Positions 1 to 64,000 of a stretch of DNA of 64,000 nucleotides are shown here, piece by piece. The DNA is taken from contig JANQOF010000063.1 in assembly GCA_028279215.1 (NCBI GenBank), positions 62,001 through 126,000 on the forward strand, in the 5' to 3' direction. The stretch comes from Pirellulales bacterium (GTDB lineage: Bacteria; Planctomycetota; Planctomycetia; Pirellulales; Lacipirellulaceae). The translations under genes and the position numbers were made by a program. Below the pieces are notes generated by a model. It was not told the origin of the DNA. It worked only from the letters and a program-made list of their open reading frames with translations, and did not search any database. The stretch's first letter is position 1. Every line of letters begins with the position of its first letter.

Positions 1-3000
1 CAACGACAGGCTTGTGTCGTCTTCAACGGGCTCATCGGATGCCAAGACCAGATCTGCAAGCTCCGCTTCGATTGCGTCGGCGGATGTATCGGTAGCGGAG
101 TCGTCATCTGCAACCAATCCCGTGCCAGAACTTGTAGTGGTCGCGGTCAGCCCGGGCAGGCCAAACGCCAGGCTGAGGTTGCTCGCCGTGCTGGATTCAT
201 CGATCGTCAGGAGCCTAGCATCGGCCCAGTCTGCGTGATCGTAACTTAGCCCATCTCCACCATCGGTTACGACCAGCCGAAGATCGCTGCCGCCAGCCAC
301 ATTGACATCGACGGATGAGGTTGCGGATGAACCGGTCACGACACCGCTGTCGTAAACCTGCAGTCCGTCGAGCCACACTTCAAACGTAACCTGGCCAAGG
401 TTCCCAACTTCGTCGTCCACGCCCACATCGGAAACGAAACGGTCGTACTGTCCCTGCAGGTCGAACACGATCTCGGATGCGGAATGAACTCCAAGACCTT
501 TCGCATAGGTCGTGCCATTGAGCGTCAGCATGTTTCCGTCGGTGCTGCCCTGTTCACCATTGCTGCGGTCTCTCTCCACGGGCCCCCACCCGTTGATCGG
601 GGTACCTACGAAGGGCAGATCGCTAAGGTAGGTTTGCGTGAAGCTCCCCACCCCCTGAATCGTAATGGTCAACGTAGCGGAATCGACGCCTCCGTTGCCA
701 TCGGCGATCGCATAACTAAACACGTCGGTGGCCGTTTCGCCGCTAACCAAGGTCTGCACCACCGCATTGGTGTTGTCGAGCGTATAAGCATAGCCTCCAG
801 CGGTGCTCCAATCGAGCGTACCGAAAACACCCACCACGGCGACCGCTGCGTCGGTTTCGCCGTTCACCGAGGCGACGGTAAGGAGATCTTCGTCAGGATC
901 GCTGTCGTTCTGAAGCAAGTCACCCGTTGCTGGCGCGATGTCGCCCTCGGTCACCGAGTTGACATCGTCCACCGCCTCTGGCGCGAAGTTAACGCTTGCA
1001 AGACTTACCAGCTTGGCATCTGCCCAGTTGGCATGGTCGTAGGCGAGGCCATCGCCACCGTCGGTGACGACCAACCTCAGTAGAGTGCCGCCCGCAACGC
1101 TTACCCCCACAGTTTGCGTTAGAGAGGAACCAGTCATGACGCCACTATCGAAAATCTGCACGCCATCGAGCCATACTTCGAACGTTACTTGGCCAAGGTT
1201 TCCAACTTCGTCATCAACTCCAATGTCGGCGACGAACTGATCGAATTGCTCTTGGAGGTCAAACACCAATTCCGATGCGGAGTGAACGCCGAAACCCTTT
1301 GTGTAGGTCGTGCCTTCGAGCGTTAGCGTGTTGCCGTCCGCCGGGCCGTTCTCGCCGTTGCTCCTGTCGCGTTCCACCGGCCCGAAACCATTGACGGGCG
1401 GAGAGGCAAACGGCCAATCGCTTAGATACACCGACTCGGTGTTGTCCACTCCTTGGATAGTAACCGTCAATGTTGAAGTGTCCGTACCACCATTTCCGTC
1501 GGCAATGGTGTAGTCGAATACATCCGTCAACACCTCTCCCAAACCTAAGGCCAAGACGACGGGATTGTTATTGTCGACTCGATAGATGTAAGTTCCTGAA
1601 CCGTCCCAGTCGAGTGTGCCGTAGGCACCGGCCACATTGACTTGGTCGTCAGCAGACGCCGCGACCGACTGGATGACCAACAGGTCGTCGTTGGGATCGC
1701 TGTCGTTCACCAGCAGGTCGCCGGCGACCGGATCCGTCTCTCCTTCAGCGATGGAGTTTAAGTCGGCCGCTGCCACCGGCGGTAGATTCGCGGACGGAGA
1801 GGCCAACAACTTGGCGTCCGCCCAATCGGCGTGGTCGTAGCTGGCGCCATCGTCAGCGTCCGTGACGATGAGTCGGAGTTCTGTTCCGCCTGCCACACTT
1901 ACATCGATCGATTCCGTCGGCGACGCGCCGGTAAGTACACCGCTACCATAAACCTGGGTGCCGTCGAGCCACACTTCGAATGTGACAGACCCAAGCCCGT
2001 CGACCTCGTCGTCGACGCCCACGTCGGCATTGAAGCGATCGAACTGGCCCTGCAGACTATAGACGATTTCCGACGCCGAATGGGCGCCAAGGCCTTTGGC
2101 GTACGTGACGCCATCGAGTGTGATTGGATTTCCGTCGGAGCTGCCTTGTTCGCCGTTACTACGGTCGCGTTCCACGGGTCCCCAACCGTTGACGGGCGTC
2201 CCTACAAACGCAAGATCGCTGAGATAGGTGATCGAGAACGGGGCGAAGTTGGCAATGATCGTATCGGGCGTTGGGCCAACCACCACGTCGTGGCTAATGG
2301 CGCCGCCATCCGACCATGACTCAAACTCGTAGAGCGTGCCATCGTCAACCTGCGGAGACAAGACACTGATCGTGTTCAGCGAGTTGACCACAAGCGTCTG
2401 GTCGAATGGTGCCGTCTTCGTGCGCCCATTGAAGTCAACCTGCAACCCGGTTGGCACCGTATCGAACGAATAGACCACGGTCTGCGGGTCGACTCGAATC
2501 ACCTCGGTGGTAACGAGCCCGTCCGAATCGGTCGCCGAAAGCTCGACCTCAAAGAACACGGGGAACTCCCAGTCGGGCACGGTGTACTGCCCCGACCCCG
2601 CGCCGCTGATGACTTGCTGATTGCGTATGTTAAAGTCGTTTGGATTCTCTTCAGATGCCTGAAAGAATGTGAAAGTCCAGGTGAGCGCAGAATCGTCGAG
2701 TCGATCGGTTTCGTCCACGGCGTCGTCTTCGTAGGCGAGTCCCGAAAAGTTGATGACTTCACCTACCGAGAATAGTTGCCCCACGGTCGGCGAATCGATG
2801 AGAACGGTCGGCGGATCGCCAACATTGACTATCAGTGAATCCACATGGGTCAGCCCTTGCGAATCAGTCGCTCGCAAGCTTACGTTGTAACCACCAATTG
2901 AAGGATAGGTGAAACTCGGCTGGGGTGAAGTGGAATCGTCGAACTGCCCGTCGCCGTCCAAGTCCCACTCGTAGCTCGCAATAACGTCGCCGGGATCGGT

Positions 3001-4878
3001 GTCGAACGAAGTCGTTCCGTCGAAGTTCACCGTTAGTGGAGCGGCGCCCGATTGCACGTCGGCGATCGCCACGGCGGTGGGCGGCAAGTTGTCTGCGAAG
3101 TACGTAATGCGTCGAATCTTCCCGCCAAGTAGATCGGTATAGTAGATGTCCCCATCCGGCCCCGCGTAAAGTCCGACCGAATTGGCGGACGGCCCAAACA
3201 CCGTGGCAATGGAATTCGGGTCAGGTTCGCCGTCGACCCCTGCATGCATCACCCAGATGCGAGCCCGGTTGAAGTCGGAGAAGAACAACGCCCCATCGAA
3301 AGCCATCGGGTAGTTTGTCCCGCTGTAAAACGCTAGTCCAGAGATTGCGGAACTACCTATCGGTTCGTCGGTTCCAGGATCTACCTGTTCGGTGTGCCTG
3401 TATTTGAAGAATGGCTCGGCATGCAACTTGGGGTTATTCGGGTCGTTGCTGACGTCTTGGTATAGCTGTTCAATCAGCGGGAGATTGAGGCCATCGTAGC
3501 CACCTTGCGGTCCATCGCCCTCATACGCCGGCCAACCAAAGTTCTCAACGATTGAATCGACCGGATCGCGCACCACGTTGATTTCTTCAAACGTATTCCA
3601 GCCCACGTCTCCCACCCACACTTCACCGTTGTCGCGAACGGTGAATCGGAACGGGTTGCGGAGCCCATAAGCCAATACGCGTTCGGCGTTTGGATCGTCG
3701 TTGGCCCCGTATCGATCGTATAGCGGGTTGGTAGGCACTGCGGCTCCCGTGTCGGGATGCACGCGAATGATGGTACCGTCGAGGCTCACCGGGTCGACAC
3801 TGGGATCCTCGGGCGACGTTCGCAGGTCCAGGCTGCGCAGCGCACCGCCTTCGTTTGGTGGATCGTTGAGTGCGTCGCTGCCCAACAAACTGTCGAACTG
3901 CCCAAAGTCGGAGAAGCCAAAACTGGCGCCGTCGCCGGCACTAACGTATAGCATTCCGTCGGGACCGAACTCAACCGACCCAACCGCATGGCTAGGATAC
4001 TGGCTCGGCCAATCATTGATCAGCACAAGTTCGTTCCCGTCCCACAACCCGTCACCTCCAACGGTCAATCGCGATAGGTTGGAGCTAACAGGCGGACCAT
4101 TGCCACTGGTTCCGGGTCCGCTATCGTTTGTCCCATCAGCACTTGGCCAGGCGGGAAACGGGCTTCCGTCGAGCGGCGCGTTGTACGTGTAGTGAACATA
4201 CACGTATGGCGACGCCGGGAAGTCGGGATGCAGATCCATGCCGAGCAAACCACGATCCCAGTAGTTGTGAACTTGTGGTCGCAGGTCGGCAAATACCTCG
4301 GGACCGTTGGGATCGTCAAGTCCGTCGAACACCTTGATTAGACCACTTTTCTCCGCGACGAACACACGCCCGTCATCAGCGAAACGCACAACCGTTGGCT
4401 GAATGAGACCGTCGAGAGCGACAATGTCTTGAAACGTCGGCGCTTGGGTTGTAAATGCCCACAAGTAAGGCGCATCGATCGGAGTGCCGGTGCCGCTCTC
4501 GAGAATTCCATTCGTGACCGTAACGGCGTAGTAGTTGGACGTAGAAAGCAGCGGTGAGTCTGGATTTAGCGTGGCTGTGTTCGTCGCCGAATCGTATGTG
4601 ACCGTCGACGGTACGAGAGCGCCCGCGGGATTGCGAAGCTGTATCGTGTCGACATTGACCGTTGCGGCGTCCGCGTCAAAGTCGAAGCTTATCGAGATGT
4701 TATCACCAAGACCAACGTTCTGTTGGCCATTCCACGGCGAAACCGTTGCAACGCCGTTGAGCATGCAACGTTGTTCGAGCAATTCGGCATGGAGTCTAGA
4801 ATGCGTTGGGGTTTGTGTTGGTGTCTTGCGGCGGTTTCTTGGTGAGTAGTCTCTTATGAAATTCAAGTCAGATCTCAT
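1..4878 (-). CDS. Giant secreted protein: glucose/sorbosone-dehydrogenase propeller, PKD and three NPCBM domains (3' end outside window)
   Basis: The frame is open from ATG at 4878 to the window edge, about 1,626 codons. The motif LEQRCMLNG at residues 34-42 fits the LEPR-XLL type N-terminal signal of planctomycete exported giants. An Ig-like Big_5 domain follows (about 45-135). A six-bladed GSDH-type propeller spans about 145-593, with phrases such as FADDGRVFVAEKSGLIKVFD and GLRNPFRFTVRDNGEVWVGD. A PKD domain lies at about 596-683 and a second Ig-like segment at about 690-830. Three NPCBM/NEW2 carbohydrate-binding domains at about 883-1024, 1150-1291 and 1417-1556 alternate with cadherin-like/VCBS segments. 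The protein is probably exported and binds or oxidises sugars outside the cytoplasm; activity is inferred from the fold family only. The C-terminus and any sorting tail are not visible. Confidence 0.85.
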   Translation of the reverse strand, partial: MRSDLNFIRDYSPRNRRKTPTQTPTHSRLHAELLEQRCMLNGVATVSPWNGQQNVGLGDNISISFDFDADAATVNVDTIQLRNPAGALVPSTVTYDSATNTATLNPDSPLLSTSNYYAVTVTNGILESGTGTPIDAPYLWAFTTQAPTFQDIVALDGLIQPTVVRFADDGRVFVAEKSGLIKVFDGLDDPNGPEVFADLRPQVHNYWDRGLLGMDLHPDFPASPYVYVHYTYNAPLDGSPFPAWPSADGTNDSGPGTSGNGPPVSSNLSRLTVGGDGLWDGNELVLINDWPSQYPSHAVGSVEFGPDGMLYVSAGDGASFGFSDFGQFDSLLGSDALNDPPNEGGALRSLDLRTSPEDPSVDPVSLDGTIIRVHPDTGAAVPTNPLYDRYGANDDPNAERVLAYGLRNPFRFTVRDNGEVWVGDVGWNTFEEINVVRDPVDSIVENFGWPAYEGDGPQGGYDGLNLPLIEQLYQDVSNDPNNPKLHAEPFFKYRHTEQVDPGTDEPIGSSAISGLAFYSGTNYPMAFDGALFFSDFNRARIWVMHAGVDGEPDPNSIATVFGPSANSVGLYAGPDGDIYYTDLLGGKIRRITYFADNLPPTAVAIADVQSGAAPLTVNFDGTTSFDTDPGDVIASYEWDLDGDGQFDDSTSPQPSFTYPSIGGYNVSLRATDSQGLTHVDSLIVNVGDPPTVLIDSPTVGQLFSVGEVINFSGLAYEDDAVDETDRLDDSALTWTFTFFQASEENPNDFNIRNQQVISGAGSGQYTVPDWEFPVFFEVELSATDSDGLVTTEVIRVDPQTVVYSFDTVPTGLQVDFNGRTKTAPFDQTLVVNSLNTISVLSPQVDDGTLYEFESWSDGGAISHDVVVGPTPDTIIANFAPFSITYLSDLAFVGTPVNGWGPVERDRSNGEQGSSDGNPITLDGVTYAKGLGAHSASEIVYSLQGQFDRFNADVGVDDEVDGLGSVTFEVWLDGTQVYGSGVLTGASPTESIDVSVAGGTELRLIVTDADDGASYDHADWADAKLLASPSANLPPVAAADLNSIAEGETDPVAGDLLVNDSDPNDDLLVIQSVAASADDQVNVAGAYGTLDWDGSGTYIYRVDNNNPVVLALGLGEVLTDVFDYTIADGNGGTDTSTLTVTIQGVDNTESVYLSDWPFASPPVNGFGPVERDRSNGENGPADGNTLTLEGTTYTKGFGVHSASELVFDLQEQFDQFVADIGVDDEVGNLGQVTFEVWLDGVQIFDSGVMTGSSLTQTVGVSVAGGTLLRLVVTDGGDGLAYDHANWADAKLVSLASVNFAPEAVDDVNSVTEGDIAPATGDLLQNDSDPDEDLLTVASVNGETDAAVAVVGVFGTLDWSTAGGYAYTLDNTNAVVQTLVSGETATDVFSYAIADGNGGVDSATLTITIQGVGSFTQTYLSDLPFVGTPINGWGPVERDRSNGEQGSTDGNMLTLNGTTYAKGLGVHSASEIVFDLQGQYDRFVSDVGVDDEVGNLGQVTFEVWLDGLQVYDSGVVTGSSATSSVDVNVAGGSDLRLVVTDGGDGLSYDHADWADARLLTIDESSTASNLSLAFGLPGLTATTTSSGTGLVADDDSATDTSADAIEAELADLVLASDEPVEDDTSLSL

Positions 4879-4926
4879 CGTTCCATTGATGCGTGATTCA
4901 CATGTAGAATTGGTGCACTCCGAGCA

Positions 4927-4962
4927 ACCATGCCGATGGTCGTCGTCGTCCGTCGGCATGGT
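4927..4962. repeat. Perfect 10-bp inverted repeat upstream of the giant secreted protein
   Basis: ACCATGCCGA (4927-4936) and TCGGCATGGT (4953-4962) are perfect complements around a 16-nt loop. The repeat lies 49 bp 5' of the start codon at 4878, so it would fall in the 5' leader. No T-run follows on either strand, so it is not a standard terminator. It could be an operator or an mRNA hairpin. Confidence 0.6.
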
Positions 4963-5237
4963 CTATCCACTAAGTCCAACGTCGATTCGATTGTGGATAG
5001 CCGCGCAAATTCTACCTAGCCGCCGACGTCTTGCAACCGAGTGAAGACCAGAGGCACAGGTCGCTGCCTGGCTTCAGGTTAGTTGGCGGTGGCAACTTCT
5101 AGATGCGCTCGCTTCTAGCGATTCGTTGCTGCGCAAGCTGAGCGCGCTAACGAAAGTTAACCATGAGATTGCGACCCGCGGTGTCTGCGTATGGATGCCG
5201 AATCCACTTCGGCGAGGCGCCGATATTTCAGGTTCTT

Positions 5238-5259
5238 AACGCGCGTTCAATTATTGAAC
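5238..5259. promoter_or_regulatory. Overlapping palindromes, operator-like
   Basis: AACGCGCGTT (5238-5247) is a perfect palindrome. It overlaps GTTCAATTATTGAAC (5245-5259), a 7+1+7 perfect dyad. The size and symmetry suit a dimeric repressor site, but I cannot name a regulator. It sits between the export-protein stop and the next minus-strand gene. Confidence 0.4.
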
Positions 5260-5356
5260 AGTTAGCCCCACCATCGTGAGCGGAGCACGCCAGCACAATG
5301 ACAACTAGCCCCAAAGGAAGAAAACGGGCAATCACCCAAGTCTGCCAGCTCGTACG

Positions 5357-7372
5357 CTACGGCACCGTAGTGAAGTTCTGGAATTGATAGTTCCAACTGA
5401 TGGGAAACACCGAGTAAATGCCCCGTGTGAAGATCAACTCGATGGCATCGTCGGCGGCGAGAATCGGGTGCTTGGGCACCAGCACAATGTCGGAGTCCCG
5501 AAGCCATATTTCATCTGCTGGGCAAGGCGACCGACCATAAAGTGGCGGCCGAAGATTCAGCCGCGTTGCCATGAGGTTCCAGTTGTTGTCCCGACGAAAC
5601 ACAATGACGTGCCGCAAGTCGGCACCAATATTCCATCCTTCCGCAAGGGCGATGGACTGCATGACCGTAGTTGGGCCTTCAAGTGTGTAGCGACCAGGTG
5701 TCAACACTTCGCCCACCACAAAGACGTAACGCGGCGCGCGTTCTTGCAGGATTGGGGTGACTTCTAACCCTTTGACTATTTGAGAGTAGCGGGCATGGAT
5801 CTCTCGCTGCAATTCGTCGAGCGTCAGACCTTGTGCGGGCACCGATCCAATGGCTGGTAATTGGATCGTACCTTCGGGAGTTACGCGGGCAAGACGTTGT
5901 TGACCGCCCCGACCGAACCGACTATCGACTGCGGCAATCATTTCTGTTTGCTTGGTATTCGTTTCGATCGGTACGACTGAGATCTGTGGATCGGTAATGA
6001 ACTTGCTGTATGCCTCATCCAGGACTTTCCTTAGTTCTTCGATGGTTCGCCCGGCCGCGGGTACTTGCCCCAAGTCGCGGAGCGTGATCGTGCCATCGGA
6101 CTGGATAATCACTTCGCGGTTGACCGTCGGACTAGTAAGTGACTCAACCAGCACGCGGTCGCCGACCTCGAGTTGGTAGGGAGTCTTCGACACGTCACGG
6201 GTGAGTCGGAACACAAAATCCAGCAGGTCGTCGACACGTAGGCGGTAGACAGGAACATCCGCCGTTCGAGCCGGTCCAATATACTCGCCGTGGCCGAACG
6301 CCTCCCATGGAATCGGCCCTGCATCTTTCCAGTCGAACCTCGTCTCAAGTCCACGCCCAGCGCATTTTGGGCATCCAACGCAATGGAATCCATGCACGGG
6401 ACACGGCGAGTAGGGGCCAAGCGTCGTCGCTGGGGGACAAGGATGCATCATCGAAGGCACACTCTCGACGCCCGCCGCGATGGGCTCTGGCTGGGCGACG
6501 ACCGTGGTGTTAGCCACCAGTCGAGTCGATGGCTGTTGGCTGTTGTTGGTCGCACGGGGGCAAACGACGGAAGCCGCAATCGCACTTGGATTCTTCAAAT
6601 GGTCAACGACAAATCTCACGCCTGAATCCGACGTAGCAGCAGGAGCGGCTGAGTCACGGGACGCAACGCCTTGCGGTGTGGGCTGCTGGGTACCGGCTTG
6701 GATCGATTTGGCATGTACCAACTGGTCCGGAACTCGGTGCAGATGATTTGGCACCACTGTCCCACTGGCCAACATCGACTTCAGTTCACGGGACGGATCG
6801 TCGGCGACTTGGTTTGCCACCGGCAACACGGTCGAAGGACACTGTACCGACCAAGTCACGTCGAGCAAGTGTTCGTACTCGGCGTGGGCGGTGCTGCGGG
6901 GCTTGATAGGCTGGGCCCAGGCAATGGCGAGGTCGACCGCGGGCCACCCGGGCGGGCTGAGCACCTGGCTGACTTCATCGGCGACGTCGAGTTGGTCGAC
7001 TTGTTGGATGCCGCCTTGCGGGGCCGGTGGCGGAGGCACCTGGGTGAGCAAAGAAGGCTCGGACGCCTTCTGACCTTTACTATGGGGAATTGAATTTTCT
7101 CCGGCGGCTCGCTCATTCGCGTCCGCGCAGGTCTCCACGGGAATCATTGACGACGGGATCTGGAGCGGCGCCGCGCTCACGTTGCTGGTGGCCGCATCCG
7201 ACGTGACGACGGCGTCTAATCCCTCATCGAGCGGGATCAAGTACATTGCGGCCGGGTTGGAGAGCTCTGGTGCCGGTTGTTGGTCTGCTCCAGATGCAGC
7301 GTGACACGCCATGCCCACAGACAGACCGGCAGCGAAGCATCCAACACGGATGGTTATGCCTACTAACTGCAT
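5357..7372 (-). CDS. Polysaccharide export protein (Wza/Poly_export-SLBB family)
   Basis: This is likely the outer-membrane or periplasmic export component of an exopolysaccharide pathway. I chose ATG 7372 because it follows GGAAACGGAAG and opens a clean signal peptide (MQLVGITIRVGCFAAGLSVG); a longer frame to 7585 would overlap the upstream gene. Residues 30-320 are low-complexity and proline-rich. A Cys cluster (CPVHGFHCVGCPKCAGRG) follows at about 325-342. Two Poly_export segments lie at about 365-475 and 477-540, and an SLBB-like segment (VFVVGEVLTPGRYTLEGPTT) at about 545-580. At about 671 residues it is nearly twice the length of E. coli Wza, the excess being the N-terminal linker. It lies 70 bp behind the TPR gene, probably in one operon. 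No Wzx, Wzy or Wzc partner is in the window. Confidence 0.87.
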   Translation of the reverse strand: MQLVGITIRVGCFAAGLSVGMACHAASGADQQPAPELSNPAAMYLIPLDEGLDAVVTSDAATSNVSAAPLQIPSSMIPVETCADANERAAGENSIPHSKGQKASEPSLLTQVPPPPAPQGGIQQVDQLDVADEVSQVLSPPGWPAVDLAIAWAQPIKPRSTAHAEYEHLLDVTWSVQCPSTVLPVANQVADDPSRELKSMLASGTVVPNHLHRVPDQLVHAKSIQAGTQQPTPQGVASRDSAAPAATSDSGVRFVVDHLKNPSAIAASVVCPRATNNSQQPSTRLVANTTVVAQPEPIAAGVESVPSMMHPCPPATTLGPYSPCPVHGFHCVGCPKCAGRGLETRFDWKDAGPIPWEAFGHGEYIGPARTADVPVYRLRVDDLLDFVFRLTRDVSKTPYQLEVGDRVLVESLTSPTVNREVIIQSDGTITLRDLGQVPAAGRTIEELRKVLDEAYSKFITDPQISVVPIETNTKQTEMIAAVDSRFGRGGQQRLARVTPEGTIQLPAIGSVPAQGLTLDELQREIHARYSQIVKGLEVTPILQERAPRYVFVVGEVLTPGRYTLEGPTTVMQSIALAEGWNIGADLRHVIVFRRDNNWNLMATRLNLRPPLYGRSPCPADEIWLRDSDIVLVPKHPILAADDAIELIFTRGIYSVFPISWNYQFQNFTTVP

Positions 7373-7442
7373 TCGAACTTCCGTTTCCTTTACCGCCCAA
7401 TCTTTGATTGGCAGCGCCGCGATTGATCGTCCATCCCCAACG

Positions 7443-8507
7443 TCATCCACGCTTTCGCCAATTGGGAAGCGACATGACTTTGCGCAACAGTCCACCCTCT
7501 TTTTCGCCATCCGACTCTTCGTTCGAGGAAGCCGATCGGGGCACAGCGTCGTCGTTCGCGGGCTGTTTCTCTGATCGACTATCAACTAGCGCCGTCCGAG
7601 CATCGTTGTCGTCGATGGTATGGCCCGCAACGGCGTTAAACTCTTCCAGGTCGACCCAGGCGATTTGAGGAGTACGGCCTGCCTCGCTCTTAGCGGTCTC
7701 AAGCAGTATTTGTTTCTGATTTCGAGCTTGCATGGCCAGTTCCGGCTTGCCAAGTAAATCGTAAACTCGAGCCAGGTTGTGCCACGTCGCGGGTCGTTGT
7801 TCGGCTTGCAAGCTGAGGGTAAATGCCTGGCGTGCGGGCTCGAGCCTACCGTACTTGGTGAATAGCACGCCGAGTTCATTGGCTGCCAGTGCGTTCGTTG
7901 GATCCACAGCTATGGCCGCCTGAAACAACGCAATCGCCTTGGCAGGGGCGGTCGATTCGTGTTTGTCGACCAACAGGAGCGCCTGAATCTGAGCGAGTCC
8001 GCTGAGCGCGCAAGACGCTAGCGGTTCACCATCTACTGCGCGGATCAACTGAGTGCTGGCATAGTTGTAGTAGCCCTGCAACGCGGCCAACGGCGCAATT
8101 GGTTGTGTAGAGTTCTGCAGCACGGTCGTCTTGTGGCCAACAATCTGCGGCCGGACATCGGCACCGGCGTTTTCGGGTAGATACCGAGCGAAATCGTCCG
8201 ATTCGTCGAACGCTCGGCGTGCGGCAGCCAACGCCTCGGAGCGAGTGGCACCGCCGTGCATGGCATCCAGCCGGTGTGCCGAGAGCCACAGAGCTTTGAA
8301 ATACTCTTGCTCTGCCGATAGGCAGGCCCCTCGTTCAGCAAGACTTAGCGCGTACCGATTGTGAACCCCAATCAGATGCGAAATGTGAGAGACAGAATCG
8401 CGTGTCGCCGGCGGCGGGACTGCCTGGGCATTACCCACAGTTGCGCACGTCCAAAGCGCGGGTGCAAACAGAGTGACAATCAGTAGTCGTAGTCGCCCGT
8501 ACATCAT
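7443..8507 (-). CDS. Exported tetratricopeptide-repeat protein
   Basis: The 354-residue product starts with a hydrophobic signal segment (LRLLIVTLFAPALWTCATVG) ending near a likely signal-peptidase site at about residue 28. TPR motifs are clearest at about 190-265 (AIALFQAAIAVDPTNALAAN, ARQAFTLSLQAEQRPATWHN, LARVYDLLGKPELAMQARN). The C-terminus is charged and disordered and ends in NWRKRG. The gene immediately precedes the polysaccharide-export gene on the same strand, so a scaffold or accessory role in polymer export is likely but not proven. ATG 8507 and the ATG one codon later are both possible starts. Confidence 0.8.
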   Translation of the reverse strand: MMYGRLRLLIVTLFAPALWTCATVGNAQAVPPPATRDSVSHISHLIGVHNRYALSLAERGACLSAEQEYFKALWLSAHRLDAMHGGATRSEALAAARRAFDESDDFARYLPENAGADVRPQIVGHKTTVLQNSTQPIAPLAALQGYYNYASTQLIRAVDGEPLASCALSGLAQIQALLLVDKHESTAPAKAIALFQAAIAVDPTNALAANELGVLFTKYGRLEPARQAFTLSLQAEQRPATWHNLARVYDLLGKPELAMQARNQKQILLETAKSEAGRTPQIAWVDLEEFNAVAGHTIDDNDARTALVDSRSEKQPANDDAVPRSASSNEESDGEKEGGLLRKVMSLPNWRKRG

Positions 8508-8849
8508 TTGGTCCCTGTCGACTAATCAGCGATCGTCGCCCCGTGTGTGCGTAGGGCCACGCTTTGCAAGTATCGTCCGCGCTGTTCCGTGCAATCATTC
8601 GAATCGGAATGGCAGGCAGATCCTACGCCAGCCGCACATTTTACCTGGCCCTCGACGATGCCCCATTTAGTGCAGGATGTCTCGTCACATGCAAGCACGT
8701 GGACGCAAGTCGTCCTACAGCACCAACTTCGCCATCGATGGCGGCGCACGCGATGCTAGCTCTCCGGTTGGTCATGTCGGTTTCGCTATGCGCAGAAGCC
8801 TAGTTGTGCTACGTTCCGCCATCGCCTACCCAAGAGAGTCAATGGATTG
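8508..8849. other. Divergent intergenic region, 342 bp, no gene recognised
   Basis: The region lies between the minus-strand TPR/export operon and a plus-strand small gene and must carry both promoters. Short open frames exist on both strands but lack a good start, length or recognisable protein. I see no convincing hairpin or sigma-70 pair. Confidence 0.5.
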
Positions 8850-9083
8850 ATGTCACCAGGCAAGAACCTCGACCTTTCGAGCGAGTCCCCTCAATCGCAC
8901 TCATCGCCCCTCAAGGAGCGTCGGTATGTGGGCGTCCACTTCGCTTGCTGCGACGTGTACCAGCGGATTTACGTCAACCAAGACCAAACCGCCTACGTCG
9001 GACACTGCCCAAAGTGCGCCCGGCGAATCCGGTTTGAAATTGGCCCCGGGGGCACCGATGCTCGCTTGTTTCAGGCATCGTAA
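8850..9083 (+). CDS. Small cysteine-containing conserved planctomycete protein
   Basis: The product has about 77 residues. The conserved core is GVHFACCDVYQRIYVNQDQ followed by AYVGHCPKCARRIRF and GPGGTDARLF. The CC and CPKC pairs suggest a small zinc ribbon. I have seen this general pattern in planctomycete hypothetical proteins, so I regard it as real, but its function is unknown. ATG 8850 was chosen over the TTG one codon earlier. The next gene follows about 100 bp later on the same strand. Confidence 0.7.
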   Translation: MSPGKNLDLSSESPQSHSSPLKERRYVGVHFACCDVYQRIYVNQDQTAYVGHCPKCARRIRFEIGPGGTDARLFQAS

Positions 9084-9182
9084 ACGCCTACGGGGCAACC
9101 GGTGAACAAATCGCGTTGCATTAGGTGGCCAATTTCGCTAGGTTCTCCGGGCCAATTCGCGCGCCGCGAGGGAGATGCACCC

Positions 9183-9677
9183 GTGCTAGATTTCGAAGTG
9201 AAACGATGTTCGCGTCGATGCACTGCCACCGACGGCGTGCTTTCGCCTGGCGAAGTCTACTACTCGGTGCTGCAAGTGCAGGGGGCCGACGTCGTACGAC
9301 GAGACTTTTCGGCGGACGCATGGAACGGCCCCCCCGACGAAGCGCTCGGGTGGTGGGAGTCGCGAATGCCGGAGAGCGATACCGCCAAACCGAAACTCGC
9401 CCCCCGAGAAGTGGCGCTGGAATTGTTCGACCGCTGGTCCGATCAGCCCAAGATGGGCGACGCCGTCTACATCCTAGCGTTGTTTCTAGTGCGAAAACGA
9501 GTGTTTCGGTTTGCAGAATCGGCTTTGGACATCCAATGCGAGTTGCCCGACACGCTGCGACTGGTGTGTCCCTCGCGCGCAGCCGAGTACGACGTGCGGG
9601 CCGTGGACGTGAGTGCTGAACGTGCCGCCGAGATTCAGGATCAACTGGTAGAGTTGCTCTATAGCGACGACGCCTAA
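9183..9677 (+). CDS. Conserved planctomycete protein of unknown function
   Basis: GTG 9183 is preferred because AGGGAG lies 8 nt upstream and the protein then begins at the conserved VLDFEVKRCSRRCTATDGVL. A longer frame from 9102 lacks a comparable site. The product has about 164 residues, no signal peptide, a Cys-x3-Cys pair near the N-terminus, a PPDEALGWWESRMPE segment in the middle and a helical C-terminus. It reads as a cytoplasmic planctomycete-specific family. The following lipoprotein gene starts 28 bp after its stop, so the two are probably cotranscribed. No biochemical role can be assigned. Confidence 0.72.
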   Translation: MLDFEVKRCSRRCTATDGVLSPGEVYYSVLQVQGADVVRRDFSADAWNGPPDEALGWWESRMPESDTAKPKLAPREVALELFDRWSDQPKMGDAVYILALFLVRKRVFRFAESALDIQCELPDTLRLVCPSRAAEYDVRAVDVSAERAAEIQDQLVELLYSDDA

Positions 9678-9705
9678 CCTACCTAGCCGCTACCGCGAGA
9701 ATCGC

Positions 9706-10800
9706 TTGAGTTACATTACCGTTCAACCACTCAGTGGCCTGCTACTGTTGATCGTCGCGGCCAATGCCGGTTGCCGGTCGATGCAGGACCGATGGTTTGA
9801 GCCACCCGGGCCCGTAGCTCCAGTGGTGATTCAAGGACCACCGACCGCCGCGCAGATCATCGCCGCAGTGAACCAGAACACCGATCGCGTCCAAACCTAC
9901 TACACAACCACCGCTAAGTTCACAGTTCCCGGTATGGGCGTAGGACTACCACTGCTGCGCGGGACGATCGCCTACGAGCGGCCACGCAACTTCCGACTTA
10001 CCGCCGGCATCGCACTCACCGGAGGAACGGAAGTTGACTTGGGTAGCAACTCCGAATTGTTTTGGTTCTGGGTGAAGCAGAATGAGCCGCCAGCGCTTTA
10101 CTACTGTCGGCACGATCAATACGTCAACAGCGCCGCGCGACAGATACTGCCCATCGATCCCACCTGGATTGGCGATGCGCTCGGCTTGGTGCAACTCAAT
10201 CCGAGTGCGAACTACGCTGGGCCGGTCGAGCGCCCAGACGGTACGCTTGAAATCCGCTCGACCATCTCCACGCCTACCGGACCAATGCAGCGAGCGCTTG
10301 TCGTCGACGCCACGCGTGCTTGGGTGCTTGAACAACATCTCTATAAAACCAGCGGCGGACCGCCCGTGGCCAGCGCGGTTGCCGAGGATTTTCGCTACGA
10401 CGAAACGGCGCGGGTGTCGCTACCGCGCAAGGTTACCATTCGAGTGCCAGCTTCGGAGTTGACGCTGACCATCGACGTCGGTCGTGTCGCAATCAACCAG
10501 GGTATTCCGAACGCGGCACTCATGTGGTCGCCACCGGCAGCCGAAGGATACCCCCGCGTCGACTTGGGCAGCACGCCCGCGGGTGTGGCGTTCGACAAAT
10601 CGGCCATTCCTTCCACGCATATCCCAGCCATCCCAACCGCCACAGCGGTCAGCCCTCGGCAAGTGCCGCCGGTCTCGGCCTATGCTCAGCCGGCAACGCC
10701 CGGCAAAATCGAGCCGGTGCACTACGAAGCACCTACGCCTATGGTGCACCAGTTGCCCCGTGGCGGCATCGCGCTCGATCGGGTACCTACTGTGCCGTAG
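9706..10800 (+). CDS. Lipoprotein, LolA/LolB-like fold possible
   Basis: The 364-residue protein begins at TTG 9706 (no ATG is available nearby) with a short signal peptide and lipobox (LLLIVAANAGC), so it is predicted to be lipidated. The middle part (QTYYTTTAKFTVP, LLRGTIAYERPRNFRLTAG, GSNSELFWFWVKQNEPPALY) resembles the LolA/outer-membrane lipoprotein carrier fold. That assignment rests on pattern alone. The C-terminal 70 residues are proline-rich. It overlaps nothing and converges with the propeller gene, whose stop is only 10 bp away. Confidence 0.72.
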   Translation: MSYITVQPLSGLLLLIVAANAGCRSMQDRWFEPPGPVAPVVIQGPPTAAQIIAAVNQNTDRVQTYYTTTAKFTVPGMGVGLPLLRGTIAYERPRNFRLTAGIALTGGTEVDLGSNSELFWFWVKQNEPPALYYCRHDQYVNSAARQILPIDPTWIGDALGLVQLNPSANYAGPVERPDGTLEIRSTISTPTGPMQRALVVDATRAWVLEQHLYKTSGGPPVASAVAEDFRYDETARVSLPRKVTIRVPASELTLTIDVGRVAINQGIPNAALMWSPPAAEGYPRVDLGSTPAGVAFDKSAIPSTHIPAIPTATAVSPRQVPPVSAYAQPATPGKIEPVHYEAPTPMVHQLPRGGIALDRVPTVP

Positions 10801-10809
10801 GCGACACGA

Positions 10810-12150
10810 TTACTGGCTAATGCAGTAAAGGTGCTGCGTGCCGCGGAGCAACAACCGCTTGCCAACTAGTGCTGGCGACGCGTCGATGCCTTCGTCGAGG
10901 TGATTCACAGCTAGGACGTCGAAGTCGTCTCCGTTACGCAAGACAGTCGTCGTACCGTCGCGACCGGAAATGTAGACACGCCCGTCGGCCCCAACCGGCG
11001 AAGCGTAGATGCTTCGGATGTCGGTCAGCCGCTTCTGGTCGATGACGAACTCTCCAGATCGGGCGTCGACCATCGACAAGATTCCATGGTTCGATTTGGT
11101 GAAGTACAGGCGCCAACCGTAGAGCAGCGGCGAGGGAACATATGGCGACCCCACATCCACGTGCCAGCGGATCAGATCGCTATCGGTGATGTCGCCGGTT
11201 GCGTCGAGCGGAACGGCGTAGATGGCAGCGCCGCGGTAACCGCTCATGCAAATCACTGTATCCTCGTACACCACGGGCGTAGGAATCGGATTGCCCACTT
11301 GTCCGCCGCACTGCCAAATCACGTCGCCTGACATCAGGTCGTAGCTCCGCGTGCGATTCGACGCGTTGACAATCACCTGCGTCTTCCCCGCAGCCTCGAC
11401 AACAGTCGGTGTGGCCCACGTGGTCCGCTCGTCGCGATCTCGTTGCCATCGCGGTTCGCCGCTGGCTGCGTCAAGCGCCGTGATGAACGACTGGCCCTCA
11501 TGATCCCAATTGACGACCAACGTATCGCCATATAGCGCCGGCGAGGCACCTTCGCCGAAAGCGTTGCGAGTTTGCATTTCGCCCAAGTCGCGCTGCCATA
11601 CCCGGTCGCCATCAATCGTGAAGCAGAAGATACCTTGCGACCCAAAAGAGGCGAATACGTGCGTGCCGTCGGTCACAGGCGACGCCGAAGCGTGTGTGTT
11701 GGTTGAGTGGCCCGCCTCGTGAGGAACGGCCTCGATCGCGGTCTGACTCCAGATTGCCTCGCCGCTGTTTAGCGACAAGCATAGCACTTGGAATTGGTAG
11801 AGGTTGGTTGGCGGCTCGCGGCGGCGACGCCCAAACCGAGGCCGTTGGGTTGCCTGCGATTGCTCGTCGCTCACCGGAGTGGCAACCTTGCTGGTCGGTA
11901 CCGCCGTAGTCACAAACACGCGATCGCCCCAAACGATGGGCGATCCACTGCCTCGACCTGGAATCTTGCGTTTCCACGCAATCCCACTGGTCTCGCTCCA
12001 CTCGATCGGTGGAGTCGCATCGGGAGTGAATCCGTTGCAGTAGGGCCCCCGCCAATTTGGCCACTTGCCTGAAGACTCAGACACGGTTTGCGCGATTGTT
12101 GTGTGGCTCCCCAATGCGATCAAGGTCCATGCAACCAACGCGCTTCGCAT
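10810..12150 (-). CDS. Secreted PQQ-like beta-propeller protein
   Basis: About 446 residues from ATG 12150, which has GGAGG 8 nt upstream and a signal peptide (MRSALVAWTLIALGSHTTIA). Repeating propeller blades carry the PQQ/YfgL signature: WRGPYCNGFTPDATPPIEW near the N-terminus, then IVWGDRVFVTTAV, VFASFGSQGIFCFTIDGDRV, ALYGDTLVVNWDHEG and VYISGRDGTTTVLRNG. Planctomycetes carry many of these periplasmic propellers, often of unknown role. No dehydrogenase-specific cofactor residues can be claimed from sequence alone. Confidence 0.85.
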   Translation of the reverse strand: MRSALVAWTLIALGSHTTIAQTVSESSGKWPNWRGPYCNGFTPDATPPIEWSETSGIAWKRKIPGRGSGSPIVWGDRVFVTTAVPTSKVATPVSDEQSQATQRPRFGRRRREPPTNLYQFQVLCLSLNSGEAIWSQTAIEAVPHEAGHSTNTHASASPVTDGTHVFASFGSQGIFCFTIDGDRVWQRDLGEMQTRNAFGEGASPALYGDTLVVNWDHEGQSFITALDAASGEPRWQRDRDERTTWATPTVVEAAGKTQVIVNASNRTRSYDLMSGDVIWQCGGQVGNPIPTPVVYEDTVICMSGYRGAAIYAVPLDATGDITDSDLIRWHVDVGSPYVPSPLLYGWRLYFTKSNHGILSMVDARSGEFVIDQKRLTDIRSIYASPVGADGRVYISGRDGTTTVLRNGDDFDVLAVNHLDEGIDASPALVGKRLLLRGTQHLYCISQ

Positions 12151-12369
12151 CTGCACAACCTCCACCTGGGCCACCGGACTGCCGACGTTAGCTTAAGATT
12201 GTACCGCAACTGGATTGGCAACGCCAATTTCTGTCACTTCCTACGTACGCCCCGACTCGAACGCAACTCACCGATCTCCCTATAATGAGGGCGCGGCAGG
12301 TCGGTGCATGGCAAGCCCCCGCCGAAGTCTCGTAAGTGATCCGTTCGGCCAGCCGAAGGAGTGTACGGC

Positions 12370-12759
12370 ATGAGTATCGATTGGCAGGAACTTACCGACG
12401 CAGCGCGCACGGCAAGCCACCAAGCGTACGCAGACTACAGCAAATTTAGGGTAGGCGCTGCCATACTCACCGACGATGGCCGAATGTTCGTTGGCTGCAA
12501 TGTCGAGAACGTTTCCTATGGATTGACGATCTGCGCCGAGCGGGCTGCGGTATTTGCGGCCGTGGTGGAAGGGATGCGCGAGATCGTCGCCGTGGCCGTC
12601 TACACTCCCACTACAGAGCCCACCACGCCATGCGGTGCGTGCCGTCAGGTGCTGGCCGAGTTCAACAAGGACATGACCGTCCGCATGGTGTGCGAGAGTG
12701 GCAAGTTTGTCGAACACTCGCTCGTCGAGTTGCTACCCCATTCCTTCGGCATGGAATAG
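12370..12759 (+). CDS. cdd: Cytidine deaminase
   Basis: The product hydrolytically deaminates cytidine and deoxycytidine to uridine and deoxyuridine in pyrimidine salvage. The 129-residue length matches the homotetrameric Cdd class. The zinc site is complete: ICAERAA at about 53-59 supplies the first Cys and the catalytic Glu, and PCGACRQV at about 87-94 supplies the other two Cys. FRVGAAI and GCNVENVSYGLT are also typical. ATG 12370 was chosen because AAGGAG lies 8 nt before it; GTG 12361 is too close to that site. Confidence 0.95.
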   Translation: MSIDWQELTDAARTASHQAYADYSKFRVGAAILTDDGRMFVGCNVENVSYGLTICAERAAVFAAVVEGMREIVAVAVYTPTTEPTTPCGACRQVLAEFNKDMTVRMVCESGKFVEHSLVELLPHSFGME

Positions 12760-12815
12760 GTCGCCATCGCTGTTTTTGACGCCAAGCGAGTGCCGGCCGC
12801 ATGAAGGTGCGCCAC

Positions 12816-13577
12816 TTACGGCTGACGCCAGGGGTTTAGTTCGACCTCTTCTAGCGGCGAATCGTCGCGGGCGAAGAAGAACACGTGCTGCCAGGGCAAT
12901 TCGTCGAACTGACCCACCAGCTTGAAGCCATTAGCCTCGTATTCCTTCATTACCTGGCGCTGGCTCATCTTGTGCAGCGGCTTGATAGGAACGTCGGGAT
13001 CCTCCTCACGGTACTCGACGAGCGCCACACGTCCCGTGGGGTTCAAGCATGCTCGTACGTCTTCAAGCATGTCCTCGGGATGCGAGAACTCGTGATAGAC
13101 GTCCACCAGCAGCACCAGATCGATTGCCTCGGCTGGCAGGTTGGGGGACGTCGCGGTGCCAAGCGTCGGTTTGAGATTGGTCACGTTACGAGTCGCTGCC
13201 CTGTCGGTGAGGAGCTTGAGCATCTCTGGCTGGATGTCGACCGCCCACACCGATCCTTGCGGGCCGACCAGCTTAGCTAGCCGTAGGGTATAGTATCCGT
13301 TGCCACACCCAAGATCGCACACCGTCTGCCGCGGTTTCACTTCTAGCGCTGCGAGCAACTTGCTGCAGGCCTCTTCCTTCTCGCGACTGTCGCGCGTGAG
13401 CCACTCGGCGCCAAGATAGTGCATCGTCTGCGCAATCCGCCGCCCCATGTACCGTTTGGGGCCAAGCTCGACCACTGTTTCCTTATTGGCGACGGTGGCT
13501 TCTTGGGCAAGTATCGTCGTCGGCAATAGTACCAACAAGAGTGGCAGCCTCTTCGGCGTTGTGGGACATTGCTTCAT
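12816..13577 (-). CDS. Exported class I SAM-dependent methyltransferase
   Basis: The 253-residue protein has Rossmann methyltransferase motif I (VCDLGCGNGYYTLRLA) at about 86-101, the acidic motif II (VWAVDIQPEMLKLL) and a conserved DLVLLVDVYHEFSHPEDML segment. It opens with a signal-peptide-like stretch (LPLLLVLLPTTILAQE), so it is predicted to be exported, which is unusual for a SAM-dependent enzyme. The substrate is unknown. It is followed downstream on the opposite strand by cdd and lies just after tatC on the same strand. Confidence 0.83.
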   Translation of the reverse strand: MKQCPTTPKRLPLLLVLLPTTILAQEATVANKETVVELGPKRYMGRRIAQTMHYLGAEWLTRDSREKEEACSKLLAALEVKPRQTVCDLGCGNGYYTLRLAKLVGPQGSVWAVDIQPEMLKLLTDRAATRNVTNLKPTLGTATSPNLPAEAIDLVLLVDVYHEFSHPEDMLEDVRACLNPTGRVALVEYREEDPDVPIKPLHKMSQRQVMKEYEANGFKLVGQFDELPWQHVFFFARDDSPLEEVELNPWRQP

Positions 13578-13610
13578 ATCTTGCCTTGGCTCTACCGTAT
13601 TGGGTGCCTG

Positions 13611-14600
13611 CTACTGCGCGTCGACCATCGCGCCAAACGGCGTTTGGCGGCGAGGCATGAACTTGCACAATCCAATGCCTCCAAAATACAGGACGACAAG
13701 CGGCACTGCCATCAGAATCATGCTTTGCGGGTCTGCCGGTGTCAGGATGGTCGAGATCACGCAAATCACGATCACAGCAATCCGCCATTGCTTTAGGTAG
13801 TTCTCGATCGTGAACACGCCAATCCGCTCCAGAAAGAGCATTACGAGCGGCAACTGGAAGCTAACGCCGAACCCGAGCGGCAGAATCAGAATGAAACTCA
13901 TCCAGTCGTTGATAACGGGGTAGGGGGCGATGTCCAGCACTCTATAGAACAAGAATAGGAACTCGAGCACGAAGTGGATCGCTCCGAAGAACGCAATCGC
14001 CGCACCCGCAAGAAACAGCCCCAGGCTGAATGGCAAGAATATGTAGACGTAGTGCTTCTCGTGTGGATACAGTCCTGCGGCGACAAATAGCCAGATAAAG
14101 TAGAACACGGCTGGGCTCGCGATAATGAGTCCCAAGACGAGTGCCGCCTTGATGTACACCGTGAAGCCCTGGGTCACTCCGGTGCCAATGATGCGGCGCG
14201 GGTCGTCTTTTACTCGTTCGTAGACGATCAGCGGCACCAAGTCCTCGTCAGAGTCAATTCCCAACCCGTCCGGCTCGACGTAGATCGTTCGGGGTGCGAG
14301 GTCTTGGTCTATCATCCGCTGAGCTGCAGCCTCGATGTCGGCGGGTACTTCCTCGCCTTCTTCCTTTCGCTGCTCGAGTTCCAAGATGTACTTCTCTTTC
14401 GCATCGCGAAGCAGATGTGAATCGACCGCCGCCTTGAGTGGTTCAGAGACAAACCTCACGAATGCCGGCGCCCAATATAGGCCGAGGCAAAAGCCAATGG
14501 TGATCGCGATGAGCGACTTGATAAGCGCAGCCCGCAACTCTTCGAGGTGTTCCCCGAAGGTCATCTTGCTCTTCTCAAACAGGTCGTCGGACTCGGGCAT
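13611..14600 (-). CDS. tatC: Sec-independent protein translocase TatC
   Basis: TatC recognises twin-arginine signal peptides and forms the core of the Tat translocase. ATG 14600 is preferred, giving MPESDDLFEKSKMTFGEHLE, which begins just before the conserved cytoplasmic FGEHLEELRAALIKSL; a TTG at 14666 is a weaker alternative. Several membrane helices are clear (ALVLGLIIASPAVFYFIWLF, LPLGFGVSFQLPLVMLF, VIVICVISTILTPADP). The first periplasmic loop is enlarged to more than 100 charged residues (KEKYILELEQRKEEGEEV onward), much longer than in E. coli. TatA and TatB are not in the window. Confidence 0.94.
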   Translation of the reverse strand: MPESDDLFEKSKMTFGEHLEELRAALIKSLIAITIGFCLGLYWAPAFVRFVSEPLKAAVDSHLLRDAKEKYILELEQRKEEGEEVPADIEAAAQRMIDQDLAPRTIYVEPDGLGIDSDEDLVPLIVYERVKDDPRRIIGTGVTQGFTVYIKAALVLGLIIASPAVFYFIWLFVAAGLYPHEKHYVYIFLPFSLGLFLAGAAIAFFGAIHFVLEFLFLFYRVLDIAPYPVINDWMSFILILPLGFGVSFQLPLVMLFLERIGVFTIENYLKQWRIAVIVICVISTILTPADPQSMILMAVPLVVLYFGGIGLCKFMPRRQTPFGAMVDAQ

Positions 14601-14831
14601 GCGGAGGGAGGCTTGGCGGGATCGCGTCGTGCGGCGCGCCCCTTGGGAGCCGCGGTCGTTGGTCAACAGGCATCCATGCCCGGCAAACCTTCCATTCTAG
14701 CAGCCCGATAACGTGTATCCCACGCCCCGCCGACAACACCCTTGCGCAGCGAGACAGCGGGTAGCGAAAACGCCGATAGTTCCGATAATGGCGTCGTTCT
14801 TCGCCGGCGTTCCTAGCTCCATACCCTCACC

Positions 14832-15806
14832 ATGTCGACGCTTTACCCACTCCGATTTCAGCCGCTATTCAAAGAGTATCTGTGGGGTGGCCGGCGGCTC
14901 GGCTCAGTGCTTGGCAAGCCAATTGGTGACGGACCAACGTACGCGGAAAGCTGGGAAGCGGTTGACCACGGCGATGACCAGAGCATTGTGGCCGATGGCC
15001 CGCTTGCTGGAATGTCGTTGCACCAAGTGGTCACCTACCATGGGCAAGAGCTCTTTGGCAGGCACGCTCCACAACCCGTGTTTCCGCTATTGTTCAAGTT
15101 CCTCGACGCGAAGCGGACACTGAGCGTCCAAGTGCATCCGAACGACCAGCAGGGCGCCAAACTCGACCCGCCCGACCTCGGCAAGACCGAAGCGTGGGTA
15201 GTGCTGACCGCAGAGCCAGGAAGCAAAATCTACGCGGGCCTGAAGCCGGGCGTCACCCGCGACGATCTGGCCGCCGCCGTCGGTGCTGGGACGAGCGACC
15301 AATGCCTTCACTCGTTCGAACCCGACGTGGGCGACTGCGTTTTCATCAAGGCGGGCACAGTGCACGCGCTGGGTGAGGGGTTGATGATCGCTGAGATTCA
15401 GCAGGCCAGCAACACGACGTTCCGTCTGTTCGATTGGAACCGCGTCGACAAAGACGGCAAGGCTCGCCCGCTGCACATTGAGCAGTCGCTCGATGTGACC
15501 GATTTCGAGCGCGGCCCGGTCGAACCTCAAACTCCGCAGTCAACCGGCGAGGCCGGCATCGAGCGGTTGGTTGAATGCGACAAGTTTCTTCTTACCCGTG
15601 CAAATCGTGCCGAGCCGTACGTAATGAACCTGGGCGACCGCTTCCACCTGTTGTCGGTGATTGATGGCGAAGCCACGCTCGAGTGGAGTGCAGGGAGCCT
15701 GACTCTGGACACCGGGCAAACTGTGTTGTTGCCAGCAGTATGCGACCAGGTGACGCTCGCGCCGATCGGTTCAGCCATTTGGCTCGACAGTTGTTTGCCC
15801 AATTGA
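14832..15806 (+). CDS. manA: Class I mannose-6-phosphate isomerase
   Basis: This enzyme interconverts mannose 6-phosphate and fructose 6-phosphate, feeding GDP-mannose synthesis or mannose catabolism. The 324-residue size fits the short bacterial type. The cupin zinc site is visible as QVHPND at about 103-108, the KTEAW segment at about 118-122, and GTVHAL at about 175-180. The N-terminus LRFQPLFKEYLWGGRRLGSV is typical. It stands alone between a divergent tatC and a lipoprotein gene. Confidence 0.94.
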   Translation: MSTLYPLRFQPLFKEYLWGGRRLGSVLGKPIGDGPTYAESWEAVDHGDDQSIVADGPLAGMSLHQVVTYHGQELFGRHAPQPVFPLLFKFLDAKRTLSVQVHPNDQQGAKLDPPDLGKTEAWVVLTAEPGSKIYAGLKPGVTRDDLAAAVGAGTSDQCLHSFEPDVGDCVFIKAGTVHALGEGLMIAEIQQASNTTFRLFDWNRVDKDGKARPLHIEQSLDVTDFERGPVEPQTPQSTGEAGIERLVECDKFLLTRANRAEPYVMNLGDRFHLLSVIDGEATLEWSAGSLTLDTGQTVLLPAVCDQVTLAPIGSAIWLDSCLPN

Positions 15807-16051
15807 CTTCGTTGCCATCGCGGGTCAGGGACGGCCTGAGAGTTGTACTACACCGCAAACTTGCCCCATCCCCAACCACCCACAGAAGCGTGGCTGCCGA
15901 CGAATTTGGACGGCAACTGGCTATCACCAGCCTAGATGGCCGATGCTAGCGGTGCTGTACGTCGAACTTGCCACGGAACGGTTCGTATTGGCGTACGGGA
16001 GGGCGAGCCCTACAATCGTCGCCCCTATCTCTATCGCGCGAGGACGGAACC

Positions 16052-16360
16052 TTGAACACGTTGGTCGGCAGATTTTGCGCTGCGATGTTGTTGCTCGCAC
16101 CTGGCCTGGGTTGCTCACCCAACATTCGCATGCCGCACTTGTTCAATCCGGGCCCAGCGGGATACCAGCGGTACAACGCAGCGAACAAGAACGACCCTTA
16201 TCCGATGCCTGACCTAGGCCCCGAAGTGGTTGGTGGCCGACCACGCGGCTTCCGGGTCCCACGTCCTGAGGTCGAACGGTCGCGTCAGTATCTGATGCAG
16301 CACCAGCAACCACAGTTCGTAGCACCGGCGCCACAACCGATGGTGGCGCCGGGCGGCTAG
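16052..16360 (+). CDS. Small planctomycete lipoprotein
   Basis: About 102 residues from TTG 16052, which is preceded by GAGGA and opens a signal peptide with lipobox (AAMLLLAPGLGC). The mature part has the pattern PHLFNPGPAGYQRYNAANKN, then PYPMPDLGPEVVGGRPRGF, which I recognise as a recurring planctomycete hypothetical lipoprotein. The C-terminus is Pro/Gln-rich. Function unknown. Its stop lies 15 bp from the convergent end of the TadG-like gene. Confidence 0.75.
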   Translation: MNTLVGRFCAAMLLLAPGLGCSPNIRMPHLFNPGPAGYQRYNAANKNDPYPMPDLGPEVVGGRPRGFRVPRPEVERSRQYLMQHQQPQFVAPAPQPMVAPGG

Positions 16361-16375
16361 TCTCCTCGCAGATCG

Positions 16376-18175
16376 TTATGGGTTTGTCGGCGCCAACTCA
16401 AAGACAAGCTTCGATGGGGGCAAAGTGGAAGCGATCTCGCTGAATGCGTCAAGCATCTGCGATTCCATCTGGGCGATGGTGCTGCCACCAGGCACACTGA
16501 TGAAGACGCCATCACCTGCGAAGGCGATTGCCCTCATGATGTCGCGGTCGGCACCGGCGCCCACAGCCATGGTATGGATGGTGATGCCACGCTTGATCGC
16601 CTCGGTCGCCTCATAGAATGCGTACTGCTTGTCTTCGTCGGACGTTGTGTAGTCGGCCGTTCCGTCGCCGTCGTAGTCGGTCCACAGTGCCCAATCGAAG
16701 TCGCTTGGCAAGCTCCAGTTGTCCGCGCATCGATTCGCCTGCCCGTCGGTCATTAAGATAATCGTCGGTCTGGCTCCATAGCGCACGTGGCCCGTGTCGC
16801 TGGGATCGTCGGCGGCGCCAACTAGCATCTCGCGCGCCTTAAGCACACCGTCACCCATACCGGTGTAGACGTCGTAATGTCCCGCTTGGTGACGCCGTTG
16901 TATCTCGTCGAGAGTTCCGTAATCGGCGCTGATGGGGTTGCTCGAGATATCAAGCGAAACCTCTCCGTCGGTATGCTGGGTTTCCCAAACGGCATAAGAC
17001 CCGTAGCTGACGACACCGACTTCGTCACCGTAGTCGAGGTCGGCCAGGAAGTCGAGGAACAGTGACGCACCGTTCTTCACGGCATGGAAGGGATAGTGCG
17101 ACGTTCGCCACAAGTCTTCCGACTTGTTCCACTTCATTTGGCCGTTTTGCAGCATGTAGTTTACGAGTGTTCGGAATCCGTACTTCTTCTTGTACGGCCC
17201 TTTGAGCTTCTTCACATAATTGATGTAGCCCTTCCACCTATTGCGGCTAGAACTCGAACTGGGCATATTCTTAGGCAACCCGCTGTTGTAGCGGCCGGCC
17301 TGCGGATAGGGGTACTTCAACGCATTGGGCCAATCGGGATGGTCGGACTCAAACGTATCGCCCAACTGAAGTTCATCGAAGATATCGTCTGTATCTGTGC
17401 TATCGATGTAGACGCCTTCATAGCTGTCGATTTCACCGTAGCTAGGCAAGAACTTGGCTCGTGCCGGTGTCACGTCCGGCCAGGTAACCCCTGAGTTGTA
17501 GAGTTCCTGGGCGATCTGGTCGAGATTTGCCTCAACGTCCGCTTGGGTGAACTCGCCAATCGATCGCAATTCCGAGTCGTCGCTCATCGACCCAGAGAAG
17601 TCCAACACCAAAACCATATCGCGTGCTTCAACAAAGGCAGTCGCCGTGGCCTCCAACTCAACGTCGTCGCGTCCGACAGCCCAACCAAACGCAAGAGGCA
17701 GCCGTGCATCCGGAGCGCTGGCATCGGGGTTCGTCCGCCTGGCGGTCACTTGCACGACGTTCACCGGGGTTACACCCCAGTCGACCGGCCAAGTACCGGT
17801 ATCGGCATCGTATCGCCGTCTGCCGAAGCGGACATCGGAATCCGGATCGACATGCACGCCGTTGGCCAACGCAACGGTAGCGGCCATTTGTCGAGCGGCA
17901 TCGGCGGCCACGGAGTTTGGATCGATCGTCGCATCGCTGCCATTCTGCCCCGCTTGGTGTACGGCGGCCGCGATCTCTTGCGAAGCGGCAAGTGCTGCCG
18001 CGTCCGCAGCATTCTGCATTTCTGTCTCCGTAAGCACAATGCGTCCGGTGTCGACGGTGAGTGCCAAGAAGGCGAATATCAGCACTAACAAGAACGCCGT
18101 CAGCACAAGGATGATGCCGCTCTGCTGGCGATCGGACCGAGCGCTCGGACGGTGGAACACTGATGTGCGGTGCAT
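16376..18175 (-). CDS. TadG-like pilus assembly protein with von Willebrand A domain
   Basis: About 599 residues. The N-terminal TadG/TadE-like segment QSGIILVLTAFLLVLIFAFL is a single anchor helix followed by DTGRIVLTETEMQNAADAAA, the classic TadG_N pattern. A VWA domain carries the MIDAS motif DFSGSMSDDS at about 190-199 and the later TIILMTDGQANR. It is likely envelope-anchored and acts with the two upstream TadE-like proteins in Flp/Tad pilus or surface assembly. ATG 18175 was chosen because it places the basic n-region just before the helix; a TTG at 18256 overlapping the previous stop is possible. No TadA ATPase, TadBC or Flp pilin is in the window. Confidence 0.88.
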   Translation of the reverse strand: MHRTSVFHRPSARSDRQQSGIILVLTAFLLVLIFAFLALTVDTGRIVLTETEMQNAADAAALAASQEIAAAVHQAGQNGSDATIDPNSVAADAARQMAATVALANGVHVDPDSDVRFGRRRYDADTGTWPVDWGVTPVNVVQVTARRTNPDASAPDARLPLAFGWAVGRDDVELEATATAFVEARDMVLVLDFSGSMSDDSELRSIGEFTQADVEANLDQIAQELYNSGVTWPDVTPARAKFLPSYGEIDSYEGVYIDSTDTDDIFDELQLGDTFESDHPDWPNALKYPYPQAGRYNSGLPKNMPSSSSSRNRWKGYINYVKKLKGPYKKKYGFRTLVNYMLQNGQMKWNKSEDLWRTSHYPFHAVKNGASLFLDFLADLDYGDEVGVVSYGSYAVWETQHTDGEVSLDISSNPISADYGTLDEIQRRHQAGHYDVYTGMGDGVLKAREMLVGAADDPSDTGHVRYGARPTIILMTDGQANRCADNWSLPSDFDWALWTDYDGDGTADYTTSDEDKQYAFYEATEAIKRGITIHTMAVGAGADRDIMRAIAFAGDGVFISVPGGSTIAQMESQMLDAFSEIASTLPPSKLVFELAPTNP

Positions 18176-18252
18176 TTTAGTACTCGAGGTGGCTAAAGGA
18201 ATGGAACGTTCTTGGGTTACGAACAAGTGAATTGTGTGTAGAACTGTTTCTC

Positions 18253-18756
18253 TCAATTCGACAGGGTGGAACGGCCGTTACGGAAAACAACCGCTGCAGT
18301 CATGGTGTAGTCGCTTGCGCTTGCGACCGGCGTATAGCTGACCGCCGAGTAGTTCACAAGGACACTCACCTTAAACAAGCGTAGGTCATTGTCTGGGTTG
18401 TCGATGTCGAAGTCGGTGTTGGGATTCTCAAAGTCCTTGACGTGTACCGTCACTGCGTCATTTGGGATTCCATTCGAAGCCAGGAAAGCCTTGATGTCGT
18501 TTTCGAGCTTTTGATTGCCGGTTTGTCCGGTGTCGGGCATCCCTTCGCGATCCATCGACGCGAAACGGGCTCCTTCTCTGGCAGCCGTTGCGAGCAGATT
18601 CTGCGATTCGAACGCTCGATTCAGCGTCATCATGCCGAACATGATGGCGACTAGGATCGGCGCGACGACTGCAAACTCGACGGCTACCGCACCTGCACGG
18701 TCGTGCCGAAGGCTGGCCATGCGGCATACGGGAACACTTTTTCGAACGGAAGTCAT
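18253..18756 (-). CDS. TadE-family pseudopilin-like protein
   Basis: The 167-residue protein has the TadE signature RAGAVAVEFAVVAPILVAIM followed by FGMMTLNRAFESQNLLATAA and REGARFASMD, meaning one N-terminal helix with the conserved Glu and a periplasmic tail. TadE-type minor pseudopilins function in Tad pilus assembly. It sits between another TadE gene upstream and the TadG-like gene downstream with short gaps, consistent with one operon. Confidence 0.88.
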   Translation of the reverse strand: MTSVRKSVPVCRMASLRHDRAGAVAVEFAVVAPILVAIMFGMMTLNRAFESQNLLATAAREGARFASMDREGMPDTGQTGNQKLENDIKAFLASNGIPNDAVTVHVKDFENPNTDFDIDNPDNDLRLFKVSVLVNYSAVSYTPVASASDYTMTAAVVFRNGRSTLSN

Positions 18757-18791
18757 TTTTCTGGACTCGTTGTAGTTGTCGAAAACGAGAG

Positions 18792-19259
18792 TTACTCGTG
18801 GCGAATAAAGGACTGACCTTGAAGCACAACACCATTCATGAACGACATTGGGACCAGTGCGATGTCGTTGTAAGCAATTCGGGCCCGCACCAGGAATAGC
18901 TGGCGCGCCTCGGCGTCGGCTACCTCGATGTCCGGCAAGCCCTCAATCTCGGCGTGCGTGGTCGGCACCGAGGACCCAGAGTCGTAGACGCCTGCGTTCT
19001 TTACCATGATCTCGGCCAAGTCGACGTCGATCGCCCCGCCAAGCACTTCGCGAACGTAGCCTTCGACGTCCGATGTCGTCTGCCCTTCGGTAGCCCCGAG
19101 CCGTGCACCTGCACGCGTCGCGCTACGCAACACGTTGTTCACCATCAGTGCGTTCGCAAACTCAACCAGCGAGAGGATGAAGACCAGAAATACGGGCAAC
19201 ACGAAGGCTGTTTCCACAACCGTGGTGCCTGAACGTCGACGTTTGCAAAGCAACGACAT
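18792..19259 (-). CDS. TadE-family pseudopilin-like protein, first gene of the Tad-like operon
   Basis: About 155 residues from ATG 19259. RRSGTTVVETAFVLPVFLVF is the TadE anchor with its conserved Glu, followed by ILSLVEFANALMVNNVLRSA and TRAGARLGA. It is a paralogue of the next gene and lies 35 bp upstream of it. The start is not supported by a strong ribosome binding site; a TTG four codons upstream is the alternative. Confidence 0.87.
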   Translation of the reverse strand: MSLLCKRRRSGTTVVETAFVLPVFLVFILSLVEFANALMVNNVLRSATRAGARLGATEGQTTSDVEGYVREVLGGAIDVDLAEIMVKNAGVYDSGSSVPTTHAEIEGLPDIEVADAEARQLFLVRARIAYNDIALVPMSFMNGVVLQGQSFIRHE

Positions 19260-19595
19260 CGTTTCTGCCAAGGGATGTTAGTAGGAGGAGTGTGTCGCCT
19301 GGTTTGGCGACTGCGGCAATCAAACCACTGGATGAGTGTGCAACCTGATCGTGCCGCGCACCTTGGGGCTGCAATTGAACCCTAGGTCAACAGTTGGCCC
19401 GAGGTCGAAAGAAAAAAGTGAGATGCGCGGTTTTCTTGCCATGGGCGCTGATATCCTGCACGTGTCGTACGGACTCTCGCACCTGGCGCAATGTCAAGGG
19501 TCGATTGCAACGGCCGCGCGGTGTTGTGTTTTGCCAACATCCGTACGAATCGACGAGGCAAACAAGTGCCGATCAGACGCCTTCGGTAGCTGGCA
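19260..19595. other. Intergenic region, 336 bp, no gene recognised
   Basis: The region lies between the Tad-like operon and the Lnt-pilin gene, both minus strand. It should hold the promoter of the Tad-like operon. A perfect TTGACA occurs on the minus strand near 19490-19500, but the expected -10 position is poor. No open frame there looks like a protein. Confidence 0.45.
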
Positions 19596-21602
19596 CTACT
19601 TCCCACCACCTCCGCCGCCTACCTCCACGCGATGTGTGGTGGAGTTGAGCTGATAGGGCTGTTCGGTCACTGGGTCGAGGGGAATCCCTTCGGGGAAGTA
19701 GTCGGGATCCGCGGCAATGTCGCTCAGATCGTCGGCAGGCCAGTCGCCTTCGACTACGTAGTATCGCTCGACCGCCGAATTGATCTGAGCCCGGTTCATC
19801 TCGTCGGCTCGTTGGTTGGTACCGGACGTGGAATTGATCACTCGCGGCACAATAATCGCCGCCAACGTGCCGAGAATCGCGAGCGTAGCGAGCAACTCCA
19901 TCAAGCTGAATCCACGAACTTCCGCACTTGGCGTCCTGCGGGGTGCCTTGGGGTTGCTACCGTTTTCGGTACAGGTTGCTGATCGGCGGCGCAGTTGTAG
20001 GCCGGGAACCGCACAACAAGTTATTAGTGCGAAGCTTCCAAGGGTGAACAATGTGGTGCTCATGGGAATCTCGTTACTTGGCTCGTAGGTCAAGGGAACG
20101 ATCACACGCGCCGTCCGCCCCTCGTCTACAATGCATGGTTTGAATCTGCCCGCTTCGTCGATCACTCCCGATGCTCCTCCGTGGCAGTTGCGCACGATGG
20201 GCCGCCGCGTCTGAATGGCTCTGAGTCGGGCCATTCGCAGCAACGTCCGCGAGACGACTCCGGTTCGATCCGTCGCCTCGCTTCCACAATGCACATAGAA
20301 ATCGACCGTTCCATCATCACTGAGTTCGGCAACGCGACGTCGATCCGCAATATCGTAGCACACAATACAGGCAAACCGGTGTCGTCCGTGTACCGAATCG
20401 ACGGCAAACCGCGGCACCACGGTGCCGGTTAGGTAGCGTCTATGTGTGGGAATGCCAAACCAGTTCGCAAGCGGCGCATCCCTCTCAAACAGGGGAGCTG
20501 GATTCAGTTTGTCGCCATAACCGACAAAACCGGATTTGGCGTCGGCGTATACCACGCTGTTGTAGCGACGCGGCATGGGGCCCGACAGGTCGACGCGTTC
20601 GCAACCGAGCACAATGCCGGCGTTCGCTCGTCGCGCCGCCTCGCACAGACGATGGCGATACCAAGCGGAGTAATCGCCGGGAGCGTATCGAGCCAGTGGC
20701 CGAATATCGCCTGGCAGAGGCAAGGAATCTGCAGACTGCCCCGTCACGAACTTGTGGTGGTCGGCAAGCTCGGGCCAAACCAATAGATCGGCTTGGACAA
20801 GCTTGTCATCGTTCTCCCAACACAACTGCCGCTCGCTGTCGATGAGCCACTCGTGCCGACCAACCAAGGCAATGGTCGGACCTGGAATTGGGTGACTATG
20901 CTCCAGGCGCCACCAGCCATATGAAAAGGTGGCCGCGACTGCGATTGGAGCTGTCCACATGGCTACTTGCCATCGGATTCGGCGACCCCTCCACCAGGCG
21001 ACGGCTAAGCGGGCGAACTCAAACAGCCAGCCATTTACCAAAGCAACCAGCACGCCAAGGGAAGTCTCCCCACCGAATCGTGCGATTTGCGCCACGATCG
21101 TCCACTCGACTTGCGTGCCCCCTAATCTCAACCAGGGCCCGGCGGAAGGGTCTACCAACGAACCAACAAAGCTACGCAGCAACTCAAACCCGATCCAGAA
21201 GACCGGCAACCCTATGCATACGGGCAAATCAAATCTGACAACCACGGCGCGAGCGACCAGCATGCTGAAGCAGAAGATCAGGGCTGCCAGTTGACTAAGA
21301 ATCAACCAAACGATCTGAAAGGCTGAGTACGGCTCGAATTCGGCGATCCAGTCGAGCGCAATCAAATGATACGCCAAACCACCCAGGTAGACCCCGGCCC
21401 AGCCTTGGGAACCAAGACGCTTAGCCGTCAGCGCCAGGCCAAGTGGAGCAATGGCGACCCATGCGAGCGGCGTGGCGTTGATCGGCGGGTAACAGCAGCC
21501 GAGTAGCACGCCGGACAATACTGCGGCGATCGCCACCACCATCGACTGAAATCGACCGACGCTAGGGGAACAGCAGAGGTATCCGAGGGCACGCAAATTC
21601 AT
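19596..21602 (-). CDS. lnt: Apolipoprotein N-acyltransferase fused to a type II pseudopilin
   Basis: Residues 1-535 (from ATG 21602) are a complete Lnt, which transfers the third acyl chain to bacterial lipoproteins at the outer face of the inner membrane. Multiple N-terminal helices are followed by the nitrilase domain with the Glu-Lys-Cys triad in order: Glu in LLVWPEL (about 277), Lys in YGDKLNPAP (about 364) and Cys in IVCYDIADRR (about 413). A last helix (STTLFTLGSFALITCC) is followed by about 33 linker residues. A class III prepilin signal (VRG then FSLMELLATLAILGTLAAII) starts the final 104 residues, a GspG-like pseudopilin ending in six glycines and Lys. No ATG, GTG or TTG lies in frame between the last Lnt helix and the pilin cleavage site, so the pilin depends on the fusion unless prepilin peptidase releases it. 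Confidence 0.88.
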   Translation of the reverse strand: MNLRALGYLCCSPSVGRFQSMVVAIAAVLSGVLLGCCYPPINATPLAWVAIAPLGLALTAKRLGSQGWAGVYLGGLAYHLIALDWIAEFEPYSAFQIVWLILSQLAALIFCFSMLVARAVVVRFDLPVCIGLPVFWIGFELLRSFVGSLVDPSAGPWLRLGGTQVEWTIVAQIARFGGETSLGVLVALVNGWLFEFARLAVAWWRGRRIRWQVAMWTAPIAVAATFSYGWWRLEHSHPIPGPTIALVGRHEWLIDSERQLCWENDDKLVQADLLVWPELADHHKFVTGQSADSLPLPGDIRPLARYAPGDYSAWYRHRLCEAARRANAGIVLGCERVDLSGPMPRRYNSVVYADAKSGFVGYGDKLNPAPLFERDAPLANWFGIPTHRRYLTGTVVPRFAVDSVHGRHRFACIVCYDIADRRRVAELSDDGTVDFYVHCGSEATDRTGVVSRTLLRMARLRAIQTRRPIVRNCHGGASGVIDEAGRFKPCIVDEGRTARVIVPLTYEPSNEIPMSTTLFTLGSFALITCCAVPGLQLRRRSATCTENGSNPKAPRRTPSAEVRGFSLMELLATLAILGTLAAIIVPRVINSTSGTNQRADEMNRAQINSAVERYYVVEGDWPADDLSDIAADPDYFPEGIPLDPVTEQPYQLNSTTHRVEVGGGGGGK

Positions 21603-21836
21603 GTACAAAACTAGGTCAATGGCTGCTCACTACGGCCTCCGATGGGCTGGACAACACGGGACGTCGACTGATTTGCAACGCATTTCCCTAGTCGTAGCGA
21701 TCGTGCTGATATTGCGGACGTCGCCAGGCAATGCGCGGTAGAAACCGGCCGCCAATCTGGTCTAATGGAGAGATTGTCGACCACAAAACGGTAGACGCAG
21801 TTCGCCGTAGCCCAGTTGCTCAAAGTTCCCAACGAA

Positions 21837-22694
21837 ATGCCGCGCAAACAAACAAGCCGATCGTCGACGACGGCCAAGGGCCGCAAATCGGCGCCACCGA
21901 AGAAAAAGCGGCCTGCGAAGAAGCCAGTGCGGGGGCGGGGCAGGGCGGCTGCGCAGCGGGTGAGCGATCAACCGGGCGAGCGGCTGCAAAAGGTACTCGC
22001 AGCAGCGGGCGTCGCCAGCCGGCGAGAGTGTGAGGAGCTGATTCTTGAGGGTCGCGTGGAAGTCGATGGCGACGTCGTTGCCGAACTCGGCACGCGCGTG
22101 GAACCGGCAAGACAGACGATCCGAGTCGACGGAGAGCCGCTTCCCAAACCGAAGCTCGCCTACTACGCGGTAAACAAGCCGACCGGCGTCGTCTCGACGG
22201 CCAGCGATCCGTCGGGCCGCCAACGGGTAATCGACCTGTTGCCGTCCAGCTTGGGCCGTTTGTACAACGTCGGCCGCTTGGATCTGGCAAGCGAAGGACT
22301 AATCCTGGTGACCAACGATGGCGAGTTGGCCAATCGATTGACGCACCCAAGCCACGGAGTGGAGAAGACGTACCACGTACAAGTTGCCGGACACCCGGAG
22401 CCCGAAGTATTGTCGCAACTACGTAAAGGCGTGTACTTTGCCGAAGGCAAAGCGCAAGTGGTTCGCGCTAAGGTTAAGAGCCGACGCAAACAATCGTCCG
22501 TGCTCGAAATCGTCCTGGCCGAAGGGCGCAACCGCGAAATCCGTCGTATGCTGGCGAAGGTGGAACACAAGGTGCAGAAGTTGGTCCGCGTGGCGGTTGG
22601 CCCGGTGCGTCTGGGCGACATGCCGCCAGGCGCGTACCGCAAACTGACGCCACAGGAAGTCAAATCGCTGCGCGCCGCGGCGCATATGAAATGA
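21837..22694 (+). CDS. Pseudouridine synthase, RsuA/RluB family
   Basis: The enzyme isomerises uridine to pseudouridine in rRNA. About 285 residues from ATG 21837. A basic, disordered N-terminus (about 40 residues rich in Lys/Arg) precedes an S4 RNA-binding domain (GERLQKVLAAAGVASRRECE, about 45-90). The catalytic domain has NKPTGVVSTASDP and the active-site Asp in GRLDLASEGLILVTNDG at about 145-161, then GRNREIRRML, typical of RsuA/RluB/RluE/RluF. Which rRNA position it modifies cannot be read from the sequence. It is divergent from the Lnt-pilin gene. Confidence 0.92.
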   Translation: MPRKQTSRSSTTAKGRKSAPPKKKRPAKKPVRGRGRAAAQRVSDQPGERLQKVLAAAGVASRRECEELILEGRVEVDGDVVAELGTRVEPARQTIRVDGEPLPKPKLAYYAVNKPTGVVSTASDPSGRQRVIDLLPSSLGRLYNVGRLDLASEGLILVTNDGELANRLTHPSHGVEKTYHVQVAGHPEPEVLSQLRKGVYFAEGKAQVVRAKVKSRRKQSSVLEIVLAEGRNREIRRMLAKVEHKVQKLVRVAVGPVRLGDMPPGAYRKLTPQEVKSLRAAAHMK

Positions 22695-22814
22695 ACAGGA
22701 GACCACGGAGGGGTGAGCCGAACGCGCTAGCATCGGATCTTTCCAAGAAAACCGAGGCTAGCGCATGTGGCGCACAACACCTAGTCCTTTCGTCCCCAAC
22801 CCCGCTTCCATTTG

Positions 22815-23669
22815 ATGCCACTCGCCCTTGAAGCGACACAAACGACTGTTTCGATTATTGAGAACGTACAAATCGCTGCGCGAACTTATCGCGTGCGGTT
22901 TGAATGCCCGGCGATTGCGGAGAGTATCTTGCCCGGGCAGTTTCTGATGCTGCGGCTCGCTGGGTGCGACGATCCGTTGCTGGGCCGGGCGTTCGCCTTG
23001 TACGACACCGTGGACGATGCGAGCGGCAGGGCGACGATGGTCGACGTCGTGTACCTAGTGATGGGCAAGATGACTTCGCGGCTGGCGCGGTTTCGCCCCA
23101 GGCAGCAACTCGACGTGTGGGGACCGTTGGGAAATGGTTTCGAGTTGCCGGAGGTCGATCGATTAATCATGGTGGCGGGCGGCATCGGCCAAACGCCGTT
23201 CTTGGCGCTGGGTAAGGAGTTTCTCGGCCATCGTGCGTATGGCAATTCGCCACAGTCCGCTGTGCATCGCGAGACCGCAACCCTGCTGTATGGTGTCCGC
23301 ACGGCCGACCTATTGGCGGGCGAACACGATTTTCGCTCGGCGGGCATCGACTTGCGCGTTGCAAGCGACGATGGCAGCGTAGGGCATCGCGGATTCGTTA
23401 CCGAGTTGCTTGCCGAGGTACTCGATGAAACCGCCGACGAGCAGTGTCAGGTGGTTTGCTGTGGACCCGAGGTGATGATGGAGCGGGCCGCCGAGGTGTG
23501 CGTGAAAGCGGGCGTGCCGTGCCAAGTTTCGCTCGAAACGCCTATGGCCTGTGGCATCGGCATTTGCTTTAGCTGCGTGGCGCGGGTTCGGCAGGACGAC
23601 GGGACGTGGGACTACCGTCGAACGTGTGTCGAAGGCCCGGTGTTCGATGCCGAGTGCATCGAGTGGTAA
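22815..23669 (+). CDS. pyrK: Dihydroorotate dehydrogenase electron-transfer subunit PyrK
   Basis: PyrK carries FAD and a [2Fe-2S] cluster and passes electrons from PyrD to NAD in pyrimidine synthesis. About 284 residues. The FAD-binding domain has PGQFLMLRL and GRAFALYD. The NAD part has IMVAGGIGQTPFLALGKE and VVCCGPEVMM. The C-terminal cluster ligands are in MACGIGICFSCVARV and RRTCVEGPVFD. PyrD is not adjacent, so this is annotated by family similarity alone; a related flavodoxin-reductase-like electron-transfer protein is the alternative. Confidence 0.88.
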   Translation: MPLALEATQTTVSIIENVQIAARTYRVRFECPAIAESILPGQFLMLRLAGCDDPLLGRAFALYDTVDDASGRATMVDVVYLVMGKMTSRLARFRPRQQLDVWGPLGNGFELPEVDRLIMVAGGIGQTPFLALGKEFLGHRAYGNSPQSAVHRETATLLYGVRTADLLAGEHDFRSAGIDLRVASDDGSVGHRGFVTELLAEVLDETADEQCQVVCCGPEVMMERAAEVCVKAGVPCQVSLETPMACGIGICFSCVARVRQDDGTWDYRRTCVEGPVFDAECIEW

Positions 23670-23688
23670 GTGGCCAAGTCTGAATTGG

Positions 23689-23958
23689 CTATTTGGACTT
23701 AAGGCCCTTTACGGCTTTGGAAAGCCGGCTCTTGGTGCGAGCAGCGGCGTTGGCGTGAATGACGCCCTTCGCGGCAGCTTTGTCCAGCTTCTTGGTCGCC
23801 ACGCGGAATGCCGACTCGCCTTCCTCGACATTGCCCGAGGCTACCGCCGCTCGTACTTTGCGGATTTGACCACGAACTTCCGACTTGATCGCGCGGTTGC
23901 GACCATTGCGGGTGACGTTTTGACGGAGGCGCTTCTTGGCACTTTCGGAATTGGGCAT
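23689..23958 (-). CDS. rpsT: 30S ribosomal protein S20
   Basis: The 89-residue basic helical protein matches S20 in length and pattern: MPNSESAKKRLRQNVTRNGR at the start, then the central IRKVRAAVASGNVEE and KKLDKAAAKGVIHANAAARTK, which is the conserved S20 C-terminal motif. S20 binds 16S rRNA early in 30S assembly. It converges with pyrK, with 19 bp between stops. Confidence 0.96.
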   Translation of the reverse strand: MPNSESAKKRLRQNVTRNGRNRAIKSEVRGQIRKVRAAVASGNVEEGESAFRVATKKLDKAAAKGVIHANAAARTKSRLSKAVKGLKSK

Positions 23959-24034
23959 GACGAATTAAACGTAAAGGCCTGGGAACTTTGAGACGGCTGG
24001 CTGTTGCCGCATGAGCTTGACATCAAGCGAATCA

Positions 24035-25480
24035 CTAAGTATCTCGCATTTGAGCGATTTTGTCCAGCCGGTCGGCGACGTCGCGGTAACCAAAATCGGC
24101 GGCAGCAAGCTCCGTTAGGTGTTTTTCCGCCTTGTCGAACTCGCCTAGGCCCGTGGCCAACACACCCGCGCGGTAGCGGGCCAGCTTGTGGAGATCGGAA
24201 TTCGGGTCGGGTGCCGCGGCAACTGCCGCTTCGTAGCTGCTCATGGCGAGGCGAAACTGCTCGATCTTCTGAAAGCACTCACCCAGGTGAAGTTGCGTAT
24301 CAGCGAGTCGCTTGGCATCAGCGCGAGCCGCCTGAAACGCCTGTATTGCCTCGCGGAACTTACCCGCCCGCTTAAGCCTCAAGCCGAACTCGAACTGATC
24401 ATGCAAATTGCCGGGATTCCGCTCCGCCCGGGCCGCGTACACTTCGAGCTCAACCTGATTCGCCTGCACGTGCATTCGCTTGGCGAGTTCGACGGCTTCG
24501 GCGGCGCCCTCTTCCTGAGCGCGGCGATCGGCCACCTCGGTTTGCTGTCGCATCCGCCGTAGTTGGGTTTCCTCGAGTCGCTCGCGAAGGTCGAGATCGC
24601 CACTGGCAACCGTCATTGCCTTGGTGAGCACGCGCTCGGCATCACGCAATCGGTCGGCGTGGGTGTATTCGTCCGCCAGATCCTTGTAGTGTTCGATCTC
24701 CGCGGGATACAGGCGAATCTTCTCGAGCAACTCCTCTTCGGTCGATTTGGCCGGCGCCTCTGGCGCTTCCGCTCCCGCGGGCGAGGTTGGCTGCGACGCT
24801 GCGGCAAGCACCTCTGCCGCAGCGGCATCGGGCGCAGCGGTGTCGCTTGCGCCTTTGCGGAGCAGGTCTTCGTTGTATCCACCTCTCGTGATCGTTTGCT
24901 CGACGCTCAGCCGCGAGATGGTTCGCTCGACCTCTTGGTCGTTCGGCCTTAGTTCCTGGACACGTTTCAAACAGGCAATTGCCTGGTCGAATTGGCCAAC
25001 GGCCGCGAGCGCTTCGGCCGCGACGCGATTCGCCTGCTCGTGCTTGGGGTCGGCGTCGAGCGCCCACTTGAGGTAATAGAGTTGGCAGTCGCCCGCGCCA
25101 ATTGTCTGGGCGGCCGACGCGAGATCAATCAGGATCGAAATATCGTTGGGCCCTTGGTCGAGCGCTTCACACCCGGAAGCAAAAGCCGTCTCCCATTCCC
25201 CCTTGTCCGCGGCCTTGGCCAAGTTGCTTCGCGCGCTCTTGAGCTTGCGGTTCATTCCTCCAAACAACGACGACTTCTTGGCATCGCCATGCTTCTTGGC
25301 TAGGTTGGCGCGCAAGTGCTGCAGATAGACAAGATTCGCAGGATCCTCGGCGACACACTGCGAGAACATGTCGTGGGCGTACTGCGCGTCGCCCTTCTCG
25401 AAGCTCTTTTTTCCGTGCTCGAATAGCTGCTGCAGCCGCTGGCGGACCGCGGCGGTAACGGGTTTGGCAGGTGAAGACAT
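24035..25480 (-). CDS. Cytoplasmic tetratricopeptide-repeat protein
   Basis: The 481-residue protein has no signal peptide or membrane segment. TPR-like helical pairs are spread throughout, clearest at about 15-60 (GKKSFEKGDAQYAHDMFSQC), 110-190 and 365-450 (FEFGLRLKRAGKFREAIQAF, LHLGECFQKIEQFRLAMSSY). An Ala/Pro-rich linker lies at about 215-245. It is presumably a scaffold or interaction protein of unknown partner. It lies 76 bp upstream of rpsT on the same strand and might be cotranscribed with it. Confidence 0.82.
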   Translation of the reverse strand: MSSPAKPVTAAVRQRLQQLFEHGKKSFEKGDAQYAHDMFSQCVAEDPANLVYLQHLRANLAKKHGDAKKSSLFGGMNRKLKSARSNLAKAADKGEWETAFASGCEALDQGPNDISILIDLASAAQTIGAGDCQLYYLKWALDADPKHEQANRVAAEALAAVGQFDQAIACLKRVQELRPNDQEVERTISRLSVEQTITRGGYNEDLLRKGASDTAAPDAAAAEVLAAASQPTSPAGAEAPEAPAKSTEEELLEKIRLYPAEIEHYKDLADEYTHADRLRDAERVLTKAMTVASGDLDLRERLEETQLRRMRQQTEVADRRAQEEGAAEAVELAKRMHVQANQVELEVYAARAERNPGNLHDQFEFGLRLKRAGKFREAIQAFQAARADAKRLADTQLHLGECFQKIEQFRLAMSSYEAAVAAAPDPNSDLHKLARYRAGVLATGLGEFDKAEKHLTELAAADFGYRDVADRLDKIAQMRDT

Positions 25481-25711
25481 AGACGGAAGATTCGGCCAGA
25501 ACGACTAAAGTGCTGAGCAGGTTGCTCGGTAGCGAACCGATGTGGGGGCCTCTGGGAGTTCGGCAACCGTCGCTCATCATCGAGCGAAATCGCCTTCAGA
25601 GAGGCCTTCCACAATGCAATCCATAAGCTCTCCAGAAAACTAGAGCAGTTCATTCTATCGGAGCGGCTATACCAGACAACGGAGCCACGGCCGAGTGACC
25701 TGCGTTGGTGG

Positions 25712-28678
25712 TCATTCACCGTTGCCACCGGGGTCCTCTGGGCGCCCAGGCTGTGCTTGCCCTTCGCCAGGTTTCTGTTGGCCGTCCCCCTTGGACCTGG
25801 CTTGGTCGGGCTTCTCGGGCTTGCCGCCAACCCACGGCGTGCCGAGAGCCTCGGCGAGTGCCTTTTGCAAAGCTTCGGGAGAAATGCCACTTCCCACAGA
25901 GTGAACGGCTACGGTGGTTTGTGGCTTGGCCGCCTCGTCAAGGCTTTTGACGATCATCAACACGCTCTCAAACAACTCTTCTTGCACCGAGATGATGATG
26001 GTGTTCGAGACCTCGTCGATACCTATCGATAACGCACCCTGGAAACCGACTTTGACGGGGGTTGGCCGTTTGTCGCTATCGTCCGCCGAACCTTGGCCGT
26101 AACGAATGATCGTGGTTGTTTCGCGTTGAACCGAAGCGCCGCCCTTCTGATCTTCCTTCTCGAACTCTTTGTCTCGCGTGCTCAACAGATCGCGATACAC
26201 CCCTTTGAGCGCCTCTTCGACGACCTTTGCCCGAGTGTACTTGAGCTTGATTGCCGCGGTGCGGCGCGATTTGGCTTCGCTGTCGGCAGAAGGTTTATCG
26301 TACACGCGGATCAGTGCCTCGATCTCGCGGAGTTGGCTCGGGGACGCATTGGCTACCAAGATGGTGTTGCTGCCGGGGTCGTAGTCGAGCTGCAACGGTC
26401 GTCGCTTCGACATCTGCGCGGAGAAGCCCTTAGACGTTGGGGGAATGTACTCCCACATGTATTGATCAAAGTACCCTTCGGTCTCCTCGCCCTTCATCTC
26501 CTCCTTGTAGAGGTTCTTCAACGTCAGATAGATCGAGAATGCGGTGACATAGTCGACCTGGATGATCTTGAATCGTTCCTGAGGCGGACTTGCCGATTCA
26601 ATGAGCTCTTCCAGCCGATCCAACGCCGCCGTGTCTTCGCTTCGCAGCATCAACCGACCGTCGGGCGTAATCTTGATAACGATCGGCGGCCCGCTCGTCG
26701 AATCGGTGGCGATAGTCGATGATTCACTCGAAGAGCGTGCAGATGACTCGGCGGCAAATCGAAACACCGACTTTGGACCCGATCGAGCCTCGCGATCCCC
26801 CGGCGCTTTTTCGCTACTGTCGGCTTCGTTGGGCGGGGCCAACTGGGCCGGTTCGTCCGGGCCTTCGATTACCAATTTATTCTTACCAATCGATGGCCAC
26901 GCACGGCGCAATTGTTGGATCAACCGCGCCGTCTCCTCGGGCGGAAGGGCTTCGACCACCCGAAGGCGGTTGGAGTTATCGGTTTCGTCGAGTGGTTCCC
27001 CCAGTTTCCGCAAAAAGTCTCGCACCTGACTGATTTGTTCCGCGGTGCCGCGGACCATCAGGCGATTGCGATCGATGTCGGCGTCGATACGAATGTCTGG
27101 CGCTTCATCCTCGTTATCGTCATCATCGTACCAACCGTAGTAGCGATAGCGGTTGCGCGAGCGCGAATCGTCTTCGTCTTTTTTCGGAGCGAACATCGTG
27201 CGTAGTGTGTCCGCTACCGCGTCGGCTGGGTGCTTTCGCAACCTAAAGATGGCGGTCTCCATGCCCGACTCGTCGAGTTGTTCGATCATGCGGACGATCT
27301 TGTCGTGATCGGCCTGCGTAGCGCGTGCGAACAGGATGTCGGCTTTGCTATCCGCGCGCAACTCGGTGAGCGGACTTAGATCGCCAATTTCTTCGAGCGT
27401 CGACTGCAGATTACGCGGGTCGATGGTTTCGAGCTTGTAGCTCTTGGGCACCCTTCGGCCGGAGTCGACCACGCCCTCGCTCGGCGCGGCGCCGCCGGCC
27501 GGTACATCGAGCAACTCAATGGTCCGCCGGATCTTTTTGAGTTCCGCAGGCGGGGCATTGACCAGAATGCTGTTGCGATGCGAATTGTACGATAAGTAAA
27601 CCTGCGGCCCATCCTTCTGCAACATTGTCGACACGTCTTTCCCCGCACCTTGCATCTGCATCAGTAGTTGCATCTTTTGCTGCTGGACGGCAAGCTCTTC
27701 CTGCGACGGGCGCGAAGCGGGGTCGAGGCCTAGGGTCACGTAGACGATGTCGATAACCTTTTCCGCTCGGCGATGCTTAAGCACGATTTCTTCGGGAATC
27801 ACCTGACCGTCGGCGGCCATCCGTTCTTCGTTGAGCACTTGGCTGATCAGCCGGGCGTTTGCCACCGTGGTCATGATGAGCAAGCGTTTGGCCGCCGGCA
27901 GTGGAATGACTTTGGCGTGCTCGCCGGCAAGCTTTCCAATATCTTCCGCCGCGGCGGCCACTTCCATGCTGTCGGGAAGTTGGAACGTGATCTTCACATA
28001 GTCGTGCGGCTGCAAGTCGTATAAATCTTCTTCGTCGACGCGGGCGATCAAGCTGGGGTCGAGCTTGCCAATCTTGAACACACTTAGCATGCCACCCTTA
28101 ACCACCATCGTGTAGCCTCGGGCGTGTAGTTGCCGGTTGATTAGATCGCGGGCTTCTTCGAGCGAGTAGGGACGCTGGGTCGTTAGATTGAGATAACCAG
28201 ATGGCAATTCGGTCCAGTCCAAGCTGTAGCCCGACACGTTGGCCAGCCACTGCAGAACGTCGGGCCATGTTTGCCCATTGAAACTAAACGACACCTTGCC
28301 ACTGGCGTCGGGTTTGGCTTCGAGTTCGTTCGGGTCGGCGATTTTGGTAGGCTTATCGGGGCGCTTCACATCGCCATTTTTGCTGCTGTCGCCATCACCT
28401 TCCGTCTTCGATTCTTCGTTGTCTTCGCGCTTGGATTCTTCGTCGCCCTTGGCTTGCTCCGCTTGATCAGGCGGCGTTGGGCTTGCGGTCGGCGGTTGGG
28501 GGCCGGCTGTAGGCGCAACGACAACACCCCCCCCTTTTTGAGGGATGTTGTCGACCATCACCGGCTGAGCTACAGCAATCGAAGCACCAAGCGCAGCGAC
28601 GAAAGCCAGCGGCCCAATCCACAAAACTACTTCCCGCCTAGGTGTCCGCCGCACGTTTAGCCCCTTCCAACAAGACAT
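25712..28678 (-). CDS. Multi-N-domain secretin-like protein lacking a secretin core
   Basis: The 988-residue exported protein has a signal segment (VVLWIGPLAFVAALGASIAV) and a charged, low-complexity stretch at about 60-125. An N0/STN-like domain follows (FNGQTWPDVLQWLANVSGYS, about 130-200). At least five Secretin_N (N1-type) repeats come next, recognised by phrases such as VYLSYNSHRNSILVNAPPAE, RIDADIDRNRLMVRGTAEQI, LQLDYDPGSNTILVANASPS and IGIDEVSNTIIISVQEELFE. The C-terminal beta-barrel domain of GspD/PilQ is absent; the protein ends in a Pro/Gly-rich tail. It probably forms periplasmic rings or binds a separate secretin. ATG 28678 is taken; GTG 28654, with GGAAGGGG 6 nt upstream, is an attractive alternative. 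Confidence 0.88.
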   Translation of the reverse strand: MSCWKGLNVRRTPRREVVLWIGPLAFVAALGASIAVAQPVMVDNIPQKGGGVVVAPTAGPQPPTASPTPPDQAEQAKGDEESKREDNEESKTEGDGDSSKNGDVKRPDKPTKIADPNELEAKPDASGKVSFSFNGQTWPDVLQWLANVSGYSLDWTELPSGYLNLTTQRPYSLEEARDLINRQLHARGYTMVVKGGMLSVFKIGKLDPSLIARVDEEDLYDLQPHDYVKITFQLPDSMEVAAAAEDIGKLAGEHAKVIPLPAAKRLLIMTTVANARLISQVLNEERMAADGQVIPEEIVLKHRRAEKVIDIVYVTLGLDPASRPSQEELAVQQQKMQLLMQMQGAGKDVSTMLQKDGPQVYLSYNSHRNSILVNAPPAELKKIRRTIELLDVPAGGAAPSEGVVDSGRRVPKSYKLETIDPRNLQSTLEEIGDLSPLTELRADSKADILFARATQADHDKIVRMIEQLDESGMETAIFRLRKHPADAVADTLRTMFAPKKDEDDSRSRNRYRYYGWYDDDDNEDEAPDIRIDADIDRNRLMVRGTAEQISQVRDFLRKLGEPLDETDNSNRLRVVEALPPEETARLIQQLRRAWPSIGKNKLVIEGPDEPAQLAPPNEADSSEKAPGDREARSGPKSVFRFAAESSARSSSESSTIATDSTSGPPIVIKITPDGRLMLRSEDTAALDRLEELIESASPPQERFKIIQVDYVTAFSIYLTLKNLYKEEMKGEETEGYFDQYMWEYIPPTSKGFSAQMSKRRPLQLDYDPGSNTILVANASPSQLREIEALIRVYDKPSADSEAKSRRTAAIKLKYTRAKVVEEALKGVYRDLLSTRDKEFEKEDQKGGASVQRETTTIIRYGQGSADDSDKRPTPVKVGFQGALSIGIDEVSNTIIISVQEELFESVLMIVKSLDEAAKPQTTVAVHSVGSGISPEALQKALAEALGTPWVGGKPEKPDQARSKGDGQQKPGEGQAQPGRPEDPGGNGE

Positions 28679-28948
28679 CCCGCCCCGCCGACTCCCTCGG
28701 CGAGCTACCCCCCAGTATAAGCGCGGACCGGTAGCCGCTACAACTTTCTAAGACGTTGCGAAACGGCAAAAGGGTTCCAACTTCCGGAGAGAATTCGCGG
28801 AAAAGCACGCATTTATTGCAACCGTCGCGTTTCCCCCCTCGAAACGTAGTACCGTTGCGGAGCCAACGGCAAGCTTGTACCAGCGTTCTGAGTCGCGATT
28901 CACTCCGAGAATCGACGCATACGCTCGTTAGCAGAGCGAACGATGACG

Positions 28949-29950
28949 CTACATGGCAGCGATCACAGCGTCAGTGTACTCCGCCGTGCCGGCACTGCCG
29001 CCAAGATCGCCAGTAAGCACCGTGCCGTCGGAAATCACCGAGCGAATAGCCCGATCGACTCGATCGGCCGCTTCCTTCTCGCCCAAGAATCGAAGCATCA
29101 GCACCGCACTTTGGATGAGAGCCGTAGGGTTGGCCAACCCTTTGCCAGCAATGTCCGGCGCCGTTCCGTGCACCGCTTCAAATACTGCTGCCCCGTCGCC
29201 CACGTTGGCGCTCGGCGTCACACCCAGCCCGCCAACCAAGCCACTCGTAAGATCCGACAGAATATCGCCGAACAGGTTCTCCATCACCAGCATGTCGAAC
29301 TGATGCGGATCGAGCACCAGTTTCATCGCCGCGGCGTCGACAATGCAGTCGTCGAACTCGATGTCGGCAAACTGATCGGCCACCTTGCGACACGATTCAA
29401 GGAACAACCCGTCGGAGAGCTTTAGAATGTTCGCTTTGTGAACGCAAGTGACTCGCTTGCGACCTTGACGGCGGGCAGTTTCAAAGGCGAAGCGGGCAAT
29501 GCGCTCGGAGGCCTTTGAGCTAATCACCCGCAGGCTTTCGACCACGCCGGGAACCACGGTGTGTTCGAGCCCGCTGTACAGGCCCTCGGTGTTCTCGCGA
29601 ATCACGATCAAATCGACGTCGTCGTAGCGCGATTCGATGCCGGTGATCGACCGCGCCGGGCGGAAGTTGGCATACAACTCCAACTGCTGCCGCAGCGCCA
29701 CGTTCACGCTTCGAAAACCGGTGCCGCTGGCCGTGGCCGTCGGGCCTTTTAGCGTGGCATCCGCTCCGCGAATCGCTTCGAGCGTAATCGCCGGCAGCGG
29801 ATCACCCGTCTGCTCCAGCGCGCTGAGGCCGGCGAACTGCGCTTGCCATTTGCATTCGATGCCGGTCGCATCGACAACGCGACGAGCGGCGTTCACTACT
29901 TCGGGGCCAATTCCGTCGCCGGGAATGTAAACGAGTTTATACGCGGGCAT
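28949..29950 (-). CDS. Isocitrate/isopropylmalate dehydrogenase family protein, probably NAD-dependent isocitrate dehydrogenase
   Basis: The 333-residue enzyme belongs to the beta-decarboxylating dehydrogenase family. It has IPGDGIGPEVVNAARRVVDA at the N-terminus, the substrate Ser and Arg motif SVNVALRQQLELYANFRPAR at about 81-100, VIRENTEGLYSGLEH, and the metal-binding FDMLVMENLFGDILSD segment. The SVNV/LR pattern favours isocitrate over isopropylmalate as substrate, and the short length fits the NAD/IDH3-like class. No leu genes are adjacent. The assignment between icd and leuB rests on these motifs. Confidence 0.88.
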   Translation of the reverse strand: MPAYKLVYIPGDGIGPEVVNAARRVVDATGIECKWQAQFAGLSALEQTGDPLPAITLEAIRGADATLKGPTATASGTGFRSVNVALRQQLELYANFRPARSITGIESRYDDVDLIVIRENTEGLYSGLEHTVVPGVVESLRVISSKASERIARFAFETARRQGRKRVTCVHKANILKLSDGLFLESCRKVADQFADIEFDDCIVDAAAMKLVLDPHQFDMLVMENLFGDILSDLTSGLVGGLGVTPSANVGDGAAVFEAVHGTAPDIAGKGLANPTALIQSAVLMLRFLGEKEAADRVDRAIRSVISDGTVLTGDLGGSAGTAEYTDAVIAAM

Positions 29951-30151
29951 GAGCAGCTGTTCCGTTGTGACGTTGTCAAATCAAAAGGAGATGGGGAGAT
30001 GATGGGGATAGTCAGCCAGTGGGGCTGAAGGCTTGCCGAATCGATTGACAATCAGAATCCAATTCAACGGGCCATAGCACTACGCAAATCCAATATAACA
30101 TCAGGCCCGCAATCCCACGTGCTCGCCATCCCCACCATCTCCTTCCATGAA

Positions 30152-30544
30152 TCACTCCCGGGCGTCCATCGGCACCGTCAATGCGCTTGCGCCGCCAGCG
30201 GTGATGCTTACTGCGAGGAATCCGTCGCCCGGCGGACCGTTTTCAAACACTGGGGCCAGGTATTCAAACGTTTGGGGCACTTCTTGCTTGCATTGCTTCC
30301 AGCTTTCGGCGCGGGCGAAGACGGTGGTGTCGTCGGTGGTCGTGTTGGCGATGGCGTCGTCGACCGTCTCGTCGCCGAGCCACGCCCGGGCGATTTGGCC
30401 GCCGATTTCGTCTTCGCAGTCGACCAATATCACCACTGGCGACTTCACACCCTTCTCGATCGCCTGGTCGTAGGTTTCGAACAGCAACGGCAAGCTCGAC
30501 TCGGCGAGCGCTTGCTGCTGTTCTAACGGATCGTCGAGTGCCAT
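30152..30544 (-). CDS. Conserved hypothetical protein
   Basis: About 130 residues from ATG 30544 (MALDDPLEQQQALAESSLPL). A conserved core, VVILVDCEDEIGGQIARAWL then GDETVDDAIANTT, and a C-terminal FLAVSITAGGASALTVP make it look like a real family, but I cannot name a function. A longer frame would read into the palindromic repeat at 30544-30615, which argues for this start. No clear ribosome binding site precedes it because the repeat abuts the start codon. Confidence 0.68.
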   Translation of the reverse strand: MALDDPLEQQQALAESSLPLLFETYDQAIEKGVKSPVVILVDCEDEIGGQIARAWLGDETVDDAIANTTTDDTTVFARAESWKQCKQEVPQTFEYLAPVFENGPPGDGFLAVSITAGGASALTVPMDARE

Positions 30545-30615
30545 GTTGGAAGTTCGAGGTTGGATGTTGGAGGTTGAAAGATGCGAGCCGTCCTTCCAAC
30601 TCCCAACCTCCAACC
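30544..30615. repeat. Palindromic degenerate TTGGAGG-word repeat
   Basis: The plus strand reads repeats of TTGGA/GGTTGG (GTTGGAAG, GAGGTTGGATG, TTGGAGGTTGAAAG) across 30544-30580. The complement follows at 30592-30615 (CTTCCAACTCCCAACCTCC), so the element folds into an imperfect hairpin with about a 12-nt spacer. Other word families of the same architecture occur at 33443-33531 and 36409-36700. Confidence 0.65.
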
Positions 30616-30637
30616 AAGCTACCGCCAGGTAGCGCAC

Positions 30638-30678
30638 AAAAACAAGGCTCGGCCACCCAAGCGGGCAACCGAGCCTTG
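30638..30678 (-). terminator. Rho-independent terminator on the minus strand
   Basis: CAAGGCTCGG (30643-30652) and CCGAGCCTTG (30669-30678) form a perfect 10-bp stem. Reading the minus strand, the stem is followed at once by five T (30642-30638). A shorter T-run after the stem on the plus strand (30683-30687) could make it bidirectional. No protein gene of at least moderate size ends just before it on the minus strand. Confidence 0.75.
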
Positions 30679-30840
30679 CTGCTTTTTGCTTCGAGAACCA
30701 CTCCTCGGTGAAGAGTTGTGGCAGTACCTCAGAAGCAGGTGGTGGTGGCTGTCCTGGTGGGACAACCCGCCGGTCATCGTCAGGTTAAGCCACCTCGCTG
30801 GCTACTAGAACAACTGTCGTACAAAGTACCACCTCCTTCC
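30638..30840 (-). ncRNA. Candidate structured RNA or leader ending in the terminator
   Basis: On the minus strand this stretch has successive small hairpins: GCCA/TGGC near 30800, GGTTGTCC/GGACAGCC at about 30747-30775, and CGAG/CTCG at about 30692-30715. It ends at the strong terminator. A short frame starting ATGACC at about 30779 contains a SHQDSHHHLLL stretch, reminiscent of an attenuator leader peptide, but the downstream gene (30544) is not a histidine gene. It matches no RNA family I can name. Confidence 0.35.
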
Positions 30841-31240
30841 TAACTAAGACTGGGCGCGAGCCGCGGTGAATGCCAGAGACACTGCGGCGGGGGCCAAATA
30901 GTCCGTCGCACGGCGTAAGTGCGACCCTCTACACACACTATAATCGGCGACCACAAACACCGCAGCGCGGAAAACGGCGTGAAATCGGGGCTTCACGGGA
31001 AATTCACGGGGTGGGTCGCCAGGGGTACGGACCGCGGGGAATTGGCTGAGGTTCAGTGAAACGACTTAAATATCTCTACACCTACTAGTACGATGCACTT
31101 ACCATACGATCACGATGCGGCGAGTGCCGGAGATTGAGATGATTGTGGATGGAGAGTTGAAGGAATGGATTGACGTGACTTCTGGGGTGGCGACAACTGG
31201 TGGATTGAATTTACAGCACGTCTAAACAAGGCGCGTCAAG

Positions 31241-31459
31241 TCACCCCTCCGACAACTCAATCTGCTCCGCGCAGGTCATCGCTACGAGTGGCAGAATGAC
31301 GGCTCGCAGTTGCCCGTCGTCGCATCGGCGAAGCAGGTGCAGCGCCATCGAACTGACCATGAACCACTCGGGGTTGTCGACGACAAACTCGCGCCCGTCG
31401 TTCATGTGCACGAGTGTTGGCCCCGCCCTCAGCATTGCTACAAGGTCTTCTCTATCCAC
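31241..31459 (-). CDS. Small conserved hypothetical protein
   Basis: A 72-residue product from GTG 31459 with GAAAGTG upstream. The pattern MDREDLVAMLRAGPTLVHMN then DGREFVVDNPEWFMVSS resembles a widespread family of short proteins that begin with an R/K-E-L-L-x-x-L-R segment and a 'DGR' turn. It is probably cytoplasmic and of unknown role. Nothing around it suggests a pathway. Confidence 0.6.
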   Translation of the reverse strand: MDREDLVAMLRAGPTLVHMNDGREFVVDNPEWFMVSSMALHLLRRCDDGQLRAVILPLVAMTCAEQIELSEG

Positions 31460-31637
31460 TCGATTTCACTTTCTTCGGTGGTTGTGCTCTTACGTAGCCG
31501 CTTGGGCCACCAACCAAATTATACCTGACTGCCGGTCATGAAGCACTGGCAGAACCGGAAGCGCCAGGTTGCACACTGATTCTACCGTTTTTCTTGTAGA
31601 AACCGAGCCACCCAATCCGCTAAAACTGAAAGCGTGA

Positions 31638-31699
31638 AAGTGCGCGCAGGGCTACACGATTTCCTTGAAGTCCCCGCCGCGCACTTGCCGGGGTTTTTT
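31638..31699 (+). terminator. Terminator-like hairpin with mutually exclusive upstream pairing
   Basis: CCCCG (31672-31676) pairs with CGGGG (31689-31693) and is followed by six T (31694-31699). The loop contains CGCGCACTT (31678-31686), which is a perfect complement of AAGTGCGCG (31638-31646). That second pairing would trap the 5' arm of the terminator, so the two folds exclude each other, as in an attenuator. The terminator stem is short. Confidence 0.45.
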
Positions 31700-31707
31700 C
31701 CACGGCC

Positions 31708-31827
31708 TGTGCAAAAACTCTGCGTGTTGGCGACTCACTTACGGCGAGGGCGTATGAAGAAGCGGCGAGAATCACAGGAGCTAGGCTCGACCACGTCGAC
31801 GTAAGTGACCTACAGAGTTTTTGCACA
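31708..31827. mobile_element. 120-bp element with perfect terminal inverted repeats, MITE-like
   Basis: TGTGCAAAAACTCTG (31708-31722) is perfectly complementary to CAGAGTTTTTGCACA (31813-31827). Inside, TCACTTACG (31735-31743) is a perfect complement of CGTAAGTGA (31800-31808). The 56-bp centre has no coding capacity. The size and terminal repeats fit a non-autonomous transposable element or a long cruciform repeat; no target-site duplication is obvious and no transposase is in the window. Confidence 0.5.
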
Positions 31828-31918
31828 CCGAATCGATTTGTTGCGTATTGGGAATTTACTATGGGTGTCCGAACCTGGTGTAAAAACGGGTGGTCGTGAC
31901 TGTTTATGGTTTGACCTC

Positions 31919-31973
31919 TCACCCGGCATGACCTCCCCGAGCCTTTGGCTCGACCCTCCTGGAAGGAGGGTGA
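31919..31973. repeat. Tandem hairpins upstream of the RtcB-like gene
   Basis: CGAGCC (31938-31943) and GGCTCG (31947-31952) form a 6-bp stem with a TTT loop. CCCTCC (31954-31959) and GGAGGG (31965-31970) form a second stem. TCACCC at 31919 can also pair with GGGTGA ending at 31973. The second stem contains a strong Shine-Dalgarno followed by ATG at 31977 that opens only an eight-codon frame. Confidence 0.5.
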
Positions 31974-32029
31974 AGAATGAACACCCGCGGCTCACAGTAC
32001 CCGTGAATCCTGCCCCCCCTCAATCAAAA

Positions 32030-33442
32030 ATGAACCGCAAGCAACTGCAAAAGATTGGCGTGCCGCCGCGATGCGTGAAGATGGCTACGCAGACGCTTAG
32101 TCGGGCTGCGCAGGAAGGCACTGGGTTTGGGCTTAAAGGCAAGCAGGCGAAGGAGCTGATCGCTGGTGTACTGGAAAGCCCGAGCACTTACCTGCACGAT
32201 CCATTGTGGGGCGAGCTGGCGCGCGAACTATTGACGCAGGAAATCGAGCCGCAGAGCGAGCCGATTGAGTACCGAACTTGGGGCGACGAGATCGATCCGG
32301 CGGCGCACGTGCAGATGCGCGACGCTTGTCGCGTGCCGAGCGCGGTGGGTGCTGCGCTGATGCCCGACGCGCACGTAGGCTACGGGCTGCCAATCGGCGG
32401 CGTGCTGGCGTGCGAGGGGGCGGTGATTCCATACGCGGTGGGTGTCGACATCGCTTGTCGCATGAAGCTGTCGGTGCTCGACATGCCGGCGGCGGATTTA
32501 ACGAAGCGGCGCAACTTGCTGGAAGAAGCCCTGATGGGCGGCACGCGGTTTGGCGTGGGCGTCGAGCATCGTCCTAAGCAGGAGCACGCCGTGCTCGATC
32601 AGGACTGGGACGTCTCGCGAATCACGCGCGAGAAGAAAGACACGGCTTGGAAGCAACTGGGCACGAGCGGTTCGGGCAATCATTTTGTGGAGTTCGGTTT
32701 ACTCACGCTCGCCGAGCGCGACGACGAGTTGGACTTGGACGCCGGCGAGTACGTGGCGCTGTTGTCGCACAGCGGAAGTCGCGGTGCTGGCGCGGCAGTG
32801 TGCAGCACGTACAGTGCGATCGCGCAGCGTTTGTTGCCGCAGGGCTGCAGCGACCTGGGCCGACTGGCGTGGCTGTCGCTCGATAGCGAAGCAGGCCAGG
32901 AGTACTGGGCCGCGATGAACTTGATGGGCGACTACGCGGCAGCGAACCATGCAGTGATTCATCGGTTGGTTGCAAAGCTCGCCGGCGCTAAAGTTATTGC
33001 AGGCGTCGAGAACCATCACAACTTCGCCTGGAAGGAATTTCATCAGATTCCTGGAAAGGGGGTCCGCGAGGTGGTCGTCCATCGTAAGGGCGCTACGCCG
33101 GCTGCAGCGGGCGAGTTGGGCGTGATCCCAGGCTCAATGGCTGATCCTGCGTTCGTGGTGCGCGGCAAGGGCAACGCGGAAAGCCTAGCCAGCGCTTCGC
33201 ACGGCGCGGGTCGACGCATGAGCCGCAAGAAGGCGAAGGACACCTATCGCTTCAATGCGGTGAAGAACGACCTGGCCAAGAAGGGCATCACCGTGCTCGC
33301 CGCCGGCAGCGACGAAGTGCCGGGCGTGTATAAAGACATCCGCCAGGTGATGGCCGCCCAAGAAGATCTGGTCGACATCGTCGCCCAGTTCGACCCAAAA
33401 ATCGTTCGCATGTGCGGCGATGGAAGTGAAGTGGAGGATTGA
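32030..33442 (+). CDS. RtcB-family RNA ligase-like protein
   Basis: RtcB joins RNA 2',3'-cyclic phosphate or 3'-phosphate ends to 5'-OH ends using GTP and Mn2+. About 470 residues from ATG 32030; upstream in-frame sequence runs through repeats and is not protein-like. Family motifs are present: MPDAHVGYGLPIGGVLAC (about 111), VGVDIACRMKLSVLD (Cys/Asp metal site, about 140), GTSGSGNHFVEFGLL (about 212), SHSGSRGAGAAV (about 248), and a late HGAGRRMSRKKA where the His that receives GMP is expected. The subtype resembles RtcB2-like proteins. No RNA cyclase neighbour is present. Confidence 0.9.
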   Translation: MNRKQLQKIGVPPRCVKMATQTLSRAAQEGTGFGLKGKQAKELIAGVLESPSTYLHDPLWGELARELLTQEIEPQSEPIEYRTWGDEIDPAAHVQMRDACRVPSAVGAALMPDAHVGYGLPIGGVLACEGAVIPYAVGVDIACRMKLSVLDMPAADLTKRRNLLEEALMGGTRFGVGVEHRPKQEHAVLDQDWDVSRITREKKDTAWKQLGTSGSGNHFVEFGLLTLAERDDELDLDAGEYVALLSHSGSRGAGAAVCSTYSAIAQRLLPQGCSDLGRLAWLSLDSEAGQEYWAAMNLMGDYAAANHAVIHRLVAKLAGAKVIAGVENHHNFAWKEFHQIPGKGVREVVVHRKGATPAAAGELGVIPGSMADPAFVVRGKGNAESLASASHGAGRRMSRKKAKDTYRFNAVKNDLAKKGITVLAAGSDEVPGVYKDIRQVMAAQEDLVDIVAQFDPKIVRMCGDGSEVED

Positions 33443-33531
33443 GGACTGGGGGGTCAGGGGTCCAGGGTCAGTTGTTGTAGGATTCACAATATGATTGACC
33501 CTGCTCCCCGGCCCCTGACTCCTGACCCCTC
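33443..33531. repeat. Palindromic GGGGTCAGGG-word repeat
   Basis: The plus strand reads GGGGGGTCAGGGGTCCAGGG just after the RtcB-like stop. It is complemented by TGACCCTGCTCCCCGGCCCC and further TGACTCCTGACCCCTCC at 33494-33531. The right arm lies inside the following gene and encodes its first residues. Confidence 0.65.
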
Positions 33532-33697
33532 CTATATATGCGACAGTTGCGGCGAGGAGATTGTGATCCCGGTCGACATCTCGCAAGGAGCGTCGCAGCA
33601 GTATGTGGAAGACTGCCCGGTATGTTGTTGTCCGAATGTGATTCGCGTGGAGTTTGACGAACACGGCGAGGCGCAGTGCTGGGCCGAGCGGGAGTGA
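33491..33697 (+). CDS. CPXCG-motif cysteine-rich small protein
   Basis: The 68-residue protein has YICDSCGEEIVIPVDISQGA then SQQYVEDCPVCCCPNVIRVE, the pattern of the Cys-rich CPXCG family (probable zinc ribbon with two CxxC pairs). The role is unknown; family members are small, cytoplasmic and widespread in proteobacteria and planctomycetes. The first 14 residues (MIDPAPRPLTPDPS) are encoded by the right arm of the intergenic repeat, and no other in-frame start precedes YICDSC, so the repeat appears to have supplied the start region. Confidence 0.85.
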   Translation: MIDPAPRPLTPDPSYICDSCGEEIVIPVDISQGASQQYVEDCPVCCCPNVIRVEFDEHGEAQCWAERE

Positions 33698-33724
33698 ATC
33701 GATGAACCAGGTCCCTCACCCCGA

Positions 33725-33749
33725 CCCTCTCCCGTAGAACGGGAGAGGG
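33725..33749. repeat. CCCTCTCCCG hairpin repeat
   Basis: CCCTCTCCCG (33725-33734) and CGGGAGAGGG (33740-33749) form a perfect 10-bp stem with loop TAGAA. It is preceded by CCCTCACCCCGA, a word common to intergenic hairpin repeats in many bacteria. It lies between the CPXCG and nitroreductase genes and may serve as a terminator without a T-run. Confidence 0.65.
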
Positions 33750-33790
33750 AGCAGTATTGAGACAGTAACCTTCAGCCCGTCCGGTGCGCT

Positions 33791-34471
33791 ATGTCCAAAC
33801 TTCCTACTCAACCCTATTGCTCCGAGCGATTGCCCGAAGCCGAGATGCTCGACCGTGCGCGCGCGTTTTGCGAGTTGATGTCGACTCGGCGGAGCGTTCG
33901 GCACTTTTCCGACGACTGCGTCCCGCGAGAGTTGATCGAACTAGCGATCGTCACCGCTTCGAGCGCGCCGTCGGGCGCTCACCGTCAGCCGTGGCGATTC
34001 GTGGCCGTCGACAATGCAGACATCAAGCGCCGCATCCGCGAGGCGGCAGAAGCTGAGGAGCGAGAGTTCTACGAGGGCGAACGGTCTTCGCCCGAATGGC
34101 GGGCGGCAGTTGAGCCGCTGGGCACCGACTGGCAGAAGCCGTACCTGGAGACCGCGCCTTGGCTCGTGGTGGTGTTCGAGCAGGCGTACGAACTGGATGC
34201 CGATGGTAATCGATGCAAGAACTACTACGTGAAGGAAAGTGTCGGTATTGCTTGCGGCGTGTTCATCACCGCGCTGCATAGTATGGGGCTAGCGACGCTC
34301 ACCCACACGCCAAGCCCAATGGACTTTCTGGCGAACATCCTAGACCGCCCCAAGAACGAGCGACCCTATATTCTGTTCCCCGTCGGCTACCCAGCCGACG
34401 ACGCCACGGTGCCGCAGCTTGCACGAAAGACTCTGGCCGAGATGGCCGTATGGAACCCAGGCGTGTTGTGA
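33791..34471 (+). CDS. Nitroreductase-family flavoprotein
   Basis: A 226-residue FMN-dependent oxidoreductase of the nitroreductase fold. STRRSVRHFSDDCVPRELIE at about 31-50 is the FMN phosphate-binding N-terminal motif, followed by TASSAPSGAHRQPWRFVAV, typical of the iodotyrosine deiodinase/BluB-like branch. The C-terminal LFPVGYPADDATVP closes the FMN site. The natural substrate cannot be told from sequence. It stands alone, with no clear operon. Confidence 0.88.
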   Translation: MSKLPTQPYCSERLPEAEMLDRARAFCELMSTRRSVRHFSDDCVPRELIELAIVTASSAPSGAHRQPWRFVAVDNADIKRRIREAAEAEEREFYEGERSSPEWRAAVEPLGTDWQKPYLETAPWLVVVFEQAYELDADGNRCKNYYVKESVGIACGVFITALHSMGLATLTHTPSPMDFLANILDRPKNERPYILFPVGYPADDATVPQLARKTLAEMAVWNPGVL

Positions 34472-34650
34472 TGGTCGCCATGACAAAGAAGTTGACATGA
34501 GAATCGGGAATCGCGATCGACTTCTTAACACCAATCCTGAAGCAGGCCGACGACGATCAACTCGTTCAAGCAGAACGGCGACGCCTCGCCAGCGGCTCAT
34601 GGCCACGGTACGATTGGACGGCAAAGTTCAACCTACGGAGTCCCTTCGCC

Positions 34651-35079
34651 ATGCGAATCGCCATTGCGTCCGACCATGCCGGGTACCATCTGAAGCAGCG
34701 GCTGATCGCGCACCTTGAGTCGGGCGGGTACGCGGTTGCCGATTTCGGCACCGACAGCGACGAGCCGGTCGACTACCCCGACTTCATCCGCCCCGCGGCC
34801 GAAGCGGTGGTCGCGGGAGAGGCCGACGTGGCGATTGTGTTGGGCGGAAGCGGCAACGGTGAGGCGATCGTCGCCAACAAGGTCCACGGCATCCGCTGCG
34901 CAGTCTGCTGGGACGAGATATCGGCCCGCCTGGCCAAACAGCACAACAACGCCAATGCCATCTCGATAGGCGGACGGATGGTCAGCGAAGACCTAGGCTG
35001 CGCGATTGTCGACGCTTGGTTGAATGCCGAGTTCGAAGGGGGAAGGCACGCGCGGCGGATTGGGAAGATTGAAGGGTAG
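34651..35079 (+). CDS. rpiB: Ribose-5-phosphate isomerase B
   Basis: The enzyme interconverts ribulose 5-phosphate and ribose 5-phosphate. The 142-residue product has MRIAIASDHAGYHLKQRLIA, the DYPDF motif, and GGSGNGEAIVANKVHGIRCA. The E. coli-type catalytic Cys before GTG is replaced by Gly-Gly-Ser-Gly-Asn-Gly-Glu, as in actinobacterial RpiB, where the Glu acts as the base. HNNANAISIGGRM is also conserved. ACGGAG precedes the ATG. A related LacA/LacB sugar-phosphate isomerase is the only alternative. Confidence 0.92.
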   Translation: MRIAIASDHAGYHLKQRLIAHLESGGYAVADFGTDSDEPVDYPDFIRPAAEAVVAGEADVAIVLGGSGNGEAIVANKVHGIRCAVCWDEISARLAKQHNNANAISIGGRMVSEDLGCAIVDAWLNAEFEGGRHARRIGKIEG

Positions 35080-35095
35080 GGGGAGGTACTCCGGT

Positions 35096-35809
35096 TTACG
35101 AGACACTGCTTCGGAGCACCCCAAGTTTGGTCCCGCTAAATACTACCGCCACGATGGTCAACCATGCAAGAACCTCTGTGGGTGGCTCGGGAATAGGTGC
35201 CCCGATAACAAACGTGACCGGCTCGTAGTCGAACACCGGCGCCGCGTCTCCGCCCGGAACGTTAAACGAAGCTTGTCCAGTCATGCTTAACTGCGCTTCC
35301 TGACCACCCCACAGTAGAAACACGCTGCCGAACAGCATTGGGTATTCGTCCCATAGTGTACGCGGGTCCGTATCCGACAACGGAGCGGCTTTCGATACCA
35401 AAATGGACTGCAGGTCGCCAGGTTCACCTGCATCTTGATTTGTTGGGAATACTGGTTCCTCCCTTGTAAAGGGACCGAAGTCCAGACGCACCATTGGGGA
35501 TGGATGTGGAGCATATCCCAACCCTGGGTCGGTAATGTCTCCGTCGAGGCCAATGCTTGTAACGAAGTTCCGAAAGTCTCTATCACCTGGGCCCAGGGTT
35601 GGTACAACACTCAATCCAAATTGTAGGAGGACCGAGTCGCCGTCAAACGGACGATCGAGTGGGGGGATTGGCACAACGTTGAACGTACTTGGGTCGAATG
35701 CTTCCAGCACTTGGACACTGAAATCGACTGTCCCCGCCCATCCTTGAGCAGAAACTCCTATAGTACATCCAAGCAGAAACACCATGCCCGAATGACACTG
35801 ATTCATCAT
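35096..35809 (-). CDS. Secreted protein with PEP-CTERM-like tail
   Basis: The 237-residue protein starts with a signal peptide (MVFLLGCTIGVSAQGWAG), has no recognised domain, and ends in PIPEPPTEVLAWLTIVAVVF, a PEP motif, a hydrophobic helix and a short basic end. That tripartite tail directs sorting by exosortase in other bacteria. Two ATG codons in tandem (35809, 35806) follow GGGAGAAG. It converges with rpiB (16 bp between stops). Function unknown. Confidence 0.72.
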   Translation of the reverse strand: MMNQCHSGMVFLLGCTIGVSAQGWAGTVDFSVQVLEAFDPSTFNVVPIPPLDRPFDGDSVLLQFGLSVVPTLGPGDRDFRNFVTSIGLDGDITDPGLGYAPHPSPMVRLDFGPFTREEPVFPTNQDAGEPGDLQSILVSKAAPLSDTDPRTLWDEYPMLFGSVFLLWGGQEAQLSMTGQASFNVPGGDAAPVFDYEPVTFVIGAPIPEPPTEVLAWLTIVAVVFSGTKLGVLRSSVS

Positions 35810-36380
35810 GAGGTCTTCTCCCGGAAATCAAAAATTTGGTAGTAGCTAAACTCGGTGCCATTGAGCCCGCTTTCGAACCCAGTCTCGCAAACCTGACCTG
35901 ATGTTGCAACCATAATAAGTGAATCGAGAAGTCGTGAACAACCTGTTCGATCGCTGTCTAGGAATTCACGATAATCGGCACGGGTGGTGCGAACACAGGA
36001 ACCAAATAGCGAAATCCAAATCCTGTGCACATTCGCTTTCGTGGCACCGCAATAGCGATCTACAGAACTATCCGTGTCACTCGGTAGTGTATCCTTCTGG
36101 AAGCCGTGCTACACTCGTGCCATCGCCGAACGCAGGCGCCAGGCCGAATTTCTTAGGGCGATTATTGTAGAAAATGGGCCACCCACTGTGATAAGCTACA
36201 GGTCTATATTGGTGTGCCGCGCGTACACGCAAGGCGAACCGGGCTGCGACCCGTGAGTTTGTGGAGTGGCGGGTAACTACGGGCGTGGTGGCTGAAATCG
36301 TCGTGCTTTCAAGGGACCGCTCGTCCTCCGTCCGGCCCGGGAAGTTCTCGCCTTGTGCAGAGTCTGCGCGCGGAGAGGCC

Positions 36381-36399
36381 GGCGGACGTCCGCCTTTTT
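36381..36399 (+). terminator. Rho-independent terminator
   Basis: GGCGGACGTCCGCC (36381-36394) is a perfect palindrome followed by five T (36395-36399). Its left arm can instead pair with CGTCCGGCC about 55 bp upstream, giving an alternative fold. No protein gene ends before it on the plus strand, so it would end a small RNA or act as an attenuator. Confidence 0.65.
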
Positions 36400-36408
36400 G
36401 TTGAGTAT

Positions 36409-36700
36409 TGGAGGTTGATTGGTCATTGGTTCTTCGTCATTAGTCGTTCCCACTTCAATTGTCCCGTCGCCCCCTTACAAATGGACAATTGACCACTCCA
36501 ATAGACGCCCGCAACATGAAAACACGTCGAGAAAAACAGAGGACAACGAAAGCCAACGGAAACGATCGGGGATGAATAGAGTCCCCTAGAATCGTTTTTC
36601 GGCAGGCGGGACAAAATGGACTAATGGAATGACCAATGTCCATGGTCCAATGACCAATGGATCGTATGATTGGTCGTTGATAATTCGAGCTTGGTCATTT
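36409..36700. repeat. ATTGGTC-word palindromic repeat region
   Basis: TTGATTGGTCATTGGTTC and TCATTAGTC at 36415-36445 are mirrored by GACTAATGGAATGACCAATG and CCAATGACCAATGG at 36617-36660. A nested AATTGTCC/GGACAATT hairpin and a AAACGAT/ATCGTTT hairpin with T-run lie between. The region ends about 40 bp before the PPK2 start. Confidence 0.6.
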
Positions 36701-36739
36701 TCCTCCAGCCCTCCCCGAATTAAAGGGTTACAAACGAAT

Positions 36740-37543
36740 ATGTGCCGTCCCATCACTATCAAACCTGGCGCGAAGGTCGACCTGGCGGACATCGATCCGC
36801 GTAGAATCGATGGCGATTGGGATAAGGATTCGGCTTACGAGCAGATAGAGAGGAACACCGAGCAGAGTCGCGAATTGGCGTATCGGTTGTATGCCGAGAA
36901 CCGGCGAAGCGTGCTCATTGTGCTGCAGGGGATGGACACCGCCGGGAAGGATGGGACGATTCGCGTAGTGCTGACGGGCATCAACCCGCAGAGCTGCCAG
37001 ATTGTGGCGTTCAAGCAGCCGAGTACCGAGGAGCGGGATCACGATTTCCTCTGGCGGATCCACAAGGCGGTTCCAAGGCGGGGGAACATTGGCATCTTTA
37101 ATCGGTCTCACTACGAAGACGTGTTGGTGGTGCGGGTACACAACCTGGTGCCCAAGAGCGAGTGGAAAACGCGGTACCGACGCATCAACGAGTTTGAAGA
37201 GTTGCTGGTTGAAGGGCGCATGACGCTGGTGAAGTGCTTCCTACACATAAGTAAAGAGGAGCAGCGCGAGCGGTTGCAAGCGCGACTCGACAATCCTGAC
37301 AAGCGGTGGAAGTTCTCGAAGGCCGATTTGGAAGAGCGAAAGCTGTGGGACGATTATCAAGATGCGTACCGCGTGGCGGTCGAATCGTGCAACACCAAGC
37401 ATGCGCCGTGGTACATCATTCCCTCCGACCGCAAGTGGTACCGCAACCTGGTCGTCAGTCAGCTACTGCTCGACACGTTGAAGCAAATGGATCCGCAAAT
37501 CCCCGACGCCGAAGAAGGGCTGGAAGGGATCGTCGTAGAGTAG
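36740..37543 (+). CDS. Polyphosphate kinase 2 family protein
   Basis: PPK2 enzymes transfer phosphate between polyphosphate and nucleotides. About 267 residues from ATG 36740; upstream in-frame sequence belongs to the repeat. Walker A is GMDTAGKDGTIRV at about 64-76. The lid and Walker B regions (GIFNRSHYEDVLVVRVHNLV) and the C-terminal APWYIIPSDRKWYRNLVVSQ are characteristic of the polyP:AMP/NDP phosphotransferase class. Whether it acts on mono- or diphosphates cannot be settled here. Confidence 0.93.
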   Translation: MCRPITIKPGAKVDLADIDPRRIDGDWDKDSAYEQIERNTEQSRELAYRLYAENRRSVLIVLQGMDTAGKDGTIRVVLTGINPQSCQIVAFKQPSTEERDHDFLWRIHKAVPRRGNIGIFNRSHYEDVLVVRVHNLVPKSEWKTRYRRINEFEELLVEGRMTLVKCFLHISKEEQRERLQARLDNPDKRWKFSKADLEERKLWDDYQDAYRVAVESCNTKHAPWYIIPSDRKWYRNLVVSQLLLDTLKQMDPQIPDAEEGLEGIVVE

Positions 37544-37569
37544 GGCACCGAAAGCGCAGAAACAGGTGA

Positions 37570-39699
37570 TCACCTGCGATTCGGGTCTGCGTGGTTGGAG
37601 ACTGTGGAGCGCGGCAACGCATCGTATCTCAGAAACAAGAATCCAGGCGCCTCGGCGACTTTTAGCTCAAGTTCACCCCGCGGACCAATCCAATGAGTGG
37701 ACGGCTCGGCAGTTACTAGGTTTGTGATACGGAGATTGGTGTTGCGGACGAACTCAAGATTGAAGTCGCTCGATTCTTCTCGGTTTAGCCTCTCGCGAAA
37801 GATCGTCAAATAGCCACTTCCGCTGCTCGGATCGTGATTCTGAAAGCCGGTCCAACTTTGGTTGTCCGGTTCGTCTCCAATTGGGAAGACGTAGCCCCGG
37901 TAGATCGCCTGCCGGTGCTGCTTGTAGATAGAGAGTAGCTCGCGCACCTGGCTGCGAGCTGTGGGACTGTAATGGCGGGTTTCCTGGAAGAAGATTGGGC
38001 TCGACATCAATGCGATACCCACCGCGTAATGGTGTGGGTGTTCGCCGGCGTCCGTCGATTCCGGAGGGTAGAGTCGGTCCACATTCTGGACTGTAACCTG
38101 AAACTTGTTGAGGTTAACGTACTTCGAGAGGTTCCAGGCATCGTTCAGAACTTTGTAGGGCACGTAGCGGACTGGGTCTCGCACCGTTTGCGTTTTTCGA
38201 TTCGCGAGATACACATTGCCATACTCGCGACCACTGAAATAGCCCATCCTAGTTGCGAACTCGGTCACGTCCCAGTTGACTCGAGCGGTGTGGTTGGAAT
38301 AGCGAACCAGCGTGCGAGCCTTGTTGGTAAGGCTGTCGAACTTGTCCTTGGTCGTTAGATTGGCGAAGTCCAGCTTAAAGTACTTGAAGTCGCCTCGGTC
38401 GTAGTTCTCGATGAGCGCAGCGGACGGGGCAGTCCACGCAGCCCACAATCCAAGCTTGACCCCAAGCTCGTCGGCTCGCCGACGGACGTTCGCCCAACCG
38501 TGTGGATAAACCGGGTAGTCGCCAAACTGCTTTGCGGCCCCAGCACCGTGTTGTACTTCCCGCGCTGAAGCGGCCGTGGTCCACTGCGGAGTTTGCCAAC
38601 CGTCGTCGATCTGAAGTACGTCGATGCCGAGGTCGGCCACCGATTCGAGTTCCTCAAGCACATTTTCTTCTCGAGCCGCATGCAGACACGGCGCCCTGCC
38701 GTCTTCGGTCCCCCAAGTATTCGCCATGATGTAAACATCGTGGGTTGGGTGGACCGGAAACCGCACTCGGTCGAACCGCTTCAGGGCCAGTTCGGCATTG
38801 GACTCGTCGCCGCTAAACAGCACGGTCCATGTGGCCCAGCAGTTCCTGAAGCGATCAGCGGTCACATCTTGAGGCAATAGGCCGGCTCCCGTTACACTTG
38901 CCGATTCATGGTCGAACAGGAACTCGCCTGTAGCTACATCGGCGTTCTTGTGTAAGTGAGTATGCTTGTTGGACTCCTTGATGAGGATGACGCCATGGTC
39001 GTCGGCACGGAGAGCGACGCCGTTTGCCCAGTCAACTGCGGCGCTGCCGTCTGGCACCTCGGCCTCACGTAAGATTCGCGCATCCATGTTGGCTTTGATG
39101 CCTTGCATCAGACCGAACGCACGGCGGCGCAGCTTCGGGTGCTGAACGCTTATCGTCTCGACCACCTGAGGATCGAACGTTGCCCCGGCGCCGTCGTACG
39201 CGGCTAGAGCTTTCAACCGACATTGAGTCCGCAGCCCGGGTGCACCTGGATAGGCCCAGATGGCGTAGCGTAACCGCAAACCTCCTTCCGGATACTCGAA
39301 CTCTGCGACGACTCGGAGATGGTCGCTCGTAAACCGTTCGTCGTCGTCGAGATCGGCAGAAAGCGATACCAGCTTGCATTCGCCTAAGGGTCCGAAGTCC
39401 CAATCGCAAGCCGTCGCTCCGTGGGTTCGTGTCGGTGCGTACTCCTGAGCGCCAAGACGCAGGCTAACTGTTTGCAGTCCGCGACGACTCAAGTGCCACT
39501 GTCGGGTTACAGTTCCAGTGCTGACGGTTAAGTTCTGCCCGTCAAACTGCATCCACGACTGGTTAAAGCTTGCTGACCGCTGGAACTCGTTTGCCTGGCA
39601 GTACGTCTCGCAGGTTGCGGTGGCCACGAAGGCAAGCCAAACCAGCAACACACCACGTGTGAGAGTTTCGCAAATACATCTCATAGATATCATCGGCAT
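37570..39699 (-). CDS. Secreted alpha-galactosidase-like glycoside hydrolase (GH36/GH27-related)
   Basis: The 709-residue exported enzyme has a signal segment (TRGVLLVWLAFVATATCETY), a beta-sandwich N-terminal half and a TIM-barrel part. The catalytic region is GDFKYFKLDFANL, with the nucleophile Asp in KLDF, typical of clan GH-D alpha-galactosidases. GIDVLQIDDGWQ and ELGVKLGLWAAWTAPS are also family hallmarks. The acid/base residue is not assigned. It probably releases alpha-galactose or a related sugar outside the cytoplasm. It lies downstream of the sigma/FecR genes on the same strand. Confidence 0.82.
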   Translation of the reverse strand: MPMISMRCICETLTRGVLLVWLAFVATATCETYCQANEFQRSASFNQSWMQFDGQNLTVSTGTVTRQWHLSRRGLQTVSLRLGAQEYAPTRTHGATACDWDFGPLGECKLVSLSADLDDDERFTSDHLRVVAEFEYPEGGLRLRYAIWAYPGAPGLRTQCRLKALAAYDGAGATFDPQVVETISVQHPKLRRRAFGLMQGIKANMDARILREAEVPDGSAAVDWANGVALRADDHGVILIKESNKHTHLHKNADVATGEFLFDHESASVTGAGLLPQDVTADRFRNCWATWTVLFSGDESNAELALKRFDRVRFPVHPTHDVYIMANTWGTEDGRAPCLHAAREENVLEELESVADLGIDVLQIDDGWQTPQWTTAASAREVQHGAGAAKQFGDYPVYPHGWANVRRRADELGVKLGLWAAWTAPSAALIENYDRGDFKYFKLDFANLTTKDKFDSLTNKARTLVRYSNHTARVNWDVTEFATRMGYFSGREYGNVYLANRKTQTVRDPVRYVPYKVLNDAWNLSKYVNLNKFQVTVQNVDRLYPPESTDAGEHPHHYAVGIALMSSPIFFQETRHYSPTARSQVRELLSIYKQHRQAIYRGYVFPIGDEPDNQSWTGFQNHDPSSGSGYLTIFRERLNREESSDFNLEFVRNTNLRITNLVTAEPSTHWIGPRGELELKVAEAPGFLFLRYDALPRSTVSNHADPNRR

Positions 39700-39807
39700 G
39701 GGCCTGAAACGCTAATCGCCTGACGGATGGGGTCCTTGGGGCACCCATAGCATCGCACGCGCGCCAAGGGTTTGAAGGCGGGAGCTATCAAGTGGCAAAA
39801 GCGATCG

Positions 39808-41484
39808 CTAACGGCTGATCCTGTACTTCTCGGCAAGTTGCCGGGCAAGGCTATCGATACGCGCGCCATCAAGACCTTCGTCGTAGATCATAACTTCAGC
39901 GATGTCTCCGCGGAAATGCAAAGGGTACCCACCATGCCGCCCGATGACTTTGCGTGAGGTAACGGCGATCGCCGCAGGTGCGGTGCTGCTGCCTACGGAT
40001 CGGTTGTTGATCCACAACTCAGCATGGTTGTTGGCTCGGTCGTAGAGATACACCGCGACGAACGGTTCGCCGACTCTTGTCGTGCTAAGGCCTCCCTCGA
40101 TCGATTCACCGTTAGCCGCCTCGCCGACACGAATACCTTCTTCCCCGGAGAACCCGAGGAATACGAAGGGGTGGAAGCCCGCTCTACCCTGACCATCGAT
40201 CCGCGTGACGATCTGAAGGATATTTGGGTCTTGTCGCATCCAAGTGCGCAATTGCGGTGGGCCGTTGTAATTGATGATCTGCACTGATTCCGCCGAGTTC
40301 TCGCGGATCGACGCGACTAGAGCAATCGTCTGACTATCACCAGTGCTGATCGGAGTTGTGATTAGACAGTCGTCTTCGCCATCGAACCGCACTGCTGGCC
40401 ACCCACCGATCGCGTCGCTGACAACTCGTGGGCGCGCGCTCGGCTTCGCCTGAAGCGCATTGTGCGGGATGCGATTGAAAGGAGATAGCGTATCTCGCCA
40501 CACGTTGACACGACCCTCGTTGTCCAGGTTCCAATGATCGCTACTTAGCCAAAGGGCAAGCCGACCTTCGACAGGCGGCATTACCTCATGTAATGGATCG
40601 CTCTGATCCGCCAACCAGCGGACAAACGCCTCTTCGTCCGCCTGGAACCGCTGGGCCTCGTCAGTACCTGGTCGGAAGTGGATCGCGTTGTGCGTCGTAA
40701 CCAGCATGGGCTCACCGACCGTCTCCCCGAGTCGGTTGCGGGCGCGGGTGATCACCTCACCCGAAAACACATGTACTTGGGTGCCATCGGTTTCGTCCAC
40801 GCTGACGCCGAACTCGGTGCCGATGTCGATGACCTCGGAGCTAGGCGTTAGCACCGAGAACCCAGATGCCGACGGCGGGACAACTGCCGATACGCGGCCA
40901 TGACTCAGTGAGATTGAATTCTCTCCCAGGTCGAGTTGACAAGGCCCTTGCATAACGAGAACGGCACCAGTCTCGAAAGTTAGTTGTGCGGCACCCGATA
41001 CCAGATTAAGCGCTGAGCCGATCGTAAAATGCTGTCCGCTCGCATAACTGTTGGCCTGCCATCGTGGCTCTCTGATGTCGCCGAGTGTAGCGACGATGGC
41101 CGGACTCTCGGCCGCCGCGCCGCCTTTGAATAGCAGCTCAACGGCGGGTTCGCGGTTGTCTCTAAATACCAGGAGCGCAACCATAAGACTTGCTGCAGTG
41201 GCCACGGCAACGATGCCCAGCCTATGCAACACGGTGGTCTCCAGAAGTTTCAGAGGTCGGCCGTTTCCCCGAGCGGCCTGGTTCTCCGAGTCGGCATAGC
41301 GGCTCACATCGTCATACAAGGATAGCCGGCGAATGTCCTCCTCGACCTGCAAATGGTCCACAAAGGCCGCGAGATTGGCTGGGTCGGCCTCTAGCCATTC
41401 ACCGAACCGACGGAACGAGTCTCCATCGACACGGCCATCGAAGAAGTCGGCAATCGCTCTCGAGTTTTCTGCTTCAGGTTTCAT
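39808..41484 (-). CDS. FecR-type anti-sigma factor with C-terminal LamG domain
   Basis: The 558-residue single-pass protein has a cytoplasmic N-terminal segment with the FecR-like opening (FRRFGEWLEADPANLAAFVDH), a membrane helix (LGIVAVATAASLMVALLVF, about 90-108), and a FecR domain (GAAQLTFETGAVLVMQGPCQ, LSHGRVSAVVP, VIDIGTEFGVSVDETDGTQV, about 155-260). A concanavalin-like LamG domain follows (about 320-555). Such proteins hold an ECF sigma factor inactive until an outer signal is bound; the LamG domain is a plausible glycan sensor. Its ATG overlaps the end of the sigma gene by 11 nt, indicating translational coupling. Confidence 0.9.
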   Translation of the reverse strand: MKPEAENSRAIADFFDGRVDGDSFRRFGEWLEADPANLAAFVDHLQVEEDIRRLSLYDDVSRYADSENQAARGNGRPLKLLETTVLHRLGIVAVATAASLMVALLVFRDNREPAVELLFKGGAAAESPAIVATLGDIREPRWQANSYASGQHFTIGSALNLVSGAAQLTFETGAVLVMQGPCQLDLGENSISLSHGRVSAVVPPSASGFSVLTPSSEVIDIGTEFGVSVDETDGTQVHVFSGEVITRARNRLGETVGEPMLVTTHNAIHFRPGTDEAQRFQADEEAFVRWLADQSDPLHEVMPPVEGRLALWLSSDHWNLDNEGRVNVWRDTLSPFNRIPHNALQAKPSARPRVVSDAIGGWPAVRFDGEDDCLITTPISTGDSQTIALVASIRENSAESVQIINYNGPPQLRTWMRQDPNILQIVTRIDGQGRAGFHPFVFLGFSGEEGIRVGEAANGESIEGGLSTTRVGEPFVAVYLYDRANNHAELWINNRSVGSSTAPAAIAVTSRKVIGRHGGYPLHFRGDIAEVMIYDEGLDGARIDSLARQLAEKYRISR

Positions 41485-41971
41485 GATCGAGGATCTTGAT
41501 TTGACTTCTTATGCAGTCGGCGAGCGCCCTCCGGCTGCGGCAGAGCGCGCTACGCACTGCTCCGGCGGAAAGTGCGAGACGGTCAGCGATCTGATCTGCA
41601 TTCAGGCCTCGGTAGTATCTAAATTCGATTAGCTGTCGATTCCGATCAGTAAGACGTTCAATGCAGATTCTCAGAGCGGCCAGTCGGTCGTCCGGCGACT
41701 CCGGCCGCCGCTCGAACTCCAAAGCGATGGAACTTAGCAGTTCAGGCCGAAAGCCGATTGCTTCTCGTTCATGGCGCTTGTAATAACGAAGTACCTCAAA
41801 GCGGGCTATCGTCAGCGCCCAGCTCCTAAAGGATCGCTGGTCGCCGTGGACGTCGAAGTCCGAGAACTTACGGGCGCAAGTCTCCGCTACAATCTGAACC
41901 AGGTCCTCCACATCCTGCCGTTGCCGCACCATCCCGTTGATAAACGCACCAATGACGGGCTGTGCTTGCAT
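41474..41971 (-). CDS. ECF-type RNA polymerase sigma-70 factor
   Basis: The 165-residue product has sigma region 2 (AFINGMVRQRQDVEDLVQIV, then FRSWALTIARFEVLRYYKRH) and region 4 (IERLTDRNRQLIEFRYYRGL, ADQIADRLALSAGAVRSALC). It belongs to the Rhodopirellula/Verrucomicrobium ECF group. It likely controls the FecR-LamG locus and the divergent surface-protein cluster. The conserved LWMQAQPVIGAFI begins before ATG 41971: in-frame codons upstream encode LGRLAPLW. An ATT at 42031 with GGAG 7 nt before it is a possible rare start, so the true N-terminus may be 20 residues longer. Confidence 0.9.
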   Translation of the reverse strand: MQAQPVIGAFINGMVRQRQDVEDLVQIVAETCARKFSDFDVHGDQRSFRSWALTIARFEVLRYYKRHEREAIGFRPELLSSIALEFERRPESPDDRLAALRICIERLTDRNRQLIEFRYYRGLNADQIADRLALSAGAVRSALCRSRRALADCIRSQIKILDHET

Positions 41972-42031
41972 CCAAAGCGGCGCGAGCCGGCCAAGCTCCT
42001 TGGCGCTATCGTTGTTCTGTTCTGGGCTAAT

Positions 42032-42646
42032 TCCAGTTACTCCACTTCAACATCAAGAAAAGCGGTGAGGACGCTGACACCTCACGCACCGCCAATCTAG
42101 CAACCAATGTCGCCGTTGAAGTGTTACAGAGAAAAGTGCAAAAAGCTCGTGATTCGTATTCCCAGGCGATCGCGAGGTCATCGTAGTCGCCCCTCGGAGT
42201 GAATGTGAATTTCATCGTTCGATTCGGCGTGCAGGGAACCGCATCGAACCGCTGAAAGGAATTTCCGGATTTTTTTCGACACACTCGATGTCGGGGGGCG
42301 GTTGCTAGGGTGACTATGGGAAGCTCATGCGACGTCAATCGGATTCGGTTGTCCGATACGTACACGCGAAGGTCCCGATTACCTCCTCTAGTGTGTTCGT
42401 CGTGGCGGTCATCCCGGTTCAGCTACAAGACGCTCATCAAATCTTGGCCGGCGTGGATGGCTACGACGCAATGGTACTGACTGATCTAAGGCAGAAGAGC
42501 CCGCCTGATACGCCTTGCGACTCTTCTCCCCACTGCGTTGCTCGGAGTTCCCACACAGCGAAAGGAAGGCAACCTTGACAATCCACCGTATATCGACCCA
42601 TCCGTCTAGTCCGCTGGTACCCGCTCGTTGTGGGATGGAACACAAA
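42032..42646. other. Divergent regulatory region, 615 bp
   Basis: The region lies between the sigma factor (minus) and the PEP-CTERM polyprotein (plus). No credible coding frame. A seven-T run followed by CGACACACTCGATGTCG (42277-42293, 5-bp stem) and GGGGGGCGG is a conspicuous block. An AAGGAAGG at about 42561-42568 precedes a TTG that is in frame with the downstream gene and would extend it by 24 codons. It is the natural place for an ECF promoter. Confidence 0.45.
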
Positions 42647-45600
42647 ATGCACCGTGCGACGCGATGCCTTAGGGTAACTATCGCGTTGCTATTGATGTTG
42701 GTCGCATGCCCGGCGCGATCGGCGACTCAGCCCGATCGGCTGTACCGGATGGGAGAAGACGATGTCTCGTCGTCAGGCGCAGTCTCGGACACGTTCGATA
42801 GCATCTTCCTTGATGACTCCACATTCGTCGATGCGCAAGACCTAACGGCAGGCGCGACAAGTCCCACGTATACTACGGTCGGCGGCTCCATCGAATCCCT
42901 GCCTGGCGGTGTCGACAGCACGAACGCGATTTCGTTTGACGGGAGCGACGACTTCTTGACGGGTGCTGCCTTCGGCAGGCCTTCGCTTACGGTCTCGAAC
43001 ACGGACTCGCAGAGCCCAATCCTGGGCAACTACGACGGGTTATCGGGACGCGGACTCCAGTTTTGGGCACGCCCGGCGGACAACGGCGGAGGCTCCCCCG
43101 CGACTGGTAGTGACCAAACGCTCATTTCGGACGCCGAGCGACACGCCGTAATCATCGATGCCGCTGGGCAATGGAGAGCGCGCTACAACAACACTTTCCG
43201 CACCGCTGACGTCGCTGCGTCGGCCGACACCTGGACCCATCTTATGCTCGTCTCGCCCACCGGCACGACGGGAGCCACTTTCTACGTTGATGGGCTCGCC
43301 GTAGTCGGCTTTTCAGGCGGTTACTCCAACACGGGAAGCGACCTTTTTATAGGAGCGCGAGATGACAGCGCCGAGTTCTACTCGGGGCTAATAGACGAAG
43401 TCGACATGTTTGTCCTAGGAGATAACGGGACGGTCAGCGCCTCGTTCGATTACACGACCGACAACGAGTACTTCACCGAGGTCTTTCTCCCAAGTCAGAG
43501 CGGGTACGGACCCAACGATCCATGGGTGATTGGCGACACCGATTTTGACGGCGACGTCGACACCAACGACGTGAACAGCTTCGTCGCGAACTGGCTTACT
43601 AGCAACACAGTGACCGGCGGCGTCCAGGCAGGCGATTACACGAGCATCATGAACGGCGACTTCGACGCGGACGGCGATGTCGATCGACAAGACTTTTTCT
43701 TGTTGAGGCAAGCCAATCCATCGGCCGCGCTAGCGGCTGCTACCGCGATCGCCACTCCCGAGCCCACGGCTGTGTGGCTGCTCGTTGGAGTGTTCGGACT
43801 GCTGGCGATCGTCCGTCGGCATCGAATTTTGGCAAGGAGCCTCGTGCCAAAGGTGGTTCGTGCGGGCGCGCTCACTTGCCTAGCATTCGGGTTGGCGTCG
43901 CCAAGCTTTGCGCAGATCACGTGGGACGCAGGCGGCGATGGCGTCAGCGTTTTTCAGGAAGAAAACTGGACCGCCAACGGCGACGTAGCCGGCACTGATC
44001 CGCCGGCAGACACGGTGAACCCCAACACCGCAGTCGACTTCGACATGATCGTCGAAAACGTCAGTGGCATGGGGGCCACGGCAGGCGGCGACAACGGCGC
44101 TGGCACGCTCGTGCTTGGCGATGGTTTCTCTCTAACCGTGCGCGAAGACGCCACCTACCGTGCAAACCTAGGCAACGGCAGCAGCATACAAGGCACGTCG
44201 GGTGGCCTCGCGGAGACGCTCACAATTCAAGACAGCGCCAGTGTGTTGACCCAGTTTCTAGCTGATGTCGACGTGACGATGTCGGGCGCCTCGAGTTTGC
44301 TGCTGAACGGCTCGGGGGACCCAATTGGTGAGGCATCGACTATCAACCTTGCTGCGGCTTGGACCGGCACTCTCACTTTCGCTGGGGAGAGCCCGTCGAA
44401 CGTCTTCAATGAGCACTTGTCTTCAATCACCGTCAACGGCACCCCAGCAGCCTACGGGACTAACGTCGACCTAGTGCCAGACGGTAGCGGTGGCACGATC
44501 CTGTCGCTCGGCACTTCGCAATCTTTGGCAACGCTCACCGTCGATCGCAACACGGGGAACATGCTGCTGGAGAACAACACGGGGTCGTCTCTGGGAACGA
44601 TTATTCAGTACGACGTGCAGTCGGCTTCGGGCGGTTTCGAGCCGGCCAATTGGAGTTCGATCGCCGACACCGGCGGCCTAGAAGGAGACGGCACACCGAT
44701 CGGCGCGACCGGTTGGTTCGAGTTGACCGCGTCTGGTACCGCTAGCAGCGATCTATCGGAAGGTACTTTCGGCGCGGGCATCGACTTTGTTGACGGCTTG
44801 AGCCTCGACCTCGGCGACGAGTCTTGGATCCAGAGCCCATTCAACGACGTCCGAATGGTCCTTCAAGACGACCAAGGCAACGATATTGAAGTAATCGTGA
44901 TCTATACAGGCACGCCGATCCTCGAGGGAGACTTCACCGGTGACGGTGTCATCGACGAGCTTGACTGGCCGACGGTTCGCGACAACCTGCTGACGGACGT
45001 CTCGTCCATGGCCAAGATCAACCAGTACCTCAGCGGCGACTTGACCGGCGATGGCATCGTCAATCGATTAGACTTCAACGAGTTCAAGACACTCTTTGAG
45101 GCCCAGCCAGGTGCCGGGAGCTTCGAAGCGATGCTCTCAAGCATCGCAACCCCAGAACCAGGAAGTCTCTGTCTCGTCGCATTGATGATCGTGAGTCTCG
45201 TGCTGCGGCACCGACGGACCGTCGGGTGGGCCGCGTCTCTCGACCGAACAGTACTCTCCCGCCGCAAGGCCTGTGAAGGACAAATACGCATGAGCTCCAG
45301 TGACACGCGACGACTCGCATTGCTGCTGACATTTGCCATGTTCGCGCCAGTTGCTGCGCACGCGCAAATCATCACTTGGGACGGCGGCGGAGACGGTGTG
45401 AGCACCTACCAAGAAGCCAATTGGGTGGTGACAGACGACACCGGCAGCGCCGCATTGGCGGGGCTTGTGGGAATGGATCCGCCAGCGGACTTCGTGAACG
45501 GCGCCGCCGACATTGAAGCTAACGCAATCGTCGGCGGTGCCGCAACGGCTGGTGGCCCCGCCGGCGCGGGGGGGCACTTCGACCTTGGCTCTGGATTTTC

Positions 45601-46696
45601 GTTGACAGTGCAAGATGACGCCATGTTCCGGCTTCGCATCAACGATTCAGGAAATAACCGCGGAATCCGCGGCGTTTCCGGTGGCTTGGATGAGTCGCTC
45701 TTCATTCAAGACAACGCCGACGTGACGACACAGTTCATCAACAATCTGGTCGCATCGATTTCAGATGCCGCGACGTTAACGTTCGGCGGATCAGGCACCG
45801 GCACGTTTGCAGGCTCCGCCACGTTGGACCTTGCTGCCGACTGGACCGGCAACATCACGTGGTCCAACTTTGCCGGCGTCTCCGGCAGCAACATTATCGG
45901 AAAGATCACGGTCGATGGTGCTCCGGCAGTCGAGGGCGACAACATCATGGTCACTAGTGACGGCACGCAATCGGTGCTGCAACTCAACACCGGTTTGCCC
46001 GACCCGGCCCTGCTAAGTCTGGTCGTCGACCCCACGACAGGCCTGACCCGCATCGACGGCGCCGACAATCCGATCGACATCGACTACTACGAGATCAACA
46101 GCAGCGGATCACAGCTTAACACGGGGGACTGGCTCAGCCTGCAAGACCAAGGAATCGACGGTAACACCTTGGACGATGGCTTCGGTTGGGAAGAGGCGGG
46201 GGGATCGAGCGCGGCGGCGGTAGCCGAAGCCTTCTTGGCTGGCCCGGGGGGCAGCAACGCAACGGTCTCGGCGTCGAGCACTTATGCGTTCCTCGGAGCC
46301 CTCTTCGACGGGGGCGCTGCCGTCACGGACGATCTGAGCTTCTTCTACCAAGTCAACAATGCACTGGTGCAAGGCAATGTGATCGCCGACACGGTCATTG
46401 AACCCGTCGGGACCGATGGCGACTACAACAACGACGGGGTCGTGAATCTAGCCGACTACACGGTCTGGCGCGACAACTTAGGCTCAAACACTATTCTTCC
46501 GAACGACCCAACCCCAGGTTCAGTGACGGCGGGAGACTATTCGGTCTGGAAGAGCAACTTCGGACAGGGTGCGGCCGCTTTGAGTGCGAGCTTCGCAGTG
46601 CCCGAGCCTTCGACGCTTGCAGTACTGCTGGGAGGCATTGTCGCAGCTTGTGTACGATTGTCGACGAAGGAGAGGTCCTCAAGCTCGTCGAAGTAG
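42647..46696 (+). CDS. Triple PEP-CTERM/dockerin precursor encoded in one reading frame
   Basis: One frame without internal stops encodes three complete secreted precursors. Module 1 (42647-43843): signal peptide (MHRATRCLRVTIALLLML), LamG domain, dockerin-like repeats (DTDFDGDVDTNDVNSF) and a tail TPEPTAVWLLVGVFGLLAIV ending RRHR. Module 2 (43844-45289): signal peptide (RAGALTCLAFGLASPSFA), ITWDAGGDGVSVF-type domain, dockerin, tail TPEPGSLCLVALMIVSLVLR. Module 3 (45290-46696): signal peptide (LALLLTFAMFAPVAAHA), ITWDGGGDGVSTY-type domain, dockerin, tail VPEPSTLAVLLGGIVAACV. Modules 2 and 3 each keep an in-frame start with a ribosome binding site, listed separately. ATG 42635 or TTG 42575 are alternative first starts. 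The products should be sorted to the cell surface. Confidence 0.85.
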   Translation: MHRATRCLRVTIALLLMLVACPARSATQPDRLYRMGEDDVSSSGAVSDTFDSIFLDDSTFVDAQDLTAGATSPTYTTVGGSIESLPGGVDSTNAISFDGSDDFLTGAAFGRPSLTVSNTDSQSPILGNYDGLSGRGLQFWARPADNGGGSPATGSDQTLISDAERHAVIIDAAGQWRARYNNTFRTADVAASADTWTHLMLVSPTGTTGATFYVDGLAVVGFSGGYSNTGSDLFIGARDDSAEFYSGLIDEVDMFVLGDNGTVSASFDYTTDNEYFTEVFLPSQSGYGPNDPWVIGDTDFDGDVDTNDVNSFVANWLTSNTVTGGVQAGDYTSIMNGDFDADGDVDRQDFFLLRQANPSAALAAATAIATPEPTAVWLLVGVFGLLAIVRRHRILARSLVPKVVRAGALTCLAFGLASPSFAQITWDAGGDGVSVFQEENWTANGDVAGTDPPADTVNPNTAVDFDMIVENVSGMGATAGGDNGAGTLVLGDGFSLTVREDATYRANLGNGSSIQGTSGGLAETLTIQDSASVLTQFLADVDVTMSGASSLLLNGSGDPIGEASTINLAAAWTGTLTFAGESPSNVFNEHLSSITVNGTPAAYGTNVDLVPDGSGGTILSLGTSQSLATLTVDRNTGNMLLENNTGSSLGTIIQYDVQSASGGFEPANWSSIADTGGLEGDGTPIGATGWFELTASGTASSDLSEGTFGAGIDFVDGLSLDLGDESWIQSPFNDVRMVLQDDQGNDIEVIVIYTGTPILEGDFTGDGVIDELDWPTVRDNLLTDVSSMAKINQYLSGDLTGDGIVNRLDFNEFKTLFEAQPGAGSFEAMLSSIATPEPGSLCLVALMIVSLVLRHRRTVGWAASLDRTVLSRRKACEGQIRMSSSDTRRLALLLTFAMFAPVAAHAQIITWDGGGDGVSTYQEANWVVTDDTGSAALAGLVGMDPPADFVNGAADIEANAIVGGAATAGGPAGAGGHFDLGSGFSLTVQDDAMFRLRINDSGNNRGIRGVSGGLDESLFIQDNADVTTQFINNLVASISDAATLTFGGSGTGTFAGSATLDLAADWTGNITWSNFAGVSGSNIIGKITVDGAPAVEGDNIMVTSDGTQSVLQLNTGLPDPALLSLVVDPTTGLTRIDGADNPIDIDYYEINSSGSQLNTGDWLSLQDQGIDGNTLDDGFGWEEAGGSSAAAVAEAFLAGPGGSNATVSASSTYAFLGALFDGGAAVTDDLSFFYQVNNALVQGNVIADTVIEPVGTDGDYNNDGVVNLADYTVWRDNLGSNTILPNDPTPGSVTAGDYSVWKSNFGQGAAALSASFAVPEPSTLAVLLGGIVAACVRLSTKERSSSSSK
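43834..43846 (+). promoter_or_regulatory. Internal ribosome binding site and GTG start of module 2
   Basis: AAGGAG (43834-43839) lies 4 nt before GTG 43844, which is in frame with the upstream module and opens a perfect signal peptide (MPKVVRAGALTCLAFGLASP). Only about ten codons separate the basic end of the module-1 sorting tail from this start, and none is a stop. Confidence 0.65.
45275..45292 (+). promoter_or_regulatory. Internal ribosome binding site and ATG start of module 3
   Basis: GAAGGA (45275-45280) lies 9 nt before ATG 45290, in frame with module 2, opening MSSSDTRRLALLLTFAMFAP. The linker after the module-2 tail is about 24 codons with no stop. Confidence 0.65.
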
Positions 46697-46749
46697 TCGG
46701 TATACCTGAACTTCGTTCTCTATTTCTTTTCACCTTGGAGGTACGACTA

Positions 46750-47526
46750 ATGAATCAAAGGCAGCTTAACTTACCTATCACAGCAACGCTGCTCGCCGGT
46801 GTCATGGCGTCAGGCGCTAGCGCTGCCACGATTACGTGGGACGCGGGAGGCGACGGCCTTAGCACATTCGCTGAAGCGAACTGGGCGGTGACTGACGATA
46901 CCGGCAGCGCGGCCCTTAACGGCCTAGTCGGCATGGACCCGCCCGCTGGTTTCGTGAATCCGCAGACCGACGTAGAGGCGCACATGATCGTCGGTGGCAC
47001 CGGCACCGCCGGCGGGCCCGCCGGCGCCGGTGGGCATGTGGACCTGGGCTCTGGGCTGTCGTTGACGGTTCAGGATAACGCCTCGTTCAACGTTCGCATC
47101 AACGACGGAAGCAATAACCGAGGCATCCGCGGCATTTCCGGTGGCCCGGCTGAAACATTCATTCTTGAGGACAATGCATCAGCCCGAGCGCAGTTTTTGA
47201 ACAACCTTGAAGCGTCGCTGTCCGACGCGGCAACGATGACCTTCGGTGGATTTGGAACCGGTACGTTCGCCGGGTCGACCACCATGGATCTCAACGCCAA
47301 CTGGACCGGCAGCATTACATGGCTGAACTTCAACGGCGTATCGGGAAGCAATATTATCGGCAAGATAACCGTCGGCGGTGCACCAGCCATCGAAGGCGAC
47401 AACATACTCGTAACGACCGATGGCACTCAGTCCGTGTTGACGCTGACTGCGCCAATCCCCGAGCCCGCGTCAGCATTGCTGATGGTCCTTGGAGCAGCAG
47501 GACTTGCGTGGCTTCAAAGGCGTTAA
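46750..47526 (+). CDS. PEP-CTERM surface protein, paralogue of polyprotein module 3
   Basis: About 258 residues from ATG 46750, preceded by TTGGAGG with 8-nt spacing. Signal peptide LPITATLLAGVMASGASA, then ITWDAGGDGLSTFAEANWAV and GSAALNGLVGMDPPAGFVN, nearly the same order as module 3 (GSAALAGLVGMDPPADFVN). The domain resembles autotransporter-associated beta-strand proteins. The tail is IPEPASALLMVLGAAGLAWL then QRR. Unlike the modules upstream it lacks dockerin repeats. It lies 53 bp after the polyprotein stop. Confidence 0.85.
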   Translation: MNQRQLNLPITATLLAGVMASGASAATITWDAGGDGLSTFAEANWAVTDDTGSAALNGLVGMDPPAGFVNPQTDVEAHMIVGGTGTAGGPAGAGGHVDLGSGLSLTVQDNASFNVRINDGSNNRGIRGISGGPAETFILEDNASARAQFLNNLEASLSDAATMTFGGFGTGTFAGSTTMDLNANWTGSITWLNFNGVSGSNIIGKITVGGAPAIEGDNILVTTDGTQSVLTLTAPIPEPASALLMVLGAAGLAWLQRR

Positions 47527-47551
47527 GCAACAGATTTCCACGCATCGGGAA

Positions 47552-47585
47552 GCAACGCCCCTTCCTCGGTTGGTAGGGGCGTTGC
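47552..47585 (+). terminator. Strong hairpin between PEP-CTERM and DUF1559 genes
   Basis: GCAACGCCCC (47552-47561) and GGGGCGTTGC (47576-47585) are perfect complements with a 14-nt loop, 26 bp after the stop codon. There is no T-run, so it may be a Rho-independent-like barrier or an mRNA-stability hairpin. Confidence 0.5.
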
Positions 47586-47636
47586 GAGTGGGTTGCGGCC
47601 CGCTTTGATAGTAATCGCCCTTCCAGGAGAGCCAAC

Positions 47637-48692
47637 ATGAACAATTCGATTGATCGCAGGACGACGAGGTCGATCCCAGAGGCCGCTATCCGTCGGAGAC
47701 GTTTGACGGTCGGCTTCACGTTGGTCGAACTGCTTGTGGTGATCGCGATCATCGGAATCCTGGTCGCGCTGCTCTTGCCCGCGGTGCAAGCGGCGCGGGA
47801 AGCGGCACGGCGTTCCAGTTGCATCAACAACTTCAAGCAGTGGGGCCTCACCTTGCAGTTGCACCACGACTCGCACGGTGAGTTACCTAAGGATCCGCAT
47901 CCGTTCGACGGCCAAAACGGCAACCTTCTGATGTTGCAACTCTTGCCTTACATTGAGGCCCAAGCACTGCGCGATAACTACGACTTTAGTCAGCCACCGG
48001 TGGCCGAGGACAACGTTCGCCTGTTCCGGCAAATCTATCCCGTATTCCATTGCCCGAGCGACGAACCGAAGCAGATGATTAGCGCCGGCGATCAATTTGC
48101 GGGAGACTACAAGACCAACTACGGCTTGAGTTACGGCCAAAAGGTCTTTGGTCCCGGCTCTGCAAGAAGCCCGGGGCTTGGCTACTACAACAACCTCAAA
48201 CAGCACCGAAGTCCACCGGCGAGCGCCGCGTTAGTGCAGCAATGGAAAGCTTCTCGTGGCGTGTTCTTTCCGGACCGGTCGTATTCATTCCGACAGGTTG
48301 TCGATGGACTCAGTAAGACGTTTGCAATGATGGAGATGATTCAAACCACGTCGTCTGGCCAGGGGAACAACGAAACCGATCGCCGCGCAAGGATTTGGGT
48401 AAGGAATTGGGGTGCTTATCAAGTTCAGACCTTACTTCCTCCCAACTCACAGGGCGTAGACGCCAAAGACAGAGACAACACCTCGTGTTGGGAAGACTCC
48501 CCCGAAGCGCCATGCGTCCGCCAAGGTAACGGAGAGCTCGGTTACATCGGCTCTCGTAGTCGGCACCAAGGCGGCGTAGTGGTCTCGCTGTGCGACGGCT
48601 CATCGCATTTCGTTGCCGACGATGTCGATATCGGCATCTGGCGAGCGCTATCAACGATGGCGGGGCAAGAGGTCTTCGAGTGGCCGTTCTAG
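47637..48692 (+). CDS. DUF1559 prepilin-like protein
   Basis: The 351-residue protein has a class III prepilin signal ([20 protein letters not shown] then LLPAVQAAREAARRSSC), the hallmark of the planctomycete DUF1559 family. A long C-terminal domain ends in the conserved pattern RSRHQGGVVVSLCDGSSHFV, DDVDIGIWRALSTMAGQEV. It is membrane-anchored by the pilin helix and exposed outside. A role in surface polysaccharide binding has been suggested for the family, but this is inference. AGGAGA precedes the ATG by 6 nt. Confidence 0.93.
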   Translation: MNNSIDRRTTRSIPEAAIRRRRLTVGFTLVELLVVIAIIGILVALLLPAVQAAREAARRSSCINNFKQWGLTLQLHHDSHGELPKDPHPFDGQNGNLLMLQLLPYIEAQALRDNYDFSQPPVAEDNVRLFRQIYPVFHCPSDEPKQMISAGDQFAGDYKTNYGLSYGQKVFGPGSARSPGLGYYNNLKQHRSPPASAALVQQWKASRGVFFPDRSYSFRQVVDGLSKTFAMMEMIQTTSSGQGNNETDRRARIWVRNWGAYQVQTLLPPNSQGVDAKDRDNTSCWEDSPEAPCVRQGNGELGYIGSRSRHQGGVVVSLCDGSSHFVADDVDIGIWRALSTMAGQEVFEWPF

Positions 48693-48792
48693 CTGGGCAC
48701 CAGAACGAGGAACATTCGGTCCTCAAGTTGGAAACAGCGGATGCGCACGAAAGCGTACGCACAGAAAACAAGAACTGGTGCGACAGACAACG

Positions 48793-51147
48793 ATGGGCAA
48801 GAAACTCAATGTAGTGTGCGCCTTCGCCGCGATCCTAACGACACTCGGCCTTCCGAACGCCAGCGACGCGATCGCGGAATCCCCGAACATCATCTACGTG
48901 ATTGTCGACGACGCTGGCCTTGGCGACTTCAGTGCGTTCACACCAGGCTCGCCGGTAAGTACGCCAAATCTTGATGCACTTGCGGCCGGAGGCATGACAT
49001 TCACCAATGCGTACTCCAGTGCCCCGGTCTGCGCACCGGCTCGCAGCTCCCTGATGACAGGCTACCATATGGGGCACGCGCCGGTTCGTAGCAACAGCGG
49101 TGGGACGAATCTATTCCGCTCCGACTTCACGGTCGCAGAGATGCTACAAGACGCTGGGTACCACACCGCGGGCTTCGGCAAATGGGGATTGGGCAACTCT
49201 GGCACCACCGGTGCGCCCGAACTCCAAGGCTGGGATCGCTTCTTCGGATACAACCATCAGGTGCACGCGCACAACCACTACACTAACAACCTGCGCGACA
49301 ACGGCCGCGTCGTATCTCTACCGGAGAACAACGGTGCGCCCAACGGAGGGCTTGTCGACCCGGCACGCACCCACACGTTCAATCTCTACACGCAAGAGAT
49401 GCAATCCTATGTGCAGCAACGCGCGCAGTCGGGGCAGCCATTCTTCGCCTACGGCGCTTGGACGCCGCCGCACAAAGACAATGAGATCCCCGCCGACGAG
49501 CCCCTCTATCAGCAGTATGCCAATGTGCCCGGGTGGAACGAGGGTACAAAGATTCAGGCGACTTTCATGTCTATGATCGATCGAGAGGTCGGACGCCTCG
49601 TCGGTATTGTCAACGACCCTAATGGCGATGGCAACACGAGTGACAGTGTCGCGGACAACACGCTCATCATGTTTGTTTCGGACAACGGAGGCGACGAAGG
49701 CGGACTGAACTATGATCGCAACACGGGGCTGCGCGGGCAAAAGGGGACCGTTTACGAAGGCGGCCTGCGCGTGCCGATGATCGCCTCGTGGGCAGGAGTT
49801 GTGCCCGCGGGTAGCTCGTCTGATGTAAAGACTTACTTCGCCGATTTGTTGCCCACCTTCGCCGACCTGGCGGGCGTGGCAAGTCTGGTTCCATCCGACA
49901 CCGATGGCCTCTCGTTGGCGCCAACGCTGACCGGCCAGGGGGTGCAGGCCGAGCATACGTTCCTGTACTTCGAGGACGAACCTTATAACTTCGGCAGCGG
50001 CGTGCTGACCGGCAACCTCCGCCAGGCCGTTCGCTTGGGCGACTGGAAGGGCGTGAAGAATGGCACAAACAACTCGATCGAGCTCTACGACTTGTCCTTA
50101 GACCCCGACGAGTCGAACAACATCGCGGCCGCGAACCCGTCGGTCGTCTCGCAGATCGCGGCGATCATGGCTGCCGAACACGAAGACGCCCGTATCCAGC
50201 TCGATACGAACTCCGGCGGCAACGGCGCAGCCACCGAGCGGGGCATCCGACGCCATCTTCGCACCATCGCCGCACTGGATAACGCTTCGTTTGAGTCTCC
50301 AGCGCTGGAAGGCAACTTCTTGAACGGCGGCGCCGAGGGCTGGTCGGGGGGCTTTGTACAGAATGTCCCCAACACCGAGGCAAACAACGGTGCGGAAATG
50401 TTCCTCGACCCTACGCCAGACGGCGACCAAGTCGGCGGATTGAACGTCGGCGGCTCGATCTCACAGGCTCTACGTGACGGTCTGGGCAACGACTGGGAAC
50501 TATTTCTTGACGACCTGGAGCAGCAGTGGGTTGTCGACCTGCATATCGGAAGACGCGCCGATGGCGTCAATGGCAATACGACGCTTCGCGTCGAACTCGT
50601 TTCCGAATCAGGGGTGGCCTATCTGACCGGTAACTACGACACCGTGCAGCTACAACCGGGCGAATGGTCGCACGAGTCGCTATCGCTGTCGTTAACCACT
50701 AATACCCCCGCGCGGTCGCTGATGACGTCCGATCTGGGCGACGGCTTATCCCTCGTGTTCTCCAACGTCGGTGGGAATGGACAGGTGCTATTCGACAAAG
50801 TCTCGGTTTCGGTACTTAGTGATTGGATGCCTGGGGACCTGACCGGTGACAACCAAATCACTCTAGCCGACTGGTTCGTATTGCAGTCGAGTCTGCTAGC
50901 GGACACGTCGCACCTGTCGCTGAGTGATGCGTACGCACTGGGCGACATCGATAACAGCGGTCGCGTTGGTCCGGAGGACTTCCGCGAGTTCAAGCGATCT
51001 TGGGAGTTGCTCTACGGCACGGCAGCCCTAGCCCAGCTAACCACGGCCGTCCCCGAACCACCGAGCGGCGCAGTCGCAATGTTACTGGCGACTGCAGCCT
51101 CCATCTGCGGGCTTAGGCCTGTACTACTCCAGAGAATGACGCAGTGA
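48793..51147 (+). CDS. Secreted sulfatase with dockerin and PEP-CTERM tail
   Basis: About 784 residues from ATG 48793; the earlier in-frame codons overlap the DUF1559 gene and are not protein-like. Signal peptide, then an S1-type sulfatase domain (PNIIYVIVDDAGLGDFSAFT at the N-terminus). The formylglycine Cys is residue 80 in VCAPARSSLMTGYHMGH, with the C-x-P-x-R form. Metal ligands include FVSDNGGDEGG. Residues about 495-670 are a beta-sandwich domain, followed by dockerin-like repeats (GDLTGDNQITLADWFVLQ, GDIDNSGRVGPEDFREFK) and tail VPEPPSGAVAMLLATAAS. It probably removes sulfate esters from a polysaccharide. Its stop overlaps the next start (GTGA). Confidence 0.9.
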   Translation: MGKKLNVVCAFAAILTTLGLPNASDAIAESPNIIYVIVDDAGLGDFSAFTPGSPVSTPNLDALAAGGMTFTNAYSSAPVCAPARSSLMTGYHMGHAPVRSNSGGTNLFRSDFTVAEMLQDAGYHTAGFGKWGLGNSGTTGAPELQGWDRFFGYNHQVHAHNHYTNNLRDNGRVVSLPENNGAPNGGLVDPARTHTFNLYTQEMQSYVQQRAQSGQPFFAYGAWTPPHKDNEIPADEPLYQQYANVPGWNEGTKIQATFMSMIDREVGRLVGIVNDPNGDGNTSDSVADNTLIMFVSDNGGDEGGLNYDRNTGLRGQKGTVYEGGLRVPMIASWAGVVPAGSSSDVKTYFADLLPTFADLAGVASLVPSDTDGLSLAPTLTGQGVQAEHTFLYFEDEPYNFGSGVLTGNLRQAVRLGDWKGVKNGTNNSIELYDLSLDPDESNNIAAANPSVVSQIAAIMAAEHEDARIQLDTNSGGNGAATERGIRRHLRTIAALDNASFESPALEGNFLNGGAEGWSGGFVQNVPNTEANNGAEMFLDPTPDGDQVGGLNVGGSISQALRDGLGNDWELFLDDLEQQWVVDLHIGRRADGVNGNTTLRVELVSESGVAYLTGNYDTVQLQPGEWSHESLSLSLTTNTPARSLMTSDLGDGLSLVFSNVGGNGQVLFDKVSVSVLSDWMPGDLTGDNQITLADWFVLQSSLLADTSHLSLSDAYALGDIDNSGRVGPEDFREFKRSWELLYGTAALAQLTTAVPEPPSGAVAMLLATAASICGLRPVLLQRMTQ

Positions 51148-54100
51148 GAACACTTTTGACGATTTGCCGGCAAGCCCTGAACGCTTCGTTCCTAGTGGCC
51201 GCGACCATGCCCGCTCTGGCGGACCAACCGAACGTCGTGCTCATCATGGTCGACGACATGGCGTACCACGAGTTGGGAGTCACCGGTCAGAATGACCGCG
51301 CTGCTAGTGGCATGGCAGCAATCGAGACGCCGAACATTGACGCACTCGCGCAGCAGGGTCTGATGCTCACGGAGTTCTACGCCACTCCTATCTGCGGTTC
51401 GACTCGTGGGTCGTTACTGACGGGATTTCATAACGGTCATTCTTCGATCGACCGCAACGGCGGCAATCAGGGTGGTAATCCGTTGCGCGACGTCGACAAG
51501 ACCTTCGCACAAACACTCAAGGCGGCCGGCTACACTACCGGCGCGTTTGGCAAATGGGGTGTCGGGGGATTCGATCAGACACTGACTGGTGGTGGCGTCG
51601 ACAACATTAACACTGCGGCAATCACCCATCCGGACGCGACACCCGCGTCGAAGGGCTTTGACGAGTTTTACGGCTACCTCAACCAGCTTCATGCCCATAA
51701 CTACTACGTCAATTTTCTGTGGGAACACGATACGGACAACTCAGGCGATACGGGAGGAATGCAGATTGCTCCGACGAGCACTGCCGACTACTCGCACGAT
51801 CTGATTGCGAACAAATCGCTGCAGTTCATTGCCGACCATGCCGACGAATCGGCTCAGAATCCGTTCTTACTCTATCTGCCGTACACCATACCTCATGGCA
51901 ACTTCAACCCGCCAAACGACTCCATTCGGCAAGGGTATCTTGCTGCTGGCTACTCCAGCGCCCAAGCCGACTACGCGGCAATGATGAAACGCATGGACAA
52001 CAGCGTGGGCGACATGATCGACCGGCTCAAAGACCCGGACGGAAACGGAGACGAAAGCGACAGCGTGTACGACAACACGCTGATACTATTCGCGTCAGAC
52101 AACGGTGGAACAGCGCAGAACTCGCTGTTCAACGGCGGCGGCAACCTCCGTGGCCAGAAAGGCAGCGTTTACGAAGGGGGCATTAAGTCGCCGTTCATCG
52201 CCCATTGGAATGGCACCATCACCCCAGGACAGGTGGATCACGACACGATTTCGGGGCTCGACGATCTGTACGCCACGCTCAGCGAACTGGCCAGCGCCGA
52301 CCGCGACGTTGGGCTCGACGGTACTTCAATCGCTGGCCTCTTCACCGGACAAGCTCGAGAGAAACGCGACATTTTCATCTTCGAGGGCAATGGAACCGCG
52401 TGGTCGATTCGCATGGGCGACTGGAAGATGGTGAATGGAACCGAACTCTACGACCTGGCAAACGACCCCAGCGAATCGTCCAACGTTGCTGGTGCAAATC
52501 CAGCGATTGCGACCCTGATGCATCAAATCGCCCTCGACGAGGGAGTGTTGTCCGACATTGGCGCCGGTGCGGTGCAAACGACGCACATTGTTCAGTACAA
52601 GAGCTGGCAACCACAGGGTGGGTCTCAAAACTGGCAGGCGGCGGCCAACTGGACAGGTGGTAGCGAATTCAATACGCGCGGCACTGCGGCCAATAATTTC
52701 GACACGGCACCCGCCGACAACTGGATAGCCACGGTCAACAACACCACTGGCGCGGCGCTGGAAGCCGTGGTCGACGAAGATTCATCGCTGCTGGCGCTGG
52801 AAGTACACGGGTCGTCGGCTGCCATGAAGATCCGTGTCGCCCCAGGCGCCTCACTCATGGCCCGAAATGGCGCCGTCATCGGCAGCGGTGCGACGCTCGA
52901 GAACGATGGGGGCACGCTGCACACTCTGCGATCGATTCGAGTTGAAGAAGGCGGTACGCTAGCCGGCAACGGCGAGATCGCAACTTCGTACGACACAACT
53001 GGTACTCCGTTTCAGCTCAAGGCAGACTTGATCAACACCGGTGTGGTCGACATCTTCCCGTCGAACGGTGGCGTGACACAGGTTGAGCTCATTGCCAATG
53101 GCGGGTTCGAAATGGGAACGCAAATTGATGGCAGCGCCAATTACAAGTTTGTGGAACTGGACGCCTGGAGCAGCGATGGCGACGAAGCGGCGCTCGACGC
53201 GGCCGTCGCTAACAACGCGCGATCCGGCGGATATCGCGGCCTCATCGCATCGCGTCTCAATGACCCCCACAACCTGCTGCAGAATACCGGCCATGTAATC
53301 TCTTCAGGCGACGAGTTGGCACTAAGCTTCTGGCATCGCGCATTCTCCGGCTGGGACGAAGGGGTAGACGACCTGGTTGCTCAAGTGTTCTATCTTGACG
53401 ACAACGAACAGCAACAGGTACTGCAGACCATTGTCGTGTCCCCGTCGAGCGCTTGGGCATCGCAGGCGATGACGCTTAACCCCATTAGCGACCCGAACGC
53501 CGCTGGACGAGAGCTGTGGATCGAAATCGATGCGGCGAGCGGCAATGCAGTTACCAGCAATGAGTTTGCATCGCTGGACGACGTCAGCCTGACGATCGCT
53601 GCGGCCGCGCCCCCTCGCCCGGCGATCCTTGCAGTCGCAGGCGACTATGTCCAAGACGACGCCGGCAGGTTGCAGGTCGATCTGATGGGCGGTGGCGGGA
53701 ACCCCGGCGTCGACTTCGACCAACTCGACGTCACGGGCAACGCGATACTCGGTGGCGTGCTCGAAGTACGCCTCGACGGCGGCTACCAACCTTCTGCGGG
53801 TACGGTGTTCTCCGTAGTCGAGGCCGGCCAGCGAATCGGTGAATTCAACAGCATCGACTTGCCAGCATTGGCTGGTGGGCTGACTCTGAGCGTCGAATAC
53901 TCAACAAACGCCGTCGCTCTTACGGTAGACGGGGTGCTGGGCGATTACAACAAGAACGGTGTTGTCGACTTGGCCGACTACACCGTTTGGCGGGACGCCT
54001 TGGGCCAGACGGGCGACGGCCTCGTCGCCGACGGTGACTTCAGTGGGACAGTCGACATCGGCGACTATCAGGTTTGGAAAGACAACTTCGGTGCCACAAC

Positions 54101-54245
54101 GTCGAACCCGAACTTGTTGTCAGCTCCGATTCCCGAACCAGCAGCCGCCGTGCTACTCATCATGCAGGGCGGGTGGGTGCTCGTAACTTCCAAGTATTTT
54201 CGAGCAACGCCGCTGGCCGCAACACGCCGTGTCCACGGCGAGTAG
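51144..54245 (+). CDS. Second secreted sulfatase, C-x-S-x-R active site, dockerin and PEP-CTERM tail
   Basis: The 1,033-residue protein starts at GTG 51144 and overlaps the previous stop by 4 nt, so translation is coupled. Signal peptide ends near TMPALADQ. The sulfatase domain opens PNVVLIMVDDMAYHELGVTG. The site Cys is about residue 84 in ICGSTRGSLLTG, where the usual Pro is Ser; FASDNGGTAQ supplies later ligands. From about residue 470 it has an autotransporter-like strand region, a jelly-roll-like domain, dockerin repeats (GDYNKNGVVDLADYTVWRDA, VDIGDYQVWKDNF) and tail IPEPAAAVLLIMQGGWVLVT. It is probably partner to the upstream sulfatase. Confidence 0.89.
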   Translation: MRTLLTICRQALNASFLVAATMPALADQPNVVLIMVDDMAYHELGVTGQNDRAASGMAAIETPNIDALAQQGLMLTEFYATPICGSTRGSLLTGFHNGHSSIDRNGGNQGGNPLRDVDKTFAQTLKAAGYTTGAFGKWGVGGFDQTLTGGGVDNINTAAITHPDATPASKGFDEFYGYLNQLHAHNYYVNFLWEHDTDNSGDTGGMQIAPTSTADYSHDLIANKSLQFIADHADESAQNPFLLYLPYTIPHGNFNPPNDSIRQGYLAAGYSSAQADYAAMMKRMDNSVGDMIDRLKDPDGNGDESDSVYDNTLILFASDNGGTAQNSLFNGGGNLRGQKGSVYEGGIKSPFIAHWNGTITPGQVDHDTISGLDDLYATLSELASADRDVGLDGTSIAGLFTGQAREKRDIFIFEGNGTAWSIRMGDWKMVNGTELYDLANDPSESSNVAGANPAIATLMHQIALDEGVLSDIGAGAVQTTHIVQYKSWQPQGGSQNWQAAANWTGGSEFNTRGTAANNFDTAPADNWIATVNNTTGAALEAVVDEDSSLLALEVHGSSAAMKIRVAPGASLMARNGAVIGSGATLENDGGTLHTLRSIRVEEGGTLAGNGEIATSYDTTGTPFQLKADLINTGVVDIFPSNGGVTQVELIANGGFEMGTQIDGSANYKFVELDAWSSDGDEAALDAAVANNARSGGYRGLIASRLNDPHNLLQNTGHVISSGDELALSFWHRAFSGWDEGVDDLVAQVFYLDDNEQQQVLQTIVVSPSSAWASQAMTLNPISDPNAAGRELWIEIDAASGNAVTSNEFASLDDVSLTIAAAAPPRPAILAVAGDYVQDDAGRLQVDLMGGGGNPGVDFDQLDVTGNAILGGVLEVRLDGGYQPSAGTVFSVVEAGQRIGEFNSIDLPALAGGLTLSVEYSTNAVALTVDGVLGDYNKNGVVDLADYTVWRDALGQTGDGLVADGDFSGTVDIGDYQVWKDNFGATTSNPNLLSAPIPEPAAAVLLIMQGGWVLVTSKYFRATPLAATRRVHGE

Positions 54246-54272
54246 GCTCTGCGAACGACGCCCGCAGAGCCT
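54244..54272 (+). terminator. Hairpin terminator of the sulfatase operon
   Basis: AGGCTCTGCG (54244-54253) and CGCAGAGCCT (54263-54272) form a perfect 10-bp stem with a 9-nt loop. The stem begins inside the stop codon of the second sulfatase. There is no clear T-run. Confidence 0.6.
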
Positions 54273-54693
54273 CTAAGCCATCCGTAGCAAGGGCTGCTAC
54301 GCGACGATTCTCGCCCAAACCTGCCAAGATCCTCCAATAGGCCCTCGTTGGCGCGGGCGCATGCCGCCGGCACCGCGTTCGCGCGGCTTCTTTACCACGA
54401 ACCTGCTGGACAACTCGTGAGCCGTTCTACCACCAGCCGGTGTCCTCAATGTCCAACTCTTAGCTCGTTCTGCCGGTATAGCCACCTCGACAAGGCGCTT
54501 TCCGGGGCCTCCCGGAGACCGAAATAGCGGACCCTACCTCGGACTTCTTCGGTCCGTCATTTCTTTGTGCTGGCAGAGAGCGGAGAGTCAAGGCTATGGT
54601 TTGGAGGGCTTTCCCCATTTAGTAGAATCAGTCATTCCCATCGACCATTCTGCGTGCTCAAACAAGAACGTATACTACACGACTATTTCGCAA
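54273..54693. other. Intergenic region, 421 bp, no gene
   Basis: The region lies between the sulfatase operon and the tRNA. A short CGGAC/GTCCG hairpin near 54538-54558 is followed by ATTTCTTT. No credible coding frame on either strand. It presumably holds the tRNA promoter. Confidence 0.45.
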
Positions 54694-54767
54694 GCGCCCG
54701 TAGCTTAGTTGGATAGAGCAGCGGACTTCTAATCCGCAGGTCGCAGGTTCGAATCCTGCCGGGCGCG
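54694..54767 (+). tRNA. tRNA-Arg (anticodon UCU)
   Basis: A 74-nt cloverleaf: acceptor GCGCCCG (54694-54700) pairs with CGGGCGC (54760-54766), discriminator G at 54767. The D-arm contains TAGCTTAGTTGGATAGAGC. The anticodon stem GCGGA/TCCGC encloses loop CTTCTAA with anticodon TCT, reading AGA. The T-arm is GCAGGTTCGAATCCTGC. CCA is not encoded. Confidence 0.97.
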
Positions 54768-54878
54768 CTTTGAGAGTTAGTTGCCGAAGCAAGCGCTTTC
54801 TGTTTCCTCCTGACGCTCGGAGTCGGGTCACAGCCGATGGTCTCTACGAAACTGGGACGGTGTAGTCGAATACTCACG

Positions 54879-56027
54879 TTAAAAGCAACGAGTTAGGGAT
54901 TCGGCACGATCGAAACCACACCTATGTGCAATCTGTGCAACTTGCAGCCTGGTATCGCACAGCAGTTGTGCGGCGAGTTGAGCCTGAAGCCGGCGCAGTG
55001 CTTCCGCCGGACTTCGTCCAAGCGACCTCTTGAAGCGTTGTTCAAGAGTTCTGCGACTAACGCCGATTTCTTCCGCGACGGTTCGTATTTCGACGCCACC
55101 GTCCAGTTTTGCTTCCATGTACTTGAGCGCGTCCGACACGATCTCGTCGTCGCTGGCGAGCCAATCCGTAGACTGCCTTGGGACAATCCTTGATGGTGGG
55201 ATGAGCGTAGGACGAGACGGCGGTGCCGCTCCGCCCATCAGCGCCTCCAGAAGCCTGGCTGCCTCAAACCCAATTTTCTCTTCCGACAGATCGATGCTCG
55301 TCAACGGTGGCTGGGATAGCGCCGAACTAATCTTGTCGTGCTCACCGCCCATCACAGCAACATCTCGGGGCACGTCTAAGCGCATCATTGCACATGCCTG
55401 AGTTACTATTCTTGCTTGTGCATTGTCGAAGGCGAGGACGGCGATCGGTTTTGGTAGTGGCTGCAGCCAGTCGGCGATTCTATCGATCTGGTCGATCCAT
55501 TGGATGTCCGTAACAACACCCGCTGCAGGTTTGTACATATGGCAGGCGTATCCGGCTCGACTTAGCTCATGTCGAAATGCACTGCCCAAACGATCATGCC
55601 TATCCGTTCGTTCGCTCGCTGGACAGTAAGCGAAGTTCTCATAGCGAAGCGAAACGAGGTAGTCCGCAACCATCTTACCAGTAGCCGCCTCGTCGCTGGT
55701 ACATCGAGGTATCGGGAAGTCAGGAAAGCGGTACCATGACAGATTCACGCTGGGGATTCCCGATGAATGCAGTTGCTCCGCGAGTGCCTCGTGGGTGACT
55801 CGTGCTATGACGCCGTCGAAATGAACTTCGTCGGGCAGCATCAAACGATCTTGCTTGCCCCAAGGCCGCCAATGGCACACCCAAGGTTGCCAGGCGTCAC
55901 GCCGGATGTATTCGGCAATACCCGCCAGCATTCCGCTCCCCCAACTGCTCGAGCTTTCGATAAGCAGCGCAACGTGTGGTGCCTTAGCGCGCGTGATTGC
56001 GCGTGCTTCTAGGAACGGCTTCTGCAT
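54879..56027 (-). CDS. XylR-like AraC-family regulator with a late premature stop
   Basis: About 382 residues from ATG 56027: a periplasmic-binding-protein-like sugar-sensing half (PHVALLIESSSSWGSGMLAG, MRLDVPRDVAVMGGEHDKIS, TSIDLSEEKIGFEAARLLEA) and a C-terminal AraC helix-turn-helix (VRTVAEEIGVSRRTLEQRFK-like region, then VAQIAHRCGFDRAESLTRCF). TAA at 54879-54881 ends it inside the second HTH. The next codons continue in the same frame as REYSTTPSQFRRDHRL and stop at 54828, exactly the tail expected for this family (compare FKKAYDTTPKEYR in E. coli XylR). The last 16 residues are therefore lost, and DNA binding may be impaired. It is probably the local regulator of the surface-protein island. 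Confidence 0.87.
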   Translation of the reverse strand: MQKPFLEARAITRAKAPHVALLIESSSSWGSGMLAGIAEYIRRDAWQPWVCHWRPWGKQDRLMLPDEVHFDGVIARVTHEALAEQLHSSGIPSVNLSWYRFPDFPIPRCTSDEAATGKMVADYLVSLRYENFAYCPASERTDRHDRLGSAFRHELSRAGYACHMYKPAAGVVTDIQWIDQIDRIADWLQPLPKPIAVLAFDNAQARIVTQACAMMRLDVPRDVAVMGGEHDKISSALSQPPLTSIDLSEEKIGFEAARLLEALMGGAAPPSRPTLIPPSRIVPRQSTDWLASDDEIVSDALKYMEAKLDGGVEIRTVAEEIGVSRRTLEQRFKRSLGRSPAEALRRLQAQLAAQLLCDTRLQVAQIAHRCGFDRAESLTRCF

Positions 56028-56227
56028 GGCTGGGAAGAAACGGGTGGCGCTGGTTCGGCGTAGCCTAGATCCAAGCTTAGCGACAATTTTGTTCGATAGT
56101 TCGCACAATCGCAAACCACCTGCGCTTTTAACGTTTCTTCACGCTGCAAGTTGGTATCCTACCGCTTCGAAGGCGTTCGGCGAAACACCGGCAGGCCACT
56201 GCGATACACGTACGAGGAGACCCGAGG

Positions 56228-57298
56228 ATGCTTGATATGCGCCGTTCCAATAAGAGAGCTTTCACGCTCGTTGAACTGCTGGTCGTCATAGCAATTATTG
56301 GAATCCTCGTAGCTCTGCTGTTACCGGCGGTGCAATCCGCCAGAGAGGCGGCTAGGCGCACGCACTGCAAGAACAACTTGAAGCAGATTGGGCTGGCCGT
56401 GCAAATACATTACGACACAGCCAAACACGTTCCATACGGGGTTGCCCATCTCGAAGGCGAGTACTGGCAATACCCACTGCTGCCATTCATCGAGCAGGCC
56501 CAGGTGCAAGCGGTGGGCTCAATCGGACAAAATGGAAATGGCGCAAACTACTTCTGGACCCATGCGGGACCGTACGATCAGCCCCCGGCCGATCAGTTGC
56601 ATAGCAACATCCGAATGATAGAGACGGTCTTCGACGTGTTTCGCTGCCCATCTATGGGACTACCGAAACATCAGCTGGACAACAGCGAGGACGCGGGCTA
56701 CCTAGTCATGCGTAGGGTACCCTGCTCATACATAGGCTCCGCATCCGGACTAATCACGCGTCAGACTCAGTTGACGCAGCAGGCCGGAACGGCCGACGGC
56801 GTGCTATTCGCACAACCCTGCAACAGTTGGCCCTGCAAGGAGTTCGGCCCCAAATTTTCCAAGATCACTGACGGGCTTTCAAATACCCTGATCGTTGCCG
56901 AGGCGGTGCACGATGCGGCCGCCCAAGAGAATCAGGCAACGAGCGTTCCGGAACCACGCGGATCCGGGAAACGAAAAGACCACTGGTACATCGGCGGAGA
57001 CGCTGGCGACATGGGTTGGGATTATTCAGAGGCACTCGGATCGACCGGTGTGCCAATCAACCTTCAAGACCAGTACCGCGACAGCGGGAAAGTCCCTTGC
57101 GATGGGCTAAGCAACGCTGAATGCGAACGTCTACAAATCAGCTTCGGAAGTACTCACCCTGGCGGGGTCAATGGACTTTTGTGCGATGGCTCTGTCAGGT
57201 TCTTTGAAGAGTCCGTCGACGCCGATGTTTGGCGAGACTATGGCACGCGCGCAAGCCAAGAGCCCAGTTCCACTACTGTAGTCGACGGCCAACTCTAG
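56228..57298 (+). CDS. DUF1559 prepilin-like protein
   Basis: The 356-residue protein has the prepilin signal [20 protein letters not shown] then [15 protein letters not shown] and [17 protein letters not shown], diagnostic of DUF1559. The C-terminal end has [20 protein letters not shown] and [11 protein letters not shown], the usual closing motif. ATG 56228 follows GAGGAG by about 8 nt. It is divergent from the XylR-like regulator and is the second DUF1559 protein of the island. Confidence 0.92.
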
Positions 57299-57811
57299 AG
57301 CGCCCTTCACCTATCTGTAACGTGCCCGCTTACTGCGTCTGCATCGGGCTACGTTGGCCTGCATCAACGAATCATGCAGATTCGCCCGCTTCGGCCGCCT
57401 TGCTAGATTTGACTCGTTTGCGCCAGCATCGCTACATCTAGCCGAAGCTCGCTCTAGATGTCGCATCGACTTCAGTTTTGATCGATGACGACGGCCATGC
57501 GTTGTCTGGTGCGCTCCGGCCGCGAGACCATATGAAGATTCAGTGAGTCGGCTTCGTGTGGGCCGCATGTCTTCCCGGCCAATCGGCCCACGTGAGCGAA
57601 TGGCAGACGATGAGTCGTCGCAATCCAATCGCAGAATACTACCAAGGCTCATGTGAAGTTTCCATGAATAATCGCCGGGTTGCGCCATTCATCAAGTCCG
57701 ATGCGCGTTGTTTTTGGCTCCACTCTGGCTTCTCGCTAAACTACGCACCCACATGAGTGTTGGGTGATGCGTTTGATCTAGCTGTCTTACTTCAACCGGA
57801 GAACAGAGCCA
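57299..57811. other. Intergenic region, 513 bp, nothing recognised
   Basis: The region lies between two plus-strand genes. Short frames exist on both strands but lack start signals and protein-like sequence. I see no strong hairpin with T-run. Confidence 0.5.
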
Positions 57812-59229
57812 ATGAGAATCTACGATCTAGCCGCATCGATCGGCAGATGCGTGTGCCGTACGGCGTTCCACGTCGCAACGACTGTGCCCGTCGTTGGCGT
57901 TGTTGCCGGAGGTCTGGCATTTGCCGGGCAGTCCGATGCCGCGAATCTCATCATCAACGGCAGCTTCGAACAGAACAACGGATTCAACGGCGACAATAGT
58001 GGTTTCGACTGGACGACTGTCCAAGGAGACGACACGTCGCTTGGTTTCGATGTCTACAGTCACACTACGCAGGTGTACTACTCGGGGCTAGCGCCTGCTG
58101 GCTCTGGAGACTGGTATTTTCACACGGTTGGTTTGGGTTCGCTAACGACGACCGCGGTTATCGTCGAGCAGCAGGTCAACGTTAGTGGAGTTATTGGGCA
58201 GCCTTTCGATTTCTCCGCACAGATTGCCGGTTTCGGAGCGGGTGGTGACACAGCGACCTTGAACCTGATCTTTGATGACGCCGCAACCACTACGGTCGTT
58301 TTGGACGGCACCACGGGCGGAGCGGATGGAATCACCAATACGTGCAACGAATTTTCCGAGGAGGGCGTGATACCTGCCGATGCCACCACAGCCACGATCC
58401 AGATCTTGCAGGCTACTGCCCGCAGCAGCAATGGTAACGACAATTACGTCGACCTGGTGAGTCTGTTCGTCGGAACCAACGACCCAGCACCAAAGATCGT
58501 TATCGATCGGGATACTGGAGAGATCTCAATTGCCAACAATACCGGCTCGCCGCTCAATTTCCGCGGCTACGCCATCGAGTCGGCAGATGGTGCACTCGTT
58601 TCTTCGAACTGGGATTCGATTGCTGGCACGCGCGATGGATCCACCAACGGCGATGCGAGCGTCGACGACGACGCTTGGGTACGCTTCTCTGACACCTTAA
58701 GCAAGTTCGAGCTTAGCGAGGGATCTCTGGATGTCGCCACCCTCGCGAACGGCGATTCCATCACTCTCAGCACCAACGAAGGGGGTCCAGGCCCTTGGCT
58801 GGAGTACTACAAGGATGGCGACAAAACAGACGAGACGGTACCGACATAACCTTTAGCTACATCGATGATGCAGGCGTGGTACAGTCTGGACTCGTCGAGT
58901 TTAGCGGGAACTCACCTCAGGCAGACTTCCTGGACATCAACTTCGATGGTTCGATCGACAATGGCGACTGGCTCGACTTCGCCGACGGTTTGGGTGGCAA
59001 GTACCCCAGTCTTTCGCCCGCTGAATCGTATCGAGAGGGCGACCTGAATGGAGACTTAGTAACCAACTTCACCGATTTCAGGATCTTTCAGACTGAATAC
59101 GACTTCGCCAACGGCGCGAGTTCCTTCCAGGCGATGGTCGATAATCTGCAGGCAGTTCCCGAGCCGACGACTTCCCTGCTCTTGCTCGTGACGGCAGTCG
59201 GTTTAGCTGCCGGTGTGCGAAGCAAGTGA
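57812..59229 (+). pseudogene. Broken PEP-CTERM/dockerin surface-protein gene (frameshift)
   Basis: The first frame (57812-58849) encodes a signal peptide and a domain beginning ANLIINGSFEQNNGFNGDNS, then a lamin-tail-like segment (IVIDRDTGEISIANNTGSPL). It runs to LEYYKDGDKTDETVPT and stops. The continuation is in the -1 frame from about 58820: DITFSYIDDAGVVQSGLVEF, dockerin repeats (LDINFDGSIDNGDWLDFADG, GDLNGDLVTNFTDFRIF) and tail VPEPTTSLLLLVTAVGLAAG. A one-base deletion or two-base insertion near 58820-58850 would explain this. No -1 slippery heptamer of the X XXY YYZ form is there. The paralogue at 59294 is intact. Confidence 0.82.
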
Positions 59230-59293
59230 AGCGGACGAAACATCACGAAAAAATGGATAACCAAGTAGCAACCATCCAATAGAGGACTACTCA

Positions 59294-60712
59294 ATGCGAC
59301 TGTCAACTCTGATACCTTCGAAGATTGCTGCGTGGTGTCGCCGCGTGGTACGTGCCGGTGGGCAAATTGCCGCTACAGGGATCGTGGCCGGTGGCTTGGC
59401 CTTCAGTGGCTCTGTCGATGCTATTGAACTACTGACGAATGGCAGCTTTGAGCAAAACAACGGCTTCAATGGAAACAATAGCGGCTTTGGCTGGACAACG
59501 GTCTTCGGAACCGACACGACACTAGGTTTTGATGTCTACGATCACACGAGTCAGGTCTTCTATGGCGGTCCCGCCCCAGCGGGAGCCGGCCAGTGGTACT
59601 TTCACACGGTGGGCCTAGGCGCGTTGGGCGATAGTGGAGTTGAGGTTACACAAGACGTCGATCTGACGGCGACCTACTCCACGACCAACATCGACACCGG
59701 GCAGCTAAAAGCAAAATTTGAAGGGTATCTATCCGGTTGGACGGCGAGCGACGATCACTCACGTCTGGAACTTACCTACTTCGACGGCTCGGATTCGCCG
59801 CTTGGCGACGTGGTCGTATTGGATGGCGACCAATTCGGCGAGGGGAGCGGCTTCGTTTCCACCGTGACTGGCGATGCGCCAACGATTCCCCAGTGGAAAC
59901 TCTACCAGAAGGTTGGCACTGTGCCGGCTGGCGCTCGTTCTGCCGAGGTGCGCATTTTTCAGGATACCGTTAGTGGCAACGGCAACAATAACTATGCGGA
60001 CTTGCTCAGCCTCGACGTGATAGGGGTCGATCAAGAGTTCTTCTTGGGAATAGACGTCGGCCCCACCGGCGACATCACGTTCTCCAATAACACCGGTGCG
60101 GATGTCGACATTGAGTACTACGAGATCCGAAGTGAGTTTGGCTCGCTGTCATTCGGATCCTGGAATAGCCTATCCGACCAGGACCTGAATCCCGGTTCCG
60201 CCGAAAATGATTGGCTCGAAGCTGGCGAATCAGACGACTCGCAATTGATTGAGTTCTTCGCCAACGGAACCGAGACGATCTCATTCAATGGCTCTAATGC
60301 ATCGATCGGCCAAGCATTTGACACCGCGCAAAACGACCGCGACCTGTGGTTCTACTACGCTTCGCCTGGCGGTGGGTTGGTCGAAGGTGTGGTGAACTAT
60401 GACGTAGTTCCACCACAGCTGCCAGGAGATTTCAACAATGACGGTCAAGTCAACACAGCAGACTACACGGTTTGGCGAGACAACCTGGGGGGCTCCTTTG
60501 ACCTAAATGGCAACGGCGACGAAACAGGGGATAGCGCTAGAGTTGTCGACACAGCAGACTACACACTGTGGAAGACCAATTGTGGAAGCTCGGGTGCCGC
60601 GAGCCTCGCGATTGCGTCCAGCCAGTCGATACCTGAGCCTGGCACACTGATGCTGCTCGTGCTGGCGGCGGGCGGCCTGACAATGAGGCGAATCCAGCCA
60701 ACTTCCAAATGA
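59294..60712 (+). CDS. PEP-CTERM/dockerin surface protein, intact paralogue of the preceding gene
   Basis: The 472-residue protein has a long signal region (MRLSTLIPSKIAAWCRRVVR, then GIVAGGLAFSGSVDA), IELLTNGSFEQNNGFNGNNS (almost the same as in the broken neighbour) and ANNN-type LTD-like segment (GPTGDITFSNNTGADVDIEY). Two dockerin repeats follow (GDFNNDGQVNTADYTVWRDN, ARVVDTADYTLWKTN), then the tail IPEPGTLMLLVLAAGGLTMR. GAGGA precedes the ATG. It is probably surface-sorted; a carbohydrate-binding role is likely but unproven. Confidence 0.87.
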   Translation: MRLSTLIPSKIAAWCRRVVRAGGQIAATGIVAGGLAFSGSVDAIELLTNGSFEQNNGFNGNNSGFGWTTVFGTDTTLGFDVYDHTSQVFYGGPAPAGAGQWYFHTVGLGALGDSGVEVTQDVDLTATYSTTNIDTGQLKAKFEGYLSGWTASDDHSRLELTYFDGSDSPLGDVVVLDGDQFGEGSGFVSTVTGDAPTIPQWKLYQKVGTVPAGARSAEVRIFQDTVSGNGNNNYADLLSLDVIGVDQEFFLGIDVGPTGDITFSNNTGADVDIEYYEIRSEFGSLSFGSWNSLSDQDLNPGSAENDWLEAGESDDSQLIEFFANGTETISFNGSNASIGQAFDTAQNDRDLWFYYASPGGGLVEGVVNYDVVPPQLPGDFNNDGQVNTADYTVWRDNLGGSFDLNGNGDETGDSARVVDTADYTLWKTNCGSSGAASLAIASSQSIPEPGTLMLLVLAAGGLTMRRIQPTSK

Positions 60713-60781
60713 AACCGAGAAACTTCGATAAAGACCCAATTTCTACTTTCTACCGTCGCTATGACGGCCTCTAGAATCACG

Positions 60782-60811
60782 AGCTCGGTGCGTCAAATGA
60801 CGTCGCGAGCT
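60782..60811 (+). promoter_or_regulatory. Hairpin just before a ribosome binding site
   Basis: AGCTCG (60782-60787) and CGAGCT (60806-60811) form an outer stem; CGTCA (60791-60795) and TGACG (60798-60802) an inner one. It ends 7 nt before AGGAG of the next gene, so it could end the previous transcript or mask translation. Confidence 0.4.
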
Positions 60812-60828
60812 TTCCACAGGAGTTGAAC

Positions 60829-62099
60829 ATGTTACGTATGAAGACGGTTCGCCGACTCATGTTGCCATGCGTGGTTGCGGTTTTTGCTCAGGTTAGTCAT
60901 GCCAGCGTCAACGACCGGCTCTATCAATTTGGTGAGAACGAAGGAGGGTCGATCGGCAGCGATATTGCGCAAACGAACGACGATGCGGGAGTCCCGGCTA
61001 GTGGCACTCTGTTGCCAAGCTTTATTGCCTTCGCGATCCAGCAAACGCGAACCTCGATCCCCCTGGAGTAGCGAATCCCGCTGGTTCGGTAACCTATGCG
61101 AACGACGCGGGTCGCTCGGGCATCGTAGCGAGCTTTGACGGCAGCGGCCGGCTCGCCACACGCTTTAGCCTGAACTCTCCGCAGGATTTTTAGGACAATC
61201 CCGACTTCTTCCCAAGCGACAACTACCCGGACAATTACGAACGCATATTGGGCCGGGGCATCCAGCTTTGGTCCAATCCATCTTCGGCTGCTCTCGGGGA
61301 TAGTACACAGGATCTGGTGATCGATACCCAGGAGCACAGAATTTACATCTCCGACCAGGCAACGTGGGGCTTCTTGTTTGACAACGATCGGTTCGATACG
61401 GGTGTGGCCGTCGCCGGCAATGCTTGGACCCATGTCATGGCTCTTGGCGGCACAAGCGATCTTGAGGGCGGTGGATCGGCCTTTGGCGGCGCCATGTTCG
61501 TCAACGGCACCGCAGTAAGCGCTCCACAGTTCTTTTATGATCCATCAACAACCGAGTTTTCCGTCGGCGGCGGACAGGAAGGCGGCAACTTCTACACGGG
61601 CGTCATGGATGATTTGAGTGTATTTGTTTGGGGAGACAACTCCGACGCCGAGCCCGGCATCGAAGGCCAATTGGGCACCGACTATGGCCCGTTCAACTTG
61701 CTGACCGATAACGATTGGGTGGTGGCCGAGTTGCAAAGCCGCGGAATCTTCGGCACTCCCGACATCCTAGATGTGAACTTGGATGGCAGTGTCGATTTCA
61801 GTTCGCCAACCTCAGCCGATGTGGCCGCCTTCGTCACTGGATGGCGTGGCGGAGACAACTTAGTGGATGGGATTCCTGTAGGCGATTTTGGTACGCGCCA
61901 AGTTGGTGACGTGAACCTCGATGGTAGTGTCGACCTCGCAGACTGGGCAGCGTTGAATCTGGCAAGCAATGGCCTGGCAGGCTCCATGATCGCGACGGCA
62001 CCGAATACCTCAACGGTACCGGAACCCACAGCCGCTGCAATGTTGGCAGCCATTGCGGTGCTGTTTGTGGGGATCGGCCACCGTCGGTTGACCACTTGA
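60829..62099 (+). pseudogene. Broken LamG/dockerin PEP-CTERM gene (frameshift and nonsense)
   Basis: ATG 60829 (AGGAG 6 nt before) opens a signal peptide (LMLPCVVAVFAQVSHA) and NDRLYQFGENEGGSIGSD, like module 1 of the triple precursor (DRLYRMGEDDVSSSGA). That frame stops at 61069-61071. The gene goes on in the -1 frame from about 61035: NANLDPPGVANPAGSVTYAN, DAGRSGIVASFDGSGRLATR, an in-frame TAG at 61191-61193, then LGRGIQLWSNPSS (LamG), dockerin repeats (LDVNLDGSVDFSSPTSADVA, GDVNLDGSVDLADWAALN) and tail VPEPTAAAMLAAIAVLFVGI. Two disruptive changes make loss of function likely, unless the assembly is wrong. Confidence 0.85.
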
Positions 62100-62153
62100 T
62101 GCGCTGTCGAAGGAACTGACCTCGACGAACTTCAAGTGTAGCGTTCGGACTAA

Positions 62154-62189
62154 GAGGCGACGGCTATCACTCGCGATTGCCGTCGCCTC
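62154..62189 (+). terminator. Hairpin terminator
   Basis: GAGGCGACGG (62154-62163) and CCGTCGCCTC (62180-62189) form a perfect 10-bp stem with a 16-nt loop, 55 bp after the LamG pseudogene stop and 82 bp before the next gene. No T-run follows. Confidence 0.55.
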
Positions 62190-62270
62190 CGTCCTTGGAT
62201 ACAAAATTCGGTTGCGCGATTGAACGGGCACCCGTCGACTGAGAATGGTACTGCAAATAAGGACGTAATC

Positions 62271-64000
62271 ATGAAGGTTGAGACACAAGGCGCTGGCGGT
62301 GCGGACGCAGCACGGCTGCTTTTTTCCTGCAGCATAATACTTGCAGCCTTGGGCGGCGTGGGCACGGCCGGACTTGCGTGCGATTCTTGTCACTGCCACC
62401 AGCATAATCACCCGCATAATGAGGATGGGAAGTCGAATAACCATCAACATGGTTCGACTACGGTTGCCGCGACTAACGTCGCGAACAGCGCCGCAGCTCC
62501 AATCCGGATTGCCGTCGTTGGTGACACGCAGAACGGCGAATTTGGCGGAGGCGTTCTCGACGAACTGGTTCGTGACATCGACTCCCTGGATCCCGACTTT
62601 GTGATCTTTCCGGGTGATCTGGTCGGTGACACTGGCGTCGGTGGTTGGCAGGCGTGGAAGGATCGAACGGCCGCTCTGGGCGCCAATGCTCTGGGAATCG
62701 ACAAGCGTCTGATGACGCCAGGTAATCATGACCGCGGCAGCGGGGGAACGTTTACTAACTGGCAGCAGACTTTCGACTGGTTGCCAGACAACGAGGAAGT
62801 TGGCGGTGCGGTTGGCGTCGACCGAGTCGACTACTTCATCGATTACCAGGGAGTTCGCATCGTATCCATCTCTAGCGATGCTCCTGGGCAGATTTACAAC
62901 GCTCGCCACGTGAATCACGCTCCACCTGCGCTGGATTGGCTCCGTGAGGTTGTCAAAGACGCGGACGCAAAGAACGCGGACACCCATCTAGCTGATAACA
63001 TTTCTCACTTGCTCACCTTCAGCCATCGTCCAGTGACGACCCAAGCAGAGAGCCCAAGCGGAGGCACGAACGGTGAATGGTGGAGGTCGATGACCGGTCA
63101 GGACTCGGAAAGTGGCCAGACCGTTGCAACGGCGTTTCTTCCAGGCCACTGGCACATGTATCAACCAAGCCGGCCGGATCCTGACGTTGATACGATGGAG
63201 ATTATCTCGGGTACCGGGGGCGGGGGACTCGAAGGCGCTCCGCACCGCAACCATCACGGGTTCTCACTTCTCACGATTGATGGTGCAGATGTCACTAGCC
63301 AGTTCTTCGGAGACCCTGATGGTTCGACCAACGGGTGGAACTTCACTTCCGTGCTCGACACCATTGTCGTATCCCAGGGCGGTGGCCTTCCAGTAGGTGA
63401 ACTCGCCAACTACAAGTTCGATGCGGCTGACCCGACGCTGGATGCGTCGGTATCGTCGCTTTCGAAACAGCATCCACTGAACTTTAGCAGCGGCGCAATC
63501 AGCTTTGCCGATGCCGTCAAGGGCGATGTCTTGGACCTAACTGCAAGCGGCGCCTTCGCTGACGCTAGGAGCATTGGCGACAACAATCTGGCAGTACTAC
63601 GAGACATTACCATCAAAGTCGATGCAAAGCTCCAAGAACCGTCTGCCAACGAGGTAAACACGCTTGTCGCCTTCGGTGGGGCACTCGGATCGTTTAATGG
63701 CAGTTTGAACAACCAGGAGTCATCGAATTACGCATACCAATTCGCCATTACACTTTCGCAAACACTGCAATTCTCTTGGCAGCACGACGACGGAACGTGG
63801 GAATCGATCTCATCGACGGCCACGATCAGCGACCTGGATCAATGGCATTCGTACCGCGTCGAGCGTGATGCCGATGCGATGGCAGTTGCATTCTATGTCG
63901 ACAATTCACAACTTGGAGATACCGTCGGAATACAGTCCCTTCCTACAGGTGGGGGATCTGGATCGCTATACATTGGCGCCAATGCCAGCGCTGCCGATAC
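62271..64000 (+). CDS. Secreted metallophosphoesterase with LamG-like domain (3' end outside window)
   Basis: The frame is open from ATG 62271 to the edge (576 codons), with AAGGAC 6 nt upstream. Signal peptide LLFSCSIILAALGGVGTAG, then a His/Cys-rich segment (ACDSCHCHQHNHPHNED, about 36-52). The calcineurin-like phosphoesterase motifs are in order: VVGDTQN (about 81), FPGDLVGD (about 113), TPGNHD (about 149), SHRP (about 250) and GHWHMY (about 291). A beta-sandwich LamG-type domain begins near residue 380. The protein probably hydrolyses phosphate esters outside the cell. The His/Cys segment may buffer metal. The C-terminus, likely with dockerin and PEP-CTERM, is not visible. Confidence 0.9.
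   Translation, partial: MKVETQGAGGADAARLLFSCSIILAALGGVGTAGLACDSCHCHQHNHPHNEDGKSNNHQHGSTTVAATNVANSAAAPIRIAVVGDTQNGEFGGGVLDELVRDIDSLDPDFVIFPGDLVGDTGVGGWQAWKDRTAALGANALGIDKRLMTPGNHDRGSGGTFTNWQQTFDWLPDNEEVGGAVGVDRVDYFIDYQGVRIVSISSDAPGQIYNARHVNHAPPALDWLREVVKDADAKNADTHLADNISHLLTFSHRPVTTQAESPSGGTNGEWWRSMTGQDSESGQTVATAFLPGHWHMYQPSRPDPDVDTMEIISGTGGGGLEGAPHRNHHGFSLLTIDGADVTSQFFGDPDGSTNGWNFTSVLDTIVVSQGGGLPVGELANYKFDAADPTLDASVSSLSKQHPLNFSSGAISFADAVKGDVLDLTASGAFADARSIGDNNLAVLRDITIKVDAKLQEPSANEVNTLVAFGGALGSFNGSLNNQESSNYAYQFAITLSQTLQFSWQHDDGTWESISSTATISDLDQWHSYRVERDADAMAVAFYVDNSQLGDTVGIQSLPTGGGSGSLYIGANASAAD

Follow-up and report, generated by a model that had tools for sequence, protein, structure and literature searches.

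In the window (the whole stretch of 64,000 nt of Pirellulales DNA that was analysed), one open reading frame runs from an apolipoprotein N-acyltransferase (Lnt) straight into a pseudopilin-like protein that lacks a start codon of its own. The question raised by this locus is whether the frame reflects an accident, such as a lost stop codon, or a genuine two-part protein, and what a known lipoprotein housekeeping enzyme would have to do with a pilin. The reading that we favour, and consider probable, is that the frame encodes a conserved bifunctional polyprotein in which an Lnt paralogue (Lnt2) and a dedicated pilin form one working module, that this module has been fused twice, and that the chain is most likely cut at VRG/FSLMEL.

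The fusion and its counterparts in other genomes

Along the frame (Table 1), LNT_N (residues 32-193; 80.7 bits, Pfam cut-off 27.1) is followed by CN_hydrolase (residues 272-488; 25.9 bits, cut-off 23.2), the last membrane helix, the linker and the pilin. An earlier note on this DNA, which used the first ATG as the start, had read the frame as an in-frame fusion of a complete Lnt to a GspG-like pseudopilin. The fusion itself was borne out, as the frame is open throughout and both domains are recognized by profile. The description as complete holds for LNT_N, CN_hydrolase and the Glu-Lys-Cys triad, but the Lnt half scores 97.1 with TIGR00546, the NCBI Lnt equivalog, which is below the cut-off of 132.9. 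Similarly, the likeness to GspG is right, but with 31.6 bits the pilin half stays under the cut-off of the GspG equivalog TIGR01710 (88.85) and is not classed as GspG. The AF2 model (mean pLDDT 81) shows a confident Lnt fold with pLDDT mostly above 85, the last helix excepted, a disordered linker and a long pilin helix (residues 569-620), and Foldseek ranks solved structures of Lnt at the top (8aq2, E=1.8e-21). As in E. coli Lnt (5N6H), the fold comprises an eight-helix membrane part and a nitrilase domain with the triad and a fourth Glu.

Table 1. Features of the Lnt2-pilin fusion, in window coordinates
Feature	Position	Strand	Remarks
Lnt2-pilin fusion ORF	19596..21608	-	670 codons; first ATG at 21602
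Lnt2 half, made up of membrane helices (the last at 20057-20010) and a nitrilase-like domain in the periplasm	20010..21542	-	Pfam, AF2, Foldseek
Catalytic Glu E280 (E. coli E267)	20769..20771	-	triad
Catalytic Lys K367 (E. coli K335)	20508..20510	-	triad
Nucleophilic Cys C417 (E. coli C387)	20358..20360	-	triad; followed by Tyr-Asp, the Lnt2 signature
Linker, cytoplasmic (predicted), 30 residues	19911..20000	-	7 K+R vs 2 D+E; lacks a start codon; pLDDT in AF2 mostly <50
ACG codon	19932..19934	-	8 residues before the cleavage site, near the ATG position of unfused relatives
Predicted prepilin peptidase site G566/F567 (VRG/FSLMEL)	19908..19913	-	GGA 19913-19911, TTC 19910-19908; Glu at +5
Mature pilin (predicted), 104 residues	19599..19910	-	Gly-rich tail ending in Lys (GGGGGGK)

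The earlier note had offered a recently lost stop codon as one explanation and had suggested a search for a conserved fusion among relatives. Such a fusion was found in a second genus of the family (G063; L038, 1474-3492; 672 aa), in an independent assembly (JAJDED010000053.1). Its Lnt half is only about 40% (39-41%) identical to that of the window, which speaks against recent stop loss, and its pilin half is 64% identical. A further frame, of 919 codons, in a genome of another family (G056) carries LNT_N, CN_hydrolase, N_methyl and DUF1559, although its structure model is confident only in the Lnt half. The fusions in G063 and G056 led us to reject recent stop loss or an assembly error as the origin of the fusion; given the phylogenetic distance between the window's genome and G063, neither a stop codon lost recently nor a pair of independent assembly errors is at all likely.

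In a tree of 43 Lnt proteins, the Lnt2 proteins form a clade that is split from Lnt1, the housekeeping type, at 100/100. The window and G063 fusions are sisters (98/93), with the unfused, convergent gene of G002 as their nearest relative (100/99), and the G056 fusion is placed apart from them. As judged from the sequences, the window and G063 fusions are of single origin, explained by one inversion and fusion, and the G056 fusion is independent. The GspG-type fusion is rare, with only two known. The window's genome carries a separate Lnt1 on contig C64, and Lnt1 was present in all 13 carriers of Lnt2 checked, which excludes loss of Lnt1 and its replacement by the fusion. Neither this housekeeping gene nor the divergent pilin-associated clade nor the second independent fusion figured in the earlier note. 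Among the samples searched, Lnt2 was confined to Pirellulales, the order of the window's genome; none was found elsewhere in the phylum among 392 sampled genomes, which gave Lnt1-type matches only. The carriers with named records are all metagenome assemblies.

dS between the two GspG-type fusions was saturated. The unfused pair G020/G060 gave dN 0.110 and dS 0.742 for Lnt2 and dN 0.116 and dS 0.799 for the pilin, values that indicate purifying selection on both genes.

Linker, processing site and pilin

The N- and C-termini of E. coli Lnt are both cytoplasmic (PMC5500888), and prepilin peptidase removes leaders at the cytoplasmic face by cutting behind a Gly or Ala (PMC10191384), in agreement with the earlier note's argument that the topology suits cleavage. 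The last Lnt helix of the fusion would likewise end in the cytoplasm, and the positive linker would keep the signal of the pilin in the compartment in which prepilin peptidase acts, so that the chain is most likely split at VRG/FSLMEL. The linkers of all three fusions carry a net positive charge, as expected of a cytoplasmic segment, and the internal signal should therefore be reachable by the peptidase. All three also keep the cleavage motif (G or A at -1, F at +1, E at +5), the predicted site in G063 being A/FSLLEL. In the window protein, the prepilin motif is recognized at residues 565-586 (TIGR02532, 22.1 bits; cut-off 16.3), and the features of a class III prepilin signal are present (RG/FSLMEL, Gly at -1, a hydrophobic helix and Glu at +5). 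A24 peptidases were found in all seven carriers searched, including the window's genome. After the cut, an ordinary pilin would be set free and the Lnt2 part would retain a short tail in the cytoplasm, and a single chain would mean equal synthesis of enzyme and pilin.

The statement in the earlier note that no in-frame ATG, GTG or TTG lies between the last Lnt helix and the cleavage site proved correct; the nearest are an ATG at 20063-20061 (-51 codons) and a TTG at 20051-20049 (-47), both at that helix. No normal start codon was found in the G063 linker either. The openness of such a linker is weak evidence, because 30 codons can remain open by chance. The ACG listed in Table 1 is possibly a relic of an old start codon, with chance also conceivable, and near-cognate codons (ACG and ATC) where the former start would have been are suggestive only.

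In its prepilin signal, N-terminal helix and sequence, the fused pilin resembles GspG, being closest to the pilins encoded in type II secretion system (T2SS) clusters of the same bacteria. It is encoded outside such a cluster; a T2SS-like cluster with its own pilins sits on contig C43 of the window's genome, and fusion to this genome's own T2SS pilin was ruled out, as the C43 pilin and the fused one do not group together. Unlike GspG, the Lnt2-linked pilins of GspG type form lineages apart from 22 T2SS-cluster pilins, and the fused one has no start codon of its own. They also carry a Gly-rich tail with Lys, which was found in all six Lnt2-linked GspG-type pilins versus none of the 22 T2SS-cluster pilins. 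This tail is seen at window 19599-19640 and at L033, L034, L035, L038 and L039, and the T2SS-cluster pilins of the same bacteria end before it.

Active site of the Lnt2 half

The window protein possesses the triad, as the earlier note had reported, together with the fourth active-site residue, E375 (equivalent to E343 of E. coli Lnt), and the equivalent of Y388. Judging by these residues, Lnt2 retains what is needed for acyl-enzyme formation, and would be an Lnt paralogue with the nitrilase triad kept and the active-site surround changed. The Cys is followed by Tyr-Asp in Lnt2 versus Tyr/Phe-Glu in Lnt1, and the Gly before E343 is lost in Lnt2. At the positions of V339, G342 and E389, which E. 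coli Lnt requires, and of the partner residue Y333, the window protein has A371, F374, D419 and G365, in that order; the equivalents of Y333, V339 and G342 are lost (YGDKLNPAPLFE).

Both G342A and E389A inactivate E. coli Lnt, and E389A still forms the acyl-enzyme, yet is inactive (PMC5500890); according to a legend in that paper, E389A had proved inactive when an earlier study used the same assay. Since Lnt2 has Asp at E389, a change of acceptor in Lnt2 is a reasonable, if unproven, inference. The window's Lnt half evolves fast, with a long branch in the tree (1.32 versus 0.66 for G063), which, together with the loss of the Y333, V339 and G342 equivalents, makes its activity less certain than that of the G063 enzyme. 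By its sequence, the window enzyme may be weakened or re-purposed.

Lnt2 genes beside pilin genes

Both flanks could be read for 18 Lnt2 genes. A pilin gene is fused to or directly beside 15 of these and lies 3.4 and 5.9 kb away from two more, the exception being G196. By comparison, none of about 55 Lnt1-type loci showed a pilin at a distance of 1.5 kb or less. The earlier note had held that relatives with a separate pilin gene would speak against the fusion. Such relatives do exist (G002, G046, G020 and G060, which share the Lnt type and the kind of pilin with the fusion), but their pilin genes are convergent, on the opposite strand, and still adjoin the Lnt gene, and so support the partnership.

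At other Lnt2 loci, the partner belongs to the planctomycete DUF1559 (SBP_bac_10) family of pilin-like proteins, as it does in the G056 fusion. These pairs are divergent in G111 and G095, convergent in G071 (twice) and co-directional in G037, G104, G087 and G071:C62; the co-directional genes overlap by ATGA in G071:C62, G037 and G104 and are separated by 1 nt in G087. DUF1559 is a large paralogous family, with 68 members in P. limnophila (PMC10632474). Chance pairing with such abundant genes was rejected: six of the seven genomes searched gave 23-41 DUF1559 matches each, which at an assumed 4,000-5,000 genes would place a DUF1559 neighbour beside roughly 2% of genes, much less often than observed. 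Within the family, one sharp subtype, that of G056, goes with most DUF1559-type Lnt2 genes. Nine genes match it with 297 bits or more, whereas all other DUF1559 genes score 124 or less, and eight of the nine are fused to, adjacent to or at most 6 kb from an Lnt2; the partners in G037, G104 and G087 are of other DUF1559 types. We did not find a link between DUF1559 and Lnt in the open-access papers searched, although it may be reported elsewhere.

By gene order, Lnt2 and pilin are normally neighbours in Pirellulales, and would have been joined in frame in the common ancestor of the window's genome and G063 and, independently, in G056.

Several further observations were made at these loci. G071 has four Lnt2 genes (C62, C188, C190 and C287), each with a partner of the DUF1559 subtype on the same contig, in addition to Lnt1. 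Several DUF1559-type Lnt2 loci (L161, L162, L167, L168, L169 and L171) also encode small secreted Cys-rich, DUF1573-like and MauE-like membrane proteins, and a family of ~330 aa with a signal peptide, a C-terminal helix and no Pfam match recurs at several of them; this gene set looks like an undescribed gene cluster. In G056, one locus (L163, G056:C191, 6923-8035) has a subtype pilin and a Cys-rich gene near a contig end without Lnt2, and another (L174, G056:C55, 260-1939) has an Lnt2 without a pilin at a contig start; they may be two halves of one split locus.

Alternative explanations

One alternative, which we regard as unlikely, is that translation of the pilin begins independently at an internal codon, which could be an ATG or TTG at the final helix of Lnt or an ACG or ATC in the linker, and that the frame is a compact gene overlap. 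In-frame ATG codons do occur at -51 in the window and -44 in G063, with TTG at -47 and -39, and the G056 linker contains TTG and GTG; ACG at -8 and ATC at -10 lie near the usual leader position, and the ATGA overlaps of co-directional pairs show that overlap is normal here. However, translation from the helix starts would put a hydrophobic helix in front of the signal, whereas most unfused partner pilins have a leader of about 9 residues, and the linkers of both the window and G063 lack a normal start. ACG and ATC are very poor start codons. A separate start hidden by a base lost in assembly or base calling is far less probable still: an out-of-frame GTG at 19927-19925 follows AGGA (AGGA-6 nt-GTG), and one extra base would give MRK-x-RG-FSLMEL, but the site has no homopolymer, the same fusion with a likewise startless linker stands in an independent assembly of another genus, and G056 has a different Lnt-pilin fusion.

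The chain might also stay uncut, with the pilin as a ninth membrane helix that tethers the enzyme at a secretion machine. The topology allows this (PMC5500888) and access of the peptidase to an internal site is only presumed, but all three fusions retain the cleavage motif, and a pilin held by its tether would be unable to join a filament, so that we hold this to be distinctly improbable. Somewhat less doubtful, though still not expected, is that the enzyme half of the window fusion is decaying and that the pilin alone matters. The long branch, the missing Y333, V339 and G342 equivalents and the better conservation of the pilin than of the Lnt half against G063 (64% versus 41% identity) would fit such decay, yet the reading frame has stayed unbroken for more than 500 codons, the triad and the E343 and Y388 equivalents are kept, and the sister fusion in G063 retains an ordinary Lnt2.

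Possible function

The polyprotein of Lnt2 and a dedicated pilin thus remains our preferred reading, and it has a partial parallel. Ppm1 of mycobacteria is an Lnt fused to a polyprenol-phosphate mannosyltransferase; in both cases Lnt is joined to another protein, but the partner in Ppm1 is a glycosyltransferase and not a pilin with a processing site. We know of no precedent for a natural polyprotein as a substrate of prepilin peptidase, and the fusion therefore represents a natural test of whether this peptidase processes an internal site.

Lnt2 would probably act on or beside its pilin, or on cargo of the pilin, at the periplasmic face, with lipoproteins in general served by Lnt1. Very tentatively, Lnt2 could be a pilin-directed acyltransferase, unaltered in its acyl-enzyme step but changed on the acceptor side, that lipidates its partner pilin or cargo handled by the pilin, the fused forms being a natural polyprotein cut by prepilin peptidase. 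On GspG-type partners, the acceptor would perhaps be the Lys of the flexible, periplasm-facing Gly-rich tail, which may alternatively be a mere tether. Gene order, stop-start overlaps and two independent fusions tie the Lnt2 clade to pilins, and this tie predicts protein acylation linked to type IV filament or type II secretion machinery. The earlier note's proposal that lipoprotein maturation is linked to pseudopilus biogenesis would be one form of this hypothesis. A link of acylation to pili or the T2SS was not found in the open-access papers searched and may be reported elsewhere. In G060, the Lnt2-pilin pair (L176, G060:C44, 1104-8032) lies just before apparent GspE, GspF and more pilin genes, a hint that this pair serves the adjoining T2SS-like machine.

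Other pilin-like genes are present in the window. Three ORFs immediately downstream on the strand of the fusion (16376-19271) appear TadE-/TadG-like by eye and would be another pilus-type gene set, and a DUF1559-type pilin-like ORF at 47637-48689 on the forward strand apparently has no relation to the fusion.
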